In this document: one piece after another, positions 1 to 64,000 of the stretch
Numbering within the stretch: the first letter of the stretch is position 1
Layout: each line of letters starts with the position of its first letter
Assembly: GCF_900188065.1 (NCBI RefSeq)
Contig: NZ_FZNQ01000002.1
Location: 62,001 to 126,000, forward strand
Reading direction: 5' to 3'
DNA: 64,000 nt
Origin: Halorubrum vacuolatum
GTDB lineage: Archaea > Halobacteriota > Halobacteria > Halobacteriales > Haloferacaceae
The notes under the pieces: model-generated
Seen by the model: only the letters and a program-made list of their open reading frames with translations
The model's database searches: none
Told to the model about the DNA's origin: nothing
Position numbers and translations under genes: made by a program

Positions 1-421
1 AGACGGAGACGATCGCTCCCTCGCGCTCACGGAGGTGTGGCAGGGCGTGTTTGCTGGTCAGAAACATCGTTCGGAGGTTGACATCGAAAAGCAGGTCGAA
101 CAGCTCTTCGTCCGTCCCCGCGATCGGATCCCCGCCACGCCAGGTACCGGCGATGTTGAGCAGGTGATCGATCCGACCGTGTTCCTCGACGATGGCGTCG
201 ATCGTGCCCTCGACATCGTCCTCGTCGGTCAGGTCAGCCGCATAAAACGAGGTTCCGTCGTCCGGCTGGAGGAGGGAGCCGTCGTCCTCGGGCCCACGTA
301 CGTCGACGGCGGCAACCGTCGCCCCAGCCTCCCGAAAGGTCTCGACCGCCGCGCTCCCCAGCGCGCCCGATGCACCGGTCACCACCGCAACGTCACCCGC
401 GAAGTCGAACCGTACGCTCAT
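1..421 (-). CDS. Short-chain dehydrogenase/reductase, 3' end cut off by the window
   Basis: This is the N-terminal 140 codons of an SDR oxidoreductase running off the left edge. The start is the ATG at 419-421. Near residues 13-22 it has the glycine-rich nucleotide-binding loop as TGASGALGS. An acidic residue follows at the end of beta-2 (VDVRG), which in this family usually goes with NAD(H), and then the structural NxAG motif as NIAG. The catalytic Ser and YxxxK lie outside the window. SDR enzymes interconvert alcohols and ketones in the cytoplasm. The substrate cannot be told from this fragment. Confidence 0.85.
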   Translation of the reverse strand, partial: MSVRFDFAGDVAVVTGASGALGSAAVETFREAGATVAAVDVRGPEDDGSLLQPDDGTSFYAADLTDEDDVEGTIDAIVEEHGRIDHLLNIAGTWRGGDPIAGTDEELFDLLFDVNLRTMFLTSKHALPHLREREGAIVSV

Positions 422-451
422 GTCCCATGTTACCGCCCGACGATAGTAAAC

Positions 452-517
452 CCCGTCGCCTCTGGGGAGCGTTGTAAATCCCGTCGCCTCTGGGGAGCGT
501 TGTAAATCCCGTCGCCT
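452..517. repeat. 28-bp tandem repeat, about 2.4 copies
   Basis: A 28-base unit beginning cccgtcgcctctggggagcg occurs at 452-479, again at 480-507, and in part from 508. It lies directly upstream of the divergent SDR gene and before the next plus-strand gene. No open frame uses it. It is a short minisatellite, probably from replication slippage. Confidence 0.9.
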
Positions 518-622
518 CGTGTTCGTTCGTGATCGCGTCCACGTGATGGACGTCACTGGATTGCACACGCATACACGCAGCCTCGACCGAACGCTCATAC
601 GCACCGCCGTCCTCCTGTCCCC

Positions 623-1099
623 ATGGACGACCGCGTCCTCATCGTCGTATTGGTCGTCGCCGGGACCGCGCTGATGGCGAACCCGCTGTACCTCCCGGTC
701 GCGGTCGACGACCCGAACCCGGTGTACACCCATGCCGTCCAGCCGGCCGGGCCGGACACCCCGACATTCGACGGGACCGATGTGAGGGACCGTGATGACC
801 TCGATGCGGACGCACGGGCGGCCTTCGACCGCGCCCGTGAGGATCCCGAGGGCGCGTTCGTCATCGATGAACCGGGCGAGCGCGTCGATTCGCTCACATA
901 TCCCACGGAGCCGACACTCGGCGATGGGCTCCTGATCGTCGCACACGAGGGCGAGGAGTACGAGTTCTGGACCCGTACCGTCGAACGTGAGCCGGGAATC
1001 GTGGTTGCACAGCGCTTGGCCTTACAGCCGGTCGCGTTCCTCGCCGGCTTCCTCGCCATCGTCGGCGCCGTCGCCGTCGCGATCCGTGGACGGGGATGA
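623..1099 (+). CDS. Uncharacterised two-TM membrane protein, 158 aa
   Basis: I do not recognise a named family. A hydrophobic segment at residues 4-20 and another at about 137-153, ending in RGRG, flank an acidic central domain of about 110 residues. The domain should therefore face the outside, with both ends anchored. The start ATG at 623 has a weak TATA-like tcatacg 25-30 bases upstream, consistent with a leaderless transcript. It is followed after 81 bases by the HTTM membrane protein on the same strand, but that gene has its own TATA box, so an operon is not required. Confidence 0.75.
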   Translation: MDDRVLIVVLVVAGTALMANPLYLPVAVDDPNPVYTHAVQPAGPDTPTFDGTDVRDRDDLDADARAAFDRAREDPEGAFVIDEPGERVDSLTYPTEPTLGDGLLIVAHEGEEYEFWTRTVEREPGIVVAQRLALQPVAFLAGFLAIVGAVAVAIRGRG

Positions 1100-1180
1100 G
1101 ACGCACGCGCCGGTGACCAAACCATCGTCTTCGGGGGACACAACCGTTATACGATCACCGGATCGAAGGGCTGTAGACCC

Positions 1181-2845
1181 GTGTCTTCACAGCCGTCCGT
1201 TCCGGGTGAGATATCGTCGTCGCTCGCGGGAGCGGCGACGTGGCTCCGCGTCTCGATACGGGAGCGGATCCGGATCGACACGCGTTCGCTGGCGCTGTTT
1301 CGTCTCCTCGCCGGTCTGTTGATCGTCGCGGACGTACTGTTGCGGTCGCGGAACCTCTCGTTCTTTTATATTGACGAGGGTGTCGTGCCGAGGTCGCTTG
1401 CGATCGCCGCCGAACCCGCCGCGGCGTACTCGGTGTACATGCTGGTGTCGACCCCGCAGGCCACCGCGGCGTTGTTCGCGTTGACGGGACTCGTCGGCCT
1501 CGCGCTCGCCGTGGGTTATTACACGCGAGTGGCGACCATCGCGGCGTTCCTCCTCGTCGTCTCGCTCGACCTCCGAAACCCGTTCGTGTTGAGCTTCGCG
1601 GACACGCTGTTCGCCACGCTCCTCTTCTGGGCGATCTTCCTCCCGCTAGGCGAGCGCTGGTCGATCGACGCCGCGGTCGCCGACCGTCCGCGTCGGTCCT
1701 CAGTTGCCGGCATCGCGACCGCCCTCATCCTCGCGCAGATGGTGACGATGTATCTCGTCAACGGGATCCACAAGACTGAATCGCCGCTCTGGTGGTCCGG
1801 AGAGGCCACGGTCCTTATCATGGGGATCGACGAGATCACCTTCCTCCTCGGCGACTCGCTTCGCGCGTTCCCCGAGGCGTTACAGTTCGGCGGGCTCGTC
1901 TGGTTCGGATTGCTGCTCGCCTCCCCGCTGCTTCTGATCCTTCGGGATCGCCCGCGGACCCTCCTCGTCGCGGCGTTCGCCGGTGTCCACCTCTCGCTCG
2001 CGCTCACGACCCGGATCGGCGCGTTCTCCTACGTCTGTCTCGCCGGCCTGTCGCTGTTTGTACCCGTCTCGACGTGGCGGGATGTGGGTCGTCTGCGTTC
2101 ACGGCTCTCCCCGAACCGAACCGCCTCCGCCGACCGATCCGGTCGACTCACGACGGCCCGCGACCACATCGTCGCTATCGCCCGGCTGGCACCCCATCCG
2201 ACGCATGGACTGTCGAGCCGGCTTCGTGTCGGCCTGTCCGCCCGACTCCCCTTCGTCACCCCCGACCGATTCACCGGCCGACACGCGCTCCTCGTGGTGA
2301 TCGTGTGCGCGGGGGTCGTACTCGGCATGGCCGCCGCGGCATCAGCGGTCGGCGTCATCGACGAGGACTCGCCGGGTGCGGAGCTCGAGACGGGTGCGAC
2401 CGCCCTGTACGAGTTCCAGACCGACTGGTCGATCTTCGCGCCGAACCCCCGGACGACCGACCGATACTACGTCTTCCCGGCGCGGACGGCCGACGGTGAG
2501 GTGATCGACCTCAGAACTGGCGACGAACTGCGTGCGGACCGACCGTACGATCAGCTCCAGCGCCAACACGACACCTACCGCGAGCGCTTTTATATGGCGT
2601 CGCTGCCGGACGACGGTGACGACGTTCCCGTCGCCGACCACCTCGCGGAATATCTCTGTGAGACGTACGGGACGGCGGACGGCGACCGGCTCACGGACAT
2701 CGACATGTACCGGGTCGACGAGGAGATCACCCGCGAAACCATCGACGACCCGGCGGGTCGAGAGCGAACGGAACGGCCCCTCTCGATGCACTCCTGTACC
2801 GGCGAGGAGCGTTCGGAACCGATCGTCGCTCCCGAGGAGTGGTGA
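1181..2845 (+). CDS. HTTM domain membrane protein
   Basis: A 554-residue integral membrane protein. The first ~310 residues have several hydrophobic helices in the arrangement of the HTTM (horizontally transferred transmembrane) domain, which is shared with vitamin-K-dependent gamma-carboxylase. A further helix lies near residue 370. The C-terminal ~170 residues form a soluble domain with a TDWSIFAPNP motif, which haloarchaeal members of this type commonly carry. The start is GTG at 1181. A TATA-like cgttatacg at about 1145-1153 puts the transcription start at or just before it. The biochemical role of archaeal HTTM proteins is unknown; carboxylase activity should not be assumed. Confidence 0.8.
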   Translation: MSSQPSVPGEISSSLAGAATWLRVSIRERIRIDTRSLALFRLLAGLLIVADVLLRSRNLSFFYIDEGVVPRSLAIAAEPAAAYSVYMLVSTPQATAALFALTGLVGLALAVGYYTRVATIAAFLLVVSLDLRNPFVLSFADTLFATLLFWAIFLPLGERWSIDAAVADRPRRSSVAGIATALILAQMVTMYLVNGIHKTESPLWWSGEATVLIMGIDEITFLLGDSLRAFPEALQFGGLVWFGLLLASPLLLILRDRPRTLLVAAFAGVHLSLALTTRIGAFSYVCLAGLSLFVPVSTWRDVGRLRSRLSPNRTASADRSGRLTTARDHIVAIARLAPHPTHGLSSRLRVGLSARLPFVTPDRFTGRHALLVVIVCAGVVLGMAAAASAVGVIDEDSPGAELETGATALYEFQTDWSIFAPNPRTTDRYYVFPARTADGEVIDLRTGDELRADRPYDQLQRQHDTYRERFYMASLPDDGDDVPVADHLAEYLCETYGTADGDRLTDIDMYRVDEEITRETIDDPAGRERTERPLSMHSCTGEERSEPIVAPEEW

Positions 2846-2925
2846 GCGAACCCGACCCGTCGGTCGGTTACATACGCCTCCGACTGGGTGAGGATATACC
2901 ATCTACTCGACCGGCGGCGGTCGGC

Positions 2926-3032
2926 GCGCTCCGGTGAGCGCCCGCAGGGCGCGAAACCGAGCGCGAGGGAGCCCACGGCTGGTTGAGAAACCAGCCGTGG
3001 CGAGGCTGGGGAGGCGTGAGGCTGCGGTGTGA
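2926..3032 (+). other. Structured GC-rich intergenic element, candidate ncRNA or dispersed repeat
   Basis: The 438-base gap between the HTTM gene and the TetR gene holds this element. A perfect 12-bp stem closed by GAGA lies at 2973-3000 (2973-2984 pairs with 2989-3000). Just upstream are two mutually exclusive hairpins, GCGCTC-CGGT-GAGCGC at 2926-2941 and GCGCCC-GCA-GGGCGC at 2938-2952. A TATA-like gatatacc at about 2893-2900 sits the right distance upstream to start a transcript near 2925. No convincing reading frame covers it. The strand is inferred from that TATA box. It could instead be a dispersed palindromic repeat. Confidence 0.35.
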
Positions 3033-3102
3033 GTACGGCGGCGGCGATCGATCCTCGGTTCTCGTTCGTCGCTCCGCCGACTGCCCCCGATCATCATCAG
3101 CC

Positions 3103-3144
3103 TTTATAAACAGGCGGACGTCCCCCCATGACCGTTTATAAACA
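3103..3144. promoter_or_regulatory. Paired tttataaaca boxes upstream of the TetR gene
   Basis: The 10-mer tttataaaca occurs at 3103-3112 and again at 3135-3144. The second copy lies in the palindrome GTTTATAAAC (3134-3143). They are 32 bp apart, roughly three helical turns. Both look like TATA boxes, but neither is at leaderless distance from the TetR start at 3285, which has its own ttatata at 3257-3262. They may be operator sites or promoters for an unseen transcript. Confidence 0.35.
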
Positions 3145-3284
3145 ACCGGCGTACCCGACCGCTCAATTCGAACCCCTCACCGACCGATCTATTCAACCGA
3201 TACTGAGGCTAAAAATGTACTGGATGGTAAAGGTCGGGGCCCTCGGGCAGTCCAGTTATATAGCTCACCGGCGGAGGAGGTGTC

Positions 3285-3902
3285 ATGAGCGAGTCACGCG
3301 AAACACCCTCCGCGAAGGACACCCGGGAGGTGATCATGGAGGCGACCTTCCGTGCGCTGAGCAAACACGGCTATACGGACCTCCGGATGCGCGACATCGG
3401 CGAGGAGATGGAGCTGACCCGGCAGGTGATCCACTACCACTTCGAGGGCAAACACGACCTCCTCTCCTCGTTTCTCGAATACGTGATCGAACAGTACGAG
3501 GGGAGCGTGGAGCTTGACGACGACGCGGACCCCTACACCGAGCTTCGCGCCCGGGTCGATCAGTGCCTCTTCGGGCCGGAGTTCGGCGAGTTCACCCACT
3601 GGGACCGGATGAAGGTCTACCACGAGCTCTACACCTACGCCCAGAACGACGAGACCCACCGGGCGATCTTCAACGAGCACTACGACCGTATCCGCGGCAG
3701 CATCATCGAGGTGATCGAGGAGGGGATCGAATCCGGCACGTTCCGCGAGGTCGACCCCGATCTGATGGGTCAGCTCGTCACCGACGTCATCCACGCCGCC
3801 CGCGGGCGACGGATCTCGCTCGGCCACGAGGAGGCCCCCGAACAGGCACAGCAGGCGCTGGAGGCGTTCGTCTTCGACTCGTTCGCCCCCGAAGACGAAT
3901 AA
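3285..3902 (+). CDS. TetR/AcrR family transcriptional regulator
   Basis: A 205-residue repressor-type protein. Residues ~11-58 form the TetR helix-turn-helix: helix 1 REVIMEATFRAL, the recognition region MRDIGEEMELTRQVIHYHF, then the conserved KxDLL as KHDLLSSFLEYV. The remaining ~150 residues are the helical ligand-binding and dimer domain, which differs between family members, so the effector is unknown. The start ATG is preceded by ggaggaggtg, but also by ttatata at 3257-3262, which would place the transcript start almost at the ATG. Such regulators often control a neighbour or themselves. The nearest plausible operator is the paired palindromic boxes upstream. Confidence 0.9.
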   Translation: MSESRETPSAKDTREVIMEATFRALSKHGYTDLRMRDIGEEMELTRQVIHYHFEGKHDLLSSFLEYVIEQYEGSVELDDDADPYTELRARVDQCLFGPEFGEFTHWDRMKVYHELYTYAQNDETHRAIFNEHYDRIRGSIIEVIEEGIESGTFREVDPDLMGQLVTDVIHAARGRRISLGHEEAPEQAQQALEAFVFDSFAPEDE

Positions 3903-3983
3903 GCCTGAGCACGGCAGCCGCAGGTCCGCCGCTGGAGCGGTCCGAGAAACCGTCGCTGGGGACTGGTAACTCACACCCCTCGC

Positions 3984-4739
3984 TCAGATCAGCGACTCGT
4001 CGCTCCAGTAGACCATCTGCATCGGGAGCCCCTCATCGTCGAGGCTGGGCGTCTCCGGAAGGGTCATCAGGTCGTCCTCGGGGCGACCCGCGATGACACA
4101 CAGCCCGAGCGCGTCGACCACGTCGTCGACGGTGACGTCCGCGGTCTCGGTGTCTAGCTGGCGACAGAGTCGACCCAGCGTCGCTCCGGGCTCGTCCAGG
4201 TATCCGTCGAGCGCGCTGAGGCGCTCTCCGATCCCCCGTGCGCTCGTCTTCGAGTGCTCCAACTGCTCCCCGAGCAGGCCACGGAAGCACACCTCCGGGT
4301 GTGCCTCCATCACGCGCTGCTCGGCGCCCTCGTTGTTCCGGAGGAATTCGTCGATCTCGGCTATCGCCCCGGCGATGGCGTAGGACTGCGTGCTGAGCCC
4401 TTTGTCGAGGTCGTCCCGGTTCCGCTCAGCAACGGTTTCGTAGTCCTCGCCATCCCCCGCAGCTGTGCACGCATCCCTCGAGGGGACGGGAAAGACGCTG
4501 CTCGGTCGACCCGTCACCGACCGGGCACACGAGTCGAGTTCCTCGCGCTTCGCGAGCGTGTCGTCGTCGCTCGGGAGCCCGATCGGCACGTCGATCAGGA
4601 TCCGATCGAACCCCGCATTTGCGTCCCAGAGCGATTCCAGGTTCGATTCAACGGTACAGTCGATCCCATCGTCCTCGTTCATCACCACGAGCCACGCTCC
4701 TCCGGCCCAATCGACCCCAGCGACGGTCCGTCCAGGCAT
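3984..4739 (-). CDS. DUF429 family protein
   Basis: A 251-residue soluble protein that opens with the RNase H-like strand GVDWAGGAW typical of DUF429. This is followed by IDVPIGLP, an SSVFPVPSR segment and AHPEVCFR, the conserved blocks of that family. DUF429 is predicted to adopt an RNase H/actin-like fold with acidic residues at the active site (here D9 and the D of IDVPIG), but its substrate is not established. It is convergent with the TetR gene. The start ATG at 4739 is followed by a clean frame to the stop at 3984. It has no obvious operon partner. Confidence 0.85.
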   Translation of the reverse strand: MPGRTVAGVDWAGGAWLVVMNEDDGIDCTVESNLESLWDANAGFDRILIDVPIGLPSDDDTLAKREELDSCARSVTGRPSSVFPVPSRDACTAAGDGEDYETVAERNRDDLDKGLSTQSYAIAGAIAEIDEFLRNNEGAEQRVMEAHPEVCFRGLLGEQLEHSKTSARGIGERLSALDGYLDEPGATLGRLCRQLDTETADVTVDDVVDALGLCVIAGRPEDDLMTLPETPSLDDEGLPMQMVYWSDESLI

Positions 4740-4925
4740 TGCTATTCACTGCTAGGGAAACGGCGGAGATAATGCCAGCGGAGAGCGGATCCCCCCGGCG
4801 TTGATGACCCGATCGGGATCGCCCCGTCTCAAGTACCCGCCTTTAGCTATACGGGAGCGATAACGTGCTTCGGTGCACGGGGCAATGTCAGTGAAACTTA
4901 TTGTGCCGGAGGATCGCATCCGATC

Positions 4926-5066
4926 ATGGGGATCACGGACATTCTTGAAGGGGAGATGACGACCAAGCAGATGGGGATCATTATGATCTTCTACATGGTC
5001 GTGTTGACGATCTTCGGGATCGCGGCCGTCATCGTGATACACGGGTTTCGATGGAGATTGATATAG
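4926..5066 (+). CDS. 46-residue single-span membrane protein
   Basis: A frame from ATG 4926 to TAG 5064-5066. Residues 1-15 are polar (MGITDILEGEMTTKQ), residues ~17-39 are one hydrophobic helix, and the tail HGFRWRLI is positively charged, so the tail should stay inside the cell. A TATA-like cttattg at about 4897-4903 is 25-28 bases before the ATG, as expected for a leaderless haloarchaeal gene. The clear amphipathic layout and the promoter make it likely to be a real small gene. No function can be proposed. Partner proteins for such small spans are usually larger membrane complexes. Confidence 0.65.
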   Translation: MGITDILEGEMTTKQMGIIMIFYMVVLTIFGIAAVIVIHGFRWRLI

Positions 5067-5514
5067 GGTTGTGCGGGCACGCGACACGTCTTTTGAGGCC
5101 TGATCCGCTCTGCTCACATGAACGAGGGACACGCGGAGCGAAGCACCGCTAATTCACGGCTTGAAACCCTCGGATAATCCAATCCACGGCCATGCGGATG
5201 GTCACCGGCTCCCTTGACGTGAGGTCACACCGGATCATGACTCTCGTACACGACCCCGGCCCAGTCGATCCAGGGACGGCCGAGGAGGCGACCCTGGGGT
5301 GACCGCCGATGCAGTCCACCAACACGGTCGATTCACTCACCTCGGAGGATGGCACCGCATGGGCCACCCGTTCAGCGGCTGGACCGCTCGATGGCTTCTC
5401 GCTGGCACGATGGCACTACCAGGATTCAAATTTTACTCAGCGGTTGTTCAGGAGATGTAATCAAAAATTTGGTCCTGAAATTTTAGTTAGAAGGTTAGCG
5501 TTCCGCAGGGTATA
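5067..5514. other. Gene-poor, partly AT-rich stretch; probable relic of an integrated element
   Basis: I see no supportable gene here. A minus-strand frame of 72 codons (5149-5367) has no recognisable motif or promoter. From about 5425 the DNA turns AT-rich, unlike the surrounding chromosome, with an inverted repeat aaaattt/aaatttt at 5464-5470 and 5478-5484. Together with the gene fragment and the duplicated tRNA end to the right, this reads as decayed foreign DNA. Confidence 0.45.
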
Positions 5515-5664
5515 TTAAATAGACATCCGCGCGGTACGGTCTAACCCAAATTCGGGGCCGACCCAGTCAAACAATCGGGTGAGGATTTCAAAGATGTCCA
5601 CGGCCTTGAACTCCTGGTACCGTTGCCTACCGGTGGTCTCTTCGAGTATGCCTTGCGCTTCCAG
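5515..5664 (-). pseudogene. C-terminal remnant resembling a Fic-type winged helix
   Basis: Read leftwards from 5664, an open frame without a start codon gives LEAQGILEETTGRQRYQEF followed by KAVDIFEIL and ends with TAA at 5515. An in-frame TGA at 5668-5670 blocks it upstream. The sentence pattern (helix, short turn, ETTGRQRYxxF beta wing, then a final helix) is what the C-terminal winged-helix tail of many Fic family proteins looks like. I rely on pattern memory, so the family call is tentative. The missing N-terminal part makes it a fragment rather than a gene. Confidence 0.35.
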
Positions 5665-5683
5665 AAATCACGTGAGGAGAGGG

Positions 5684-5827
5684 CTACTCTTGTCGGACAA
5701 GACACCGCCTCTCCTCCCTCCCTGTCTCTGTATGGTGAATATACACGTCTCCCTCCTTTGTGTGCTCAATGCGCTTGTAGCGCTCTCCACACCGGGGACA
5801 TGGGACGAGCTCATTTCCATCTTGCAT
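5684..5827 (-). CDS. CPxCG-type zinc-finger microprotein, 47 aa
   Basis: The frame from ATG 5827 to TAG 5684 encodes a hydrophilic 47-residue protein. It has a CPRCG knuckle near residue 9, a beta-rich middle (YKRIEH, GDVYIHH) and a lone Cys near the end (RRCLV). Haloarchaea encode many such short CPxCG proteins; usually a second CxxC completes the zinc site, and here only one Cys with two His remains. It lies inside the atypical AT-rich patch, so it may have arrived with the integrated element. The ATG at 5983 in the same frame would add 52 residues of poor quality, so I prefer 5827. Confidence 0.5.
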   Translation of the reverse strand: MQDGNELVPCPRCGERYKRIEHTKEGDVYIHHTETGREERRCLVRQE

Positions 5828-5958
5828 ACTATTCTCCCGTCCGTTGGTGAAGGTGTGAGTAATCCCTTTGGGTAGCTCAGAGGGCTCTGACGGGACGCAT
5901 AGAGCTAAAACGTATGACGCGCTCTCAACTCTTAGGAGCGCATGACGGGAGCGGGTGT

Positions 5959-5993
5959 GGCTTGGAGCAAGCCCACCTCTCACGCGGAGCGTG
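5959..5993. other. Tandem small hairpins upstream of the zinc-finger gene
   Basis: Two adjacent hairpins, GGCTTG-gag-CAAGCC (5959-5973) and CACGC-gga-GCGTG (5981-5993), lie 130-165 bases upstream of the minus-strand zinc-finger start. A minus-strand TATA-like tacttaag falls at 6002-6009. They may belong to an mRNA leader, or be the subterminal hairpins of a decayed transposon. The rest of the 5828-6050 stretch shows no gene. Confidence 0.3.
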
Positions 5994-6050
5994 GGAGACG
6001 CTTAAGTACAAGCTAGAGCCCTCTTGTGATTCGGTATCGGCTTGAAAACG

Positions 6051-6073
6051 AGTCCGCTCTCCCCGATTTGAAC
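6051..6073. repeat. Duplicated tRNA-Tyr 3' end (attachment-site remnant)
   Basis: The 23-mer beginning agtccgctctccccgatttg is identical to 6173-6195, the T-arm/acceptor end of the tRNA-Tyr gene, and is not part of any tRNA here. Integrases of many archaeal plasmids and viruses recombine at tRNA 3' ends and leave exactly such direct repeats. The 99 bases between the copies hold no gene. Confidence 0.7.
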
Positions 6074-6174
6074 TCGCCGAGACGTTCCTGCTCGCTTCGC
6101 TGCGCGGGCCTGCGACTCGTCTGCTCAAAATCGGTCCGTGGACTGTTGACTGCTCACGTTGTTCGCAGCAACAG

Positions 6175-6248
6175 TCCGCTCTCCCCGATTTGAACGGGGG
6201 ACAAGCCGATCTACAGTCGGCTGCTCTACCAGGCTGAGCTAAGAGCGG
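6175..6248 (-). tRNA. tRNA-Tyr (GTA)
   Basis: On the minus strand the gene starts CCGCTCT at 6248 and ends AGAGCGG plus discriminator A at 6175. The acceptor pairs are perfect. The anticodon arm is GCCGA-CTGTAGA-TCGGC, giving anticodon GTA. The T arm is CCCCG-TTCAAAT-CGGGG. No intron and no encoded CCA are seen. The 3' end has been used as an integration site (see the repeat at 6051-6073). Confidence 0.97.
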
Positions 6249-6378
6249 TCATCGTATCGTAGTCGACGGATCCGTCTTAAGGGTTCTCTTTCGGCGCCGA
6301 TCCGCGTCGGGTCAACGCGGCCTCGCCGGCCGCCCGCGACGCGAACGCTTTTAAGTCACAGCCGGGGTGACCGAACGT

Positions 6379-7323
6379 ATGAGCGACGACCGACAGGCGA
6401 CCTTCGGGGCCGACGGCAGCCTCGAAACCGACACGCCGCCGGAGGCGACCGGCGAGAACGACTTCGGCGAGCCCAAAGAGCCGAACGAGACCGACGGCGG
6501 CTATAGCCGGTATGCCGTCTCCAGCCTGCTTCAAAAGGCCGTTCGGCGGTCCGACGAGGAGGTCGCCGCGTGGGCCGCCTGGGAGCTCGCCCGCTCCGGC
6601 TACGCTTGGAACCTCTGGGACCGACTGAACCTCTACGTCGTCGAGGACCTCCGCGCGGGCGACCCGGTGGCGACGACGATCGCGCGCTACGAGGAACTCG
6701 CCACCGAACGCTACGAGCCCGACGAGTGGCGTGGGCGACTCTGTGCGATCCACGGCGCGCTCGCGGCCGCCCGCGCCCGATCAACCCGCGAGGCCGCGAA
6801 CGCCGACGAATACTTCCGACGCGTCGCCGACCGCCGCGCCGAGGCCATCGAGAGCGGGGAGGAACCCACCCACGACTTCCCGGTCGGCGACCTCGAACCG
6901 GACGGGAAGTTCGATGCGATCTTCGACGGCCACACCGGTGAGGGATCGAAACGCGGCCGCGGGACGCGCTTTTTTAAAACCCACGGCGCTCGCGTCGGGC
7001 CGGAGGGCGAGGACGAACGGAGCGCGCGCTGGCAGCGGCTCGCCATGCTGCTTGACCCCGACCGCGACTACACCGCCGATGAACTCGATCGCGCCGTCGA
7101 ACCAGTCGACCCGAACGATCCATGGGCGACGTCCATCCACGAAGACGGCCCTGATACCGAGAAGGACCCGAACACCGAAACTGGCCGAAACGACACCGAT
7201 CCGAGTGGGTCCATCGAGGATCGCCATGACGAGCACCACGACAACGAGCACCACGACGAGGAGTCGGACACGGAATCAACGGACGATCGGTCAACCGGCA
7301 GCCTCTCTGATTTTTCCTCGTAG
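6379..7323 (+). CDS. Acidic protein of uncertain family, helical core resembling the RarA/MgsA C-terminal region
   Basis: A 314-residue soluble protein. Residues ~45-120 are a helical block (SLLQKAVRRSDEEVAAWAAW, then WDRLNLYVVEDLRAGDP). It loosely recalls the post-AAA helical domain of RarA/MgsA replication-associated ATPases, but no Walker motifs are present, so it is not an ATPase. The last ~75 residues are a disordered, Asp/Glu/His-rich tail with EHHDNEHHDEES. The ORF opens at GTG 6367, but the TATA box ttttaa at 6349-6354 points to ATG 6379. It lies just after tRNA-Tyr and converges on the subtilase. The function is unknown and the family link is tentative. Confidence 0.75.
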   Translation: MSDDRQATFGADGSLETDTPPEATGENDFGEPKEPNETDGGYSRYAVSSLLQKAVRRSDEEVAAWAAWELARSGYAWNLWDRLNLYVVEDLRAGDPVATTIARYEELATERYEPDEWRGRLCAIHGALAAARARSTREAANADEYFRRVADRRAEAIESGEEPTHDFPVGDLEPDGKFDAIFDGHTGEGSKRGRGTRFFKTHGARVGPEGEDERSARWQRLAMLLDPDRDYTADELDRAVEPVDPNDPWATSIHEDGPDTEKDPNTETGRNDTDPSGSIEDRHDEHHDNEHHDEESDTESTDDRSTGSLSDFSS

Positions 7324-7369
7324 GCCCATCGTCAGTGTATCACCCCAGGCCACCGGAGTCGGCTTGGCA

Positions 7370-9016
7370 TCAGGGCCGACGACCACGTCCAACGGCCGCC
7401 AGCGAGGCGACAGCCAGCGCGACCAGCGCGACCGTGACACCCAACCCCGGGGCGTCGTCCGCGGTATCGTTCGATGACGAATCCGTCTCCGTCGGCTCGG
7501 GCTCCGGCTGGACGGCCGACACCGCCGCATCCACCGTCTCGGGAGCATCAACGACGCCGTGGCCGTGGCGATCATCGGGTTCGGTCGCCCCGTTGGGGTG
7601 GACCGCGGTGTCGATCACCGCGGCCTGCAGGTCGTCGTCGGTGACCTCGCCGTCCGTCGCCGAGACTGCGAGCGCAGCGACCCCGGCGACGTGTGGGGCC
7701 GCCATGCTCGTCCCCTGCTGTTCGACGTAGCCGTCGGTCGTTCCGGCCTCGGCGCTGAGTACGCCGACCCCCGGTGCAGTCACGTCGGGGACGACGTAGT
7801 GGTCGGGCCACGCCGCGGGCGGGTCGCGGAACGCGGCCGTCTTGTTGATCGACTCGCCGGCCGAGAACGTCGCGACCGCCCGGTCGTCACGGACCGCCCC
7901 GACCGCGAGTGCGTCGTAGACGTTGGCGGGTGTAGAGGAGGTCTCGTGGCCCGAGTTCCCCGCGGCGGCGACGACGACCGCCCCGGCGGCACGGGCGTTT
8001 CGAACCGGCGCGATGAACCCGTTGAACGTACCGTCGGAGCCGAGGCTCATCTGCAGGACGTCCACGTCGTCATCGGCGGTCGCCCGCTGCATCGCGGCGA
8101 GCACGCTCGCGAAGGTGGCCGTCCCGTCCTCGCCGAAGGCGTCCATCCCGTACAGCGAGGCGTCGGGGGCGACCCCGATGTGCGTGCCCGAGGCGTCCCC
8201 GCCCGCGACGGTGCCGGCGACGTGTGTGCCGTGTCCGTCGGGGTCGCTCGCGTCGGCGACGCGGTCGCTCACGACGGTCCCGTTTTCGTCGAACTCCGCC
8301 CACGCGACGAGGTCGAGGTCCTGGTGGTTCGGGTCGACACCGGTGTCGATCACGGCGACGGTCGCACCAGCCCCCCGTGTGTCGAATCGATCCCATGCCT
8401 CCGGCGCGCCGATCAGTTCGAGCCCCGGGGTGTACTCGTCCGACGGGGTGGTGACCTCGTCGATCGGTTTACTCTGACCCGTCGGAGTCACGGTCGGCTG
8501 GGCGGCAGCGTGCGTCCGGATCTCGATGTTCTCATGCACCGCGGTGACGTTCTCCGTCGCGAGCAGCTCCTCGGTTCCGATCTCCTCGGCGTCGACGTGG
8601 ATGAGCAGGGCGTTCGCGAGCCAGAACTCCCGCTCGATCGTCACCTCGGGATGGTCCTCGGCGAACGACTCGAACGCGACCTGCTCGGTTTCGGCGTGTT
8701 CGCGAAGCTCCGTGAGCGCCTCGTCGCCCTCGGCGTCCGGTTCACCTATGGGCGTCAATCTGACGATCACCTCCGTCGTCCCCGTCTCGTTTTCAAGCGG
8801 ATCGGTCGTTTCCAGCGTGTCGGCAAACTCGATCGGCTCGTCGGTCGCGTTCAATTGTGCGGTCGTAAGACCCGGATCCGCGGCGGCCGCTCCCGAAAAC
8901 ACCACGAGCGGGATGAGCACACAGACAGCCACGAGGAGCGACAGACGCCCGGGTCGCCCGGGCCGACCGAGTCGTCCAAGCCGTCCGGACCGACCGAGCC
9001 GACCGCGCCTGTTCAT
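7370..9016 (-). CDS. Secreted subtilisin-like serine protease (S8, halolysin-like)
   Basis: A 548-residue precursor. An Arg/Gly-rich N-region built of RLGR-like repeats precedes a hydrophobic signal helix (~26-45). A propeptide follows to about residue 170 (I9-like inhibitor fold). The peptidase domain has all S8 residues: Asp224 in VIDTGVD, His262 in DGHGTHVAG, Asn354 in AAAGNSG and Ser437 in GTSMAAPHVAG. After a Thr/Asp-rich linker comes PGLG plus a hydrophobic helix and RGRR. This looks like a variant of the PGF-CTERM signal processed by archaeosortase A, so the enzyme is probably lipid-anchored at the cell surface. ATG 9016 has a minus-strand TATA-like ggtatttgc about 30 bases upstream. 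Confidence 0.93.
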   Translation of the reverse strand: MNRRGRLGRSGRLGRLGRPGRPGRLSLLVAVCVLIPLVVFSGAAAADPGLTTAQLNATDEPIEFADTLETTDPLENETGTTEVIVRLTPIGEPDAEGDEALTELREHAETEQVAFESFAEDHPEVTIEREFWLANALLIHVDAEEIGTEELLATENVTAVHENIEIRTHAAAQPTVTPTGQSKPIDEVTTPSDEYTPGLELIGAPEAWDRFDTRGAGATVAVIDTGVDPNHQDLDLVAWAEFDENGTVVSDRVADASDPDGHGTHVAGTVAGGDASGTHIGVAPDASLYGMDAFGEDGTATFASVLAAMQRATADDDVDVLQMSLGSDGTFNGFIAPVRNARAAGAVVVAAAGNSGHETSSTPANVYDALAVGAVRDDRAVATFSAGESINKTAAFRDPPAAWPDHYVVPDVTAPGVGVLSAEAGTTDGYVEQQGTSMAAPHVAGVAALAVSATDGEVTDDDLQAAVIDTAVHPNGATEPDDRHGHGVVDAPETVDAAVSAVQPEPEPTETDSSSNDTADDAPGLGVTVALVALAVASLAAVGRGRRP

Positions 9017-9121
9017 ACTAACCGAAGGCCGGGGCGTTGCAAATACCTTCGGCCTCGGTGCGCTTGGTGGGTTGTTGACCCTGGTGGCATGATGGCCTTG
9101 CTGGGCTTGGTGGACAACCCC

Positions 9122-9373
9122 TCACTCGACGGAAGCTTCGTGTTCGCGAACGGCCGCGACACGCTGTGCGGCGTCCGCGATCGAATCGAGCACGGCGAGC
9201 ACGCGGTAACAGAGATAGGCCCCAGCCGTCAGGACACCCGCAAATGCGAGCCCGATGAGTATCTGACTCATGATAACGAGCGAGTAGAGGAGGATGAAGG
9301 CGCTGCTTATTCCCGCGACGGCACCGACCGGCGTGCGAACGGCTTCCGAGGGGGAGAGCGGATCGTGGACCAT
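9122..9373 (-). CDS. Small two-TM membrane protein, 83 aa
   Basis: Residues ~16-33 and ~35-58 are hydrophobic helices separated by a short turn. The C-terminal ~25 residues form an amphipathic, Ala-rich helix (LDSIADAAQRVAAVREH). No named family is recognised. It lies between the subtilase and the aldehyde:ferredoxin oxidoreductase, all on the minus strand, 52 bases downstream of the latter, so it could be co-transcribed with it. The layout is that of a small membrane accessory protein, but nothing ties it to either neighbour. Confidence 0.7.
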   Translation of the reverse strand: MVHDPLSPSEAVRTPVGAVAGISSAFILLYSLVIMSQILIGLAFAGVLTAGAYLCYRVLAVLDSIADAAQRVAAVREHEASVE

Positions 9374-9425
9374 ACGCGACGCTTGCGGTGCAGTCCGATA
9401 AAAATTCGGTGTCGGGGTTGCGTCG

Positions 9426-11351
9426 CTAGTCGTCCGCCGGAGCGGCCGAGTCGCCCGCGGAGACGCCCGTTCCGGGGCCGATGTCGATGTCGAGCGCCTC
9501 GAGTTTCTCGTCCGGGACGACGCCGTCGACCCAGCCGCGGTGCTCGTAGTACTCGGCTTTCATCTCGTCGAGTTCGGCGAGTTCGCCCTCGCTCGCGCCC
9601 TGACCGGGGATCGCGTCCGGATGCCCCTCGACGAATCGTCCTGGGAGGGTGTCGTCCTCGCCGTCGAAGCCGGCGAGGTTGTTGAAGTAGCGTTCGAGGT
9701 TGTAGATCCGCTCGCCCATCTCGAAGAGCTCGTCCTCCGTGACGTCACGGCCGGTCATGCCGTTGTACTGGAGCACGTACTCCTCGATACCCTCCGCGAA
9801 GGCGTTGAACTTGCAGATGTCGAAGGAGTCCGAGATGGCGTGGAGGTCCTGGAAGATCGCGGTGAGTTCACCCTTGCCCTCCCACTCGTACGGATCGACC
9901 TTCTCCGGGATGCCGAGGATCTCGGCGGCAGGGGTGTACCCGCGCAGGTGGCAGGCGCCGCGGTTCGAGGTCGCGAAGGCGATCGCCATCCCCTTCATAC
10001 AGCGGGGGTCGTAGGCGGCGATCGTCTGGCCCTTCACCGAGAGCTTGTTGTCGTGGGCGTCCTCCGCGTCGGCGATGCGCTCTGCGCCCTCCGCGAGGAG
10101 GTCCGCGAGGTCGTTCTCGCGGTGGGCGATCTCGTCGATCATGTCGATCATGCGCTCGGCGTCGCCCCAGTCGATCCCCTCCTCGAGTTTTCCCTCCTCG
10201 GACATCTCCATCGCCATCGCCAACATGTTGCCGACCTCGATGGTGTCGATGCCGGTGTCGTTACACCGCTCCAACATGAGCGCGATCTCGTCGCGCTTTG
10301 TGTGCCCGGCGTTCGGGCCGAGCGCCCACGCCGACTCGTACTCGTAGGACTCCGTCCGGACGTTCATGTCCTGGCCTTTGTGGTGCATCTGCACCTCGAC
10401 CTCCTTCTTACAGGCGACCGGGCAGGAGTGACAGGTCGGCTCGTCAACGAGGATGTTCTCACGGACGTTCTCGCCGGAGACCCGCTCCGCGTCGATGTCG
10501 ATCCCCTCGCCGCCGTTGTACGCCTCCGTGGAGGTGAACTTCCCGTTCTTCGTCGGGAGGCCGTCCATCTCCTCGGTGACGTTCATCAAGACGTTCGTTC
10601 CGTACACCGAGAGGCCGCCCTCGTTGGGGCCGGTCACCTCGGACTCGCGGATGACCTCCATCGCCTGCTGGTAGCCCTCCTGAAACAGCTCCGGTTTCGC
10701 GGGCTTCGGCATCCGCGTGCCGGCCTCGACGACGACCGCTTTCACGTTCTTCGAGCCCATCACGCAGCCGGTCCCACCCCGGCCCGAGGCACGGTCGTCC
10801 TCGTTCATCACGCAGGCATAGCGTACGCCGTTTTCGCCGGCCGGACCGATGGCCATCACCGAGAGGTTGCGGCCGACGGTGGCGTCGAACTCCTCGTCGA
10901 TGGTGTCGATCGTTTCGTGGACACCCATGCCCCACAGATGGGAGGCGTCACGGATCTCCACGTCCCCGTCTTTCACGTACAGGTAGACCGGATCGTCGCT
11001 CGCGCCGTCCATGAGGATGCCGTCGAGACCCGCCCATTTCAGGCGCGCCCCGGACCACCCACCGTGGTGGGAGTCGGTTACGGTTCCGGTCAGCGGCGAT
11101 TTCGTCACGAGCGCGATCCGGCCGCTCATCACGGTCTGGGTTCCCGTGAGCGGTCCCGTCATAAACGCAAGCCGGTTCTCCGGGCTTAGGGGTTCGACGT
11201 CGGGCCCCGCCTCGAAGACGTATTTGACGCCCAGTCCCCGGGCCCCGATGTACTTCTTTGCGTCCTCGTCGTCGATGCCCTGATAGTTCACCTCACCCTC
11301 AGTGAGGTCGACCTGTGCCACGCGGTCTCGATATCCACCTAAGTCGGTCAT
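9426..11351 (-). CDS. aor: Aldehyde:ferredoxin oxidoreductase (tungsten/molybdenum pterin enzyme)
   Basis: A 641-residue cytoplasmic enzyme that oxidises aldehydes to carboxylates and reduces ferredoxin. The N-terminal AOR domain (to about 210) contains GARGLG, SGRIALVTKSPLTGT and SGRGGTGCVMGSKN, the pterin-binding blocks. The 4Fe-4S ligands are Cys307, Cys310 and Cys314 (CHSCPVAC) and Cys513 (DICKF), matching the CX2CX3C...C layout of characterised enzymes. Its length is normal for the family. The minus-strand TATA-like aatataataa at about 11365-11375 lies ~20-25 bases before ATG 11351. The substrate range is unknown. Genes linked to pterin cofactors occur at 14.5-15.6 kb (MobA) and 59.2-59.9 kb. 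Confidence 0.95.
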   Translation of the reverse strand: MTDLGGYRDRVAQVDLTEGEVNYQGIDDEDAKKYIGARGLGVKYVFEAGPDVEPLSPENRLAFMTGPLTGTQTVMSGRIALVTKSPLTGTVTDSHHGGWSGARLKWAGLDGILMDGASDDPVYLYVKDGDVEIRDASHLWGMGVHETIDTIDEEFDATVGRNLSVMAIGPAGENGVRYACVMNEDDRASGRGGTGCVMGSKNVKAVVVEAGTRMPKPAKPELFQEGYQQAMEVIRESEVTGPNEGGLSVYGTNVLMNVTEEMDGLPTKNGKFTSTEAYNGGEGIDIDAERVSGENVRENILVDEPTCHSCPVACKKEVEVQMHHKGQDMNVRTESYEYESAWALGPNAGHTKRDEIALMLERCNDTGIDTIEVGNMLAMAMEMSEEGKLEEGIDWGDAERMIDMIDEIAHRENDLADLLAEGAERIADAEDAHDNKLSVKGQTIAAYDPRCMKGMAIAFATSNRGACHLRGYTPAAEILGIPEKVDPYEWEGKGELTAIFQDLHAISDSFDICKFNAFAEGIEEYVLQYNGMTGRDVTEDELFEMGERIYNLERYFNNLAGFDGEDDTLPGRFVEGHPDAIPGQGASEGELAELDEMKAEYYEHRGWVDGVVPDEKLEALDIDIGPGTGVSAGDSAAPADD

Positions 11352-11485
11352 GTAATGTACGATTATTATATTAGTGCCACAGCGTGTTAGCTGTTGACCC
11401 CCTTGAGTAAGTGATAATGGTTACACAGGCGGTCGAGACCCACGGATCCGAACCACCTAAACATTCATCCGCCCGAAACGGATGC

Positions 11486-11953
11486 ATGGAAGATTCGGCC
11501 GCTGAGACCCGCTCCGAGGCAGGGACCAGCGAGGACGCTGCCACCCGAGGCAACGGCCGCATCCGTCCGATCGTCGGCTTCGCGCTACTCGTGTTGATCG
11601 CGTCGATCGTGCCGATACCTGGCTCCGCGGGCGGCGGCCCAGGGCTTCCGTTCGGCGTCGGCCTCACCGACCCGTTTCACCTCCTCGGGTATGCCGTGCT
11701 CGCGTGGCTGCTCGTCGGGGTAACCGGGGTCAACCTGAGTGGGTTGGCGATCGCGGTCCTCCTTGCGACCGGATACGGGTTCGGGATCGAACTCGTGCAG
11801 GGGATCATCCCGTGGCGGACGTTCGCCTGGAGCGACGTTCTCCTCAACGCGATGGGCGCGGCGATGGGTGCCGGAACACGTCGCCTCCGGGGTCGCCCGG
11901 GATGGGTGACGGACGGACGGGTGAAGAGTGACGGACGGACGGGTGAAGAGTGA
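11486..11953 (+). CDS. VanZ-like membrane protein
   Basis: A 155-residue protein with four hydrophobic helices and the VanZ-like blocks DPFHLLGYAVLAWLL and GIELVQ followed by WSDVLLNAMGAAMG. VanZ proteins are small membrane proteins. One confers low-level teicoplanin resistance in bacteria, but the role of the archaeal ones is unknown. The ORF is open from 11411, but cctaaaca at about 11456-11463 places a leaderless start at ATG 11486. The last ~15 codons (VTDGRVKSDGRTGEE) are made from a 22-bp tandem repeat. Because 22 is not a multiple of 3, that array sets the C-terminus. Confidence 0.8.
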   Translation: MEDSAAETRSEAGTSEDAATRGNGRIRPIVGFALLVLIASIVPIPGSAGGGPGLPFGVGLTDPFHLLGYAVLAWLLVGVTGVNLSGLAIAVLLATGYGFGIELVQGIIPWRTFAWSDVLLNAMGAAMGAGTRRLRGRPGWVTDGRVKSDGRTGEE

Positions 11954-11966
11954 CGGACGGGTCGGT
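11907..11966. repeat. 22-bp tandem repeat at the 3' end of the VanZ-like gene
   Basis: The unit tgacggacggacgggtgaag plus ag occurs at 11907-11928 and 11929-11950, with a third partial copy from 11951. The VanZ-like stop codon lies at the junction of the second and third copies. A change in copy number would shift the frame and alter the protein tail. Confidence 0.9.
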
Positions 11967-12027
11967 GTTGCCGGCGAAACACGGGATGGACGACGGGGTT
12001 TTAACCACGCCTTCCATATCGTGTTAC

Positions 12028-12150
12028 ATGATGACATACTGCGGCGAACGCGGGCGGGGAACCACCCGTTTTTCGGGTGAAACCCCCATGAGCAACAGGC
12101 TTATGGCCGCCCCACATCCACCTATCGATACCCCCCGCGAGGAATCATGA
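12028..12150 (+). CDS. Putative 40-residue upstream ORF coupled to cdc48
   Basis: The TATA box ttttaa at 11999-12004 is 26-29 bases before ATG 12028, the spacing of a leaderless start. From there a 40-codon frame ([15 protein letters not shown]...) runs to a TGA at 12148-12150 that overlaps the cdc48 ATG at 12147 as ATGA. A hairpin ACCCG-ttttt-CGGGT (12064-12078) lies inside it. The peptide matches no family I know. It may be a translated leader that delivers ribosomes to cdc48, or the frame may be fortuitous; a second TATA-like cttatgg at about 12099-12105 could serve cdc48 directly. Confidence 0.4.
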
Positions 12151-14372
12151 ACGAAGTCCAACTCGAAGTGGCGAAGGCGTACCCGAACGACTCGGGACGG
12201 GGAATCGCACGGCTCGACCCCGACACGTTGTTACATCTCAAGCTGTCCCCCGGCGACATCATCGAGATCGAGGGAACGGAGACGACCGCGGCGAAGGTGT
12301 GGCGTGCGGACCGGCAGGACTGGAACACCGACACCGTTCGGGTCGACGGGTTCACCCGGCAGAACGCCGACGTCGGCATCGGTGAGCGGGTCACGATCCG
12401 CAAAGCCGAGGCCGAAAAGGCCGACAAGCTCGTGTTAGCCCCGCCCGAGGAGGCGTCGGTCCAGTTCGGCTCGGACGCCGCCGGCATGGTGAAACGCCAG
12501 ATCCTCAAGCGGCCGGTCGTCGAACGCGACATCGTCCCCGTGATGAGCTCGACGAACCATCCCTTCATGCGCTCGCCCGGACAGGCGATCCCGCTCATCG
12601 CCATCGAGACGGAGCCCGAGGGCGTCTGTCTCGTCACCGAGGATACGGACGTCGAACTCCGCGAGGAGCCGATCTCCGGGTTCGAAAAGACGGGAAGCGG
12701 GATCACCTACGAGGACATCGGCGGGCTCCAATCGGAGATCCAGCGCGTCCGCGAGATGGTCGAGCTGCCGATGAAACACCCGCAGATCTTCTCGAAGCTC
12801 GGGATCGAGCCCCCACAGGGCGTGCTCCTGCACGGCCCGCCGGGCACCGGGAAGACCCTGCTCGCAAAGGCCGTGGCCAACGAGACCTCCGCGTCGTTCT
12901 TCTCCATCGCCGGCCCCGAGATCATCTCGAAGTACTACGGCGAGTCCGAACAGCAACTCCGGGAGATCTTCGAGGACGCCAAGGAGGAGTCCCCGTCGAT
13001 CATCTTCATCGACGAACTCGACTCCATCGCGCCGAAACGCGAGGACGTGACTGGCGAGGTCGAACGTCGCGTCGTCGCCCAGCTGTTGACGATGATGGAC
13101 GGCTTGGAGACCCGCGGGCAAGTGATCGTCATCGCCGCGACGAACCGCGTCGACAGCGTCGACCCCGCGCTTCGCCGTCCCGGACGGTTCGACCGCGAGA
13201 TCGAGATCGGCGTCCCCGACGAGATCGGCCGCAAGGAGGTGCTCCAGATCCACACCCGCGGGATGCCGCTTTCCGACGACGTCTCGCTCGATCACCTCGC
13301 CGATGAGACACACGGATTCGTCGGTGCCGACATCGAGAGCCTCACCAAGGAGGCCGCGATGAAGGCGCTGCGACGGTACCTCCCGGAGATCGACCTTGAC
13401 GAGGAGGACATCCCGCCGAGCCTCATCGACCGGATGATCGTCAAACGGGAGGACTTCCGCGGCGCGCTCGGCGAGGTCGAACCGAGCGCGATGCGCGAGG
13501 TGCTCGTCGAACTGCCGAAGATATCCTGGGACGACGTCGGCGGGCTGGTCGACGCGAAACAGCAGGTGAAAGAGTCCGTCGAGTGGCCGCTCTCCTCGCC
13601 CGAGCGGTTCGACCGGATGGGCGTCGATGCCCCGAAGGGGGTGTTGCTGTACGGTCCGCCGGGCACGGGTAAAACGCTCATGGCGAAGGCGGTCGCCAAC
13701 GAGACGAACGCGAACTTCATCTCCGTCCGCGGCCCGCAGCTGCTCTCGAAGTGGGTCGGCGAGTCGGAGAAGGCGATCCGACAGACGTTCCGGAAGGCCC
13801 GACAAGTGAACCCGACGATCATCTTCTTCGACGAGCTCGATAGCCTCGCACCCTCCCGCGGCCAGGAGGTGGGCAACAACGTCTCCGAGCGCGTCGTCAA
13901 CCAGCTACTCACCGAGCTCGATGGGTTAGAGGAGATGGGCGACGTGATGGTGATCGGCGCGACGAACCGCCCGGACATGATCGACCCCGCGCTCCTGCGC
14001 TCGGGTCGGTTCGACCGGCTCGTGATGATCGGCGAGCCCGATCAGGAGGGTCGCGAACGCATCCTCGAGATCCACACCCGCGACACCCCGTTGGCCCCCG
14101 ACGTCAGCCTCCGGGAGGTCGCCGAGATCACCGACGGCTACGTCGGCTCCGATCTGGAGGGGATCGCCCGTGAGGCCGCCATCGAAGCGCTCCGCGACGA
14201 CGAGACGGCGACGGAGGTGGAGATGAAACACTTCCGCCGGGCGATGGAGTCGGTCCGGCCCACGATCACCGACGACCTCATGTCCTACTACGAGGAGGTC
14301 GAACAGGAGTTCAAAGGCGGCGCGAGGGACACGCTTCGTGATACCGGCTCCGGTCGGATCGGGTTCCAGTAG
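12147..14372 (+). CDS. cdc48: Cdc48/VCP-type AAA ATPase
   Basis: A 741-residue hexameric unfoldase of the Cdc48/p97/VAT family, which extracts and unfolds proteins in the cytoplasm, often ahead of the proteasome. The N-domain (double-psi barrel, ~1-180) is followed by D1 with Walker A GPPGTGKT at 230-237 and Walker B FIDELDS, and D2 with Walker A at 503-510 and Walker B FFDELDS. Both rings have the second-region-of-homology arginines ([18 protein letters not shown]). Length and order are normal. The start is fixed by overlap with the upstream 40-codon frame and by the family N-terminus [15 protein letters not shown]. Confidence 0.97.
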
Positions 14373-14470
14373 CGGATCGGCACGGTTCCGATGGCGGACC
14401 GGCGCGGGTTCCAAGCGAATCGCCGCGATTTTCAAGCGAATCGCCGCGGTTCCAAGACGGATCGGCGTGG
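14373..14470. repeat. Degenerate ~21-23-bp tandem array after cdc48
   Basis: About 4.5 diverged copies of a unit like aatcgccgcggttccaagac follow the cdc48 stop directly. The two best copies (around 14419-14460) differ at only two or three positions. The array fills most of the convergent gap before mobA. No reading frame or clear terminator hairpin is seen. Confidence 0.75.
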
Positions 14471-14543
14471 CCCCAGCAGGGCGGCAGAGACGTTTTTCGA
14501 CGGCCGTTTTCGGTGAAACATCCGACCGACAGTGACGTGTCGG

Positions 14544-15167
14544 TCATCCCACGGCGGGTTCGGATCGGGCGGTCGGGAGGTCGTCAGGCTCGTCGACGTC
14601 GACGAGCGATCGACGGAGTGACTTCCCAGCGTGTGTCGCCGGGACGGTCACGAGCGGCGAGAGCCGCTCGATCACCCCTCGTAGGCTCGTCCGTTCACAG
14701 GCGTCGGCGACCGCCCGTTCGAGGGCATCGGTCCGATAGACTCCATGGAGCGGCTCGGGCCGACCGTCGCGAACCGGGACGACACCGTCCGGTTGCAGCC
14801 GCTCACACCGGGTACACAGCGACCGGATCGCTCGCTTCGAGAGCCACGGCATGTCGCCACCGCAGACGAACGTCCAGGGCGTGTCGACGTGTGGAATGGC
14901 CGCGGCGATCCCGGCCACGGGGCCGGCGTACTCCGGGTGATCGTGAACGAAACGAGCCTCCACATCCCGAAGCGCGCCGACGAGTCGCGCTTCGTGTGTC
15001 CCGTCGTGGGTCGCAAGCAGCGGGTCGGAGCCGACGGCCTCCGCGGCCGCCGTCGCGACGTGGTCGATGAGGGGGCGTCCCGCATGTCGCGCGACGAGCT
15101 TGTCCGCCGTGCCGAACCGCCGGGAGCTTCCCCCGGCGACGACGACGGGGGTCACCTCGATCCCCAT
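14544..15167 (-). CDS. mobA: Molybdenum cofactor guanylyltransferase-like protein (MobA)
   Basis: A 207-residue nucleotidyltransferase. It starts with the family P-loop-like VVVAGGSSRRFGTADKL, has the CGGDMPWL metal/nucleotide motif (~102-109) and ends with the DVDEPDDL block typical of MobA. The family attaches GMP to molybdopterin to make the bis-MGD-type cofactor. The longer open frame upstream is out of context; the real start is ATG 15167, which shares one base with the TGA of the upstream gene (TGATG), so the two are translationally coupled. The substrate could also be another nucleotide, as MobA relatives vary (for example CoxL/MocA types). Confidence 0.85.
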   Translation of the reverse strand: MGIEVTPVVVAGGSSRRFGTADKLVARHAGRPLIDHVATAAAEAVGSDPLLATHDGTHEARLVGALRDVEARFVHDHPEYAGPVAGIAAAIPHVDTPWTFVCGGDMPWLSKRAIRSLCTRCERLQPDGVVPVRDGRPEPLHGVYRTDALERAVADACERTSLRGVIERLSPLVTVPATHAGKSLRRSLVDVDEPDDLPTARSEPAVG

Positions 15168-15646
15168 CAGCCAAGCACCCCCGGTGTATCCGCCGGATCG
15201 TGACCGACCGCGTCCGGGTCGTCGATCCATTCCGGATCCGTGTCGGATCCGGGTGGGAACGCCACCGGCTCTAGCCGGACGAGATTCTGGACGGTCCGTG
15301 GACCCGGGATCGACTCCCCGATGAGACGCGGGAGTCCGTCGGAGGCCTCGTCGAGCCGTTCGGTCGCGACGATCGCCGTGAGCGCGTCGGGGATCGCCAC
15401 CGGCGCCCGATAGCCGTCCGCCGAGACGGCACGGAGATGGGTCGTCTCGGGCGGTGCGTCGGCGAGCAGATCGGCGACAGGAACCCCGCGCCACTCCCCG
15501 GAACGCCGTCCGCCCGATGCACACCGATACGTACACGCGAGCGTGACGATCCCGTGTCGTTCGGCCGCGTCGTTCAACGATCGATAAAACGCTGCGGCGG
15601 CACGAGCCTCCGGGCCGGCCCGACGGACGAGACGGGATTCGCTCAT
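15167..15646 (-). CDS. Stand-alone sulfite-oxidase-fold (molybdopterin-binding) small protein
   Basis: A 159-residue protein resembling the core of the oxidoreductase molybdopterin-binding domain: GEWRGVPVADLLADA, then HLRAVSADGYRAPVAIPDAL and a RLIGESIPGPRTVQNLVRLE end. It is shorter than a full sulfite-oxidase domain and has no signal peptide. One Cys occurs near residue 38 (LACTYRCASG), but I cannot assign it as the metal ligand. It overlaps mobA by one base, so the pair probably works together in molybdenum-cofactor handling. Whether it is catalytic or a cofactor carrier is open. The ATG at 15646 overlaps the stop of a small upstream frame. Confidence 0.6.
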   Translation of the reverse strand: MSESRLVRRAGPEARAAAAFYRSLNDAAERHGIVTLACTYRCASGGRRSGEWRGVPVADLLADAPPETTHLRAVSADGYRAPVAIPDALTAIVATERLDEASDGLPRLIGESIPGPRTVQNLVRLEPVAFPPGSDTDPEWIDDPDAVGHDPADTPGVLG

Positions 15647-15831
15647 TCGGACACCCCCGGTTCATCGACCGCCCTTTCCCGGCCAGGGATCCCACTGTCG
15701 TCGAGCGTCTTCCCGGCTGAGGCCCTCACCGCCACGTCTGCACGGACGGCGGTCGGTCGTCGCCCGGAATACGGCCGTTCGCGGGGGACGCCAGCCATCC
15801 ACGGGCGACTCGAAGTGTGCTCACGCGTCAT
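15643..15831 (-). CDS. Possible 62-residue leader ORF of the Mo-linked pair
   Basis: A minus-strand TATA box attataaaaa at about 15886-15895 implies a transcript start near 15862. The first ATG after it, 15831, opens a 62-codon frame (MTREHTSSRP...) whose TGA overlaps the next gene's ATG as ATGA. The product is Arg-rich and lacks the usual acidic bias, and no family is recognised. It may be a real small protein, a translated leader, or chance. If it is not translated, the operon has a leader of about 215 bases. Confidence 0.3.
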   Translation of the reverse strand: MTREHTSSRPWMAGVPRERPYSGRRPTAVRADVAVRASAGKTLDDSGIPGRERAVDEPGVSE

Positions 15832-15939
15832 TATCCTGACCGACGTACCCAGAAACCCTCTCAATACCCCTTCATGCGTTTCGGTTTTTATAATCCCCGG
15901 GCGGAACACCGGTCCTGCCTCCGAGTGGACACGGGCGAC

Positions 15940-17025
15940 CTACTGTGCCGTGAGGGGGGCCGATCCCGCCGTCTCCTCATCCGCGCTTTCGGCCACCTTC
16001 CTGAGGTTCGCCTCGCTTATCGCGTTCACGATGTCCTCGACGAGCGATCGCAGCGTCCCTCGAAGCTGGTCGCCCGCGGTCCGGATCGCCGGCCCGTCGT
16101 TCGCTTCGGTGTCGAACGCCGGATGGATGGGGAGTCGTCCCAGCACGTCGACGCCGTAGCGCTCACGGAACATCCCGACCTGTCCCTCGCCGAACGGGTC
16201 GTGTGCGTCGCCACAGGACGGGCAGGTGAACCCGCTCATGTTCTCGACGACGCCGAGGAGCGGGGCGTCATGCCGCTCGAACAGACGGATTCCCTTTCGG
16301 GTGTCGTCGACGGCCATCTCTTGTGGCGTCGTCACGGTGACGACGCCGGCGAGCGGAAGCGTCTGGAGCAGGTTCAACGAGGCGTCCCCGGTCCCCGGCG
16401 GCAGGTCGACGACGAGATAATCGAGCCGTCCCCATTCGACGTCCTCGACGAACCGGCGCATCACGTCGTTCACCATCGGCCCACGAAGGATCGCCGGGTC
16501 GTCATCGTCCATGAGGAACGCCGCACTCATCACGTTCACCCCCGCGGAATCCGGAGGGATCATGTCGCCCTCCGGCGTGACTCCCGGGTCCCCTTCAACG
16601 GGGAGGACCCGGGGAGCGTTCGGACCGTGTACGTCGGCATCGAGCAGCCCGACGTGTGCGCCGAGGTCGTCGAGGCCGGCCGCGAGGTTGCCCGCGACGG
16701 TCGTCTTCCCGACGCCGCCTTTGCCGGAGGCGACCGCGACCACGTTGCGGACGCCGGGGAGGACCTGATCGTCGAACCCCTGCTCGGAAGTGACGCTTGC
16801 ACGGAGTGTGGGGTCGAAGCCGAGCGCCTCGATCGCCTCGCGGATCTCGGATCCGAGCTCGGTCTCGATGGGCGCAAACGGGGTGTTCACCGCGAGGGTG
16901 ACGGTTACCTCGGAGCCGTCGCGAGTGACGTCGACGACGAGGCCCGTCTCGACGATATCGCCGTCGATGGCGGGATTTGATATCGATTCGAGCTCGGTGA
17001 TGATCTCGGTTGTGGATGCGGTCAT
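15940..17025 (-). CDS. mrp: Mrp/NBP35-type Fe-S cluster carrier ATPase
   Basis: A 361-residue P-loop ATPase of the Mrp/ApbC group, which binds and delivers Fe-S clusters in the cytoplasm. The N-terminal ~90 residues are a MIP18/DUF59-like domain. The deviant Walker A SGKGGVGKTT follows, then DADVHGPN, LPPGTGD and the FTCPSCG cluster-binding CxxC. Residues after ~320 form a short helical tail. The ORF is open from ATG 17085, but the minus-strand TATA cattaaatac at 17090-17099 would start transcription near 17065-17070, so ATG 17025 (MTASTTEIITELES) is the better start. Confidence 0.9.
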   Translation of the reverse strand: MTASTTEIITELESISNPAIDGDIVETGLVVDVTRDGSEVTVTLAVNTPFAPIETELGSEIREAIEALGFDPTLRASVTSEQGFDDQVLPGVRNVVAVASGKGGVGKTTVAGNLAAGLDDLGAHVGLLDADVHGPNAPRVLPVEGDPGVTPEGDMIPPDSAGVNVMSAAFLMDDDDPAILRGPMVNDVMRRFVEDVEWGRLDYLVVDLPPGTGDASLNLLQTLPLAGVVTVTTPQEMAVDDTRKGIRLFERHDAPLLGVVENMSGFTCPSCGDAHDPFGEGQVGMFRERYGVDVLGRLPIHPAFDTEANDGPAIRTAGDQLRGTLRSLVEDIVNAISEANLRKVAESADEETAGSAPLTAQ

Positions 17026-17248
17026 GATGAGCGTCCTCCCGGCTCGGCTCGCGGCCGTCCGACCGCTATCACCTCCGGGCGACATGTAGTATTTAATGTA
17101 CGTTCCCCTTCAAGCGCGGTCATCGTTCCCGATCGATGGGAATCGAGCACGCTCGCTCACCGAACGATCGATGCAGGTGGACAACCCGTCTGTTCGTCCG
17201 GAAGTCACCGGAGCAGCCGACACGGGGCCGAAACGGGCCGGAAACGAC

Positions 17249-18166
17249 CTACGAGGACGAGGCCGTCATCTGGATGTTCAGGCTCTTTTGGACGATCTGG
17301 GTGAACGCCATCGAGCAGAGGAAGTACCAGACGATCCACACCTGGATCGGCCCGATCACGCCCGTCGTCCACTCGACGGTTCCGGCGAACGGGATCACGA
17401 GGGTCTCAAGCGAGTACTGCGCCTCGGTGCCGCGGTAGCCGACGACCCAGAACATCCAGAGGAACGCCGGGATGGTGAGGAACATGATCCAGACCATCGG
17501 GCGGAACTGCTCTTTGAACATGCCGAGCTGATCGCCCATCGCCTCCATCTGCTCCTCCTGAATGGCTTCCATCGCCTCGTCGTCGTCCCGCTCTTTGGCT
17601 TTTTTGCGACGCTCCTGAATGTCTTTCATGCGGTCCTGATAGACGCTCATCTTCTCCATGTCCATCAGCCCGGCGCGCAACAGCGTCGAGTAGAGGCCAG
17701 TCGCGAGCGCGACCACCATGATCACGACGTAGAAGGGAACGAGCGCCATGAGCGGCCCGAAGACGAGGTCGATGGCCCCAGCGATAACGGCTCTGACGGG
17801 TTCGAAGGCGTAGCCGACGAAGAACCCGACCGTCGACAGCGCGGCGAGTTTGTCCCACGTCGTCCATGTCGTCGTTTCCGGGGCCTCGAAGTCGCTCCCC
17901 TGGGTGAGGTCGTCCTCGACGTCCAACCCGTCCTCGATCCCCTCGCGGTCGGCCAGCGCGAACCCGCTCTCGCCGTCGACGAGGATCTCCTTTTCGATCA
18001 GTCGGCCCCACTGTCCGCTGGTGATCTCATCGCGGACGTCGATCCACCGCACCTCGTCGTCAACGCCCTCGCCGTTTTCGGCGGCATCGAGGACCACTTC
18101 GATGGCGCCGCGGAGCTCGCGGTCCTCACGGACCAACGAGCGGACACGCCGTTCGACCTTGCTCAT
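17249..18166 (-). CDS. DUF106/EMC3-like membrane insertase (archaeal YidC homologue)
   Basis: A 305-residue membrane protein. A ~110-residue acidic cytoplasmic N-domain precedes a helix at ~115-135. Then come a helix at ~140-160, a long charged coiled coil (~172-220, KMSVYQDRMKDIQERRKKAK) and two or three more helices. This is the archaeal DUF106 pattern, related to Oxa1/YidC/EMC3 insertases that help membrane proteins fold into the bilayer. It lies downstream of adenylate kinase on the same strand with 55 bases between, an arrangement common in archaea, where adk and DUF106 often follow secY. SecY is not in this window. Confidence 0.9.
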   Translation of the reverse strand: MSKVERRVRSLVREDRELRGAIEVVLDAAENGEGVDDEVRWIDVRDEITSGQWGRLIEKEILVDGESGFALADREGIEDGLDVEDDLTQGSDFEAPETTTWTTWDKLAALSTVGFFVGYAFEPVRAVIAGAIDLVFGPLMALVPFYVVIMVVALATGLYSTLLRAGLMDMEKMSVYQDRMKDIQERRKKAKERDDDEAMEAIQEEQMEAMGDQLGMFKEQFRPMVWIMFLTIPAFLWMFWVVGYRGTEAQYSLETLVIPFAGTVEWTTGVIGPIQVWIVWYFLCSMAFTQIVQKSLNIQMTASSS

Positions 18167-18221
18167 TACGCCGGGATTGGCGGTCGACGGTTAAGAACCT
18201 TACAGGATCTCCCGGCGGATA

Positions 18222-18833
18222 TCATCCCTCGATGACGGCTTTCAGACGCTCGAAGACCTCTTCCGGAGGGGCCTCGCCGTCGACCTCGACGAGGTCCCCT
18301 CGGTCGCGGAAGTGTGAAATGACGGGTTCGGTGTTCTCCCGATAGACGCGAAGCCGCTCGCGAACGGTGTCCTCTTCATCGTCCGCACGCTGGACGAGCC
18401 GCTCTTGGACCGCCTCGTCCTCGGGCCAGTCGTACTCGACGTGATAGATCTCGCCGGTCTCGGGGTCCATCCGCCGGCCGGCAAGCCGCCCCACGAGCTC
18501 CTCCTCGCTCACGTCGAGGAAGATGACCGCATCGAGATCGGTGATTTCCGAGAGATACTCCGCCTGTGAGAGGTTTCGTGGATAGCCGTCGAGCACGAAG
18601 CCGTCGGCCTCCTCCAGTGCCACCTTTACGATCTCGTTGACCACCGGATCCGGGACGAGTTCGCCCGCCTCCATGAACGATCGGGGCGTACCGTACTCGG
18701 TCTCCATGTCCTTGTTCGCCCTGAGCGCGTCGCCCGTCGTGACGTGGTCGATCCCGTACGCATCCGCGAGCAGCTTACTCTGTGTCCCCTTGCCGGCACC
18801 CGGTGCCCCTAATAACAGGATTCGATGGCTCAT
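18222..18833 (-). CDS. adk: Adenylate kinase
   Basis: A 203-residue bacterial-type adenylate kinase converting ATP + AMP to 2 ADP. It has the P-loop GAPGAGKGT at 8-16, the AMP-site TTGDALR, DGYPRN, the LID region [17 protein letters not shown] without zinc-binding cysteines, and the late Arg-rich [16 protein letters not shown] 18833 is preceded on the minus strand by a TATA-like gactttacg at about 18856-18864. It is followed by the DUF106 insertase, probably in one transcript. The 200 bases before it, up to the UspA gene, contain only imperfect short repeats and no gene. Confidence 0.95.
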
Positions 18834-19035
18834 ACGTGGCGGTGGCTCCCCGGACGTAAAGTCTTGAAGATCACGGACGGCGTCGCCGCCACGGGAGCTA
18901 TCCCGTCGGCGGGTTGCCGCCAGATCGGATGGTCGGTCCCGTGAAGCGGATCGTCGTCACATCGGGTGGCCGGTCCCGTTCGGCGGGTCCACCGTACGGC
19001 GACAGCCGACGGTCGTCCCTGGCGGACGGCCGTCC

Positions 19036-19482
19036 CTAGCCGACGGTCGTCTTCACGATGCTAACGGGGGCCGCCGACAGCCGCGAGACGCGCTCGGTGA
19101 CCGATCCAAGCATCCGTCGGTAATCGCCCGGGCGGTTCTTCGAGCCCATCACCGTGAGGTCGATATCCTCCTTGTCGATGTACCGGAGGACCTCCTCGTG
19201 TGGCACCCCGTACACGATCGCCGTGGTGGCTTCGACCCCGGCGGCGGCCGCCTGTTCGGCGACCGTCTCGACCGCCCGACGGCCGTTCTCCTCCAGCGTC
19301 GACTCGGCACCCTCCGCCTCGTCGACGTACTCGTCGCCGGAATAGGCGTTGACGATGTCGCTGTCGACGACGTACAGGACGTGTAGCGTCGCGTCGTAGC
19401 GGTCGGCCGCGTCGATCGCGTGATCGACTGCACGGTCGACGCCCTCACTGCCGTCCGTCGGAATGAGTATTCGGTCGTACAT
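19036..19482 (-). CDS. Universal stress protein, UspA family
   Basis: A 148-residue single UspA domain. The start MYDRILIPTDGSEG is the family N-terminus with the Asp that contacts nucleotide. The C-terminal ATP-binding signature appears as GSKNRPGDYRRMLGSVTERVSR, which fits G-2x-G-9x-G(S/T) only loosely: the second Gly is displaced, so ATP binding may be weakened. It is monocistronic, between adk and the KaiC-like gene. Usp proteins act in general stress survival; the partner is unknown. Confidence 0.92.
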   Translation of the reverse strand: MYDRILIPTDGSEGVDRAVDHAIDAADRYDATLHVLYVVDSDIVNAYSGDEYVDEAEGAESTLEENGRRAVETVAEQAAAAGVEATTAIVYGVPHEEVLRYIDKEDIDLTVMGSKNRPGDYRRMLGSVTERVSRLSAAPVSIVKTTVG

Positions 19483-19554
19483 AATCGACCGTTCAGCGCG
19501 CGACGGGATAAAAGTGGACGGCGTCTCCCATCCGACGGGATCCGTCCGTGCCTC

Positions 19555-20946
19555 TCAGAAAATATTCGCCTGTCGATACACGGAGATCCCGTCGTCGGTG
19601 ATCTCGTACGGCTTGGCCTCCCGGGAGTGATTCGCGTTGCGGATCTTCAAGATCTCAACGGCCAGCCGCGTCTCCTGAAAGTTCGAGGTACGAACGTACT
19701 GGAGGATGACCACAGCGTCAGTGAGATACTCGACGATTCCGTGTCTCGAGGTGTACGGGCTCTCGTCGCTGGCTTCGGAGGTGAGAAGCGTCGTCACCCC
19801 CGCACGCTTCAACGATCGGGTGAAATCGAAGACCTCCGAGCGTCGCTTCGCGGGGTGATCGTACATCATCTCCAAAAGCGAGACGGAGTCGAGGACGAGC
19901 CGCTCCGCCCCGAAGTCGGTGATCAGCCGGGAGAGGTCGTTCCGGAGCGATGAGAGCGAGTTCGCCATCTCGACTGGGTCGAGCGAGACGAGCGCGAGCA
20001 GGCCGTCATCGATGTACTCCTCGAACGGCCAGCCACGCTCCTCGGCGGTGTCGATGATCGCCTCTCGGCTCTCCTCAAGCGTGATGTAGACGCCCTTTTC
20101 GCCGTTCCGAAGCGACTCGTTGAGGAACTGCAACGCGAAGGTCGTCTTGCCCGTCCCGGCGGAGCCGATGATCGACATGAGCGATCGGCGGGGGACGCCC
20201 CCGAGGATCATCTCATCGAGGCCGTCGATCCCGAGGACGATCCGATCGATCTCCGAGTCGAACTCCTCGTCGTCAAACGTTTCGACGCCGGTTCCGTCCC
20301 GACCGCCGAACTCCGAGAAGCCGAAGTCGTCGCCGCCGGCGAAGCCGCCGAACGGATCCTCGGCGCCCCCGAGCGGGCTACTGTCCGTCGGGCCGGCTCC
20401 CACTCCGGTGTCCCCACCGAACGGATCCGCCCCACCCTGAACGCCCCCGCCGAACGGGGCAGCATCGGCGCCGGTGCCATCGACGAACGGATCGGTGACG
20501 TCCCCGGCGCTCCGGCTCGGTGGCGTCTCATCGTCGTCCCGAGCGCCGCCGAACGGATCCACCTCGTCGTCCTCCCGAGCGCCGCCGAACGGATCCACCC
20601 CGTCGTCCCCGGAGGAACGCCATGCGGTGTCCGCCTCAGTCGTTCGAGCGGTACCGACCTCGCTCTCTTCGCTACCGCCGACCTCGCTCTCGTCGCTACC
20701 GCCGACCTCGCTCTCGTCGCTGTCGGCACCCGGATCGTCGCTGTCAACTTCCGGACCCTCATCGATCGCGCCGTCGCCGTCGGACTGTTGCGCTCCATCG
20801 AGCCCGTCGTCGATCCTCATCGCCTCATTCGCGTCGCGGTCGGCGTCTTCAAGGGACTCCTCCAACTCGACGAGTTCGTCGCTCTCGTCCGACTCCTCGA
20901 GTTCGCGGAGAGTCCGTTCGAACCAATCCTCGTCGTCGTCGCTCAT
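19555..20946 (-). CDS. KaiC-like RecA-superfamily ATPase with a long DPFGG-repeat N-terminal region
   Basis: A 463-residue protein. Residues ~1-225 are acidic and predicted disordered. They carry three near-identical ESEVGGS units (24-bp repeats at 20653-20724) and about six DPF/DPFGG motifs. Residues ~230-463 are one KaiC domain: Walker A GSAGTGKT at 261-268, the catalytic TLEES, and Walker B RLVLDSVS. Single-domain KaiC-like ATPases in archaea take part in signalling, motility (FlaH/ArlH) or gas-vesicle control (GvpD); this one has no such neighbour. The frame is open to 21315, but the acidic start at ATG 20946 (MSDDDEDWFER) fits haloarchaeal coding far better. Confidence 0.88.
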   Translation of the reverse strand: MSDDDEDWFERTLRELEESDESDELVELEESLEDADRDANEAMRIDDGLDGAQQSDGDGAIDEGPEVDSDDPGADSDESEVGGSDESEVGGSEESEVGTARTTEADTAWRSSGDDGVDPFGGAREDDEVDPFGGARDDDETPPSRSAGDVTDPFVDGTGADAAPFGGGVQGGADPFGGDTGVGAGPTDSSPLGGAEDPFGGFAGGDDFGFSEFGGRDGTGVETFDDEEFDSEIDRIVLGIDGLDEMILGGVPRRSLMSIIGSAGTGKTTFALQFLNESLRNGEKGVYITLEESREAIIDTAEERGWPFEEYIDDGLLALVSLDPVEMANSLSSLRNDLSRLITDFGAERLVLDSVSLLEMMYDHPAKRRSEVFDFTRSLKRAGVTTLLTSEASDESPYTSRHGIVEYLTDAVVILQYVRTSNFQETRLAVEILKIRNANHSREAKPYEITDDGISVYRQANIF

Positions 20947-21092
20947 TGCTCCGATCGCCCCCGGGGGGCAGTCATGTTTTCCCTCATGAGGCCCGGTGGC
21001 TTGAAGCTTTGCAGCCTGGACGGCGTTCCGGCCGGTGTGAGATGATGCGCGTGCATGAAACGGTTTTTGCCCTTGGGTAGCCGTGTTCCTCC

Positions 21093-21821
21093 ATGTCCGA
21101 AACCGTCTTGATCCCCGGCGCACGGGACGTTCGTGCGAGCCTCGATCGGGCGGTACACGGTACCGAGGGGTGGTTCGAAGCGGAGAAGTCGACCGACGCG
21201 GCTGACCGGACGAGCAACGCGGCTGACCGGGCGAGCAACGCGGCTGACCGGACGAGCAACGCGGCTGACCGGAAAGCGACGGGTTCGATCGTCGTCGCGT
21301 GTCCGCCGGATCCACGGCAACGCGGCCACCGGGGTGACGGACGGCTCCGGGCGGTGAGCGACGTCCTCACCGCCCGCGGCGTCGACTGTCTACGGTTCGA
21401 TTACGGGGCCCACGACGACGGCTACGGCGAATCGACCGATGCCGATCGGGCGGTCGGCTGGGCGCTGGAGCGGTACGACCGGGTCGCGCTCTTCGGCTAC
21501 TCCTTCGGCGGGTGTATCGCGCTCGTCGCGGGTACGAGCCGTCCCGAGTGTGTCGGGACCTGTGCGCTCGCACCCACCGCCCGATTGAATCCCGACGTGG
21601 ACGCGGTCGCCGCGCTCGACTCCCCAACGACACCGGTGCAGGTCATCTACGGCACCCGTGATGAGACGGCCGAGTGGCGTCCCGTCGTCGATCGCGCCCG
21701 GGAGGTCGGCGCCGACGTCGTCGCGGTCGAAGGCGATCACTTCTTCGTCGGCCAGACGGGCACCGTCGCCGAGATGGCGGCCGACTGGCTCGTCCCGCGT
21801 TGTCTGGGTGAGCCGCGATAG
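21093..21821 (+). CDS. Alpha/beta hydrolase with an in-frame minisatellite
   Basis: A 242-residue serine hydrolase of the dienelactone hydrolase-like kind. The nucleophile elbow is GYSFGG (Ser ~145), the acid is the Asp of YGTRDE and the base is the His of EGDHFF, giving a full triad. Residues 35-60 are an extra segment made of three and a half copies of a 7-residue unit (NAADRTS), encoded by 21-bp repeats, that sits before the first core strand GSIVVACPP. The physiological substrate is unknown. It is divergent from the KaiC-like gene, with about 145 bases between them. Confidence 0.88.
   Translation: MSETVLIPGARDVRASLDRAVHGTEGWFEAEKSTDAADRTSNAADRASNAADRTSNAADRKATGSIVVACPPDPRQRGHRGDGRLRAVSDVLTARGVDCLRFDYGAHDDGYGESTDADRAVGWALERYDRVALFGYSFGGCIALVAGTSRPECVGTCALAPTARLNPDVDAVAALDSPTTPVQVIYGTRDETAEWRPVVDRAREVGADVVAVEGDHFFVGQTGTVAEMAADWLVPRCLGEPR
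21195..21272 (+). repeat. 21-bp in-frame tandem repeat, 3.7 copies
   Basis: Units aacgcggctgaccggacgag plus c at 21195-21215, 21216-21236 and 21237-21257, with a partial copy to 21272. Copies differ by one or two bases. The length is a multiple of three, so copy-number change would keep the hydrolase in frame. Confidence 0.95.
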
Positions 21822-21851
21822 GATCGGGGCCGATGCACCTGCTCTGTGATC

Positions 21852-22358
21852 CTATTTGTCGTCGACGGCTCGGACGATGAGTTCGCCCCACGGGTCGAAC
21901 CCGTGACGATCATAAAAGGCACGGGCCCGCTCGTTCGCCGGGTCGACGTCGAGGAGGATCCGATCCAGAGGAAGGTCCTGGTCATCGGCAAGCGCAAGCG
22001 CTTCGTCCATGAGGTCGTCCGCCAGCCCCGTGCCCCGATGTGCCGGTGCGACGTAGAGTTCGTTGATCACGGCGGCGTCCCAGATCATCGACAGTCGCTC
22101 CGGGAGACAGAACACGTAGCCGACGACCGCGCCCTCGTCGTCGACGGCGACGGTGACACACCGGGGCTTGTCGGCCACACAGCGGTCCACCCACTGAAGC
22201 CAGCGTTCCCGGTAGGCGTCGGTTAGCTTCCGATCATAAACGGCAGCTTTCTCCTCGCCGCCGGTTCCCTCCCCCAATCCACGCTCGAAGGCGAGTTTGC
22301 AGTCGTACAGTCCGTCGGCGTCCGTTGTCGCGTCGTATGGGCGCATTTCGAGAGCCAT
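21852..22358 (-). CDS. GNAT family N-acetyltransferase
   Basis: A 168-residue acetyl-CoA-dependent transferase. The core has VVGYVFCLPE (beta-4), INELYVAPAHRGTGLADDLM (motif A, with the R/Q-x-x-G-x-G/A pyrophosphate loop) and ERARAFYDRHGF (motif B). The open frame extends to 22532, but the extension is built from a repeat (ENGTSIAENGTSIAE) and the first good start is ATG 22358 (MALEMRPYDATTDAD). The substrate, an amine on a small molecule or protein, is unknown. If the promoter is the AT-rich box near 22533, the mRNA has a leader of about 150 bases containing the repeats. Confidence 0.85.
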   Translation of the reverse strand: MALEMRPYDATTDADGLYDCKLAFERGLGEGTGGEEKAAVYDRKLTDAYRERWLQWVDRCVADKPRCVTVAVDDEGAVVGYVFCLPERLSMIWDAAVINELYVAPAHRGTGLADDLMDEALALADDQDLPLDRILLDVDPANERARAFYDRHGFDPWGELIVRAVDDK

Positions 22359-22396
22359 GCTCCTCCGTGTGCGGGCCGCGGCGTAGCGGTTTCCGC

Positions 22397-22452
22397 TTTC
22401 GGCAATCGAGGTGCCGTTTTCGGCGATCGAGGTGCCGTTTTCTGGGGTCGAG
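22397..22452. repeat. 21-bp tandem repeat upstream of the GNAT gene
   Basis: Two and a half copies of tttcggcgatcgaggtgccg plus t at 22397-22417, 22418-22438 and 22439-22452. It lies in the probable leader of the acetyltransferase mRNA. If translated in the upstream frame it would encode repeated ENGTSIA. That frame's start at 22532 overlaps the promoter box, so translation is unlikely. Confidence 0.85.
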
Positions 22453-22561
22453 ACACGGCCGTCGTCGGCCGAGACGATCCCATCCAGCGAAACCGCGTCT
22501 CGGGCCGGAGCGTCCCCTCCGGAAGCAACCATTTAACCCACGCCGGACCCGTTCTCTCGGC

Positions 22562-23461
22562 ATGATCGACGAGCTGCTCGGGCGCGCCGAGTTGAAGGAG
22601 CGGATCGCCGAGTTGGAGGAGGAGAAACGGCACCTCGAACGGCGCGCAGAGGCCGAGGCGGAGCGCCGTGCGGACGCGGTCGCGGACCGACAGCAGGCCG
22701 AGGAGCGGGTCAACCGGCTGGAGGACCGGATCGTCGAGCTTGAAGATCGGATCGAGCGGGCCGAATCGGGCGAGGTCGACGTCGAGTTTCGGCGGGTGAG
22801 CGACCTCCGCGGCGGCCGGCTCCGGGACGTGCTCGGCCGGCTCCGGTCGATCCGCAGCGACGACCCCGAGGCGCTCTTTACCGCCTGTGTCGTGGACGAG
22901 GACGCCGTCCCGGGATCGGTGGCGGACCTGCTTGGCGACCGCAGCCGGCTCGTCAGACGTGCCGCCCCGACGGTCGTCCTCGCCGACGAACTCGGTATCC
23001 TGAGCGCGGCGATCTCGCCCGCGTTGCCCCCGGAGCCCTTCGACGGCTGGGACGACCGCTTCCGGCTCCCCGCGGAGTGGTTCCTGCCGACCGGACGGTT
23101 CGCCTTCGCGCTCGTGCGGTCGGACACGTTCGCGCTCGGCGTCTACGAGGGCGACGAGCGCGTCTCCTTCGAGGGGTTCACCACGGACGTCAAGGAGGCC
23201 CACTCGAAGGGTGGCTTCTCGCAGGGCCGGTTCGAGCGCCGTCGCGACGGACAGATCGCCGACCACCTCGGCGACGTCAGGGACGCGCTCGAAGCCGTCG
23301 AGGACGTCGAGCGGACCATCATCGTCGGCGAACGGAGCGTGCTGGGGGAGGTCCGTTCACACGCCGATCACACCGACGTCTCCGACGCGACCGGCTCGCC
23401 GGAGGCGGCGCTCTCGGACGCGTTTCGGGACTTCTGGACCGCCCGCATCCACGCGATATAG
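22562..23461 (+). CDS. Vms1/baeRF-type release-factor-like protein
   Basis: A 299-residue protein. Residues ~8-70 are a charged coiled coil (KERIAELEEEKRHLERRAE...). The rest is an eRF1-domain-2-like module with the loop SKGGFSQGRFERRR, corresponding to the GGQ-type loop of Vms1/Ankzf1 and bacterial/archaeal baeRF proteins. Vms1 cleaves peptidyl-tRNA on stalled ribosomes; the haloarchaeal members are inferred to do likewise. The start ATG 22562 is 25-30 bases after catttaac at 22530-22537, hence leaderless. The same AT-rich box may serve the divergent acetyltransferase. Confidence 0.75.
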   Translation: MIDELLGRAELKERIAELEEEKRHLERRAEAEAERRADAVADRQQAEERVNRLEDRIVELEDRIERAESGEVDVEFRRVSDLRGGRLRDVLGRLRSIRSDDPEALFTACVVDEDAVPGSVADLLGDRSRLVRRAAPTVVLADELGILSAAISPALPPEPFDGWDDRFRLPAEWFLPTGRFAFALVRSDTFALGVYEGDERVSFEGFTTDVKEAHSKGGFSQGRFERRRDGQIADHLGDVRDALEAVEDVERTIIVGERSVLGEVRSHADHTDVSDATGSPEAALSDAFRDFWTARIHAI

Positions 23462-23491
23462 GGGCAGTCGCTCATCCGTTCATCGTGTTTC

Positions 23492-23508
23492 GGCCGAAAG
23501 ATTCGGCC
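23492..23508. terminator. Hairpin after the Vms1-like gene
   Basis: A perfect 7-bp stem GGCCGAA-AGA-TTCGGCC lies 31 bases after the stop, followed by aaaa. Archaeal terminators depend mainly on T tracts, and none follows on the plus strand, so a role is uncertain. The remaining gap to 23631 has the AT-rich promoter of the next gene and nothing else. Confidence 0.3.
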
Positions 23509-23631
23509 AAAACCTATGTTATTTGAAGCCATAGCGCACAGTGGAGGGACCCGTCACACGCTCCCTCCCCCCTTTCTCACCCGATGTAATCGAACGGATA
23601 GGGATAAATTTGGTCACGACGTGGGGCCCGT

Positions 23632-25890
23632 ATGAATCGGTCACAGTCCCCAAACATCACCGAGGGATCTCCGTTGATCCTGGTGTTGTGGACGCTCGTG
23701 CTCGCCCTCCTCGTCGTCGGGGGCGCAGCAGGGGTTGCGGCGGTTGACGGGACAGTTGGGGTCGCCATTGGGGAGGCGGCGGGGGCTGAGGTCGACGCGA
23801 CAACTGAATCCGGCCTTTTGGGCGACGACGCGATCGGGGCTGATCCCACCGTCCGGACGACCGATCCGAATCACGGCGTATCTACCGCCGGGTCGACCCG
23901 TTCCGCCGTGTTTCATCCCGACCCGATCCGCCTCCACGACGAGCTCTTTCTCATCGACGAGCCGGGCTACGTCGGGGTGCGCGCGACCGTCGAGGTCCCC
24001 GAAACCGTTCCGGCGCTGCGTATCACCCTGCACGACGCCAGCGGCGATCCGATCGACGTGAACGGCTTCGAGCGCGTCGAGGACGCCGAACAGGGCGAAG
24101 GAACCTTCGAGTGGGACGGGGAGACCGACCGACCCTCGGTGACGTATCGCATGGCGGCCGACCATGCGGCCGACGGCGAGGGTCCCCTCGACGGCGGCGG
24201 GTCCTATCGATTCGTCGACGCCGGCGATTGGGCGCTCGTCGGGACGCCGGTCTCGGACCTGCATTACTCCTCCGGCGGTGGCGAGGTGGCAGTCGTCCGC
24301 GAGCGCGGCGTCGAGGGCGAGGGGGTCGCCTCCCAGGCGATGGCCTTCCTCGGACCCCACGAAGAGTACGTTCACGAGGCGGCGGGCCAACGATTCCGAC
24401 TCGTCGTTCCCGAGGCGGCAGACCCGGTCGCATCACCGGAGGAGGTGTTCGACGCGTTCGAGTACGCGGCGACGGCGTTGCAGGTCGGTGCCCGTGATAC
24501 CGAAGTGGTCGCCATCGTCGCGCCGACGGACGAAGTCGACTGGGCCGCCCGCGGGGTGCAGGCGGGCGACCGCGACCTCTGGGTTGCCGCGGACGAACCC
24601 GTGGGAACCGCCGACGACGTCTGGACACACGAGTACGTCCACACGCGCCAGGGGTACGACACGGCGGGGGAGACCTCGACCGACGAGATCCCCGCCGACG
24701 GGAGCGCCCGGTGGTTCACCGAGGCGACCGCGACCTACTACGCCGCGCTCTTTGCCGTGGACCGCGGCAAGGCCGATTTCGACGAGTTCCAGCGGATCCT
24801 CGTCCGTGGCGAGCGCCAGCCCGCGGCGACGGCGATCCTCGATGACCCGACGACCTGGCGAGGGACGCCGGATTACACCAAGGGCGCGCTCGTCGCGGGC
24901 GAAGTCGATCGACAGCTGCGCGTCGCGACCGACGGCCGGGCCTCGCTCGCGACCGTCTTCCGTGAGCTCAACGCCGCATCCGAGCCGGTCACGAACCGTG
25001 ACTTCCTCGACGCCGTCGAAGCCGCCGCGGCCGAACACGCAGACGCGTCAACTGCGGCCGCGATCCGGGACGATGCCGAACGCTACACGACGACTGATGC
25101 CGTCCCCACGGTCTGGGATCGGGGGACACACGCCGAGGCGTTCGGCGCGCCGCCGGCACAGGTAGGGTACGAGGTCGCCGAGGACGGCGTCCGCGCCACT
25201 GGCGAGTATCGGGATCGACCTACCGAGCACGACCCGGTTCGGCTCGTCGCCGGCGAGACGCTCGCGCTGGAGGTGTCGGTTCGCAACACCGGCGGCGAAC
25301 CGGGCGCGTACGACGTCGAGTTGCGGGTCGACGGCGAGGTGGTCGCCGCCGAGGACGGAACCATCGAGCCCGACACCGAGCGGACGGTGGAGCTGACCCA
25401 CACGTTCGAGACGCCCGGCGAACACGAGGTCACAGTCGGTGACGAGACCGTCTCCGTCGTCGTCGCCGAACCCGCATCCGTGACCGTCGACGACCTCTCG
25501 GTCGAGCCCGGTACGATCGAGGTCGACGACGAAGTCGTCGCGACCGTCTCGGTGCGCAACGACGCGGATCTGCCGGCGGGCGGCGAGATCCAACTGCTCG
25601 TCGATGGCGAGGCCGTCGCGACGGACACAGTTCGGCTGGACGTCGACGGATCGACGACGCTCGAACACGAGATCACGCTTGAGAGCCCGGGGACGATCCA
25701 GGTCGAGGCCGTCGGGCCTGCGGACGCCGCGACGGCGACCGTGACGGTTGAGGGTGACGGCCCGCTCGGCGGCGTCGCTGACGACCTCGTGGAGACGGTC
25801 GATGAAGTCCCCGGCTTCGGTCCGGTCGCCGCCATCGTTGCGGTGATCGCGTTCCTCTCGACCGCAGCCCTCGCTCGGCGGAAGCGCTGA
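23632..25890 (+). CDS. Secreted gluzincin-like metallopeptidase with CARDB repeats and PGF-CTERM
   Basis: A 752-residue surface protein. A signal helix lies at ~12-40. A peptidase-like region has HEYVH at 333-337 and a downstream Glu364 in WFTEATATYYA, the HExxH...E zinc-site pattern of M1/M61-type gluzincins. Two CARDB/Ig-like domains follow (~525-610 and ~615-710), with VSVRNTGGEPG and VSVRNDADLPAG. The end is PGFGPVAAIVAVIAF...RRK, a textbook PGF-CTERM signal for archaeosortase A, so the protein is lipid-anchored outside the cell. The TATA box gggataaattt at 23601-23611 makes ATG 23632 leaderless. The peptidase call is from motifs only. Confidence 0.8.
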   Translation: MNRSQSPNITEGSPLILVLWTLVLALLVVGGAAGVAAVDGTVGVAIGEAAGAEVDATTESGLLGDDAIGADPTVRTTDPNHGVSTAGSTRSAVFHPDPIRLHDELFLIDEPGYVGVRATVEVPETVPALRITLHDASGDPIDVNGFERVEDAEQGEGTFEWDGETDRPSVTYRMAADHAADGEGPLDGGGSYRFVDAGDWALVGTPVSDLHYSSGGGEVAVVRERGVEGEGVASQAMAFLGPHEEYVHEAAGQRFRLVVPEAADPVASPEEVFDAFEYAATALQVGARDTEVVAIVAPTDEVDWAARGVQAGDRDLWVAADEPVGTADDVWTHEYVHTRQGYDTAGETSTDEIPADGSARWFTEATATYYAALFAVDRGKADFDEFQRILVRGERQPAATAILDDPTTWRGTPDYTKGALVAGEVDRQLRVATDGRASLATVFRELNAASEPVTNRDFLDAVEAAAAEHADASTAAAIRDDAERYTTTDAVPTVWDRGTHAEAFGAPPAQVGYEVAEDGVRATGEYRDRPTEHDPVRLVAGETLALEVSVRNTGGEPGAYDVELRVDGEVVAAEDGTIEPDTERTVELTHTFETPGEHEVTVGDETVSVVVAEPASVTVDDLSVEPGTIEVDDEVVATVSVRNDADLPAGGEIQLLVDGEAVATDTVRLDVDGSTTLEHEITLESPGTIQVEAVGPADAATATVTVEGDGPLGGVADDLVETVDEVPGFGPVAAIVAVIAFLSTAALARRKR

Positions 25891-25957
25891 GCCGCGACGT
25901 GACCGGGACCCGATCAGCGCGGACGGCTGGGAGCTGGGTAGATAACCAATGGGTCGA

Positions 25958-26051
25958 GATCGATATATAACTCATACCGACGAGATCGGTATATAAACGA
26001 CTCCGGCGGATCGGTATATAAACAGCGGTAGCGGCTTGGGCTTATAAATCG
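25958..26051. promoter_or_regulatory. Three phased TATA-like repeats between convergent genes
   Basis: gatcgatatataa (25958-25970), gatcggtatataaac (25984-25998) and the same 15-mer again (26009-26023) recur every 25-26 bp, followed by cttataaatcgg at 26041. An agataacca 9-mer flanks the block on both sides (25940-25948, 26068-26076). The genes on either side end here, so no annotated gene uses these as a promoter. This block fills most of the 254-base gap. Confidence 0.6.
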
Positions 26052-26144
26052 GGTCGGAGAAATCGACAGATAACCACTATCGACCGACTCAAGGCATCCA
26101 TCGAGCCGACGACCCGGCAACTCGATCGGAACCGACGACCTGGA

Positions 26145-26558
26145 TTAAAAGGGTGCGGCGGGTCCCTCGTCCGGCTCGTGTGCGTGTCCATCGCCCTCTC
26201 CACTGTCGGATCCCGCAGCGCCAGACGGCTCGGTCGGCTCCAGTTCGTTCCCCGCGGCCTCCCACGCCTCGATACCGCCCCGGAGGCTCTCGACGTGTGC
26301 ATCGACGGTCCCCTCGTAGCTCCCGATCAGCTGTGCGGCCTGTCGGCTGGCGATCCCGTGGGGACAGACGGTGACGATCCGTTCCGCGCCGGTTAGCTCG
26401 GCGACCCGCGTGGTCAGTTCCGGAAACGGGATCGACTCGCTTCCCGGAAGGTGACCCCGATCGTACGCTCGCTCGTCGCGGATGTCGACGATCCGAACCG
26501 GCTCGTCCCCCTCGAGGAGCGTCGCAAGCTCCTCGACCTCGATCTCGGCGACCGTCAT
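26145..26558 (-). CDS. Single-domain rhodanese-like protein
   Basis: A 137-residue rhodanese-fold protein. Residues 5-105 hold VRIVDIRDERAYDRGHLPGS and the active loop CPHGIASRQ, whose Cys would carry the persulfide or other group. The rhodanese end motif GGIEAW follows, then an acidic disordered tail of ~35 residues. Such proteins transfer sulfane sulfur or act as phosphatase-like carriers; the acceptor is unknown. Its ATG overlaps the stop of the cupin gene (ATGA at 26555-26558), so both come from one message. Confidence 0.88.
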   Translation of the reverse strand: MTVAEIEVEELATLLEGDEPVRIVDIRDERAYDRGHLPGSESIPFPELTTRVAELTGAERIVTVCPHGIASRQAAQLIGSYEGTVDAHVESLRGGIEAWEAAGNELEPTEPSGAAGSDSGEGDGHAHEPDEGPAAPF

Positions 26559-26881
26559 GGAAGCGGACAGAGGCTGGCGGTGATCACGGCGCGCCGATCC
26601 GTCTCGTTGCGGGCCCCGTGGATCGCCCCACGCTCGTTCAACACGACCGCGGGTGCCGCGAGCGTCTCCGTCTCGTCGTCGCGGATCACCGTGGGCTCGC
26701 CTTCGATGACGTGAAAGACGTTCGTCGAGTCGGCGTGTTCGTGGGGGTTGATCTCCCCGCCCGGCGCGAGGACGAACGCCTTCACGAGGACGTCGTCGGT
26801 CACGACGAGTTCGGCGGATTCGGCCGTCCCCTCCTCGGGATCGAGGCCGTCGATGGCGGAGGCGTAGCGGTCAAGCGTCAT
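26555..26881 (-). CDS. Cupin domain protein
   Basis: A 108-residue small beta-barrel. The cupin motif 1 is visible as GGEINPHEHADSTNVFHVIEGE (His, His and Glu would be metal ligands), and motif 2 as NERGAIHGARN. The frame is open to ATG 26908, but the minus-strand TATA cttttgtac at about 26907-26915 points to ATG 26881 (MTLDRYASAID) as a leaderless start. It is coupled to the rhodanese gene downstream. Substrate or signalling role is unknown; small stand-alone cupins include thiol dioxygenases and sugar isomerases. Confidence 0.85.
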   Translation of the reverse strand: MTLDRYASAIDGLDPEEGTAESAELVVTDDVLVKAFVLAPGGEINPHEHADSTNVFHVIEGEPTVIRDDETETLAAPAVVLNERGAIHGARNETDRRAVITASLCPLP

Positions 26882-26990
26882 ACCGTACGGATCGGTGCCC
26901 GAGTACAAAAGTCGTCGGCGTCCAACTGGGAGAGGATGTCACGGCCGGGTCCGCCCGCCGGCGCGTGGGTGGCCCTCGCAATCGAGCCAC

Positions 26991-28385
26991 TCACTCGGCG
27001 TGCGGGTGACCCTCGACGCGGTTGCGGATCTCGATCCGACCCTCGATGGCCGGGTCGATGCCGTGTTCACGGCCGTAGTCGGCGAGCACCTCGTACTGGA
27101 TGTCGGCCTCGCCGATCCGGTGACGCTGTTGCAGCGTCGGGAACTCGTGTTCGGAGTGCAACAGGTACTCCGAGGTCGCGAGCGTGTATCGGCCGTCGGG
27201 ATCGATCGGCTTCCCGCCGACGGTCGCCTCGACGAGCCGGTCCGCCGTCGCATCCCAAACGACCCGGGCGTTCGAGACGTGTCCGTGCCACCAGTCCGCC
27301 TCGCCGAAGTCGACGTCGGGGGCCGCCATCTCCCGCAACACCGCCCGAAGCTCCCGCCCGGAGAGCGAGACGAGCACCACCGGCTCCTCGAAGGGGATCA
27401 GGCTGATCAGGTCGGCTTTGGTCACCTCGCCCTGCCACGGATCGCCCTGACGCAACCCCCCGGCGTTCGAGAGGCCGACATCGGCGTCGTGGGCCCATCG
27501 GAACGCGTCCGCGACGAAGTTCCCGACGCGACACTCCCCGCCGTGGACGACCGCGCCGGTTCGTTCGATCGGTGTCTCGACCCGGCCGATCACCTCGTCG
27601 AGGTCGGCGGCGGCCATCCGCGCTTCGAGCGTCCCTTTGAGCGGTTCATACGGGGATGCACCCGTCGGTTCGTGTAGCGTCGCCGTCGCGCGTGACCCGT
27701 CGAGGTCGACTTCGATCACCGTCTCGCCGTTCACACCCGGCCGCACGAGCAGCGTGTCGTGGACGTACTCGTTTCGTCGGCTGTGAACGTGTCCGCCGAG
27801 GATAGCATCGACGTCGAGGGCGGCCGCGAGGTCGTCATCGCCCCCGCCGAGATGGGAGAGGACGACGAGGCGATCCGGCTCGCCGGCCGTCGTACGGAGG
27901 TCGGCGATCGCTTTCCGGGCGGCCGTCACGGGCTCATCGAACGAGAGCGGCGCGGCCATCGGGTTCAACGAGTCCGTCGCCGGATCCGTGAGTCCGACGA
28001 ATCCGACCCTCGTCCCGTCGACTCGACGGGTCGTCCACGGCACGACGCCCTCGGAACGGCCGAACGGCCCGCCCTCCTCATCGCGCACGTTCGCGGAGAC
28101 GAACTCGACGGGTGCGTCGGCGACGAGTTCGCGGAGCGGATCCGGCCCATAATCGAACTCGTGGTTGCCGAAGGTGTCGAGGGCGGTGTCGGTGGCGGCG
28201 TAGAACTCGAGGATGTGCCGTCCCTTCGCGACGAGCGAGAGCACGCCCGGGGCGGTCGTGTCGCCCGTGCCGACGACGAGCGTGTCGGGGCCCGAAAGCG
28301 CCCGGATCTGCCCGGCGAGTCGGGCCGCACGCTCGGGGGCGTCGAAGACGTTCTCGATATCGGAGTAGTGGACCAACCGGGCCAT
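26991..28385 (-). CDS. 5'-nucleotidase / metallophosphoesterase (UshA-like), cytoplasmic
   Basis: A 464-residue two-domain enzyme. The N-terminal calcineurin-like metallophosphoesterase has HYSDIENVF in place of the usual DxH, then GTGDTTAPG, GNHEFDYG, LSHLGGGDDD and GGHVHS. The C-terminal 5'-nucleotidase domain has NFVADAFRWAHDADVGLSNAGGLR and DFGEADWWHGH. No signal peptide is seen, unlike many bacterial UshA proteins, so it probably acts on nucleotides in the cytoplasm. The first metal motif is unusual and worth checking. The start is ATG 28385. Confidence 0.88.
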   Translation of the reverse strand: MARLVHYSDIENVFDAPERAARLAGQIRALSGPDTLVVGTGDTTAPGVLSLVAKGRHILEFYAATDTALDTFGNHEFDYGPDPLRELVADAPVEFVSANVRDEEGGPFGRSEGVVPWTTRRVDGTRVGFVGLTDPATDSLNPMAAPLSFDEPVTAARKAIADLRTTAGEPDRLVVLSHLGGGDDDLAAALDVDAILGGHVHSRRNEYVHDTLLVRPGVNGETVIEVDLDGSRATATLHEPTGASPYEPLKGTLEARMAAADLDEVIGRVETPIERTGAVVHGGECRVGNFVADAFRWAHDADVGLSNAGGLRQGDPWQGEVTKADLISLIPFEEPVVLVSLSGRELRAVLREMAAPDVDFGEADWWHGHVSNARVVWDATADRLVEATVGGKPIDPDGRYTLATSEYLLHSEHEFPTLQQRHRIGEADIQYEVLADYGREHGIDPAIEGRIEIRNRVEGHPHAE

Positions 28386-28414
28386 CTACCCGGATCGAGT
28401 CGCCCGAAGCGGGT

Positions 28415-28467
28415 AAAGGACTCGAAGGAGGACGGCACGGGGGGCAAAGGACTCGAAGGAGGACGGC
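28415..28467. repeat. 22-bp direct repeat, 31-bp period
   Basis: The 22-mer aaaggactcgaaggaggacg plus gc is identical at 28415-28436 and 28446-28467, just upstream of the 5'-nucleotidase start on the other strand. It could be two copies of a regulator site or a simple duplication. The rest of the gap to 28560 holds no gene. Confidence 0.85.
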
Positions 28468-28601
28468 GGCGAGAGTCGATCGACATGTCGACGAAGCGGA
28501 CGAAACCGCACGCAACGGACGGCGTGCGTCCGGCTCACATGCCCGGATCGCATTGGACACGCTTTTATGATGCCCTTGCCAATTCCGGGCTACAGCCTCT
28601 T

Positions 28602-28660
28602 CGGGGTTGATGATGTGCCGTTCCGTTAGGGACCGACCACGGGACGGACACGCGAGCCCG
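28602..28660 (+). promoter_or_regulatory. Structured leader of the L7Ae operon, candidate kink-turn
   Basis: A TATA-like cttttatga at 28562-28570 gives a leader of about 90 bases. In it, CGGG (28602-28605) pairs with CCCG (28657-28660). A 12-bp helix (28615-28626 with 28639-28651, one bulged A) forms a second stem. Between them the loop strands are GTTGATGAT, containing the C-box-like TGATGA, and GCGAG. L7Ae binds kink-turns, and leader binding by L7Ae is known for an archaeal homologue; here the fit to the consensus is imperfect. Confidence 0.4.
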
Positions 28661-28682
28661 CGGGGAGGATAGGTGAACAACC

Positions 28683-29045
28683 ATGGCAGTTTACGTAGAT
28701 TACGACACCCCAGCCGACCTCGCAGAGCGAGCCCTCGAGGCGCTCGAGGTCGCCCGAGACACCGGTACCGTGAAGAAAGGAACCAACGAGACGACCAAAT
28801 CGGTCGAGCGCGGCAACGCCGACCTCGTCTTCGTCGCCGAGGACGTCTCCCCCGAGGAGATCGTGATGCACCTCCCCGAACTCGCCGACGAGAAAGGGAT
28901 CAGCGTCGTCTTCGTCGACACGCAGGACGAAGTCGGCCTCGCCGCCGGCCTCGAAGTCGGCTCGGCCGCCGCCGCCATCGTCGACGCCGGCGACGCGAGC
29001 GACGACGTCGAGGACATCGCCGAAAAGGTCGCGGAGCTTCGATAA
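28683..29045 (+). CDS. rpl7ae: Large-subunit ribosomal protein L7Ae
   Basis: A 120-residue RNA-binding protein of the ribosome that also binds kink-turns in box C/D and H/ACA guide RNAs and RNase P. The family blocks [20 protein letters not shown] and [15 protein letters not shown], then IPYVFV-like [19 protein letters not shown], are all present. It is the first gene of L7Ae-S28e-L24e-Ndk, with tight spacing (6 bases to S28e). This is the usual haloarchaeal operon. Start ATG 28683, after a structured ~90-base leader. Confidence 0.98.
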
Positions 29046-29051
29046 CCCACC

Positions 29052-29276
29052 ATGAGCGCAGAAGAGGGAACCAGCGACTCGACCACCGCGGAGGTGATCG
29101 AGGTCGTCGGCAAAACCGGGATGCACGGCGAGGCCATGCAGGTCAAATGCCGCATCCAGGAGGGATCAAACCAGGGACGTATCATCACCCGAAACGTCAT
29201 CGGTCCCGTGCGGCTGGGCGACGTGCTTCAGCTGCGTGAGACCCAGCGTGATGCGGACTCCATCGGAGGACGATAA
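29052..29276 (+). CDS. rps28e: Small-subunit ribosomal protein S28e
   Basis: A 74-residue OB-fold ribosomal protein. It has [16 protein letters not shown] and [18 protein letters not shown], which are highly conserved in S28e, and ends near the conserved LRETQRDAD. The N-terminal ~10 residues are a short acidic extension. It sits 6 bases after L7Ae and one base before the L24e start codon, so these are co-translated. Confidence 0.97.
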
Positions 29277-29277
29277 C

Positions 29278-29469
29278 ATGGTCGAGAAACGCACCTGCGA
29301 TTTCACCGGCGAGGAGATCGAACCCGGCACGGGCACGATGTACGTGAAGGTCGACGGAACGGTCCTCCACTTCGTCGACTCGAAGGCGGAGAAGAACTAC
29401 TTCCTCGGCCGCGAGGCGCGCGACCTGGAGTGGACCGAGGAGGGACGCGCGGAGGGCGGTAACGAATGA
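29278..29469 (+). CDS. rpl24e: Large-subunit ribosomal protein L24e lacking zinc cysteines
   Basis: A 63-residue protein with the L24e core [18 protein letters not shown] and [15 protein letters not shown]. Most L24e proteins coordinate zinc with four Cys (CxxC...CxxxC). Here CDFT keeps only the first Cys and FVDSKAEK lacks both later ones, so no zinc site remains. The start ATG 29278 immediately follows the S28e stop. Its stop overlaps the ndk start (ATGA). Confidence 0.95.
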
Positions 29470-29942
29470 GCCACCACGACGAGCGCACCTTCGTGATGGT
29501 CAAGCCCGACGGCGTCCAGCGCGGACTGATCGGCGAGATCGTCTCGCGGTTCGAGGCGCGCGGTCTGAAGCTCGTCGGCGGCAAGTTGATGCAGATCGAC
29601 GAGGACCTCGCACACGATCACTACGGCGAACACGCGGACAAGCCCTTCTTCGACGGGCTCGTCGAGTTCATCACCTCCGGACCCGTCTTCGCGATGGTCT
29701 GGGAGGGAGCGGACGCGACGCGGCAGGTCCGTTCGATGGTCGGCGAGACCGATCCGGCCGAATCCGCGCCCGGCACCATCCGCGGCGACTTCGGCCTCGA
29801 TCTGGGCCACAACGTCATCCACGCCTCCGATCACGAGGACGAAGGCGCGAACGAGCGCGAGATCGCCCTTTTCTTCGACGAGTCGGAACTCGTCGAGTAC
29901 GACCTCGACACCGCGGTCTGGGTGTACGAGGACGAAGAATAG
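29466..29942 (+). CDS. ndk: Nucleoside diphosphate kinase
   Basis: A 158-residue enzyme that balances nucleoside triphosphates by phosphotransfer through an active-site His. The NDK signature NVIHASD gives His119. [11 protein letters not shown] near the N-terminus and [15 protein letters not shown] are the nucleotide-binding blocks. It overlaps L24e by 4 bases (ATGA) and closes the operon. An eight-residue polar N-terminus precedes the fold. Confidence 0.98.
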
Positions 29943-30016
29943 CTCCCGATCCGCCGTTTTCGTGTCGCTGTATCCGACGTCTCCGCGAGTACGCTCTTCG
30001 TTCGTGGCGCGCGTCG

Positions 30017-30535
30017 TTACCTTTCGCTCACGTCACCGTCCGGTCGCACGGTGACGACGGGCGTGTCGGCGGTTCGGACGATCTTCTCGGTCACGCTGCC
30101 GATCAGGATCCGATCGAGTCCCGTCCGGCCGTGTGTGCCCATCACGATGAGATCGGCGTCCTCCTGGTCGGCGTACTCGGTGATCGCGGCGTGCGGGGTA
30201 CCGGTGAGGACGACGGGCTCGGCGTCCGCATCGAGCGCTTCGGCACGTTCGGCGACGGCCACTTCGGACTCCTTGACGAGCTGTTCCCGCTCGGCTTCAG
30301 GGTCGGCCTGTGAGCCCCCCATCGCGACCGCATCGGCCCCGTGATGATCGCCGCTCATTCCGGGAGAGACGTCGGTGATGCCGGTCGCCATGAGGCCGAA
30401 ATCGACCGGCCGATCCTCGACCACATAGACCACGTCGACGGTGGCGTCGAAGCTCGAAGCGAGCGCTTCGACGTGTTCAGCGGCCGCTTCCGCGCCCTCG
30501 CTGCCGTCGGTCGGGTAACAGATATGGTCGTACAT
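30017..30535 (-). CDS. Universal stress protein, UspA family
   Basis: A 172-residue Usp domain with the classic ATP-binding signature GTHGRTGLDRILIGSVTEKIV. Residues ~50-85 are a longer, Met/Gly/His-rich insertion (TDVSPGMSGDHHGADAVAMG) not seen in the other Usp at 19 kb. The minus-strand TATA ctattttaccc at about 30560-30570 makes ATG 30535 leaderless. A tandem 9-mer lies upstream of that box. The gene is convergent with ndk. Confidence 0.93.
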   Translation of the reverse strand: MYDHICYPTDGSEGAEAAAEHVEALASSFDATVDVVYVVEDRPVDFGLMATGITDVSPGMSGDHHGADAVAMGGSQADPEAEREQLVKESEVAVAERAEALDADAEPVVLTGTPHAAITEYADQEDADLIVMGTHGRTGLDRILIGSVTEKIVRTADTPVVTVRPDGDVSER

Positions 30536-30587
30536 GACAACTGAGTGTAAGTATGCAGGGGGTAAAATAGCAGCGAAAAATCAGTCC

Positions 30588-30605
30588 GTGATACATGTGA
30601 TACAT
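30588..30605. promoter_or_regulatory. Tandem gtgatacat 9-mers upstream of the UspA promoter
   Basis: gtgatacat occurs twice in direct succession (30588-30596 and 30597-30605), about 20 bases upstream of the UspA TATA box on the minus strand. This is where an activator would bind. No regulator is known for it. Confidence 0.4.
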
Positions 30606-30628
30606 AGGTTCACACCTCGATCCTGTCG

Positions 30629-31861
30629 TCACGCCGCCAATGCGATGACGGTTCCGTCCTCGGTCACGATGAGCGTCTCATCGGTCCCGTCCCCGGTCAC
30701 GTCGGCAAACAGCGGGGCGGCGTAGACGACGACTGAGCCGGCGTCCCCGCGGAGAACCACCTCGCCGTTTCGGTTCATTGCCGTGACCTCGCCCCCCCGG
30801 TTGACCGCGACGACCTCGGCGGATCCGTCGCCGGTCACGTCGCCGACCGCCGGCTCGTTCACCCGGGTTTCACCGCCGTACTGCTGTTTCCAGACGACCT
30901 CGCCGTCGAGGAGATCAACCGCCCAGATGTCCCCGACGCCGCCGACGTGGACCCGCCCCGAATCCGCGTCCCCGACGTCGACGGGCACGTCCTGCAGGCC
31001 GACGTCGTACCGCGTCGAGCCGTCCGACGCCTCCATCGTCTCCAGCATGCCGTCCGAACTTCCGAGGGCGATGATCCCGCCCCGACGGCTGTCCGCTGCG
31101 TTCCAGCTCAACGTCGTCCCCTCGGGCGCTTCGGCCCAAACGACCTCGCCGGCCGCGTCGAGAACGGTGACCTGCTGGACGCCGTCGCCATCGGTGAGAA
31201 GGGCGATCCCGTCGTCGACGAGCGTCCCGGAGTCAGCGTCGGCCGAATCGTCGACCGCCGACTCCTCGCCCGTGATGGCCAGCGGTTGCAGCGCCGCGTC
31301 GCCTTCGATCTCCGTCTCGAAGAACGTCTCGCCGTCCCCACCGATAGCGAGGGCGGTCCCGTCGTCGCGAAGCACCACGAACTCGGGCTCGCCGTCGTCC
31401 GTCAGGTCGGTGGCGACCGGTGCCAGCGTCGAACCGGAGCCGAGCGACACCGTGAGGCGCGCCTCGCCATCGGCGGCATCGAGGACGACGAGGTCGCCCG
31501 CCTCGGTGGTGAACGCGATGACGGGCTCATCGTTCATTTCGGTAGCGACGAGATCGCTCGTCCCGTCAGGTTCGACGTCTCCGGGGACCGACACGGTCCA
31601 CGCGACTTCCCCGGCCATATCGAGCGCCCGGATCGCGGCCGCGTCGTCATCGATGGCCGGCTGTATCACCGAGGGATCGCCGTCGACGGTGGCGACGACG
31701 GCCCCGGTTCCGTCGTCGCCTTCTGCGGGATCCGACTCCCAGATGATCTCGGCGCCGGCAGTGTCAGCATCGAGGCCGACGAAGGCAAATACGGCGACGC
31801 CAACGCCGGCAGCACCGCCGGCAAAAAGGATCAGGCCCGCGAAGAGGACGCGCCGGTCCAT
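30629..31861 (-). CDS. Membrane-anchored PQQ/FG-GAP-type beta-propeller protein
   Basis: A 410-residue protein. Residues 4-29 form a hydrophobic N-terminal anchor or signal. The rest is a run of seven or so propeller blades with repeated Asp-rich turns such as DADSGRVHVGG, VGDVTGDGSAEVVAVN and FADVTGDGTDETLIV, typical of PQQ-like and integrin FG-GAP-like repeats that bind Ca2+. It should face the outside as a binding or assembly scaffold; no catalytic residues are seen. The start ATG 31861 is predicted with no strong TATA box nearby. Confidence 0.85.
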   Translation of the reverse strand: MDRRVLFAGLILFAGGAAGVGVAVFAFVGLDADTAGAEIIWESDPAEGDDGTGAVVATVDGDPSVIQPAIDDDAAAIRALDMAGEVAWTVSVPGDVEPDGTSDLVATEMNDEPVIAFTTEAGDLVVLDAADGEARLTVSLGSGSTLAPVATDLTDDGEPEFVVLRDDGTALAIGGDGETFFETEIEGDAALQPLAITGEESAVDDSADADSGTLVDDGIALLTDGDGVQQVTVLDAAGEVVWAEAPEGTTLSWNAADSRRGGIIALGSSDGMLETMEASDGSTRYDVGLQDVPVDVGDADSGRVHVGGVGDIWAVDLLDGEVVWKQQYGGETRVNEPAVGDVTGDGSAEVVAVNRGGEVTAMNRNGEVVLRGDAGSVVVYAAPLFADVTGDGTDETLIVTEDGTVIALAA

Positions 31862-31939
31862 TGGAGTCGATTAGGCCGTCGAAGGGATACCGCTGTCGGA
31901 TGCGAGCGCTTCCGCGCCCCATTTATATCGACCAGGGAC

Positions 31940-32047
31940 ATGAAATCGGTTATCGTGTACGATCCGGAGGTCGCCTATAACGCAGGTGCTTCGTTGCTTC
32001 CGGCCGGTCGGTGCTGTTGTCCACCTTCCGCTCCGAGGGAAATATAA
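31940..32047 (+). CDS. Doubtful 35-residue ORF with a CCC cluster
   Basis: From ATG 31940 a 35-codon frame (MKSVIVYDPEV...AGRCCCPPSAPREI) ends at TAA 32045-32047, inside the AT-rich box of the next promoter. A TATA-like tttatat lies only ~15 bases before it, too close for standard spacing. Listed for completeness; the 31862-32074 gap otherwise holds only promoter sequence. Confidence 0.2.
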   Translation: MKSVIVYDPEVAYNAGASLLPAGRCCCPPSAPREI

Positions 32048-32074
32048 AGTAGGCCGATCACAAACCTGTCGCAT

Positions 32075-32524
32075 ATGACCGTGGTTAGCGAGTCGATACG
32101 GATCGATGTGCCGGTCGAAACGGCGTTCGAGTATCTCGACGACCCACACAATCACGCCGAAGTCACTCCCAGCGTGTCGGACGTACAGAACGTCGAACGT
32201 CTCGACAACGGCGGAAAACGATTGGACTGCCGGTACAAGATGGCGGGCATTGGTCTGGAGACGGTCCTCGAACAGACGATACACGAGCCGAATCACCGGA
32301 TGGTCTTCGATATGCGCAGTGGGGTCGACGGGGAGATAGACCTCCAGTTCGCGGAGGCGAACGGCGGGACCGAGGTGACATACACCGCAACGTATGAGAT
32401 TCCGGGCCGTGTGCTGAACGCGGTGGTGGAGCCGTTCGCGATCAAGTACAACGAACGGGAGCTCCGAACGGCGTTGGAGAATCTGAAACAACGCCTGGAA
32501 CTCGAAGACGAAACCGAGGCGTGA
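32075..32524 (+). CDS. SRPBCC (START-like) family protein
   Basis: A 149-residue helix-grip protein like polyketide cyclase/dehydratase or coenzyme Q-binding proteins. It starts with SIRIDVPVETAFEYLDDPHNHAEV, continues with alternating beta strands and ends in a long C-terminal helix (ERELRTALENLKQRLELE) that closes the hydrophobic cavity. The ligand, probably a lipid or other hydrophobic molecule, is unknown. ATG 32075 lies ~28-34 bases after aatataaag at 32041-32049. Confidence 0.85.
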   Translation: MTVVSESIRIDVPVETAFEYLDDPHNHAEVTPSVSDVQNVERLDNGGKRLDCRYKMAGIGLETVLEQTIHEPNHRMVFDMRSGVDGEIDLQFAEANGGTEVTYTATYEIPGRVLNAVVEPFAIKYNERELRTALENLKQRLELEDETEA

Positions 32525-32622
32525 ACGAGAGGGGTACACGGCCGACCGCGGGAGCGGATAGATGACAATGAACCACACGACCCCTCCCTGCTCCGATCGT
32601 CTTATGAGGAGGCCACGTCGCG

Positions 32623-33240
32623 TCAGTCGTGCTGGCTCTTTATGTGTGCCGCGTAGAACAGCGGCACGAGCAGCGCGCCGGCGGCGCCGAACGCGAGCGC
32701 GAGCGCGCCGATATCGTCCGAGGTGAGCTGTCGGCCGGCGCCGTTCTCGTCGCCGTCGGGGTCGATGATCTCGTCCTCGGTGTCACCGACCGCGACCGTT
32801 CCCTTCATGCCCACCGCCTCGTGGGGCGTACAGACGTAGTTGAAGAAATCGCCCTCCTCGGCGTCGTCGAAGGTGTGTTCAAAGGTGTGGCCGGCGTCGT
32901 CGACGAGATCGGACTCGAAGCTTCCGTCCTCGGCGGCGACGTTGTGCTCGCCACCCTCACCGGTCCACTCCCAGACGACGGTCGCGCCCTCGTCGATGAG
33001 GACCGCCGCGGGTTCAAACAGCAATCCGTCGTCGCCCGCGCCGACCTCGACGGTCACCTCGTCCTCCTCGCGGAAGTCGACCGTTCCCTCGTAGTTCGAC
33101 ACATCATCTAGATAGCCGTCGTATGCGGCCGCCACGTTTCCGCTCCCGGCGGCCACGGCGCCCGTCGCCGCGGCGGCCCCGACGCTCGCACGGAAGAACC
33201 CGCGTCGGCTCATCGACGTGTCGTCCGCGTTCGATCTCAT
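32623..33240 (-). CDS. Halocyanin (membrane-anchored blue copper protein)
   Basis: A 205-residue precursor. The Tat signal SRRGFFRASVGAAAATGAVA is followed by a cupredoxin domain with copper ligands His99 (GEHN), Cys137, His140 (CTPHEAVGM) and Met145, the halocyanin set. A disordered linker leads to a C-terminal membrane helix (~175-197), so the copper domain is held on the outer face, where it carries electrons in the respiratory chain. ATG 33240 lies ~25 bases after the minus-strand TATA ggttaaatac, hence leaderless. The downstream SRPBCC gene is convergent. Confidence 0.95.
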   Translation of the reverse strand: MRSNADDTSMSRRGFFRASVGAAAATGAVAAGSGNVAAAYDGYLDDVSNYEGTVDFREEDEVTVEVGAGDDGLLFEPAAVLIDEGATVVWEWTGEGGEHNVAAEDGSFESDLVDDAGHTFEHTFDDAEEGDFFNYVCTPHEAVGMKGTVAVGDTEDEIIDPDGDENGAGRQLTSDDIGALALAFGAAGALLVPLFYAAHIKSQHD

Positions 33241-33564
33241 ATCCGCACCGTCGGACCGTGACCGTATTTAACCTCCCGATCCACGGAGGACCGCACACCC
33301 GGCCGACCCCGCCGGCGGTCACGGCGGGACGAAGCGGCCGGTCGCCACGACGGGGTGGAGCGACCCGTCCGTCGTAGAACCCGGTAGTTTTTAAGATGCG
33401 CCCCTGTACCCTCGCACATCACACTCCCGCGGGACACGGTGAGCCGATCGCGGCTCGGCCGTAGCGGGGCCTTAACCGACGCGCGATAAAACGCCGGGGC
33501 AGACGGCCCCTCCATGCGGGTTTCAGTGACAACGCGCCGTTTCGCGGCGCCAGACACACCAACT
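33241..33564. other. Promoter region between halocyanin and RNase J
   Basis: This 324-base divergent gap holds the halocyanin TATA (about 33262-33271) and two plus-strand TATA-like boxes, tttttaaga (33393-33401) and cgataaaac (33484-33492). The second is ~25 bases before ATG 33514, which is in frame with RNase J and would add 17 residues. The first would start a transcript near 33420 with a ~145-base leader. I see no gene here. Confidence 0.5.
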
Positions 33565-34917
33565 ATGGAAATCGAAATCGCGACAATCGGCGGCTATGAG
33601 GAGGTCGGTCGGCAGATGACGGCGGTGCGGGCGGGCGACGACATCGTCATCTTCGACATGGGCCTCAACCTGAGCAAGGTCCTGATCCACGACAACGTGG
33701 AGACGGAGAAGATGCACAGTCTGGACCTGATCGATATGGGCGCCATCCCCGACGACCGGGTGATGAGCGACCTCGAGGGCGACGTGCAGGCGATCGTCCC
33801 CACCCACGGTCACCTCGACCACATCGCAGCCATCCCCAAACTGGCGCACCGATATGACGCGCCCATCGTCGCCTCCCCGTACACGATCGAGCTCGTCAAA
33901 CAGCAGATCCAGGGCGAGAGCAAGTTCCAGGTCGACAACGACCTCGTGAAGATGGAGGCGGGCGGCACGATGGCCATCGGTGACTCCGAACAGGTCGAGT
34001 TGGAGTTCGTCAACGTCACCCACTCGATCATCGACGCGATCAACCCGGTGTTACACACGCCCGAGGGGGCCATCGTCTACGGGCTGGACAAGCGGATGGA
34101 CCACTCGCCGGTCATCGGCGACCCGATCGACATGAAGCGCTTCCGTGAGATCGGTCGCGAGGGCGAAGGCGTGCTCTGTTACATCGAGGACTGTACGAAC
34201 GCCGGTCGGAAGGGTCGAACGCCCTCCGAGTCGGTCGCGAAGGAACACTTAGGTGACACCCTGCGATCGATGGAGGACTACTCCGGCGGCATCGTCGCGA
34301 CGACGTTCTCCTCACACATCGCCCGCGTGAAGTCGCTCGTCGAGTTCGCCCGCGAGATCGGCCGCCAGCCGGTGTTGCTCGGCCGCTCGATGGAGAAGTA
34401 CTCGGGGACCGCCGAACGGCTCGACTTCGTCGAGTTCCCCGGCGACCTCGGCATGTACGGCCACCGGAAGTCCGTCGACCGGACGTTCAAACGGATCATG
34501 AAGGAGGGGAAGGGCAACTTCCTCCCGATCGTCACCGGTCACCAGGGCGAGCCACGGGCGATGTTGACCCGGATGGGCCGCGGCGAGACGCCCTACGAGC
34601 TTGACGACGGCGACAAGGTCGTCTTCTCCGCGCGGGTGATCCCGGAGCCGACCAACGAGGGACAGCGGTATCAGTCCGAACAGCTGCTTCGGATGCAGGG
34701 CGCGCGGATCTACGACGACATCCACGTCTCCGGGCACCTCCGCGAGGAGGGGCACTACGAGATGCTGGACGCGCTCCAGCCCCAGCACGTCATCCCGGCC
34801 CACCAGAACCTCAAAGGGTTCGCCCCGTACGTCGATCTCGCCTCCTCGAAGGGGTACAGCCTCGGCCGTGACATCCACGTCACGAAGAACGGAAACACGA
34901 TCCAGCTCGTCGAATGA
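33565..34917 (+). CDS. rnj: RNase J family 5'-3' exoribonuclease
   Basis: A 450-residue metallo-beta-lactamase/beta-CASP nuclease that degrades and trims RNA. The zinc site is THGHLDH (HxHxDH), with further ligands in [15 protein letters not shown] and [11 protein letters not shown], and the beta-CASP motifs [14 protein letters not shown] and IVTGHQGEP. The family start [18 protein letters not shown] is ATG 33565; an in-frame ATG 33514 fits a leaderless start slightly better by promoter spacing, so the N-terminus is uncertain by 17 residues. It overlaps the next gene by 4 bases. Confidence 0.95.
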
Positions 34918-35960
34918 CGAGCGAGACCACGGAGGCGCGGGTGCTGGACGCCATCCGCGAGCGGCGTGATTTAGTCAACGCCGCTATCGATGAGGAGCTT
35001 CCCATACGGCGTCCCGAACGCCTCTATGAGGCGTCGCGGTACATCCTCGAAGCGGGCGGAAAGCGGCTCCGGCCGACGGTGACGATGCTGGCCGCCGAGG
35101 CGGTGACGGACGTCGATCCGCTGTCGATGGACTATCGATCCTTCCCCTCGCTTTCGGGGGATCCCGTCGACGTCATGCGCGCTGCGGTCTCCATCGAGGT
35201 GATCCAGTCGTTCACGCTGATCCACGACGACATCATGGACGAGGACGACCTCAGGCGTGGGGTTCCGGCAGTACACGAGCAGTACGATACGTCAACGGCC
35301 ATCCTCGCGGGCGACACCCTCTATTCGAAGGCTTTCGAGATGATGACCGAAACCGGGGCGGATCCCACCGATGGACTGGAGGCCATGCGGCTGCTCGCAA
35401 CGACCTGTACGGAGATCTGTGAGGGCCAGGCGCTCGACGTCGCCTTCGAAGCGAGAGACGATATCGAACCCGACGAGTATCTCGAGATGGTCGAGTTGAA
35501 GACGGCGGTCCTCTACGGCGCGGCCGCCGCGACCCCCGCGGTGCTGCTCGGCGCGGACGAGGAGGTCGCCGACGCGCTCTATCAGTACGGGATCGACTCC
35601 GGTCGGGCGTTTCAGATCCAGGACGACGTCCTCGACCTGACCGTCCCCTCCGAGGAGCTGGGCAAACAGCGCGGCTCGGATCTCGTCGAGGAGAAAGAGA
35701 CGTTGATCACTTTACATGCCCGTGAGCAGGGCGTCGACGTCGACGGGCTGGTCGACGCCGAGACGCCGGCGGCCGTCACCGAGGCGGAGGTCGAGGCGGC
35801 CGTCGACGCGCTTTCGGCCGCCGGTTCCATCGATTTCGCGCGGGAGATGGCGGTGGACCTGACCGAACGGTCCAAAGAGCACCTCGACGTCTTGCCGGAG
35901 AACGAATCCCGACGGCTCTTGGAGGACATCGCGGACTACCTGATCGCACGGGGCTATTGA
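34914..35960 (+). CDS. idsA: Geranylgeranyl/polyprenyl diphosphate synthase
   Basis: A 348-residue isoprenyl diphosphate synthase that makes precursors of archaeal ether lipids and carotenoids. The first Asp-rich motif is [12 protein letters not shown] and the second is DDVLDL. GGKRLRP near the N-terminus and FQIQDD are the usual allylic and homoallylic binding sites. Its ATG overlaps the RNase J stop (ATGA at 34914-34917). This RNase J-prenyl synthase pairing is common in haloarchaea. The chain length of the product cannot be told from sequence. Confidence 0.95.
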
Positions 35961-36128
35961 TCACCTGACCGCGAATCTCTGATTCGTTAATCACGCGCTT
36001 CCGATCATCTGATTGCGCGGGGTACCGTCGGTCTGGCCGCGCGATGCTACTGCGGTACGCTCCCGGTCGGACAGTACTCGTTCGACCGGAACGAACATCG
36101 ATTTATATCCGTGCCGCCTTTCTTGGCT

Positions 36129-37055
36129 GTGTCACGGTACCGAGACGTCGTCCTCTTTTTTCTGCTCGCGGGGCTGTGGGGCGGGTCGTTCGTCGCCATC
36201 GAGGTCGGCCTCGAGTACTATCCACCGGTGCTGTATGCAGCGTATCGGTTTTATCTCGCGGCGGCGTTGCTCGTGACGTACGTCCTCCTCACCGAATCCG
36301 GTCCGCTTCCACGGACGCGTGGGGACGCGATGGCCATCCTCTTCAGCGGGGGGCTCTCCGTCGCGGCCAACAACACGTTGCTGTTCGTCGGTCAGCAGTA
36401 CACGACGAGCGGCATCGCCGCGATCACGTACAGCCTCGTTCCCATCGTCACCGCGGCGGTGGCGGCCCTCTGGGTGGGCGAGTCGAGCCTCGACCTTCGG
36501 GGATCGATCGGGGTCGTGCTCGCGTTTCTCGGGGTTGCACTGGTCGCCCAACCGGACCCGGCGAACCTCGCGGGCGGCGTGACGATCGGCGTCGCGCTGA
36601 TATTCGTGGGCGTGATCGCCGTCTCGATCGGTAGCGTCGGCCTGCGGACCGTGGAGACGAGCTTCTCGAGCGTCGCCCTCACCGGCTGGGCGATGCTGTT
36701 CGGCGCGGTGGTCATGCACGCGACGAGCCGCGGCCTCGGGGAGGGACAGCGGCTCCCCGCCACGGAGCTGCCAGCCGTCGTCGCGCTCGTCTTCCTCGGT
36801 ATCTTCTCCTCGGCGCTCGCATACAGCATCTACTTCACGCTCCTCGGGCGTCTCGGCGCCTTCCAGATCAACTTGGTATCGTACGTCGTTCCCGTCGTCG
36901 CCACGGTCGCCGGCGTCGTGCTGCTCGCCGAGCCGGTGACCGCGTTTACGATCCTCGGGTTCCTCGTCATCGTCGCCGGCTTCGGGCTCCTGAAACGACA
37001 CGCCATCGCCGAGGAGGTCCCGAAGCTGGCGGCGAAAGTCGGCGGGCTGTTCTGA
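36129..37055 (+). CDS. EamA (DMT) family membrane transporter
   Basis: A 308-residue protein with ten hydrophobic helices in two EamA repeats, as in drug/metabolite exporters. The N-terminal repeat opens with FFLLAGLWGGSFVAIE, and the second repeat has ALAYSIYFTLLGRLGAFQIN and EPVTAFTILGFLVIV, the common EamA end. The ORF starts at GTG 36111, but atttatatcc at 36101-36110 overlaps that; GTG 36129 lies ~25 bases downstream and is preferred. The substrate is unknown: the family exports amino acids, purines or drugs. Confidence 0.88.
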   Translation: MSRYRDVVLFFLLAGLWGGSFVAIEVGLEYYPPVLYAAYRFYLAAALLVTYVLLTESGPLPRTRGDAMAILFSGGLSVAANNTLLFVGQQYTTSGIAAITYSLVPIVTAAVAALWVGESSLDLRGSIGVVLAFLGVALVAQPDPANLAGGVTIGVALIFVGVIAVSIGSVGLRTVETSFSSVALTGWAMLFGAVVMHATSRGLGEGQRLPATELPAVVALVFLGIFSSALAYSIYFTLLGRLGAFQINLVSYVVPVVATVAGVVLLAEPVTAFTILGFLVIVAGFGLLKRHAIAEEVPKLAAKVGGLF

Positions 37056-37079
37056 CCTTAGTCGCGGGTCACGCCCGGG

Positions 37080-38864
37080 TCACTCCCGGGTCAACCGCGG
37101 ATTCGTCACCGCCCCCTCGGAGGCGGAAGCGAAGTCGCGGGCGTACTTCGCGAGCACGCCGCCTTCGTAGGGGGGCTCCGGTTCGCTCCAGTCGTCGGCG
37201 CGCTCGGCGATCTCCGCGTCGGTGAGATCGACCGCGAGCGTGCGATCGGGGATGTCGATGACGACGTGATCGCCGTCCGCTAAGATACCGATCGGGCCGC
37301 CGACGGCGGCTTCGGGCGCGACGTGGCCGATCATCGGGCCGCGGGTGCCGCCGGAGAAGCGGCCGTCGGTGAGCAGCGCCACGTCGTCCTCGTGACCCGC
37401 GCCGACGACGGCCGCGGTGACGCCGAGCATCTCACGCATGCCGGGGCCGCCGCGGGGGCCCTCGTTACGGATCACGATCACGTCACCGGAGTCGACCGCG
37501 CCGGTCTGTACGTACTCCATCGCGTCCTCCTCGTTCTCGAAGACGCGCGCGGGCCCCTCATGATGGAACTCGTCGTCGCCGGTCACCTTCAACACGGAGC
37601 CGTCGGGCGCGAGGTTGCCCGTGAGGATCTTGATCGCCCCCTCCTCCTCTTTGGGCTCCTCGACGGTGTAGAGGAAGTCGGCCTCGATCGTCTCGTCAGG
37701 TGGGAGCGACCCGTCCTCCTCCAAGCGTTCGATCTCCTCGGCGACCGTGTTGCCGGTGACGGTCATGGCGTCGCCGTGGTACAGTCCGGCGTCGAGGAGC
37801 CGGCGGATCACGACCGGGACGCCGCCGACCTCGTGGAGGTCGTTCATCACGCGGCTGCCGCCCGGCTGGAGGTCGGCGATCTTCGGGGTGCGTTTCGAGA
37901 TCGTATCGAACTCCTCGATGTCGAGGTCGACGTCGGCTTCGGCGGCGAGCGCGAGCAGGTGAAGGACCCCGTTCGTCGAGCCGCCGATCGCGGTTTGAAG
38001 CGCGATGGCGTTCTCGAACGAGCGTCGGTCGATGATGTCGGAGGGCCGCCGGTCGTTCTCGATACAGTCGAGCACCAGCTCGCCGGCGCGTTCGGCGACC
38101 TCGTAGCGCTCGGCGTCCTCGGCCGGCGCGGAGGCGGAGCCGAGCGGCGCGAGCCCGAGCGCCTCGGAGATGGACGCCATCGTGTTCGCGGTGAACATCC
38201 CGCCACAGGAGCCCGCCCCCGGGCACGCGTGGCGTTCGAGTTCGTCGAGTTCCTCGCCGCTCATCTCACCCTGCGCGTACGCGCCGACGCCCTCGAACAC
38301 CTGCACGATGGTGACGTCGCGCCCGTCGTGTTGGCCGGGCATGATCGAGCCGCCGTAGAGGAAGACGGACGGGAGGTCGGTCCGGATCGCGGCCATCATC
38401 ATGCCGGGAAGGTTCTTGTCGCAGCCGGCGACGGTGACGAGCGCGTCCATGCGCTCGCCGAAGGAGACCAACTCGACCGAGTCGGCGATCAGCTCCCGGG
38501 AGATGAGGCTCGCTTTCATCCCCTCGGTTCCCATCGAGATGGCATCGGAGATGGTGACGGTCCCGAACTCGATCGGCATCCCGCCGGCGGCGTCGATCCC
38601 GTCGATGGCCGCGGCGGCGACGTCGTCGAGGTGGACGTTACAGGGCGTGATGTCCGCGGCGGGGTTGGGAACGCCGACGATCGGCGAGGCGAGGTCCTCG
38701 TCGTCATAACCCATCGCCCGGAACATCGATCGGTGTGGGGCGCGTTCGGCGCCCGCCGTCACGTCGTTGCTCCGCAGGGACGGGTCCTTTTTTCCGACAA
38801 ACGGCTCGTCCGTCTCCCCGTCGGCCGACGACTCGGCCTCCGATCGGGGGGGCTGTTGGCTCAT
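37080..38864 (-). CDS. ilvD: Dihydroxy-acid dehydratase
   Basis: A 594-residue Fe-S dehydratase of branched-chain amino acid and pantothenate synthesis, converting 2,3-dihydroxy-isovalerate to 2-oxo-isovalerate (and the methylvalerate homologue). Cluster-binding Cys are in [18 protein letters not shown] and [14 protein letters not shown]. The substrate-binding end [20 protein letters not shown] is typical. A polar ~35-residue N-terminal extension is present. The minus-strand TATA gatttaagaa (about 38886-38895) makes ATG 38864 leaderless. Its 5' region is divergent to an aminotransferase, with palindromes between. Confidence 0.97.
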
Positions 38865-39009
38865 ACTCGCCCGTCGCGCTCACGGTTCTTAAATCGCCGC
38901 ACCCGGGCAGGGGTTGCAAGCGGCCAGGAGGTATCATCCGTCCCCGACCAGCGGCCGAGTCGATCGGTCGTTTTGGGACCCCCGACCGATCATCACGAAA
39001 ACGATAATT

Positions 39010-39050
39010 GTGTACACTATTTTCCGTAATCGTGGATAAGCTATTTATCC
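39010..39050. promoter_or_regulatory. Two palindromes in the ilvD/aminotransferase divergent promoter
   Basis: gtgtacac at 39010-39017 is a perfect 8-mer palindrome with imperfect arms outward (attGTGTACACtat). ggataa (39034-39039) and ttatcc (39045-39050) form an inverted repeat over the aminotransferase TATA box tatttat (39042-39048). The second would block TBP if bound, so it looks like a repressor site. Confidence 0.45.
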
Positions 39051-39071
39051 GCGTTCGCCGTGGATCTGGGT

Positions 39072-40532
39072 ATGACGGCAGGACCACCGATCGAGGAGAT
39101 CCACTTCGATGACGCGCCGAACGTCGACGCGGTTCCGGGACCCGAGAGCACGCGGCTCTTGGAAAAACAGGAATCGATCGACAGCGGCGCGGTCGCGTAT
39201 CCGAACGACATCCCCATCGCCTTCGCGGAGGGGAAGGGGGCGACGCTTCGGGATGCCGACGGCAACACCTTCATCGATATGTTCGCGGGCATCGGCGTCT
39301 TAAACGTCGGCCATTCGAACCCGTACGTATTGGAGGCGGTCCACGAACAGACCGACCGGCTGGTTCACACCGTCGACTTCCCGACCGAGGAACGGCTCGA
39401 ACTCATCGAGAAGCTCGGCGAGATCGTGCCGCCGGGGCTGCGCGGCGAGAGCAAGGTCGTCTTCGGTGGGCCGACCGGCAGCGACGCCGTCGAGGCCGCG
39501 ATCAAACTCGCGAAGTACAACACCGGCGGAACGGGCCTTATCGCGTTCCGGGGGGCGTATCACGGTGCGACCTCCGGGGCGATGGCGCTCACCTCGAACA
39601 AGGGTTTTAAAGACGACTACACCCCGCTCATCCCCGACGTCGTCCACGCCAAATACCCGTCGCCGTACGCCGACCGTCACGAGTCCGGGGATGCGGCGTC
39701 GATCTGTTCACGCCCGGCGAGCGAGTGTTGCGGGGCCGTCTCGTGTGCGCGGGCGCTCCGCGAAGTCAAAGAGATCGTCGAGGACCCCTACGGCGGCCTC
39801 GCGAACCCCGCGGGCATCTTCGTCGAGCCGATCCAGGGCGAGGGCGGCATCATCGTCCCGCCGGAGGGCTTTTTAAAAGGGCTCCGCGAGATCGCCACCG
39901 AGAACGACATCCCGCTCATCTTCGATGAGATCCAGAGCGGATTCGGCCGGACCGGCAAGTGGTGGGGCTGTGAGTGGCACGGCGTCACGCCCGACATCAT
40001 GACGACGGCGAAGGCGCTCGGCGGGATCGGCTTCCCGCTCTCGGCGACGATCTACCACGAGGACCTCGACACGTGGGGGCCGGGCGGGCACGCCGGCACC
40101 TACCGCGGGCACGTCGTCGCGATGAAGGCCGGCTCGCGTGCCATCGAATACATCGAGGAACACGACCTGCTCGCCCACGCCCGCGACCTCGGCGACCATA
40201 TCCGCGGTCGCCTGGATGCGGTCGCCGCCGGAAACGATCACCTCGGCGACGTACGCGGCAAGGGGCTATTTATCGGCGCGGAGTTCGTCGACGACGACGG
40301 CGAGCCGAGCGCCGAGATCGTCAAGGCGATCCAGAAGTACTGTTATGAACACGGCGTCCTCGTCTGGAAGGCCGGCCGGCACAAGAACGTGCTGCGGCTC
40401 CTGCCGCCGCTCGTGTTGACCGAGGACCTCGCCGACACGGCGCTCGACGTCATCGTCGAGGCGATCGAACACGCCACGGCCGACCCGGCCGCGATCGTCG
40501 GCGGGGCCGGTGGCAGCGAACACACGCTGTAG
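39072..40532 (+). CDS. Class III PLP aminotransferase with a Cys-rich insertion
   Basis: An 486-residue fold-type I aminotransferase of the GabT/acetylornithine kind. The PLP lysine is Lys314 in [21 protein letters not shown] carries the Asp that contacts the pyridine N, and [17 protein letters not shown] is the phosphate-binding block. Residues 205-226 are an insertion with Cys212, Cys219, Cys220 and Cys225. The amino donor (GABA, beta-alanine, diaminobutyrate, ornithine) is not determinable. ATG 39072 is ~25 bases after tatttat at 39042-39048; the GTG at 39060 in the same frame is less likely. Transcription looks regulated by palindromes over the TATA box. Confidence 0.92.
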
Positions 40533-40551
40533 GCGGGACGGTTCGCCTTTT
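40532..40551 (+). terminator. Hairpin with T tract after the aminotransferase
   Basis: GGCG (40532-40535) pairs with CGCC (40544-40547), followed by tttt, beginning at the last base of the stop codon. It is a short, weak stem, but the T tract fits archaeal termination. The rest of the gap to 40806 has two TATA-like boxes (ttttatatcc near 40577 and gttatatacc near 40770) and no gene. Confidence 0.4.
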
Positions 40552-40806
40552 ATCCTCGGTGCGGCGCATCGCCAACCCTTTTATATCCGATACGGCACAC
40601 CTCGGATCGATCGTCCAGTCATTCAAGATCACCCGCTCAATAGTCATCGAGCAGCGGCTGTTCGATCGGTGTATAAAAACGCTCGGTAGATGGCGGAAGT
40701 GATAGCAGCTGTCGTCGTGAGCGTTTGTACGTGATCCCACGGCCTCCCTCCGCTTCCGGCCGACGGGACAGGTTATATACCTCGATGGCATACCGCCGAC
40801 CGACCG

Positions 40807-42087
40807 ATGTCCCACGACGTGCGCACCCGACTGTCGGCGATCCGCCGGGAGTTCCATCGCCATCCCGAGCCGAGTTGGTGTGAGATCCAAACCACGGCGC
40901 GGATCGTCGAGGAACTCTCGCGGATCGGCGTCGATCGGGTCGCCATCGGCCGCGACGCGCTCGCCTCCGATCATCGAATGGCGGTTCCCTCCGAAGAGAC
41001 GCTCGCGGAATGGCACGACCGGGCGGCGGCAGCGGGCGTCGACGACGACGTGTTGGCGGCGACCGCGGACGGCCACACCGGCTGTGTCGCCGTCGTGGAG
41101 CTTGGGGAGGGCCCGACGGTCGGGCTCCGGGTCGACATGGACGCCGTCTCCATGGTCGAATCCGACGAGCCGGGCCATCGACCCGCCGACGAGGGGTTCC
41201 GCTCGGAGACGGCGGGTTACATGCACGCCTGCGGCCACGATGCCCACGCCGCGATCGGACTCGGCGTCGTCGAGGCGGTGAAGGCGAGCGACTTCTCGGG
41301 GACGTTCAAGTGCTTCTTCCAGCCGGCCGAGGAGGTCGCCGGCGGCGGCAAACCGATGGCCGAGAGCGGACACGTCGACGACGTGGAGTACCTGTTCGCG
41401 TGCCATCTCGGGCTGGGCTACCCGACCGGAACCGTCGTCGCGAGCGCGACCGAGCCGCTGGCGATGGCGCACCTCACGGCGACGTTCGAGGGCGCTGCCG
41501 CCCACGCCGGGAAGGACCCGAGCGGCGGGACGAACGCGATGCAGGCGATGGCGACGGGCGTCCAGAACGCCTACGGGATCGCCCGCCACGGCGACGGAAT
41601 GACGCGGGTGAACTTCGGCCGGGTCGCGGGCGGCTCCGCGAGCAACGTCATCGCCGAGGAGATCACCCTCGACGGCGAGGTCCGCGGGGAGACGACCGCG
41701 CTCATGGAGTACACCCGTTCGGAACTGGAGCGGATCCTCTATGCGGCCGCGGAGGTCCACGGCTGTGACGTCGTCATTCGCCGAATCAGCGAGTCGATCC
41801 GCGTCGATAGCGACCCCGTCCTCGGGGCCCTCGTCGCGGACGTCGCTCGGGGGGTCGACGGCGTCGACTCGGTCGTCCCCGAGGCGCCGCTCGGCGCGAG
41901 CGAGGACGTGACCTTCCTCATGAAACACGTCCACGACCGGGGCGGACGGGCCGCTTACGTCATCGTCGGGGGCGACCACCCGACCTCCCATCAGACGCCC
42001 ACGTTCGATGTCGACGAGCGATCGCTTGGGGTCGCCGTCGAGCTACTCTCATCGGCGATCGTAAACGTCGGAGCGAACCGTCCGTGA
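40807..42087 (+). CDS. M20 family amidohydrolase (AbgB/HipO-like)
   Basis: A 426-residue zinc amidohydrolase. The metal sites are RVDMDAV, HACGHDAHAAIG (Cys/His as in M20D), EEVAGGGKPM and the final HQTPTFDVDE. The dimerisation domain FEGAAAHAGKDPSGGTNAMQA lies in the middle. Relatives split aminobenzoyl-glutamate, hippurate or N-acyl amino acids. The ~50-residue loop after residue 45 is unlike typical HipO and resembles AbgB members. ATG 40807 is ~30-35 bases after gttatatacc. No operon partner. Confidence 0.92.
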   Translation: MSHDVRTRLSAIRREFHRHPEPSWCEIQTTARIVEELSRIGVDRVAIGRDALASDHRMAVPSEETLAEWHDRAAAAGVDDDVLAATADGHTGCVAVVELGEGPTVGLRVDMDAVSMVESDEPGHRPADEGFRSETAGYMHACGHDAHAAIGLGVVEAVKASDFSGTFKCFFQPAEEVAGGGKPMAESGHVDDVEYLFACHLGLGYPTGTVVASATEPLAMAHLTATFEGAAAHAGKDPSGGTNAMQAMATGVQNAYGIARHGDGMTRVNFGRVAGGSASNVIAEEITLDGEVRGETTALMEYTRSELERILYAAAEVHGCDVVIRRISESIRVDSDPVLGALVADVARGVDGVDSVVPEAPLGASEDVTFLMKHVHDRGGRAAYVIVGGDHPTSHQTPTFDVDERSLGVAVELLSSAIVNVGANRP

Positions 42088-42220
42088 TTCGTGACCGTCG
42101 CGGCGAACCGGCCGTGACCGACGATGACTGGTTCGTTTTCGACATCAATGGGGCTCCATCGCTCTCGCGACCCTTAGATCGACCCCAACAGTTAATCCCG
42201 AGAGCGCCCGCCTTCCGGGT

Positions 42221-42868
42221 ATGTCACAGGACGAGGTGCCTCCGGCGCTCGAGACGGCCGCGGACGCCGAGCGGCCGCGCGGGATCTTGACGCCCTCCGA
42301 CCGGGACTTCCTCCTCGGGCGGAAGACCGACTACACCGAACACTCGAAAAAACAGAAACGCAACCGGATCCGTCGGCGGGTCAGAAACGCGATCCTCGAT
42401 TTCTCTATCCTCTACGAATGTCTGGAGGACCGGGATCGCCGCACCGTCTTCGACCCGGACGATGCCGACCGCGACGCCTACACCCGGGGGATCACCGATA
42501 TGCTCGCGTTCCTCCATCTGGGGACGATGGGCTATGTCACCCCGTTTAAAGACATGCTCTCGGAGGGGGTCGCGAAGTCCGAACAGCGGCTCGCGGGCTC
42601 GGATTATCGGATGGTCACGGTGGAGTTCAACGTCGAACCGGTCGGACGGATCGACGTCGACGAGGTGATAGCGAAGATCGAAGCCGACGAGTTCGAACGG
42701 ATCACCGACGAGGAGCTTCGCGCGTTCGTCCGCCTGCTCTCGCTGTCGGGCGAACTCTCCCCGGAGGCCGCTCGTGAGGGGATCAAAGAACGGGTCGACG
42801 AGTTCGCAACCGAGATCCGTGACAGTGAGGATCGCCGTGACCGCGCCGTCGAGGAGCTGACGAACTGA
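42221..42868 (+). CDS. Haloarchaeal protein of unknown function, 215 aa
   Basis: I recognise this as a haloarchaeal type beginning RGILTPSDRDFLLGRK but know no function. A basic segment KKQKRNRIRRRVRNAILDF (residues ~41-59) suggests nucleic-acid or membrane-surface contact. A mixed helical region follows (TRGITDMLAFLHLGTMGYV) with no transmembrane helix, and the last ~60 residues form acidic helices with a coiled-coil look. It follows the amidohydrolase by 133 bases with no clear operon link. Its start ATG 42221 lies ~26 bases after a weak taatcc box. Confidence 0.75.
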   Translation: MSQDEVPPALETAADAERPRGILTPSDRDFLLGRKTDYTEHSKKQKRNRIRRRVRNAILDFSILYECLEDRDRRTVFDPDDADRDAYTRGITDMLAFLHLGTMGYVTPFKDMLSEGVAKSEQRLAGSDYRMVTVEFNVEPVGRIDVDEVIAKIEADEFERITDEELRAFVRLLSLSGELSPEAAREGIKERVDEFATEIRDSEDRRDRAVEELTN

Positions 42869-43054
42869 ACTCCCCGTCACAGCGCGGGCGGACGCAGCAT
42901 TCCCTTATTTACCCGTGGTATGAACTCGGTGAGCCGCGGGTGCGGCGCTCCATGGCGTTCCTCGGAGTTGATATCGGAGATAGATACACGAAAAATGTGG
43001 ATCATAACTACAAAATCAGAAACGCTTATGTGTGATAATTTCGAGCACAGTGGT

Positions 43055-43153
43055 ATGGCACAGCAGGGCACGAAATCTGTGCGGGGGAACCGAAAGTCGA
43101 GAGGATACCGATCGATAGGCGGCCATTCATTCGGGGTGAGACACGATGGCTGA
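43055..43153 (+). CDS. Putative 32-residue basic leader peptide of the BCCT gene
   Basis: The TATA-like cgcttatgtg at 43023-43032 is 25-28 bases before ATG 43055, so a leaderless message would start translation here. The frame MAQQGTKSVRGNRKSRGYRS... is Arg/Lys-rich, the opposite of haloarchaeal proteins, and ends at TGA 43151-43153, overlapping the BCCT ATG (43146) by 8 bases. It may be a translated leader coupling ribosomes to the transporter, or untranslated 5' leader. No other TATA box is seen closer to the transporter. Confidence 0.4.
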   Translation: MAQQGTKSVRGNRKSRGYRSIGGHSFGVRHDG

Positions 43154-44915
43154 TCGAACGGGCGAAAAGAAGTCGGACGGAACCGTGGCGGGCGACGGCG
43201 AACGGGAGGAGACGCCGGGGACGACCGAAGCGGAGCCGTCTTCGGTCGGGGAGGCCTCCACGGAGACGGCTTCGCCGGCAGTCCGAACCGACGGTGGCGC
43301 GGAGGCGGGGAGCGAGCTGGGGGCGTTGGGACGGTTCCGCGAGGAGCTCGATCCGGTGGTGTTCCTCTTCGGGGCGGGGCTCACGCTCGGGCTTATTGCC
43401 CTCTATTTCATCGACCCCGCGCGGGTCGAGACGGCGATCGGGGTCGCCGACGCGTTCATGCTCGATTACTTCAACTGGGCGCTCCTCGTCATCGTTTTCC
43501 TCGTCGTGACCTTCCTCGTGTTCCTCATCCTCGGGCCATGGGGTCGGCTCAGGTTCGGCGATGAGGACCCCGAGTATAGCTTCTTCTCGTTCTTTGCGAT
43601 GCTGTATTCCGCCGGGTTCGCCGCCGGTGTGGTCTTTTGGGGGCCGACGGAGGCGCTGTTTTATTACGACAACCCATCCCCGCTTTTCACCGTCGAGGGG
43701 GGAACCGCCGAGGCGATCCCCATTGCCATCCAGCAGACGCTGTTCCACTGGGCGATCCCCCAACTGGCCGTCTTCACGATCATGGGGATCGCCATCGGCT
43801 ACTTCGCGTACAACTACGAGGACGTCCCGCTGCGGGTTTCCTCCGCGCTGACGCCGCTTTTGGGCCGTGAGAACCTCGATGGCCCGGTTGCGAAGCTCAT
43901 CGACGTGCTCGCCGTCTTCGCGACGATCGGCGGCGTCGCGACCTCGCTCGGGTTCATCGGCAGCCAGTTCGTCGAGGGATTGGCCTTCCAGTGGGGCCTC
44001 GATCTGGGCACGACCGGGATCATCCTCGTCGTCACCGGCATGACGCTGCTTTTCACCGTCTCGATGGTGCTCGGGGTCGATCGCGGGATCCGGCGGCTCT
44101 CGAATTTCAACATGGTGTTGTTCGTCGCGCTCATGCTCGCGACGTTCATCGTCGGCCCGACCGCGTTCCTCGTGCTCGTCGGCACGGAGGCGATCGGCGG
44201 GATGTTCAACGACTTCGTCTCGATGAGCCTCTTCACCGGTGCAGGAACCGAGGGCGGCACCGAATGGATGAACGCGTGGACCGTGTTCTACTGGGCGTGG
44301 GCGCTCTCGTGGTCACCGTTCGCCGGCCTGTTCATCGCGCGGATCTCGCGCGGCCGAACGGTCCGTGAGGTCGCGTTCACCGGCATCTTCGCCACCTCGG
44401 CGGCGACGATCCCGTGGTTCGTCTTCGTCGGCGGCACCGCCGTCTTCTTCCAACACGAGGGGGTCGCCGACTTCAGTCAGGTGATGGCCTTCGAGTTGGG
44501 TGCTGAGGTGTCCGGGTTCATCCTCTTCGAGGCGTTCCCGCTCGGCACCGTGTTCATGATCGCCTTTATGATCCTCGTGACGACGTTCTTCGTTACCTCG
44601 GCGGACTCCTCCACGCTTGCCGTCTCGATGATGACGACCGGCGGCAAGGCCGTTCCCTCGAACATCAACCGGATCTTCTGGGGGGCGATCCTCGGATTGA
44701 CCGCGGCGATCCTCATGACGCTCGGTGGGGTCGACGCGCTGCAGTCGGCCGCCATCATCACCGGCGCGCCGTTCGCGTTCGTCTGTCTGCTCGCGATGAT
44801 CGGGCTCTTGCTCCGATTCTCGAAGGACGGCGAGCCGCTCCTGTTACAGGAGAGCTCGTGGCTCTTCGGCGAACCACCCGAGGAGGATCGGGTCGCGACC
44901 GGCGACGACGACTGA
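43146..44915 (+). CDS. BCCT family betaine/carnitine/choline transporter
   Basis: A 589-residue secondary transporter importing trimethylammonium osmolytes, usually Na+-coupled. A ~65-residue acidic N-terminal tail precedes 12 hydrophobic helices. The family blocks WAWALSWSPFAGLFIARISRGRTVRE and GVVFWGPTEALFYYDNP are visible. It would help the cell gather compatible solutes such as glycine betaine in salt stress. A short upstream frame overlaps its start. The C-terminal ~25 residues are acidic. Downstream lies an aminotransferase with its own promoter. Confidence 0.93.
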   Translation: MADRTGEKKSDGTVAGDGEREETPGTTEAEPSSVGEASTETASPAVRTDGGAEAGSELGALGRFREELDPVVFLFGAGLTLGLIALYFIDPARVETAIGVADAFMLDYFNWALLVIVFLVVTFLVFLILGPWGRLRFGDEDPEYSFFSFFAMLYSAGFAAGVVFWGPTEALFYYDNPSPLFTVEGGTAEAIPIAIQQTLFHWAIPQLAVFTIMGIAIGYFAYNYEDVPLRVSSALTPLLGRENLDGPVAKLIDVLAVFATIGGVATSLGFIGSQFVEGLAFQWGLDLGTTGIILVVTGMTLLFTVSMVLGVDRGIRRLSNFNMVLFVALMLATFIVGPTAFLVLVGTEAIGGMFNDFVSMSLFTGAGTEGGTEWMNAWTVFYWAWALSWSPFAGLFIARISRGRTVREVAFTGIFATSAATIPWFVFVGGTAVFFQHEGVADFSQVMAFELGAEVSGFILFEAFPLGTVFMIAFMILVTTFFVTSADSSTLAVSMMTTGGKAVPSNINRIFWGAILGLTAAILMTLGGVDALQSAAIITGAPFAFVCLLAMIGLLLRFSKDGEPLLLQESSWLFGEPPEEDRVATGDDD

Positions 44916-44983
44916 TCCGTCCACAGCCGTTCGCTGGCTGCCGAGGAGAACATTTTAGGTGACACCGTACACACTTACTGTGT

Positions 44984-46345
44984 ATGGATAGGGATACAGC
45001 GGAGCCCGACACCGGGGGGTTACCGGGGCCGAACGCGGCCCGGTGGGTCGAATACCATGGCACACACGCCGCGCCGAGCGAGTACTCCCACGAGTTCGTC
45101 TGGGACATCACTCGGGAGGCGGACGGCCCGTTCGTCACCGACGTCGACGGCAACGTGCTGTTGGATTTCACCTGCCACATCGGGGCCGCCCCGCTCGGCT
45201 ACAACAACCCGAAGGTGCTCGATAAACTCGCCGCGTTCGACCTCGTCGAGCCGATGAAGATCGCGGGTCAGGACCTCTATTTCGGGGCGGGTCCGGACCC
45301 CGATGACTCGCTCGTGCCCGGATCCAGCCACCTCATGGAGCGGCTGACCGAGGTCTCCGCCGAATACGGGATGGACACGGTGTTCCTCTCGAACTCCGGC
45401 GCGGAGGCCGTCGAGAACGCGATGAAGGTCGCACACGACCACAAGCCCGCCGCGAAGTACGGCTACGCGTTCGGCGGGAGCTTCCACGGGCGAACGCTTG
45501 GAACCCTCTCGCTCACCAAATCCAAGGAGGTCTACACCCGCCACTACCCACAGATCGCCGGGATCGAAACCGTGCCGTTCTGTGCGGACCGCACGTGCAC
45601 CGCCGAGACGTGTGCGTGTGGCTTCCTCTCGGAATCCGGCTCACAGCTCCGACGGTCGCTCTCGCCGGAGGGCGGCCACGTCAACCCCGAGGAGGTAGCG
45701 TTCATCGTCCTCGAACCGATCCAGGGCGTCGGCGGCTACCGCTTCCCGAGCGAGGCGTTCATGCGCGAGGTGGGCGCGGTCAGCGACGAGTACGACATCC
45801 CGCTCATCGTCGACGAGATCCAGTCCGGGATCGGCCGGACCGGCGAGTTCTGGGCGGCCGACCACTACGACATCGAGCCGGACGTCATCGCCGCGGCGAA
45901 GGCGCTCCGCGTGGGCGCGACGGTCTCGCGCTCGGAGCTGTTCCCCGCCGAGAAGAACCGGCTGGGCTCGACGTTCGGCGGCGGGGACCTCCTCGGATCG
46001 ATGATGGGAACGTTCACCATCGAGGCAATCGAGGAACACGACCTGTTGGCGAACGCGCGGTCGCGCGGACGACAGGCGAAGGAGCTTCTCAGGGATGGCG
46101 CACACGACTCGGTCGTCGACGTGCGGGGAAAGGGGCTCATGCTCGCCGTCGAGTTCGACACGCCGGCGCGACGTGATGCGGTCGTCGCGGAGGCGCTGTC
46201 CCGCGGGCTGTTGACGTTGGGGTGTGGCAAAAAGACGATCCGGCTGTTGCCGCCGCTCGATTCGACCGAGCGCGAGATCGACTTGGGCGTCTCCATCTTC
46301 CTGGAGGCGGTCGAAGCGGCGGGATCGGTCACCGCGACCGCCTGA
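44984..46345 (+). CDS. Class III PLP aminotransferase, second copy, with CxC-type insertion
   Basis: A 453-residue GabT-like aminotransferase, only distantly like the one at 39 kb. The PLP Lys306 is in AAAKALRVG, IVDEIQSGIGRTG holds the pyridine-contact Asp, and SNSGAEAVENAMKVA binds phosphate. An insertion after IETVPF has Cys200, Cys205, Cys210 and Cys212 (CADRTCTAETCACG), a possible metal or cluster site. The N-terminal ~10 residues are acidic. The TATA-like cattttagg at about 44950-44959 fits a leaderless ATG 44984. It may act on an osmolyte-derived amine given the BCCT neighbour, but this is only proximity. Confidence 0.9.
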   Translation: MDRDTAEPDTGGLPGPNAARWVEYHGTHAAPSEYSHEFVWDITREADGPFVTDVDGNVLLDFTCHIGAAPLGYNNPKVLDKLAAFDLVEPMKIAGQDLYFGAGPDPDDSLVPGSSHLMERLTEVSAEYGMDTVFLSNSGAEAVENAMKVAHDHKPAAKYGYAFGGSFHGRTLGTLSLTKSKEVYTRHYPQIAGIETVPFCADRTCTAETCACGFLSESGSQLRRSLSPEGGHVNPEEVAFIVLEPIQGVGGYRFPSEAFMREVGAVSDEYDIPLIVDEIQSGIGRTGEFWAADHYDIEPDVIAAAKALRVGATVSRSELFPAEKNRLGSTFGGGDLLGSMMGTFTIEAIEEHDLLANARSRGRQAKELLRDGAHDSVVDVRGKGLMLAVEFDTPARRDAVVAEALSRGLLTLGCGKKTIRLLPPLDSTEREIDLGVSIFLEAVEAAGSVTATA

Positions 46346-46367
46346 GCGTGAACGAAGCGGGTTCGGA

Positions 46368-46441
46368 AGCCAGAGCGGGGATTTGAACCCCGGAAGTCTC
46401 GATTACAAGTCGAGTGCATGAACCGCCCATGCTCCTCTGGC
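46368..46441 (-). tRNA. tRNA-Thr (TGT)
   Basis: Reading on the minus strand from 46441, GCCAGAG pairs with CTCTGGC. The anticodon arm is CTCGA-CTTGTAA-TCGAG with anticodon TGT, and the T arm CGGGG-TTCAAAT-CCCCG is perfect. The discriminator at 46368 is T, usual for archaeal tRNA-Thr. No intron, no CCA. It is convergent with the aminotransferase stop 22 bases away. Confidence 0.97.
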
Positions 46442-46503
46442 GCGGACGGTGCTACTCGGTGCACCTTTGAGAGGGTATCGTTTTTCATCGTCCCGTCGAT
46501 CGG

Positions 46504-47037
46504 TCAGCCGCCGTCCGGGGCGCCGTCATCGTCGTTTTCGCCCGCCGTCCCGTCTGGGTCCACGGTTTCGACGTCCTTCGTATACGTCACCCGGTGAGGA
46601 GCGTAGCCGCGTGTCCGGTAGAACGCCCGAGCCCGTTCGTTTTCCGCCATCGCTTCGAGCGTGATTGTCGTCGCGCCGGCACCGTGAAGCGCCCGTTCGG
46701 CGGCATCGAGGAGCCGGGACCCGATGCCCTCGCCACGGCGCTCGGGGACGACGAAGAGGTTGGTGACGGTCCCACGTGTCCGTTCGCGTTCGTAGCGTCC
46801 GTGATCGAGCGAGAAGCTCACGAACCCGAGGAGGTCATCGCTCTCGCGGGCGAGCAGCAACTCTCCCGCGACGGCGGCCTGCGCGAAGGAATCCCGCACG
46901 ACCGCCCGGTTTGCCGCCCCGAGCAGCTCCGATCCGTGTGTTCGCTGGTCGCGGACAAGTTCGACCCACAGGTCCGCGACGACGTCGACATCCGCGGGCT
47001 GCGCCGGAACCAGATGGACCGTGTTCTCGGCCGCCAT
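46504..47037 (-). CDS. GNAT family N-acetyltransferase
   Basis: A 177-residue acetyltransferase. TRGTVTNLFVVPERRGEGIG is the core (motif A with the RRGEGIG pyrophosphate loop), and ENERARAFYRTRGY is motif B. A disordered Asp/Gly-rich tail ends the protein (AGENDDDGAPDGG). The open frame continues to 47193, but the extension lacks the acidic coding character, so ATG 47037 (MAAENTVHLVPAQPAD) is chosen. The acceptor is unknown. It follows the CBS protein on the same strand, 83 bases away. Confidence 0.88.
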   Translation of the reverse strand: MAAENTVHLVPAQPADVDVVADLWVELVRDQRTHGSELLGAANRAVVRDSFAQAAVAGELLLARESDDLLGFVSFSLDHGRYERERTRGTVTNLFVVPERRGEGIGSRLLDAAERALHGAGATTITLEAMAENERARAFYRTRGYAPHRVTYTKDVETVDPDGTAGENDDDGAPDGG

Positions 47038-47120
47038 GGTTGCCCTTCGCGTCGGCGGATGTTGAGCCTGCCGGCCGGGAAGCACCAGAGAATGACGAGC
47101 AGCGAGATTTCTTCCGGAAC

Positions 47121-47738
47121 TCAGACCCCTCGACAGGCCGGACAGACTGCCTGGCCGTTCGAGTTGGCCAGCGAGGAGGTAAGCGATCCACACATCTCAC
47201 AGACGCCCTGTGAGACCGGTTCCGCGGCGTTCGTTTCATCGGCGGCCATCGTCGTCGACATGGATCGCTCCTCGCGCTGACCGCCCGGCATCTCGTTGGC
47301 TTCCATGCCAGCGGGATCGACGCCGATTCCGAAGTCGCGCTCGGGGTCGCGCGGATCCGCCTCACGTGCTATCTCCGCCGCAAGGGCATCGTGTTCGGTG
47401 ACGACGCCCACAGCCTCGCCGTCGTCGATGACCACGAGCCGACTCACGCCCTCGGCGACGAGCCGTTCGCGGGCGACCGACAACGGGTCCGCCGGCGTGA
47501 CGGTCGGAAGCGGATCCCGCATGACCGCGTCGACGGTCGCGTCGTCGTGGCCGTTGAGGACCGCGGCGAGCGCGTCCCGCGCCTCCAAACAGCCGATCGG
47601 CTCGGATCCACGCACGACGATCAGACAGTCGGTCCCTTCGTCGATCAGCAGCTCCGCCGCGTCCGGGAGCGCGTCCGATTCGCTCACCCCCAGAAACTCC
47701 CTATGCATCACGTCCCGGACCATGGTATCGGTACGCAT
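47121..47738 (-). CDS. Two-CBS-domain protein with C-terminal zinc ribbon
   Basis: A 205-residue sensor-like protein. Two CBS domains (~4-60 and ~72-128) bind adenine nucleotides in this family: VRDVMHREFLGVSESDALPD and VDAVMRDPLPTVTPADPLSV mark their starts. After an acidic linker come CEMCG and CPAC near the C-terminus, a four-Cys zinc ribbon. The combination suggests an energy-status sensor acting through a protein or nucleic-acid contact. ATG 47738 is ~25 bases after the minus-strand TATA gcttttacac; the ATG at 47753 would overlap the expected start and is rejected. Confidence 0.85.
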   Translation of the reverse strand: MRTDTMVRDVMHREFLGVSESDALPDAAELLIDEGTDCLIVVRGSEPIGCLEARDALAAVLNGHDDATVDAVMRDPLPTVTPADPLSVARERLVAEGVSRLVVIDDGEAVGVVTEHDALAAEIAREADPRDPERDFGIGVDPAGMEANEMPGGQREERSMSTTMAADETNAAEPVSQGVCEMCGSLTSSLANSNGQAVCPACRGV

Positions 47739-47869
47739 ACTCTTGCGTTCCACACGGAGGGTGTAAAAGCTGCCCCCGTCATTATTATACCCCTACAGAA
47801 TCTACAATACGGATCGGATTTTCGGGGAGAAGGGGAGGGTTGAAAGGGTCGGCCGCCGGAGGTCACGAC

Positions 47870-48556
47870 ATGTCCACCCCCTCGTTCGTGATCGGCATCG
47901 CGGGCGGGACCGGAGCCGGCAAGACCACCATCTCCCGGCTCGTGACGCGAAACGTCGAGGACGCGGTCACCCGGATCCCGCTCGATAACTACTACGTTGA
48001 CCGTTCGGACCTGACCTTCGAGCGGCGGCGTGAGCTTAACTACGACCACCCCGACGCATTCGAGTGGGATCTCCTTCACACACATCTCGAGACCCTGGTT
48101 TCCGGCCAGCCGATCGAGATGCCGCAGTACGATTTCGAGACCCACGATCGAACGTCCGAGCGAGTGAGGGTCGAGCCGACCGAGGTCATCGTCCTCGAGG
48201 GTATCCTTGCGCTGTATGACGCCGATATCCGCGGGCTGCTCGATCTCAAGGTCTATGTGGAGACGGACGCGGACGTGCGCATCCTCCGTCGCATCCGGCG
48301 GGATGTCGGTGACCGCGGTCGCGATCTCGACGGCGTCATCGATCAGTACCTCTCGACGGTCAAACCGATGCACGAACGGTTCATCGAGCCATCGAAGCGA
48401 CACGCGGACCTGATCATCCCCGAGGGGGCAAACAGCGTCGCCGTCGATCTCCTCGCGGGAAAGCTTCGCATGGAGATCGAAGACAGCGGCGACGGGGATC
48501 GGGATACCGAAGCGACGAGCATCGAGTCGCCGATCGGCGGCGACGGATCGTCGTAG
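47870..48556 (+). CDS. udk: Uridine kinase
   Basis: A 228-residue kinase that phosphorylates uridine and cytidine for pyrimidine salvage. The P-loop GGTGAGKTT lies near residue 13, and PLDNYYVDRSDL and YDHPDAFEWDLL are the substrate-binding blocks. RRIRRDVGDRGRDLDGVIDQY is the lid. The start ATG 47870 has a strong ggagg 8 bases upstream (47858-47862), and the TATA ttattata near 47781-47788 implies a ~58-base leader, so this gene is Shine-Dalgarno-led, unlike most here. The C-terminal tail is acidic and disordered. Confidence 0.93.
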   Translation: MSTPSFVIGIAGGTGAGKTTISRLVTRNVEDAVTRIPLDNYYVDRSDLTFERRRELNYDHPDAFEWDLLHTHLETLVSGQPIEMPQYDFETHDRTSERVRVEPTEVIVLEGILALYDADIRGLLDLKVYVETDADVRILRRIRRDVGDRGRDLDGVIDQYLSTVKPMHERFIEPSKRHADLIIPEGANSVAVDLLAGKLRMEIEDSGDGDRDTEATSIESPIGGDGSS

Positions 48557-48710
48557 ACGCTCCCTCGGCGACGCCCCCGCTCACTCCCTCGGCGACGCCC
48601 CCGCTCACTCCCTCGGCGACGCCCCCGCTCACTCCCTCGACGACGCCCCCGCTCACTCCCTCGGCGACGCCCCCGCCCACTCGCTCGGCGACGCCCCCGC
48701 TCACTCCGGG
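48557..48710. repeat. 24-bp tandem array, about 6.5 copies
   Basis: Units gctcactccctcggcgacgc plus cccc repeat from just after the uridine kinase stop to 48710, with single-base variants in copies 4 and 6. The last unit holds the TGA (tca at 48701-48703) of the convergent aldo/keto reductase. Loss of that stop would add repeats of an 8-residue motif SGGVAEGV. There are no spacers, so it is not a CRISPR. Confidence 0.95.
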
Positions 48711-49474
48711 TACAGCTCCACCGTTCGTTCGATCGAATCGATCGCGTCGATCTCCTCGGGCCGCAACGTCAGATCGGTCGCAGCGAGGTTCGCCCGGAGG
48801 TGTGGCTCGCTCGACGCCTTCGGGATGGCGACGGTCGGCTCCTTCGAGCGAACCCACGCGAGCGAGACCGTCGCCGGTGAGACGCCGTGGCGGTCCGCGA
48901 TGTCGACGAGGGCGTCGACGCTCCCCGCCTCCCCGCCCGCAAGCGGCGAGTACGCGACGACCGTGTAGCCGTGCTTGCGGGCATGTTCGAGAAGCTCCGG
49001 TCGGTACCAGAGCGGATGCAGCTCCGTCTGGTGGGCCGCAAGCGTGAGCCCGCGGTCCGCGAGGGTCTCGATCGCCGCATCCAGTTCCGCGGGTTCGAAG
49101 TTCGAGACGCCGACCGCGTCGATGAGCCCCTCCTCGTGGAGGTCCGCTAGCGCACCGATCGTCTCAACCGGGTCGTATGGCTCGTACGGCCGGTGGACGT
49201 ACAGGAGGTCGATCTCCTCGACGTCCAATCGCGCGGCGCTCCGACGTGCCGCGGGCGCGACGTCCTCGCGTGCGAGGTCATCGACCCAGAGCTTGGTGGC
49301 GAGCGTCACCTCGTCGCGATCGACGGCGCTCCTCGCGAGCCCCTCGCCGACGACGGCCTCGTTGTCGTAGATCCGTGCCGTATCGAGATGGCGATAGCCG
49401 AGTTCGAGCGCGAGCGAGACCGTCTCGGGGTCGTCGATCCCCATCGTGCCGAGGCCGACCGGCGGTAGATCCAT
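48701..49474 (-). CDS. Aldo/keto reductase
   Basis: A 257-residue NAD(P)H-dependent TIM-barrel reductase. The catalytic tetrad appears as Asp in HLDTARIYDNE with its Tyr, Lys in LATKLW, and His in LYVHRP. The cofactor-binding end PTVAIPKASSEPHLRANL is present. It is slightly shorter than usual (~275-330 aa) because loops are trimmed. ATG 49474 lies ~25 bases after the minus-strand TATA ctatttatatacg, so leaderless. Its stop sits in the last unit of a tandem array. Confidence 0.92.
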   Translation of the reverse strand: MDLPPVGLGTMGIDDPETVSLALELGYRHLDTARIYDNEAVVGEGLARSAVDRDEVTLATKLWVDDLAREDVAPAARRSAARLDVEEIDLLYVHRPYEPYDPVETIGALADLHEEGLIDAVGVSNFEPAELDAAIETLADRGLTLAAHQTELHPLWYRPELLEHARKHGYTVVAYSPLAGGEAGSVDALVDIADRHGVSPATVSLAWVRSKEPTVAIPKASSEPHLRANLAATDLTLRPEEIDAIDSIERTVELYPE

Positions 49475-49524
49475 ATCGGGCGATCTGCGTGGCGTATATA
49501 AATAGCGTCGACCGTGATTGTATC

Positions 49525-50757
49525 CTACTCGAACTCGTCGAGCGTCGTCGGCATCCGTCCGCGGACCTCGCTGACGAGCCCGTCCGGTTCGATCCCGAGC
49601 ACCGCGGCTGCGGCCCGCCCGACGCGCTCGGTGTCGCCAGCGGGGGTATATACCCCGAGTCGCCACTGGTTCCGCTGGACGGTTCGGAGGGCCTTGACCA
49701 GCGGCGACTGCCGTTCGAGCCGCCTGAGTTCCCCGTTGACGGTCACGCGCGCGGTCGACTCGCGCATCGACGGCTCCGGTGGGACGTCGAGGATCACCCG
49801 CCCCGGCGCCACGCCGGCCTCCTCGGCGATCTCCCGCTCCAACTCGCGCTCCTCCTCCCGGTCCGCCTCGTGGACGGCTTCGGGCACGTCGTCGTACTCC
49901 GCCCACACCGAGCGCTTGTAGAGGTCGCGCTCGTCGTATCGGCGCGCGATCGCGGCCGTCTCCTCGCTCGTTCGAAGCGCGACGAGGAAGTCCGCATCGT
50001 CCATCCGGCGTAACCGCTCGGCGGTGAAGCCCGTCTCATCGAGCAGCCGCCGCGCACCGCGGCGCAACATCGCCTTCGAGATCCGGGCGACGTGGTGTGT
50101 GTAGACGACCGGATTCATAAGCGCCCGCGCCAGAAGCAGGCTCTCGGCCGTCTGAACGTTCCCCTCATCGAGCACGAGCCGCGGGGAACCGTCGTCGTCG
50201 GTGAACGTCAGCTCGCGAACGAACCGCTCGGTGTCGATCGTGCCGTACGGCACGCCGGTGTGATAGGCGTCGCGAACGAGGTAGTCCATCCGATCCACGT
50301 CGAGCTCGCCGGAGACGAGCCCGGCATAGGGAGCCTCGCCGGCGACGATATCGGCGATCCGTCGGGGATCGAGGTCGTGATCACGGAGGACTTCGCCGAC
50401 CGATCCGCTCGCGAGGAGCTCCTCCACGTCGTCGTGATACTTCCCGGTTCGACGGTGTGTCAACGCTTCGAGGTTGTGGCTAAAGGGGCCGTGGCCGACG
50501 TCGTGGAGGATCGCGGCGGCCTCGATCCGGTCGGCGTTTCGCCCGTCGATGCCGAGGTGTTCGAGCGCTCGGCTCGCGAGGTGATAGACCCCGACGCTGT
50601 GTTCAAATCGCGTGTGGTTCGCCGAGGGATAGACGAGTTGGACGGTGCCGAGCTGCGAGACGCCCCGGAGCCGCTGGACCGTCGGCGTATCGAGGAGGTC
50701 GGCGGCGACGCCGTCGATCTCGATGTGATCGTGAACGGTGTCTTTTATCGTTATCAT
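49525..50757 (-). CDS. HD-domain phosphohydrolase (SAMHD1/dGTPase-like)
   Basis: A 410-residue metal-dependent phosphohydrolase. The HD motifs are NHTRFEHSVGVYHLA and AILHDVGHGPFSH, with a later Asp in DVDRMDYLVRDAYHTG. This matches the SAMHD1/dGTPase group, which removes triphosphate from dNTPs. The C-terminal ~120 residues form a separate basic/acidic region of unknown role. ATG 50757 is ~25 bases after the minus-strand TATA cgtttttatcc; a longer frame to 50889 has poor coding character. Substrate untested. Confidence 0.9.
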   Translation of the reverse strand: MITIKDTVHDHIEIDGVAADLLDTPTVQRLRGVSQLGTVQLVYPSANHTRFEHSVGVYHLASRALEHLGIDGRNADRIEAAAILHDVGHGPFSHNLEALTHRRTGKYHDDVEELLASGSVGEVLRDHDLDPRRIADIVAGEAPYAGLVSGELDVDRMDYLVRDAYHTGVPYGTIDTERFVRELTFTDDDGSPRLVLDEGNVQTAESLLLARALMNPVVYTHHVARISKAMLRRGARRLLDETGFTAERLRRMDDADFLVALRTSEETAAIARRYDERDLYKRSVWAEYDDVPEAVHEADREEERELEREIAEEAGVAPGRVILDVPPEPSMRESTARVTVNGELRRLERQSPLVKALRTVQRNQWRLGVYTPAGDTERVGRAAAAVLGIEPDGLVSEVRGRMPTTLDEFE

Positions 50758-50935
50758 AGGACCGCTTCGTCGGCATCGGATAAAAACGACGGGAGCGACG
50801 AGGCGAGGAACGCGGTCGAACCGTAACAAGCGGTGGGCCGCCGGGCGAGGGCTACGGGCGCACGGTCGACCGCTTGTTCCTCGGTGCACCGCGATCGACC
50901 CGACTCACCCGTGAACGCCGCACCGACCCTCGAAG

Positions 50936-53401
50936 TTAGCCGGTCAGAACGGTGAATCGAGCGCCGTCGTCGTTCTCCACGGACAGCTCCCAGCCATGGG
51001 CCGTCACGATCTGATGAACGATCGCCAGCCCGAATCCCGTCCCTCGTGTCCGACTACTCACGCCGTGTTCCATCGCCCGCTCGGGGTCCATCTCGAAGCC
51101 CGGTCCGTCGTCGGCGACGACGAACCCGTCCTCGCTCGCGGAAACCGTTACCGTGACGTCGTCGCCGGCGTGCTCGACGGCGTTTCGAAAGAGGTTCTCG
51201 AAGAGGGTACGAACCCGCTCCGGGTCCGCACGAACGACCGCGTCCGCCGTCTCGGTGTGTAAGGTGGCATCGTGGGTGGGCACGGTCGCCCAAGCGGCGG
51301 CCGTCACCTCGTCGAGCCAGACTCGCTCGAGGGTATCGACCGCCCGGCCCTCACGTGCCAGCGTAAGGAGGTCATCGATGAGTCCCGCCATTCGACCGTG
51401 TGCGTCAGCGACCTGATCGAGGTGGTGGATCGTGTCAGGATCATCGATCCGGTCCTGGGCGATAGCGAGCCGTCCCGTGGCCACGTTGAGCGGATTTCGG
51501 AGGTCGTGTGAGACGATACCCGTGAACGACTCCAGCCGTTCGACCTCACGTTTGAGCGCGGAGTCACGCTCCCGGAGCCGTTCGATCTGTTCGGCTCTAT
51601 CGAGCGCAACGGTGACGTTCGCACCGAGCAACCGGGCGAGTTGGACGTCCGTCTCGTCGAAATATGAGGGCTCTTCCGAACCCAACAGGAGGACCCCATG
51701 CGTGCCGAGCGGCACGACCACGAGGCTCCGGAGCGCGCCGTAGCCGATCGCCGTTTCCACCGCATCGAGGTCGCTTACGACGGCAAGCTCGTCGCCCTCA
51801 AACGCGTCCCAGATCAGCCCATCGCCGGGGCCGAACGGCGGTCGCTCGCCGATGGCCGCCGTGGCCTCACGACTTATCGCCGTGGGCTTCAACGCCTCCG
51901 TGGACGGGTCGTACAGGCGAACGCCGCTGTTCGGGAAGTCGATGATATCGACGGCCGCTCGGGTTGCAACGTGAGCGACGCCCGTTCGATCCTCCTCTAA
52001 AAACATCCGTCGGGTCACCTCATGGAGGCCACGGAGGGTCCGCTCGATGCGTTTTTGTTCGTCGATATCCGCATACATCGCGTAGACGAGCGCACCCTCC
52101 CGGCGCAGCGTGGGGATCACATGAACCAGGAACTCTCGGGAGCCATCGACTGTTCGTCGCTTGACTTCGGCCCGTACCGGCTCCTCACCCTCGGCGACCT
52201 CCGTTGGATGGACCCGCTCGGTCCCCTCCGGCACGATCCGATCGAACGTCTCGCGATACGAATCCTCGCCCGCGGCGGCCCCGAACGTCTCCTCGAAGGC
52301 GTCGTTGGTGGCATCGAACCGCCGGTCGCCCGCTTGGTCGATCACGATCCGGGCGATGGGAAGCGGGACGTTCTCGAACAGCGCGGCGAGCCGATCGCGG
52401 CCGGCGCGGAGCTCCGCCTCCGTCCGTATCCGCTCGATGGCGTCGCGCGCGTGTGAACAGACGAGTTCGGCGAACTCGACGTCACGATCGTCGAACTCAC
52501 CATATCCGGCTGAAACCGCCTGAAACCCACCATACGAGCCGATCGGGACGCTGATCGCGGACCGAAAGTCGTCGGAGACGGGATCGGCAGCGCTCGCTCC
52601 CTCGCTTGCTTCATCCGCGTCGAGGTCATCGATGACGAACGTTCGCTCCTCCGCGACCGTCCTCCCGAGCGCTCCCTCCCCCAGTTTGAACGTCCGAACG
52701 TCGTCGGGGGTGACCGACGCGGACCGTACGGCGGGGACGATGACGTCCCCCTCCCGACGTGCGGTCATACTGCGGTCGAATTCGAGGATCTCCTCGCTGG
52801 CGTCGACGACTCGCTCGAACACCTCCTCGACCGATTCGGCGCTCGACAACTCCGTCACAAAATCGTGGATCGCGGTGACTTTCCTGTTCGTCTCGGTGAG
52901 TTCGATCTCCGCGTGTCGCTGCTGGAGCGCATTCGCCACACGGTTGGCGAGGACCTCGTACTGATCGGGACCGACGCGTTTCTGTAGGTAGTCGGTGACG
53001 CCCGCAGAGATGGCCTCGCTCGCGATCTCCTCGCTTCCTTTCCCCGTGAACAGGATGAACGGGATCTCCCCTTCCGTCTCACGAACCTCACGGAGGAGTT
53101 TCAGGCCGTTCCGACCCGGCATGTCGTAATCGCTCACGATACAGTCGACGGGTTCAAGATCGAGGTGGTCGATGGCCGCATCGGCGCTCGTTACCGTCGC
53201 CGTCTCGATGTCGGTGAGGAGCCGTTCGAGATATGTCGCCGCGAGATCCGCCGCGTCGGGCTCGTCGTCGACGATCAGGATCCGGCTCGTTTGAAACCCA
53301 GAGGCTCGTCGACGCTGCTCCCCAGTCGCCTCGACAGGGGATACCGATGACTCATCGGGGTCGTCTCCCTCGCCGGGGGCAGCACGACGACTGGGGTCCA
53401 T
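50936..53401 (-). CDS. Hybrid histidine kinase: REC-GAF-PAS-GAF-HisKA-HATPase
   Basis: An 821-residue cytoplasmic signalling protein without membrane helices. An N-terminal receiver (~38-155) has the acidic pair in VDDEP and the phospho-Asp91 in VSDYDMPGRNG. A GAF domain (~185-325), a PAS domain (~340-455) and a second GAF (~470-605) follow. The H-box VSHDLRNPL puts the phospho-His at 632, and HATPase motifs NLFRNAVEH, DDGPGF and GTGFGLAIVHQI close it. This layout, receiver in front of the kinase, is typical of haloarchaeal sensors that take phosphate from another kinase. The signal is unknown; no partner regulator is adjacent. Confidence 0.93.
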   Translation of the reverse strand: MDPSRRAAPGEGDDPDESSVSPVEATGEQRRRASGFQTSRILIVDDEPDAADLAATYLERLLTDIETATVTSADAAIDHLDLEPVDCIVSDYDMPGRNGLKLLREVRETEGEIPFILFTGKGSEEIASEAISAGVTDYLQKRVGPDQYEVLANRVANALQQRHAEIELTETNRKVTAIHDFVTELSSAESVEEVFERVVDASEEILEFDRSMTARREGDVIVPAVRSASVTPDDVRTFKLGEGALGRTVAEERTFVIDDLDADEASEGASAADPVSDDFRSAISVPIGSYGGFQAVSAGYGEFDDRDVEFAELVCSHARDAIERIRTEAELRAGRDRLAALFENVPLPIARIVIDQAGDRRFDATNDAFEETFGAAAGEDSYRETFDRIVPEGTERVHPTEVAEGEEPVRAEVKRRTVDGSREFLVHVIPTLRREGALVYAMYADIDEQKRIERTLRGLHEVTRRMFLEEDRTGVAHVATRAAVDIIDFPNSGVRLYDPSTEALKPTAISREATAAIGERPPFGPGDGLIWDAFEGDELAVVSDLDAVETAIGYGALRSLVVVPLGTHGVLLLGSEEPSYFDETDVQLARLLGANVTVALDRAEQIERLRERDSALKREVERLESFTGIVSHDLRNPLNVATGRLAIAQDRIDDPDTIHHLDQVADAHGRMAGLIDDLLTLAREGRAVDTLERVWLDEVTAAAWATVPTHDATLHTETADAVVRADPERVRTLFENLFRNAVEHAGDDVTVTVSASEDGFVVADDGPGFEMDPERAMEHGVSSRTRGTGFGLAIVHQIVTAHGWELSVENDDGARFTVLTG

Positions 53402-53509
53402 AGGATAACGATTACCCCGGGGAATGTCAACGTTTCGTGCCGGTATCAGGTATACTATTGGACCCCCATCAGATCGACGAATAGTGGGCGAATCGGAGTC
53501 GAACCCCGG

Positions 53510-54424
53510 CTACCCGAACTTTCCGGTGATGTAATCTTCGACCCGCTGGTTCTCCGGGTTCTCGAAGATCCGATCCGTATCGCCGAACTCGACGAGCTTG
53601 CCGCCGGTGAGGAAGACGGCCGTCTTATCCGAGATGCGGGCGGCCTGCTGCATGTTGTGGGTGACGATCACGACCGTGTACTGTGCGGCGAGCTCGTCGA
53701 TCAGGTCCTCCACCTTCGCCGTCGCCACCGGGTCGAGCGCGCTCGCCGGCTCGTCCATGAGGATAACCTCGGGATCGGGCGCGATGGCACGGGCGATACA
53801 GAGCCGCTGTTGTTGGCCGCCGGAGAGGTCGAGCCCCGAGGAGTCGAGTTGGCCTTTCACTTCCTCCCACAGCGCCGCGCCGCGAAGCGCCTCCTCGACG
53901 CGGGCGTCCATGTCGCCATCGAAGCCCTGGATCTTCAACCCATACGCGACGTTGTCGTAGATCGATTTGGGGAACGGGTTCGGTTTTTGAAACACCATCC
54001 CGACGCGGCGCCGTAACGCCACCGGGTCCACGTCCTCGTCGTAGACGTTCTTGCCGCGGAACCGGAGTTCGCCGCCGACGCGGGCGGCATCGACCATGTC
54101 GTTCATCCGGTTGAGACATCGGAGGAACGTCGACTTTCCACAGCCGGACGGGCCGATGATCGCCGTCACCTCGCGTTCGGGGAGCCGGACGTTTACGGGC
54201 TGGAGCGCCTGTACGTCCCCGTAATGGACCGTCAGATCTTTCGCCTCGATGACGGTGTCAGTCTCGGGGATCTCCTGTATCGATGGGGTCGTCTCCGCGA
54301 CCTGCCCGCCGTCGGTTCGGAGTGAGCCCTCGGTTCGGCGTGGGCCGTCGGTGGCCGTCGGTGCGGTGTTCCTCCTCGGAGTGGGAGCGGTCACGTCGTC
54401 GTCCGTCGGTGTGTCTTCGGGCAT
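53510..54424 (-). CDS. pstB: Phosphate ABC transporter ATP-binding protein
   Basis: A 304-residue ATPase of the Pst phosphate importer. Walker [10 protein letters not shown], PstB-type [15 protein letters not shown], the ABC signature LSGGQQQR and Walker [13 protein letters not shown] are all present. The first ~55 residues are an acidic/Thr-rich tail not part of the core. It lies 3 bases after pstA and is the last gene of the operon pstS-C-A-B. The gene ends with TAG at 53510-53512, beside a tRNA-end-like fragment. Confidence 0.97.
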
Positions 54425-54427
54425 GGA

Positions 54428-55417
54428 TTATCGGGTCTCGTACTTGTTGCGGATCAGGATCGCGGTCACGTTCATCAATAAAAGGACGGTGAGCAACACG
54501 ACGATGCCGGCGGCGGCGACGTGCTGAAACTCCGCCTCGGGGAGCCGTGCCCAGTCGAAGATCTGCATCGGCATCGCCGCGAACGAGCCGAACAGATCCG
54601 GCACGGGAACGCCGCTTACCTCGCGGACCGGCGCGACGAACATCGAGGTCGCCGCGCCGACCATGATGAGCGGGGCGGTCTCGCCGATCGCCCGCGAGAG
54701 CGAGAGGATCGTCCCGGTCATGATCCCCGGCAGCGCCGCGGGGAGGACGACGTCCCGGACGACCTCCCAATCGGTCGCGCCGACGCCGTAGGCAGCCTCG
54801 CGCTGGGAGTCCGGCACCGCTCGGAGCGCCTCCTGTGCGGAGACGATCACGATGGGTAAAATAAGAAGCGTCAGGGTCAACGCGCCGGCGAGCAGGCTCT
54901 CGCCGAAGCCGACGGCGCGGACGAACACCGCGAGTCCGAGGAGCCCGTAGACGATCGATGGGACGCCCGCGAGGTTGGCGATGTTCGCCTCGATGAAGCT
55001 CTTCAGCCGCGACTCTGCGGCGTACTCCTCCAAGTAGATCGCCGCGCCGACGCCGATGAACATGGTGAAGACGGCCGTCAGCGCGATGAGGAGGATGGAG
55101 CCGATGAGGGCGGGATAGATCCCCGCGCCGCGGCCGCCCGGGTAGTAATTCTCGATGAATCGCGAGGGTGGATAGGTGAGGAAATCGAGCGTCACCCAGC
55201 CCCAGGCCTCATAGAGCACGTCACCGATCAGCGCGACCAGCGCGACGATGCCGACGAGCGTCGAGGCGAAACAGATCCCGACGAACACCCGGCCGAGCCG
55301 CTGTTTGCGCTCGATGTTGCCGCCGACGGAGGCGAAGGGATCCCCGCCATCGGCGCGAACGTCTCCGTCATTATCGCCCCCGACGTTTCCGTCCCCATCG
55401 CGTTCGGACCCAGTCAT
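54428..55417 (-). CDS. pstA: Phosphate ABC transporter permease PstA
   Basis: A 329-residue permease with six hydrophobic helices. The EAA-like loop appears as [26 protein letters not shown], and the PstA-typical [23 protein letters not shown] lies in the outside loop. It forms the membrane channel with PstC. The acidic N-tail ~1-45 is disordered. ATG 55417 overlaps the pstC stop (ATGA), so the start inside the longer frame is clear. Confidence 0.96.
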
Positions 55418-56439
55418 CGGTACGCCTCCCGATAGCGACCCTTCACCCACAGGCTCAACAGGTTCATCGCGAGCGTCATCACGAACAACACCAACCCGAC
55501 CGCGAAGAGGCTCTGATAGCCGATCGATCCCACGGAGACGTCGCTGATCCCGACCTGCACCATGTAGGCGGTCATCGTCTGTATCGGCTCAAGCGGGTTG
55601 AGCGTGATGTTCGGCTGCATCCCGACCGCAAGCGTCACCGCCATCGTCTCGCCGATCGCCCGCGAGATGGCGAGGATGTAGGAGGCGAGCACGCCCGAGA
55701 GCGACGCGGGGACGACGACGTCCGTCGACACCTCGAACTTGGTCGCGCCGAGACCGTAGGCGGCGTTTCGGAGGTCATCGGGGACGGCCGACATGGCGTC
55801 CTCCGAAAGCGAGGAGACCATCGGGATGATCATGACCCCGACGACGATCGCGCCGGCAGCGGCGTTGAACGTCCCCGTCTCCGGGAAGAACCGTTGAATT
55901 ATCGGGGTAATGAACGAAAGCGCGAAGAACCCGTAGACGATGGTGGGGATCCCCGCGAGCACTTCGAGGGTTGGCTTTATCACCTTCCGGACACGCCGGT
56001 CGGCGTACTCCGAGAGGTAGATCGCCGTCGCGGTCCCGATGGGCAGCGCGATGAGCGCCGAGCCGACGACGATGATCATCGTCCCCCACAGGAGCGGGAT
56101 GACGCCGTACGACCGCGGGCGGATGATCGGCGACCAGTCCGTTCCGAAGAGGAACTCCCGTACCGTGACCTGCACGCCGAGCCCGGAGCGGGCGGCGGCC
56201 CACGCCTCGGCGGGACCACCGGAGAGGAGTCCGCCGAGGATACCCGAAAGCAATCCAAGGAGCGTCTCCTCGCGGAAGAAGCCGAGCGCACCGTCTACGA
56301 GGACGACGATGATCCCGAAGGTCGTCAACACGGTGATCAGCGCGCAGGTAAAAAAGACCGCCCGGACCGCGAGGTTCTTCGCGGCCGGGATGTCGGAGCC
56401 CGCCCGCGTGAGGTCGACCGCGCCGCTCGCGTCGCTCAT
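55414..56439 (-). CDS. pstC: Phosphate ABC transporter permease PstC
   Basis: A 341-residue permease with six to seven helices. The EAA loop is [35 protein letters not shown] and [11 protein letters not shown] are the conserved PstC blocks around the first outside loop. It partners PstA. Its ATG overlaps the pstS stop and its stop overlaps pstA (both ATGA). Confidence 0.96.
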
Positions 56440-57494
56440 TGCGGTTCCTCCTCGACCGTCTCGATCGCTTCCGCCAGCTTCTCACGACCCGCCTCGACGG
56501 TCTCGTCGGGGATCCCATAAAATCCGACCCGCCGGGCGGCCCACTGCGTCCATGTCAGTGTTTCGTCCCCCTCGACCACCGAGTCGTCCGCGTCGTCGTC
56601 GATCTCCTCGAAGTAGAACTCGGCGAAGGCCCGCACCTCCGGCCGTGCCAGCGCCGGAACGCTCACATAGAGGAGCATCGCCCGTGAGAGGGGCGTGTAC
56701 TCGCCGCTTTCTATCGTCTCGCGGGTCGGACGCACGCCGTCGTTGTCGTCGTCGACGGCGACGAGTTTGAGCTCGTCTTCGTTCTCGTAGTAGTAGCCCG
56801 CCCCGCCGAACCCGAGCGCGTACCGGTCGCCACGGACGCCGCGGACGATGACGTTCGTGTCGGCGCTCGCGGAGTAGTCCGAGCGAATGTTCCCGACCTC
56901 CCCGTTTATGGCTTGGGTGAAATAATCGAACGTCCCCGAGGCCGGATCGCGACCGTACAGCGAGATCGACTCGTCGCCCCACGGTTCGTCGGCCCACTCC
57001 TCACGGAGGTCACCCCACGTCTCGACGTCGGACCCGGAGCGCCAGAGCCGATGGATCTCCTCGACGGTCAGCGTGTCACACCAGTGGTTGTCCGGATGGA
57101 CCCAGATGGCGACCCCGTCGAGGGCGGTTTCGAGTTCGAGGTACTCGACGTCGTTGTCGCCACATATCGCCTCCTCGTCCTCGACGATCTCGCGGCTGGC
57201 GTTCTGAAAGTCCGTGTCCCCGCTGCAAAACCGCTGGAATCCCGCGCCGGTTCCCGAACCCCGAACGGGGATCTGGACGCGGTTGTTACGCCACTGGAAC
57301 TCCTCCGCGACTGCCGCCCCGTGCGGTAACAGGGTGTTGCTTCCGTCGACAACGACTCGGCCCTCCAACCCACGTTCACCCGCCTCGCCGCGCACGAGAC
57401 AGCCGGAGAGGGCGACCGCGGCCCCGCCCGCCGCCGCCAGATAGGCCCGTCGGGAGAGTCTCCCAAGGCCCTCACCGGTGGTGTCGCGTTCCAT
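56436..57494 (-). CDS. pstS: Phosphate-binding lipoprotein PstS
   Basis: A 352-residue periplasm-side binding protein of the PstS type. The twin-Arg [11 protein letters not shown] and the lipobox LSGC with Cys32 show Tat export and lipid anchoring. [16 protein letters not shown] and [19 protein letters not shown] are the phosphate-coordinating segments. [15 protein letters not shown] is the second binding block. It captures phosphate outside the cell. The minus-strand TATA gcgtatttag (57520-57529) places a leaderless start at ATG 57494. Confidence 0.96.
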
Positions 57495-57520
57495 CGTCTT
57501 AATCGTGGGATCCTGGGGAC

Positions 57521-57560
57521 TAAATACGCTACTATAATTACTATATAGTACTAAATAGTA
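57521..57560. promoter_or_regulatory. Palindrome cluster between pstS and the PhoU-like gene
   Basis: The perfect 12-mer tactatatagta (57539-57550) is flanked by half site tactataa (57530-57537) and near-palindrome tactaaatagta (57549-57560). They abut the pstS TATA (57521-57529) on its upstream side, where an activator in phosphate starvation would sit. The plus-strand PhoU-like gene is ~150 bases away. Confidence 0.6.
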
Positions 57561-57705
57561 GTATGGCGGGTTCGCCCACTGGATCTGGGACGATGATTTA
57601 TTCGCGAGTATCGGGCGTCTACCGGGCTACTGCTTGACGATCATGGTCAATACGAGAGTATATATTTTGCACACGTTTAACATACGTGCGCCTCGAAGGA
57701 TGACT

Positions 57706-58704
57706 ATGGAGACGCGGAAGGTGCAAGTCACCGGCGGCTCGACGTACACCGTTTCGATCCCGAAGTCGTGGGCGACGGAGAACGACGTCGGCGCGGGTAC
57801 CGAAGTCGAGTTCTATCCGGACGGCGATTCGCTGTTTCTCACCCCACGGACCGACGAGGAGCGAACGCGGGGGACCCTCGACATCACGGATCTGCGGGGA
57901 CAGGAGCTCACTCGTGCCGTGACCACGATGTACGTAAGCGGGTTCGACGTCATCGTGTTGGAGGGATCGGAGATCGCCGCCGAACAGCGCTCGACGATCC
58001 GGGAGGTCGTCCAGAGCCTCGTCGGGTTGGAGGTGTTAGAGGAGACGCGCGACCGGGTCGTGATCCGCGATCTGCTCGACTCCTCGGAGCTGTCGATACA
58101 CAACGCCGTCACGCGGATGCGGCTGATCTCGCTGTCGATGCTCGCCGACGCGATCACCGCCCTCTCGGAACTCGATCACGACCTCGCCCGTGACGTGATC
58201 GGACGGGATGACGATCTCGACCGCCTCTGGCTCGTCGTCTCGCGCATCTTCCGCGCCACGCTGCGCACGCCGAAGGCGGCCGAGGAGCTCGGGTTGCCCC
58301 GCGAGGAGTGTTTCGATTATCACTCGAGCGCACGGCAACTGGAACGCGTCGGCGATCACGCGACGAAGATCGCCTATCTCACGCTGAGCTTCGAGGAGCC
58401 GCTCCCTGAGACCGTCATCGCCGCCATCGAGGACCTCCACGAGGACGCCGTGGAGGTGATCGACTCCGCGATGGACGCGCTCTTGGAGGACGACACGGAC
58501 GCGGCGGGTCGGCAGGCCAACGTCGCCCGTGCCGGGGTCCGGGCGATCGACGAGCGGGTCCGTGCCATCGACGAACTGCTTCGCGACCTCGATCCCGCCC
58601 GCGCCCAACTGCTCGGGCTGGTCGTCGACTCGGTGCTCAGATCGGCCGATTACGGTGGAAACATCGCCGAAACCGCGTTGCAGAAGGCCGCCCCGACGCC
58701 ATAG
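57706..58704 (+). CDS. phoU: AbrB-PhoU phosphate uptake regulator
   Basis: A 332-residue regulator with an N-terminal SpoVT-AbrB swapped-hairpin (METRKVQVTGGSTYTVSIPK, residues 1-45) and two PhoU four-helix repeats (~105-210, 215-330). The PhoU motifs are RLISLSMLADAI and ERVGDHATKIA. PhoU proteins restrain Pst transport and signalling; the AbrB part may bind DNA, perhaps the palindromes upstream of pstS. The start could be ATG 57700 or 57706: TATA gtttaaca (about 57675-57682) fits both; 57706 matches relatives. Divergent from pstS. Confidence 0.9.
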   Translation: METRKVQVTGGSTYTVSIPKSWATENDVGAGTEVEFYPDGDSLFLTPRTDEERTRGTLDITDLRGQELTRAVTTMYVSGFDVIVLEGSEIAAEQRSTIREVVQSLVGLEVLEETRDRVVIRDLLDSSELSIHNAVTRMRLISLSMLADAITALSELDHDLARDVIGRDDDLDRLWLVVSRIFRATLRTPKAAEELGLPREECFDYHSSARQLERVGDHATKIAYLTLSFEEPLPETVIAAIEDLHEDAVEVIDSAMDALLEDDTDAAGRQANVARAGVRAIDERVRAIDELLRDLDPARAQLLGLVVDSVLRSADYGGNIAETALQKAAPTP

Positions 58705-58770
58705 GCGTTTCGCGCAGTTGTCCGTGGGGTCGCGCCGCCCTTTTTGTGCCCGCCGTTCCTCGATCGGGGT

Positions 58771-59154
58771 ATGCCGGAGATATCCCTCGGGATCCCGAAG
58801 GGGGTCATCGAGTCGCTCCCGGAGGAGGACGGAACCGCCGAACAGGACATGCGTCGAGCGATCGTGGGGATCCAGACGCGGCTCAACGAGGAGATCGAGG
58901 CGACGGATCCCGCGGAGGCCGCGCCGGTCGTCGTCGACGCCATGGAGCGGATGGAAGCACAGGCCGAGACGTATCACGAGTTCGTCCCGGAGCTTCGCGC
59001 GTGGGGGCAGTCGCCCATCTACGCCATCGCCTGGCGAAACCTCTATATCGAACTCATCGGCCAGCTGGCGGAACACGAGTGGCTCGCCGAGGAGATCGAC
59101 CGCGAACGGCTGTATCGCGTCGTCGACGACGGCATCCGGCTCTCGGATCTATAA
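58771..59154 (+). CDS. Helical protein of unknown function, 127 aa
   Basis: No family recognised. The protein is almost all helix, with a long segment RRAIVGIQTRLNEEIEATDP and a later RNLYIELIGQLAEHEWLAEE, and no Cys or membrane segment. The TATA-like cctttttgtg near 58738-58747 gives ATG 58771 as a leaderless start, not the GTG at 58744. It may share a message with the PhoU-like gene 66 bases upstream or stand alone. Confidence 0.7.
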   Translation: MPEISLGIPKGVIESLPEEDGTAEQDMRRAIVGIQTRLNEEIEATDPAEAAPVVVDAMERMEAQAETYHEFVPELRAWGQSPIYAIAWRNLYIELIGQLAEHEWLAEEIDRERLYRVVDDGIRLSDL

Positions 59155-59251
59155 GCAGGGAGGACAGCCCGCTCGTGCTCGCCACGGGATCGCCGTCATC
59201 CCACCGGGCGATGGCGACCGCTTTTAAGTGACTCGGCCGCGACGTCCGAGC

Positions 59252-59536
59252 ATGGAACTGGAGCTACGGTTCTTCGCGACGTTTCGCGAGGCCGTCGGGA
59301 CCAAGACGCTCCCGTACGAGACCGCGGACGGGGCGACCGTCGGCGACGTTCTCCGCGACCTCGAGGCCGAATACGCCGACCTCGAGGATCGCCTGATCGT
59401 CGACGGCGGGCTCGCGCCACACATCAACGTCTTAAAAAACGGCCGCGAGGTGCTCCATCTCGACGGGCTGGAGACGTCGCTCGCGGACGGGGACCGTCTC
59501 GCGGTGTTCCCGCCGGTCGCGGGTGGCGATGAGTAA
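59252..59536 (+). CDS. MoaD/ThiS-like ubiquitin-fold protein (SAMP-type) with non-terminal GG
   Basis: A 94-residue beta-grasp protein like MoaD/SAMP1. MELELRFFATFREAVGTKTL and LADGDRLAVFPPVAGG are the family ends. MoaD and SAMPs need a C-terminal Gly-Gly for adenylation, but here two more residues (DE) follow the GG. It may need trimming, or use is altered. The TATA cttttaag (59221-59228) makes ATG 59252 leaderless. It overlaps the next gene by 8 bases. Confidence 0.85.
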   Translation: MELELRFFATFREAVGTKTLPYETADGATVGDVLRDLEAEYADLEDRLIVDGGLAPHINVLKNGREVLHLDGLETSLADGDRLAVFPPVAGGDE

Positions 59537-59876
59537 TCCAAATGGAAACGGCGGCGACGACGACGCCGACACCGCCACCCTCCCCCCGACGGAGCCCGGG
59601 TGGGTCCGTGAGGAGCGTGCCTATCGCGGGATCTCCCGGCGGCTCGCCGCCCACTACCTCCGAAACCTCGGCGGGACCCTCGTCGACGCCGACGACCCCG
59701 CGGAGGCGACCCGCGTCGAGGGTGATGGGTGGCGCGCGGGCCTTCGGACCGAGCCGGTTCACGTCGCCGGCTCCATCACGCTCACCGAGGTAACGGTGGC
59801 GTTCACGGGTGAACCGGCCGTCATCGAGGAGCTGATCCCGCGATTTAAACGCAAGGCCATGCGGGCCGGCGGGTGA
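59529..59876 (+). CDS. MoaD-associated protein (DUF1952-like)
   Basis: A 115-residue soluble protein. After a disordered Asn/Asp-rich start, residues ~25-113 (YRGISRRLAAHYLRNLGG...RFKRKAMRAGG) resemble the small domain that is fused to MoaD in some bacteria (DUF1952); I am fairly but not fully sure of this. Its ATG 59529 lies inside the MoaD-like gene's last codons, so both are coupled and likely act together on the sulfur-carrier or cofactor step. Confidence 0.65.
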   Translation: MSNPNGNGGDDDADTATLPPTEPGWVREERAYRGISRRLAAHYLRNLGGTLVDADDPAEATRVEGDGWRAGLRTEPVHVAGSITLTEVTVAFTGEPAVIEELIPRFKRKAMRAGG

Positions 59877-59886
59877 GCCGTCGACC

Positions 59887-60360
59887 ATGCCAGCCGAGGA
59901 CGGGTCGCCAACGGACGGCGATCGAACTGACGGTGAGAGCGAAGACGCCGGCGACCATCCCATCGCCGGGACGGCCCTGTTAAAAGCCGGGGCGCTCGCG
60001 AGCGTCCCGCTCGCTCGCCTTCCGTCCCTCCTCGCGGAGGTGCAGGCCGACCTCGCCCCCCGGCTGGATTCGTATCGCCGACGGTACGAGTGCATCGACG
60101 CCGACGACGAGCGCGAGGCCTTTCTCGTCGAACCGGATCACTGGGACGTCGTCGGCGACCGACTCGGCTTCTCCGAGCGCGAGCGCAGCGCCGTCAAGCG
60201 CTCCCACGAGGCGACTGTCGAGCGGATCGGCTCCACGACCGATCGACGCGAGGAGTACGACATCGCCCTCGAGATCCGCACCGGCGTCGTGATCGGCGTG
60301 CCGACCGGGACGGATCGGGGGCGGGATCCCGAGGACGATACCGAGCACGACACCCACTGA
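59887..60360 (+). CDS. Protein of unknown function, 157 aa
   Basis: An acidic soluble protein following the MoaD-associated gene by 10 bases, so probably in the same operon. The centre is helical with LPSLLAEVQADLAPRLDSYR and a small domain EAFLVEPDHWDVVGDRLGFS, and the tail is disordered. I recognise no family or catalytic motif. Its place after a MoaD-like pair suggests a linked accessory role, but this is inference. Confidence 0.7.
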   Translation: MPAEDGSPTDGDRTDGESEDAGDHPIAGTALLKAGALASVPLARLPSLLAEVQADLAPRLDSYRRRYECIDADDEREAFLVEPDHWDVVGDRLGFSERERSAVKRSHEATVERIGSTTDRREEYDIALEIRTGVVIGVPTGTDRGRDPEDDTEHDTH

Positions 60361-60400
60361 TGACCGACGTACTTTTTATACCTCCCTCGGTGCTCCCCGC

Positions 60401-61111
60401 ATGCGACTTGCACGCCTGCTCACCGCCGAGGGTCCCGTTTCGGGACGGTATGTGGACGGAGCGGTCATCGCCGCCGACGGGCGCTACGAGGTCGGCCGTG
60501 ACGGCCGGCTTCTCCCGCCGTGTTCGCCGAGTGCGCTCTACTGTGTCGGGCGGAACTACGCCGCCACGCTCGACCAGATGGACTACGAGCGGCCCGAGGA
60601 ACCCGACTTCTTCATCAAACCGCCAACGAGCCTCCTCGCACACGAACGGCCGATCCGGTATCCGGACTGGACCGACGAGCTGACCTACGCGGGCGAACTC
60701 GTGGCGGTGATCGACGAGCGCTGCCGCGACGTCGCCCCCGACGACGTGCCGGGGATCGTGCGCGGCTACACCATCCTCAACGACGTCGACGCGCTCGATC
60801 AGGCCGGTCGCACCGCCCGAAAGGCGTTCGACGGTTCGGCTCCGCTCGGTCCATGGATCGAAACCGAGGTCGATCCGACGGATCTCGATATCCGGACAAC
60901 CGTCTCCGGGGAGGTGCGGCAGGACGCGAACACCGAACTGATGCTTTTCGATCCGTACGAAATCGTCTCGTTCCTCTCGAAGCGCTTTACCCTCCGTCCG
61001 GGCGACTGCGTCGCCTTCGGCAGCCCGGCGAACCCGGGAACGATCGAGCCGGGCGACCGCGTCGAGATCACCTACGAGGGCGTCGGCACGCTCGCGAACG
61101 ACGTGATCTAA
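60401..61111 (+). CDS. Fumarylacetoacetate hydrolase family protein
   Basis: A 236-residue FAH-fold enzyme. YCVGRNYAATLDQM starts the fold. FFIKPPTSLLAHE and TYAGELVAVIDERC carry a metal-site Glu, NDVDALDQ carries further acidic residues, and DCVAFGSPANPGTIEPGDRVEI ends it. Relatives split acylpyruvates, decarboxylate oxaloacetate or hydrolyse fumarylacetoacetate; the substrate is not clear. acttttttatacc at about 60370-60382 makes ATG 60401 leaderless. Confidence 0.9.
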   Translation: MRLARLLTAEGPVSGRYVDGAVIAADGRYEVGRDGRLLPPCSPSALYCVGRNYAATLDQMDYERPEEPDFFIKPPTSLLAHERPIRYPDWTDELTYAGELVAVIDERCRDVAPDDVPGIVRGYTILNDVDALDQAGRTARKAFDGSAPLGPWIETEVDPTDLDIRTTVSGEVRQDANTELMLFDPYEIVSFLSKRFTLRPGDCVAFGSPANPGTIEPGDRVEITYEGVGTLANDVI

Positions 61112-61175
61112 GGTGATGCGCGTCGGGAGGTGTTCGGGGGACTGATCGGTCGTCTTGCCCCGTCTAGACCGCTCC

Positions 61176-62324
61176 TCAGGTCCGGATCTCGATGAGCAGG
61201 TCCGCCTCCGGCGACTCGCCCATCCGCTCACGAACCGCGTCCCACGAGAGGTCGACCCGGGCGGTGACGGCCCGTGCCGCGAGCGCGCCGCACGCGTTGC
61301 CGACGAGCAGGGGCAACTCGTAGTCCCGTGGATCGTGTGAGAAGCCGTCCTCCACGATCGCCGGCTCGCACAGGGCGGTCGCGAGGAAGCCGGCGGCGAA
61401 GGCGTCGCCGGCCCCGGTGGTATCGACGGGCTCGACGGGGAAGCCCGGATGTGAGACGTCGCCGTGTGGCGTCCGGATCGATGCGCCGTCGCCGCCGAGC
61501 TTGATCGCGACCACGCGATCCTCGGGCTTCCATGGGTCGATGTCGGTCGTCTCCGCGACCGCCTCCGCCTCCCGTGTATTGAGGAAGAGCAGGTCGGCCG
61601 AGGCCAGTACCTCCCCGTAGGCCCGCTCGCCGACGCGTCTTCCGGGGTCGAAGCTCAGGGTCGCGTCCGTGTCGTGGGCCGCGTTCGAAAGTTGGGTGGC
61701 CGTCTCCGGCTGCTGGCTCGTGAGATGGAGGTGGTCGGCCGCCGCGAGGGTATCGCGGTCGAGGTCGGCCGCCGAGAACGCCTCGTTCGCGCCGTCGTTC
61801 GCGAGCATGCACAATTCCCCATCGCCGTCGACGATCACGTATTTCACCGAGGTCGGCTGGTCGGCGTCGATGAGCACGTGGCCCGGGTCGACACCGGCGT
61901 TCGCGAGCCCGCGGAGCGCGAGCGCCCCCGACTCGTCGCCGCCGACGCTCCCGTAGACGATCGCCCGTCCGCCGAGGTCGACGAGGCCGACGGCCACGTT
62001 TGCCGCGCTGCCGCCGCCGGACTGTTCGAGTCGGTCGATCCGCGTCTCGCCGTCCGGACCGGGAAGCCGGTCGACGTACATCGTCACGTCCCAGTTGAGG
62101 TGGCCCGCCGTGATCACCTTCGGCGAGCGCGTGGAGGAACCGTCCGTCGCGTTCGTCGTTCCCCCTGCGTCCCCGTCGGTTCCGTCCGCTCCGCTCGCTT
62201 CGTCCGCTCCGTCGGTTCCGTCCGCTCCGCTCGCTTCGTCCGCGTCGAGCGCCTCACGGACGTCCTCCAGGTGTGTCTGGCCTTCCATATCCTCCTCGGC
62301 ACCGGCCGCACCATCCCCACTCAT
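61176..62324 (-). CDS. PfkB-family sugar kinase, probably ribose-1-phosphate kinase
   Basis: A 382-residue ribokinase-like enzyme. Residues ~1-66 are a disordered acidic leader with a 12-residue repeat (EASGADGTDGAD). The kinase follows: GHLNWDVTMYVDRLPGPDGE, GGGSAANVAVGL and the signature DTTGAGDAFAAGF with catalytic Asp. It overlaps the isomerase gene by 4 bases (ATGA). With that neighbour and a HAD phosphatase upstream, the likely role is phosphorylating ribose 1-phosphate to ribose 1,5-bisphosphate in the haloarchaeal pentose bisphosphate pathway; a nucleoside kinase remains possible. Confidence 0.88.
   Translation of the reverse strand: MSGDGAAGAEEDMEGQTHLEDVREALDADEASGADGTDGADEASGADGTDGDAGGTTNATDGSSTRSPKVITAGHLNWDVTMYVDRLPGPDGETRIDRLEQSGGGSAANVAVGLVDLGGRAIVYGSVGGDESGALALRGLANAGVDPGHVLIDADQPTSVKYVIVDGDGELCMLANDGANEAFSAADLDRDTLAAADHLHLTSQQPETATQLSNAAHDTDATLSFDPGRRVGERAYGEVLASADLLFLNTREAEAVAETTDIDPWKPEDRVVAIKLGGDGASIRTPHGDVSHPGFPVEPVDTTGAGDAFAAGFLATALCEPAIVEDGFSHDPRDYELPLLVGNACGALAARAVTARVDLSWDAVRERMGESPEADLLIEIRT
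62175..62246 (-). repeat. 36-bp in-frame tandem repeat in the PfkB leader
   Basis: Two 36-base units (62175-62210, 62211-62246; the second varies at its end) encode the repeated DEASGADGTDGA segment of the kinase N-terminus. It keeps frame and lies outside the catalytic fold. Confidence 0.9.
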
Positions 62325-63277
62325 GGCTCGGCCCACGGCTCCTCGGCACCCTCGCCGAACAGCTCGCGCATGAGCGTCACGATGCTCTCGGGTGGGAACT
62401 GCCCGTGTTCGGTGACGATGGCGTCCATGTACCGCGGCGGCGTCACGTCGAACGCCGGGTTCTCGACGGCGATCTCGCCGATCTCATCCCGAACCACCGG
62501 ATCGATCACCTCCTCTTCGGCGCGCATTTCGATCTCCACGGTGTGACCCGTCAGCGTCTCGGGGTGGAGTTTGATCGTCTGGGCGGCGGTCATGATCGGG
62601 ACGCCGCGCTCACGGGCGTTGACCGCGAGCCCCGAGGTGCCGATCTTGTTGATCACGCCGCCGTCGGCGGCGATGGAGTCCGCACCGACGAGGACGTGGT
62701 CCACCTCGTCGAGGTAGCGCCGCGCCGCGGAGTCGACGATGAGCGTGACCGGGACGCCGGCGTCACGGAGCTGTTCGGCGGTGATGTGGCCCTGGTTCCG
62801 GGGCCGGGTCTCCTTGACGACCGCCGAGATGGACTTCCCCTGGTCGACCGCCTCCTCGATACAGGCCAGCGCGTCCGTCGAGTGACAGTGGGTCATCACG
62901 GTGTCGCCGTCGGCGAGCCGGTTCGCGCCGACACGCGCGAGGTCCTCCTGCGCGCGGTCGAGCTGGTCGACGAACGCGGCGCTGGCCGAGGTGACGCCGC
63001 GGCGGAGCTCATCGACGGTCCGGCCGTTCATGCGTTGGAGGACGTACCGAAGCGCGTTCGGCAGGGAGACGGCGGTCGGGCGAGTCTCATGGAGGGTCCT
63101 CGCGGCCGCACGCATCGACGCACGAAACGCCTCGGGGTCGTCGACGTCGATCGCCTCGGCCTGTGTCGCGAGCGCCCGGGCCGCCGCGTCCGCGATGGCC
63201 GCCGCGCCGCGGATCTCCATGGTCGCGATCTCCTCCGCGGTCGCCGCGACCGCGGGAACCGGCTCGTGATCGGTCAT
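62321..63277 (-). CDS. Ribose-1,5-bisphosphate isomerase (eIF2B-like)
   Basis: A 318-residue eIF2B-alpha/R15P-isomerase fold enzyme converting ribose 1,5-bisphosphate to ribulose 1,5-bisphosphate. Cys131 in MTHCHSTDAL and Asp200 in LVGADSIAADG fit the catalytic Cys/Asp pair of the archaeal isomerase, including their spacing of 69. NKIGTSGLAV and the late GQFPPESIV are family blocks. ATG 63277 lies ~25 bases after the minus-strand TATA catataaatacc (63298-63309), hence leaderless; the longer frame to 63367 is rejected. First gene of a coupled pair with PfkB. Confidence 0.92.
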   Translation of the reverse strand: MTDHEPVPAVAATAEEIATMEIRGAAAIADAAARALATQAEAIDVDDPEAFRASMRAAARTLHETRPTAVSLPNALRYVLQRMNGRTVDELRRGVTSASAAFVDQLDRAQEDLARVGANRLADGDTVMTHCHSTDALACIEEAVDQGKSISAVVKETRPRNQGHITAEQLRDAGVPVTLIVDSAARRYLDEVDHVLVGADSIAADGGVINKIGTSGLAVNARERGVPIMTAAQTIKLHPETLTGHTVEIEMRAEEEVIDPVVRDEIGEIAVENPAFDVTPPRYMDAIVTEHGQFPPESIVTLMRELFGEGAEEPWAEP

Positions 63278-63335
63278 GCCGATACCGTGTCCGGCACGGT
63301 ATTTATATGGCCGGGAGGGTTGCCGGGTCCCGGGG

Positions 63336-64000
63336 TCACCTGAGCACCGTCGCGAGTTCGTCCACACTCCGCACGAGGTGATCCGGCCGTTCCGTGGGTG
63401 GGAGATCCGTCACGTCGATAGTTCCGTCGCCGTCGTCGTTTGTGTCGTCGTCGTCGCTGCTTTCGCTGTCATCCGTACTGCCACCGCCGTGGCTCCCACC
63501 GACGCCGCGCTCGGCTGCGCGGGCGTCGAAGAGGACGGTGGCGGCACCGATCGCGTTCCCGCCGCCGACGTCCGCGGTCGGGTTGTCGCCGATGACGACC
63601 GCCTCGCTCGGCCGGCGATCGAAGGCGGCGAGCGCGGTCGTAAACGGGAGCGCGCTGGGCTTCTCGCGACCGACCTCCTCCGACGTCACGACGAGATCGA
63701 TGTGGTCGTCCAGGCCGAGTCGGGTCAGCTTCTTCAGTTGGATCCGTGTCGTGAGGTTCGTCACGATCGCCACGTCGATCCCGGCGGCCTGCAGCTCCGC
63801 GAGCAGCGCCCCGATCCCCTCGAACGGTTCCATCGCGTCGAGATACGCCCCCCAGTAGGCCTCGCCCAGCGTCAACGCCTCGGTGGCGTCGTGTGTTCCG
63901 GTCTGCCGCCGAAGCGCCTTTTTATAATAGATGAATCGCTCGTGTGAGGCCGCCGTCCCGGCAAGCTCGCGTTTCGTCTCCCGTCTTCCGGCGGCGTACA
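63336..64000 (-). CDS. HAD-superfamily phosphatase, 5' end outside the window
   Basis: The visible ~220 codons cover the cap and second half of a HAD-IA phosphatase: VTNLTTRIQLKK (motif II Thr), GREKPS (motif III Lys) and GDNPTADVGGG (motif IV Asp). Motif I is upstream of position 64000. There is no ATG between 63880 and the edge that fits; the frame runs through with YYKKALRRQTGTHD. A long acidic Ser/Asp loop (~35 residues) is inserted after motif IV. With the R15P isomerase and PfkB kinase next to it, it is a candidate ribulose-1,5-bisphosphate phosphatase. Confidence 0.85.
   Translation of the reverse strand, partial: YAAGRRETKRELAGTAASHERFIYYKKALRRQTGTHDATEALTLGEAYWGAYLDAMEPFEGIGALLAELQAAGIDVAIVTNLTTRIQLKKLTRLGLDDHIDLVVTSEEVGREKPSALPFTTALAAFDRRPSEAVVIGDNPTADVGGGNAIGAATVLFDARAAERGVGGSHGGGSTDDSESSDDDDTNDDGDGTIDVTDLPPTERPDHLVRSVDELATVLR

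Follow-up and report, generated by a model that had tools for sequence, protein, structure and literature searches.

The leader of the l7ae gene in the window analysed here, a 64-kb stretch of haloarchaeal DNA, is predicted to form one long hairpin composed of a lower stem (P1), a kink-turn-like internal loop, an upper stem (P2) and an apical loop. Comparative sequence analysis confirms that this hairpin is conserved far beyond chance, and the leader is very probably an L7Ae-binding, autoregulatory RNA, which supports the autoregulatory kink-turn proposed in an initial annotation of the same DNA. Feedback through a kink-turn in archaeal l7ae leaders has already been published, and the kind of element is thus known. 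What is added here is a covarying architecture, a set of matches limited to one order within the sample, a bulge of mostly 4 nt, an apical RGGA element and a C-helix that is predicted to be prefolded.

The closest named l7ae to that of this haloarchaeal genome comes from a Halorubrum MAG (97% identity), and the order to which the genome belongs is presumably Halobacteriales. Judged by its sequence, the encoded protein is an orthodox L7Ae. Its best matches in the PDB are ribosomal L7Ae/eL8 chains, with 1s72_F (50S ribosomal protein L7Ae) matching at E 6.2e-54. The genes for L7Ae, S28e, L24e and nucleoside-diphosphate kinase (ndk) would share one common transcript. These genes and the parts of the leader are as follows.

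26991-28385, minus strand: divergent upstream gene, nucleotidase-like, under the cut-offs of named families
28563-28567, plus strand: TATA-like TTTTA, recognised from the sequence, 33 nt before P1
28596-28603, plus strand: 5′ strand of the outer helix of P1, pairing with 28661-28668, double changes at 6 of 8 pairs
28604-28607, plus strand: 5′ strand of the inner part of P1 (C-helix), GGGU, pairing with 28656-28659 (GCCC), with U:G at −1b:−1n
28608-28613, plus strand: bulged strand of the kink-turn, bulge UGAU followed by G1b and A2b
28614, plus strand: position 3b (U)
28615-28625, plus strand: 5′ strand of P2 (NC helix), 11 bp, pairing with 28640-28651, A28648 bulged
28626-28639, plus strand: apical loop, 14 nt, far longer in many relatives
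28629-28632, plus strand: RGGA element, GGGA in the window
28640-28651, plus strand: 3′ strand of P2 (NC helix)
28652-28653, plus strand: extra nucleotide G and position 3n (C)
28654-28655, plus strand: non-bulged strand of the kink-turn, G2n and A1n
28656-28668, plus strand: 3′ strand of P1, consisting of GCCC, bulged G28660 and CGGGGAGG
28671-28676, plus strand: Shine-Dalgarno (SD)-like AGGTGA, 2 nt after P1 and 6 nt before the start codon
28683-29045, plus strand: l7ae (eL8), 120 aa, NCBIfam TIGR03677 (167.6 bits against a cut-off of 134.6)
29052-29276, plus strand: S28e gene, downstream of l7ae, NCBIfam NF003080
29278-29469, plus strand: L24e gene, downstream of l7ae, NCBIfam NF034186
29466-29942, plus strand: ndk gene, downstream of l7ae, NCBIfam NF001908

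Given the position of the TATA-like TTTTA, the RNA would begin near 28590-28592, and the l7ae leader would therefore measure ~91-93 nt (to 28682), in keeping with the ~90 bases estimated earlier. Among 93 related leaders (alignment A4, below), the first TATA-like match lies 32-35 nt before P1 in 33, and in the other 60 a loose TATA pattern is first matched at 44-45 nt (TTTGA is seen upstream). Scanning 28386-28700 for a bacterial-type promoter and terminator revealed none. It is reported that 72% of the protein-coding transcripts of Haloferax volcanii are leaderless (PMC4983044), and therefore a leader of ~91-93 nt would be unusual there. Searches with Rfam 15 at gathering score returned two tRNAs alone in the whole window and no family over the leader, and so routine annotation is likely to miss the l7ae element.

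The minimum free energy of the segment 28588-28690 is −46.3 kcal/mol (z −3.05), a value as low as which was obtained with 2 of 200 dinucleotide shuffles. P1 comprises 8 + 4 bp, for which the predicted pair probabilities in the window sequence are 1.00 (mean, outer part) and 0.97 (inner part). In the internal loop that follows, UGAU-GA-U faces GC-GA. The initial annotation had pointed to TGATGA opposite GCGAG, and both are indeed there, at 28608-28613 and 28652-28656. It had also drawn a 12-bp helix and a closing CGGG/CCCG helix. The first of these exists, but it has 11 bp rather than 12 and bulges out a single A (28615-28625 with 28640-28651); the second is present as part of a larger 12-bp stem (28596-28607 with 28656-28668, G28660 bulged). 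The base bulged between the two parts of P1 (28660; column 146 of A4) is a purine in 82 of the 93 sequences.

The comparative evidence was drawn from 210 l7ae loci, many of which are near-duplicates (the 211 entries hold 164 distinct upstream strings of 90 nt, and L001-L130 hold 119). Thirty-one short leaders, the window's included, were aligned without structure to give A2, which equals A1 (37 rows) minus six rows that were badly aligned by MAFFT. The structure tested on A2 was read from A2 itself and the test thus favours it, which should be kept in mind when noting that 86.3% of its pair cells are paired, compared with 76.0% in shuffles and 39-52% with slid partners, and that none of 500 shuffles reaches its covariation score of 0.334 (0.150 in shuffles). 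A covariance model built from A2, and hence from 31 leaders that include the window's, recovers the window leader (28594-28677, directly before l7ae) with 88.2 bits and E 7.7e-22, and the next-best match within the 64-kb window scores 14.5 bits.

A broader alignment, A4, holds 93 loci (92 distinct rows) chosen from L001-L210 for spread, all 93 of which match the model at E 0.0001 or better. Its rows were fitted to the model structure and so lean towards it; with this caveat, 93.2% of the pair cells are paired in the 92 distinct rows (80.5% shuffled, 39-47% with slid partners), the covariation score is 0.397 against 0.164 in shuffles, and double changes occur at 18 of 23 pairs, amounting to 228 doubly changed cells against 57.4 in shuffles. 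P2 contributes double changes at 10 of its 11 pairs, with 90.0% of its cells paired. Its upper part has the weakest pairs, columns 31-130 being unpaired in 46 of 92 rows and columns 36-126 in 23 of 92. From the 5′ end of P1 to the start codon, the 93 sequences span 82-152 nt.

Loop conservation among haloarchaea, which the initial annotation had named as a check, is borne out in the same alignment: the bulged strand keeps UGA in 93 of 93 sequences, and the helices on either side covary. Together with the opposite strand, it gives GA/GA in 88 sequences, the window's among them, and GA/AA in five, the non-standard pairs in both cases being predicted from the letters. In those five rows (L034 and L199 among them), the non-bulged strand has AA instead of GA, which amounts to a non-standard second pair. 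The bulge measures 4 nt in 75 of the 93 sequences, including that of the window, and exactly 3 nt ending in U in the other 18; its letters are UGAU (66), CGAU (9), CAU (6), CGU (6), UGU (4), GAU (1) and GGU (1).

The UGAU of the window can be read either as a 4-nt bulge or as GAU plus one unpaired U. In the usual box C register, the first GA of TGATGA forms the sheared pair. This register was considered for the leader and rejected, given that the CAU, CGU, UGU and GGU variants (17 of 93) are without the first GA and keep the second. The 3-nt bulges ending in U that stand before the same GA in 18 of 93 sequences fix the register, and since the 3-base variants except GAU have no first GA, the second GA must be the sheared one. 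The pair at −1b:−1n is U:G in 88 sequences, C:G in three and U:A in two, and 3b is C or 3n is G in 16 of 93. The poor fit of the third consensus pair, remarked on earlier, is real: 3b:3n is U:C in the window and likewise in 52 of the 93 sequences, and it is explained by the extra nucleotide that the GA strand carries in 74 of 93 (by model columns).

The distribution of the element was assessed in 130 loci of the order, one genome each and the window's included, with a match defined as E 0.001 or better; 143 genomes had an l7ae match, 13 of them outside this set. Of the 130 loci, 120 have a model match ahead of l7ae (90 of 100, for which positions were rechecked, and 30 of 30). Two further loci, L049 and L093, match as two halves around a long insert, and the eight loci without a model match are L110, L111 and L113-L118. 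Another genome of the order (L258) has a weak upstream match (24.8 bits), in which the 3′ half is legible before the gene. A search of 196 sampled genomes from the phylum, with strict filters and E up to 0.01, gave 31 with a match, all in the order of the window; the 165 without a match include, among those listed, at least 18 outside the order and at least two inside it. None of 16 l7ae loci outside the order matches the model at E up to 10. Within the sample searched, the large element thus appears to be found in this order alone. Across 59 genomes, the best match away from l7ae scores 25.4 bits. The window's own genome yields one match alone at E up to 1, and therefore no second copy, and no copy was seen near nop5 in 30 nop5 loci (58 genomes with a match), where the best score is 10.8 bits.

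Some of the loci of the order that escape the model carry a smaller structure. Right before the SD of L114, L116, L117 and L118 is a small hairpin that reads CGU-(GAU or AAU)-GA, a 5-bp helix, a 4-nt loop and GA-ACG, and L113 resembles it with two C-helix pairs. The first helix pair is A:U in two of these five compact relatives and C:G in three, and all five place the kink-turn loop under a hairpin loop of 4-5 nt, with no apical element. The AT-rich L115 has quite different letters, with a 7-bp C-helix, a 4-nt bulge CAAU, GA/GA and a 13-bp helix (G-U allowed), and none of 3000 mononucleotide shuffles does as well. A scan for compact kink-turns was also positive in 1594 of 5000 shuffled leaders, and single compact cases other than L115 are therefore weak when taken alone. 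Some divergent lineages of the order thus have a compact classical kink-turn where others have the large element, a pattern which suggests that the large form arose later, by elaboration.

The C-helix of P1 is predicted to be folded already when L7Ae is absent. By nearest-neighbour prediction at 37 °C, conditions that differ from multi-molar KCl, the outer part of P1 has a median probability of 0.984 in the 93 sequences (above 0.8 in 70, below 0.2 in three) and the inner part one of 0.945 (below 0.2 in 16); for P2 as drawn, the median in single sequences is 0.597. In the five compact relatives, the predicted value for the C-helix is 0.001-0.149 when the RNA is set to begin 27 or 31 nt past the TATA box. 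However, the C-helix of L117 rises to 0.52-0.60 with a start 5 nt upstream (0.02-0.15 with TATA-set starts), and in another short piece L117 folds with the C-helix formed, so the contrast between compact and large forms depends on the true start. By these predictions, the large form does not show the stem-loop instability without L7Ae that Huang 2019 associates with an OFF switch. With P1 predicted to form before any protein binds, the published picture of a stem that forms on binding may not carry over, and binding is more likely to alter the shape and stability of an existing stem than to create one.

Above P2, the RGGA element is in register in 85 of the 93 sequences, though columns 36-126 hold anywhere from 12 to 78 nt. 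In three of the eight off-register rows (L053, L160 and L166), the alignment displaces the element, which reads AGGGA there. RGGA is able to pair with UCCU if G-U is allowed, and GGATCACCTCCT, which we take to be the 3′ end of 16S rRNA, occurs six times in the genome. A pairing of the 5′ strand of P1 (CCUN) with an apical NAGG, which would free the SD, was also considered and rejected: no covariation is seen, and P1 position 4 and column 40 mostly make non-pairs.

On these observations, we judge it probable that the l7ae leader is a cis-acting kink-turn RNA, bound by excess L7Ae so that ribosome loading is blocked. Binding of L7Ae to the leader is expected from the kink-turn signature and from published work on other archaea, and we infer the direction of control and the steric block. 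In such a mechanism, free L7Ae (eL8) in excess of its rRNA and guide-RNA sites would bind the UGA/GA internal loop and thereby kink and lock the stem; the locked stem would block ribosome loading at the start site, lowering translation of l7ae and perhaps also of S28e, L24e and ndk behind it. As the SD-like sequence mostly begins from 3 nt inside the stem to 6 nt past it, bound L7Ae would stand at the ribosome's doorstep. Relative to the 3′ strand of P1, the SD-like sequence overlaps by 1-3 nt in 38 of the 93 leaders and begins 0-6 nt after it in 52. A match of at least 4 nt is present in 90 of the leaders and absent in three, although eight of the 90 are just 4 nt and these are raw counts with no shuffle baseline. 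The SD of sod is reported not to be used in H. volcanii (Kramer et al. 2014), which weakens a mechanism based on SD masking and keeps an effect on mRNA stability among the rivals. For gvpH, a review describes one case in which the SD helped (PMC7531240). Further points against the proposed mechanism are those 52 leaders, in which the SD-like sequence lies beside P1 and not within it, the stability predicted for the outer stem without L7Ae, the lower predicted probability of P2 and, in 16 of 93 sequences, of the inner P1 pairs, the 4-nt bulge and extra nucleotide of most copies, and the eight loci of the order that lack the large element. A variant that we hold tentatively, and regard as possible though doubtful, is that the leader is prefolded and L7Ae bends the existing stem as a shape switch, with RGGA as the site that recruits or holds a ligand, the 30S subunit or some other, which would let control operate despite weak SD use in haloarchaea.

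Should L7Ae binding act instead on mRNA stability or processing, the kinked stem would protect or expose the 5′ end of the transcript. The doubtful use of SDs in H. volcanii, the start of P1 only a few nt from the expected transcript start and the 52 leaders with the SD-like sequence outside P1 all speak for this explanation. We nevertheless consider it rather unlikely, given that SD-like sequences are as frequent as described and that the authors of a published GFP-reporter experiment in E. coli read the down-regulation they saw as translational control (Daume 2017, PMC5539422). The leader might also or mainly bind the ribosome or another protein through RGGA, with the kink-turn as a scaffold. 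The steadiness of RGGA in a region of such variable length and its potential to pair with UCCU are what would be expected, but the kink-turn core is more constant still, the compact relatives (L113, L114 and L116-L118) keep the kink-turn loop and dispense with the apical element, and there is no known ligand, all of which make this reading improbable.

Attenuator-like control through an upstream ORF, the alternative named in the initial annotation, begins from a frame that does exist: it opens with ATG, runs for 20 codons (28610-28672) and stops 10 nt before l7ae. It is not conserved, however. From the same ATG (82 leaders) or GTG (11), the frame spans 6 to 164 codons in the 93 leaders, by which a conserved leader peptide was rejected; its end varies between 83 nt ahead of the l7ae start and ~400 nt beyond it, where one run was cut off by the limit of the sequence read. 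The ATG is nothing more than a segment of UGAUGA, and we give this alternative very little credence. No more credible is a box C/D guide RNA lying within the leader, which could account for an exact CUGA opposite the UGA strand in 6 of 93 sequences and for a weak match to Rfam sR28; that match (8.7 bits, E 4.2) is far below the family cut-off of 39, for which the candidate was rejected, and the region between the boxes is a covarying helix and not open guides.

Our preferred reading, binding of excess L7Ae to a kink-turn that controls ribosome loading, has a precedent that is stronger than the initial annotation, which mentioned feedback in another archaeon, had known. Daume et al. 2017 (PMC5539422) report that L7Ae of S. 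acidocaldarius exerts feedback with its own l7ae leader, and that in E. coli the same protein down-regulates reporters with several archaeal l7ae leaders, including a ~50-bp piece from H. volcanii; a figure legend in that report also places a Kt-b strand further upstream in H. volcanii. The present element shares with the leaders in that report its gene, its leader position, a GA/GA kink-turn and a nearby SD. It differs in extent, given that their H. volcanii construct took only ~50 bp upstream whereas P1 begins 82-152 nt before the start codon here. It differs also in conservation, which their report describes as high only in Sulfolobales, whereas it becomes clear across one haloarchaeal order once structure is used. 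The l7ae leader of A. fulgidus (Huang, Ashraf and Lilley 2019, PMC6298567) is likewise similar in having GAU before GA/GA and an adjoining SD. Stems of the A. fulgidus type are, however, described as having low intrinsic stability and folding on binding, whereas the outer part of P1 is predicted here to be preformed, and the haloarchaeal leader is further set apart by its 4-nt bulge in 75 of 93 sequences, its extra nucleotide and its RGGA apical element. The rules of Huang 2019 suggest that most haloarchaeal copies need protein to kink, since only 3 of 93 sequences have C:G at −1b:−1n and only 16 have C at 3b or G at 3n, although those rules do not cover U:G at −1b:−1n, the state in 88 of 93. 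Another relative in kind is the yeast L30e kink-turn, in which the mRNA of a ribosomal protein of the L7Ae family is used for self-control (PMC5539422, PMC6298567); unlike the haloarchaeal leader, it is eukaryotic and acts on splicing as well.

Among the literature matches listed (titles and abstract openings, with few subscription journals), none was found to describe the full structure of the haloarchaeal l7ae leader or its limits, covariation or RGGA element. Where there was a general claim for archaea, one order now has a defined RNA family whose helices, kink-turn register and variants are described, so that feedback on the production of a protein of ribosomes and guide RNAs becomes testable in tractable haloarchaea. 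It also sharpens two questions, namely how a leader switch operates where SD pairing is reportedly not used, and whether L7Ae can exert control through a kink introduced into a stem that has already formed at high salt.

Scanning and inspection by eye gave no convincing kink-turn upstream of l7ae in L111, which is in the order, or in L267 and L268, which are outside it, and control by L7Ae may have been lost in these three. The compact kink-turn scan found no match in L267, L268 and L272, and in L262, L270, L271, L273 and L274 its best match leaves the doubled-box strand unconnected with the GA that precedes the SD. This doubled box, RATGA-D-T-D-ATGA (where D is A, G or T), is present in 13 of the 16 leaders from outside the order and within the same phylum (L259-L274), lies 32-64 nt ahead of the aligned start of l7ae and is exemplified by GATGAATGATGA; its chance rate is one in 3200 shuffles. 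It may be what Daume 2017 (PMC5539422) already saw as Kt-b. The doubling of the box suggests that two alternative kink-turn registers might be available in these leaders.
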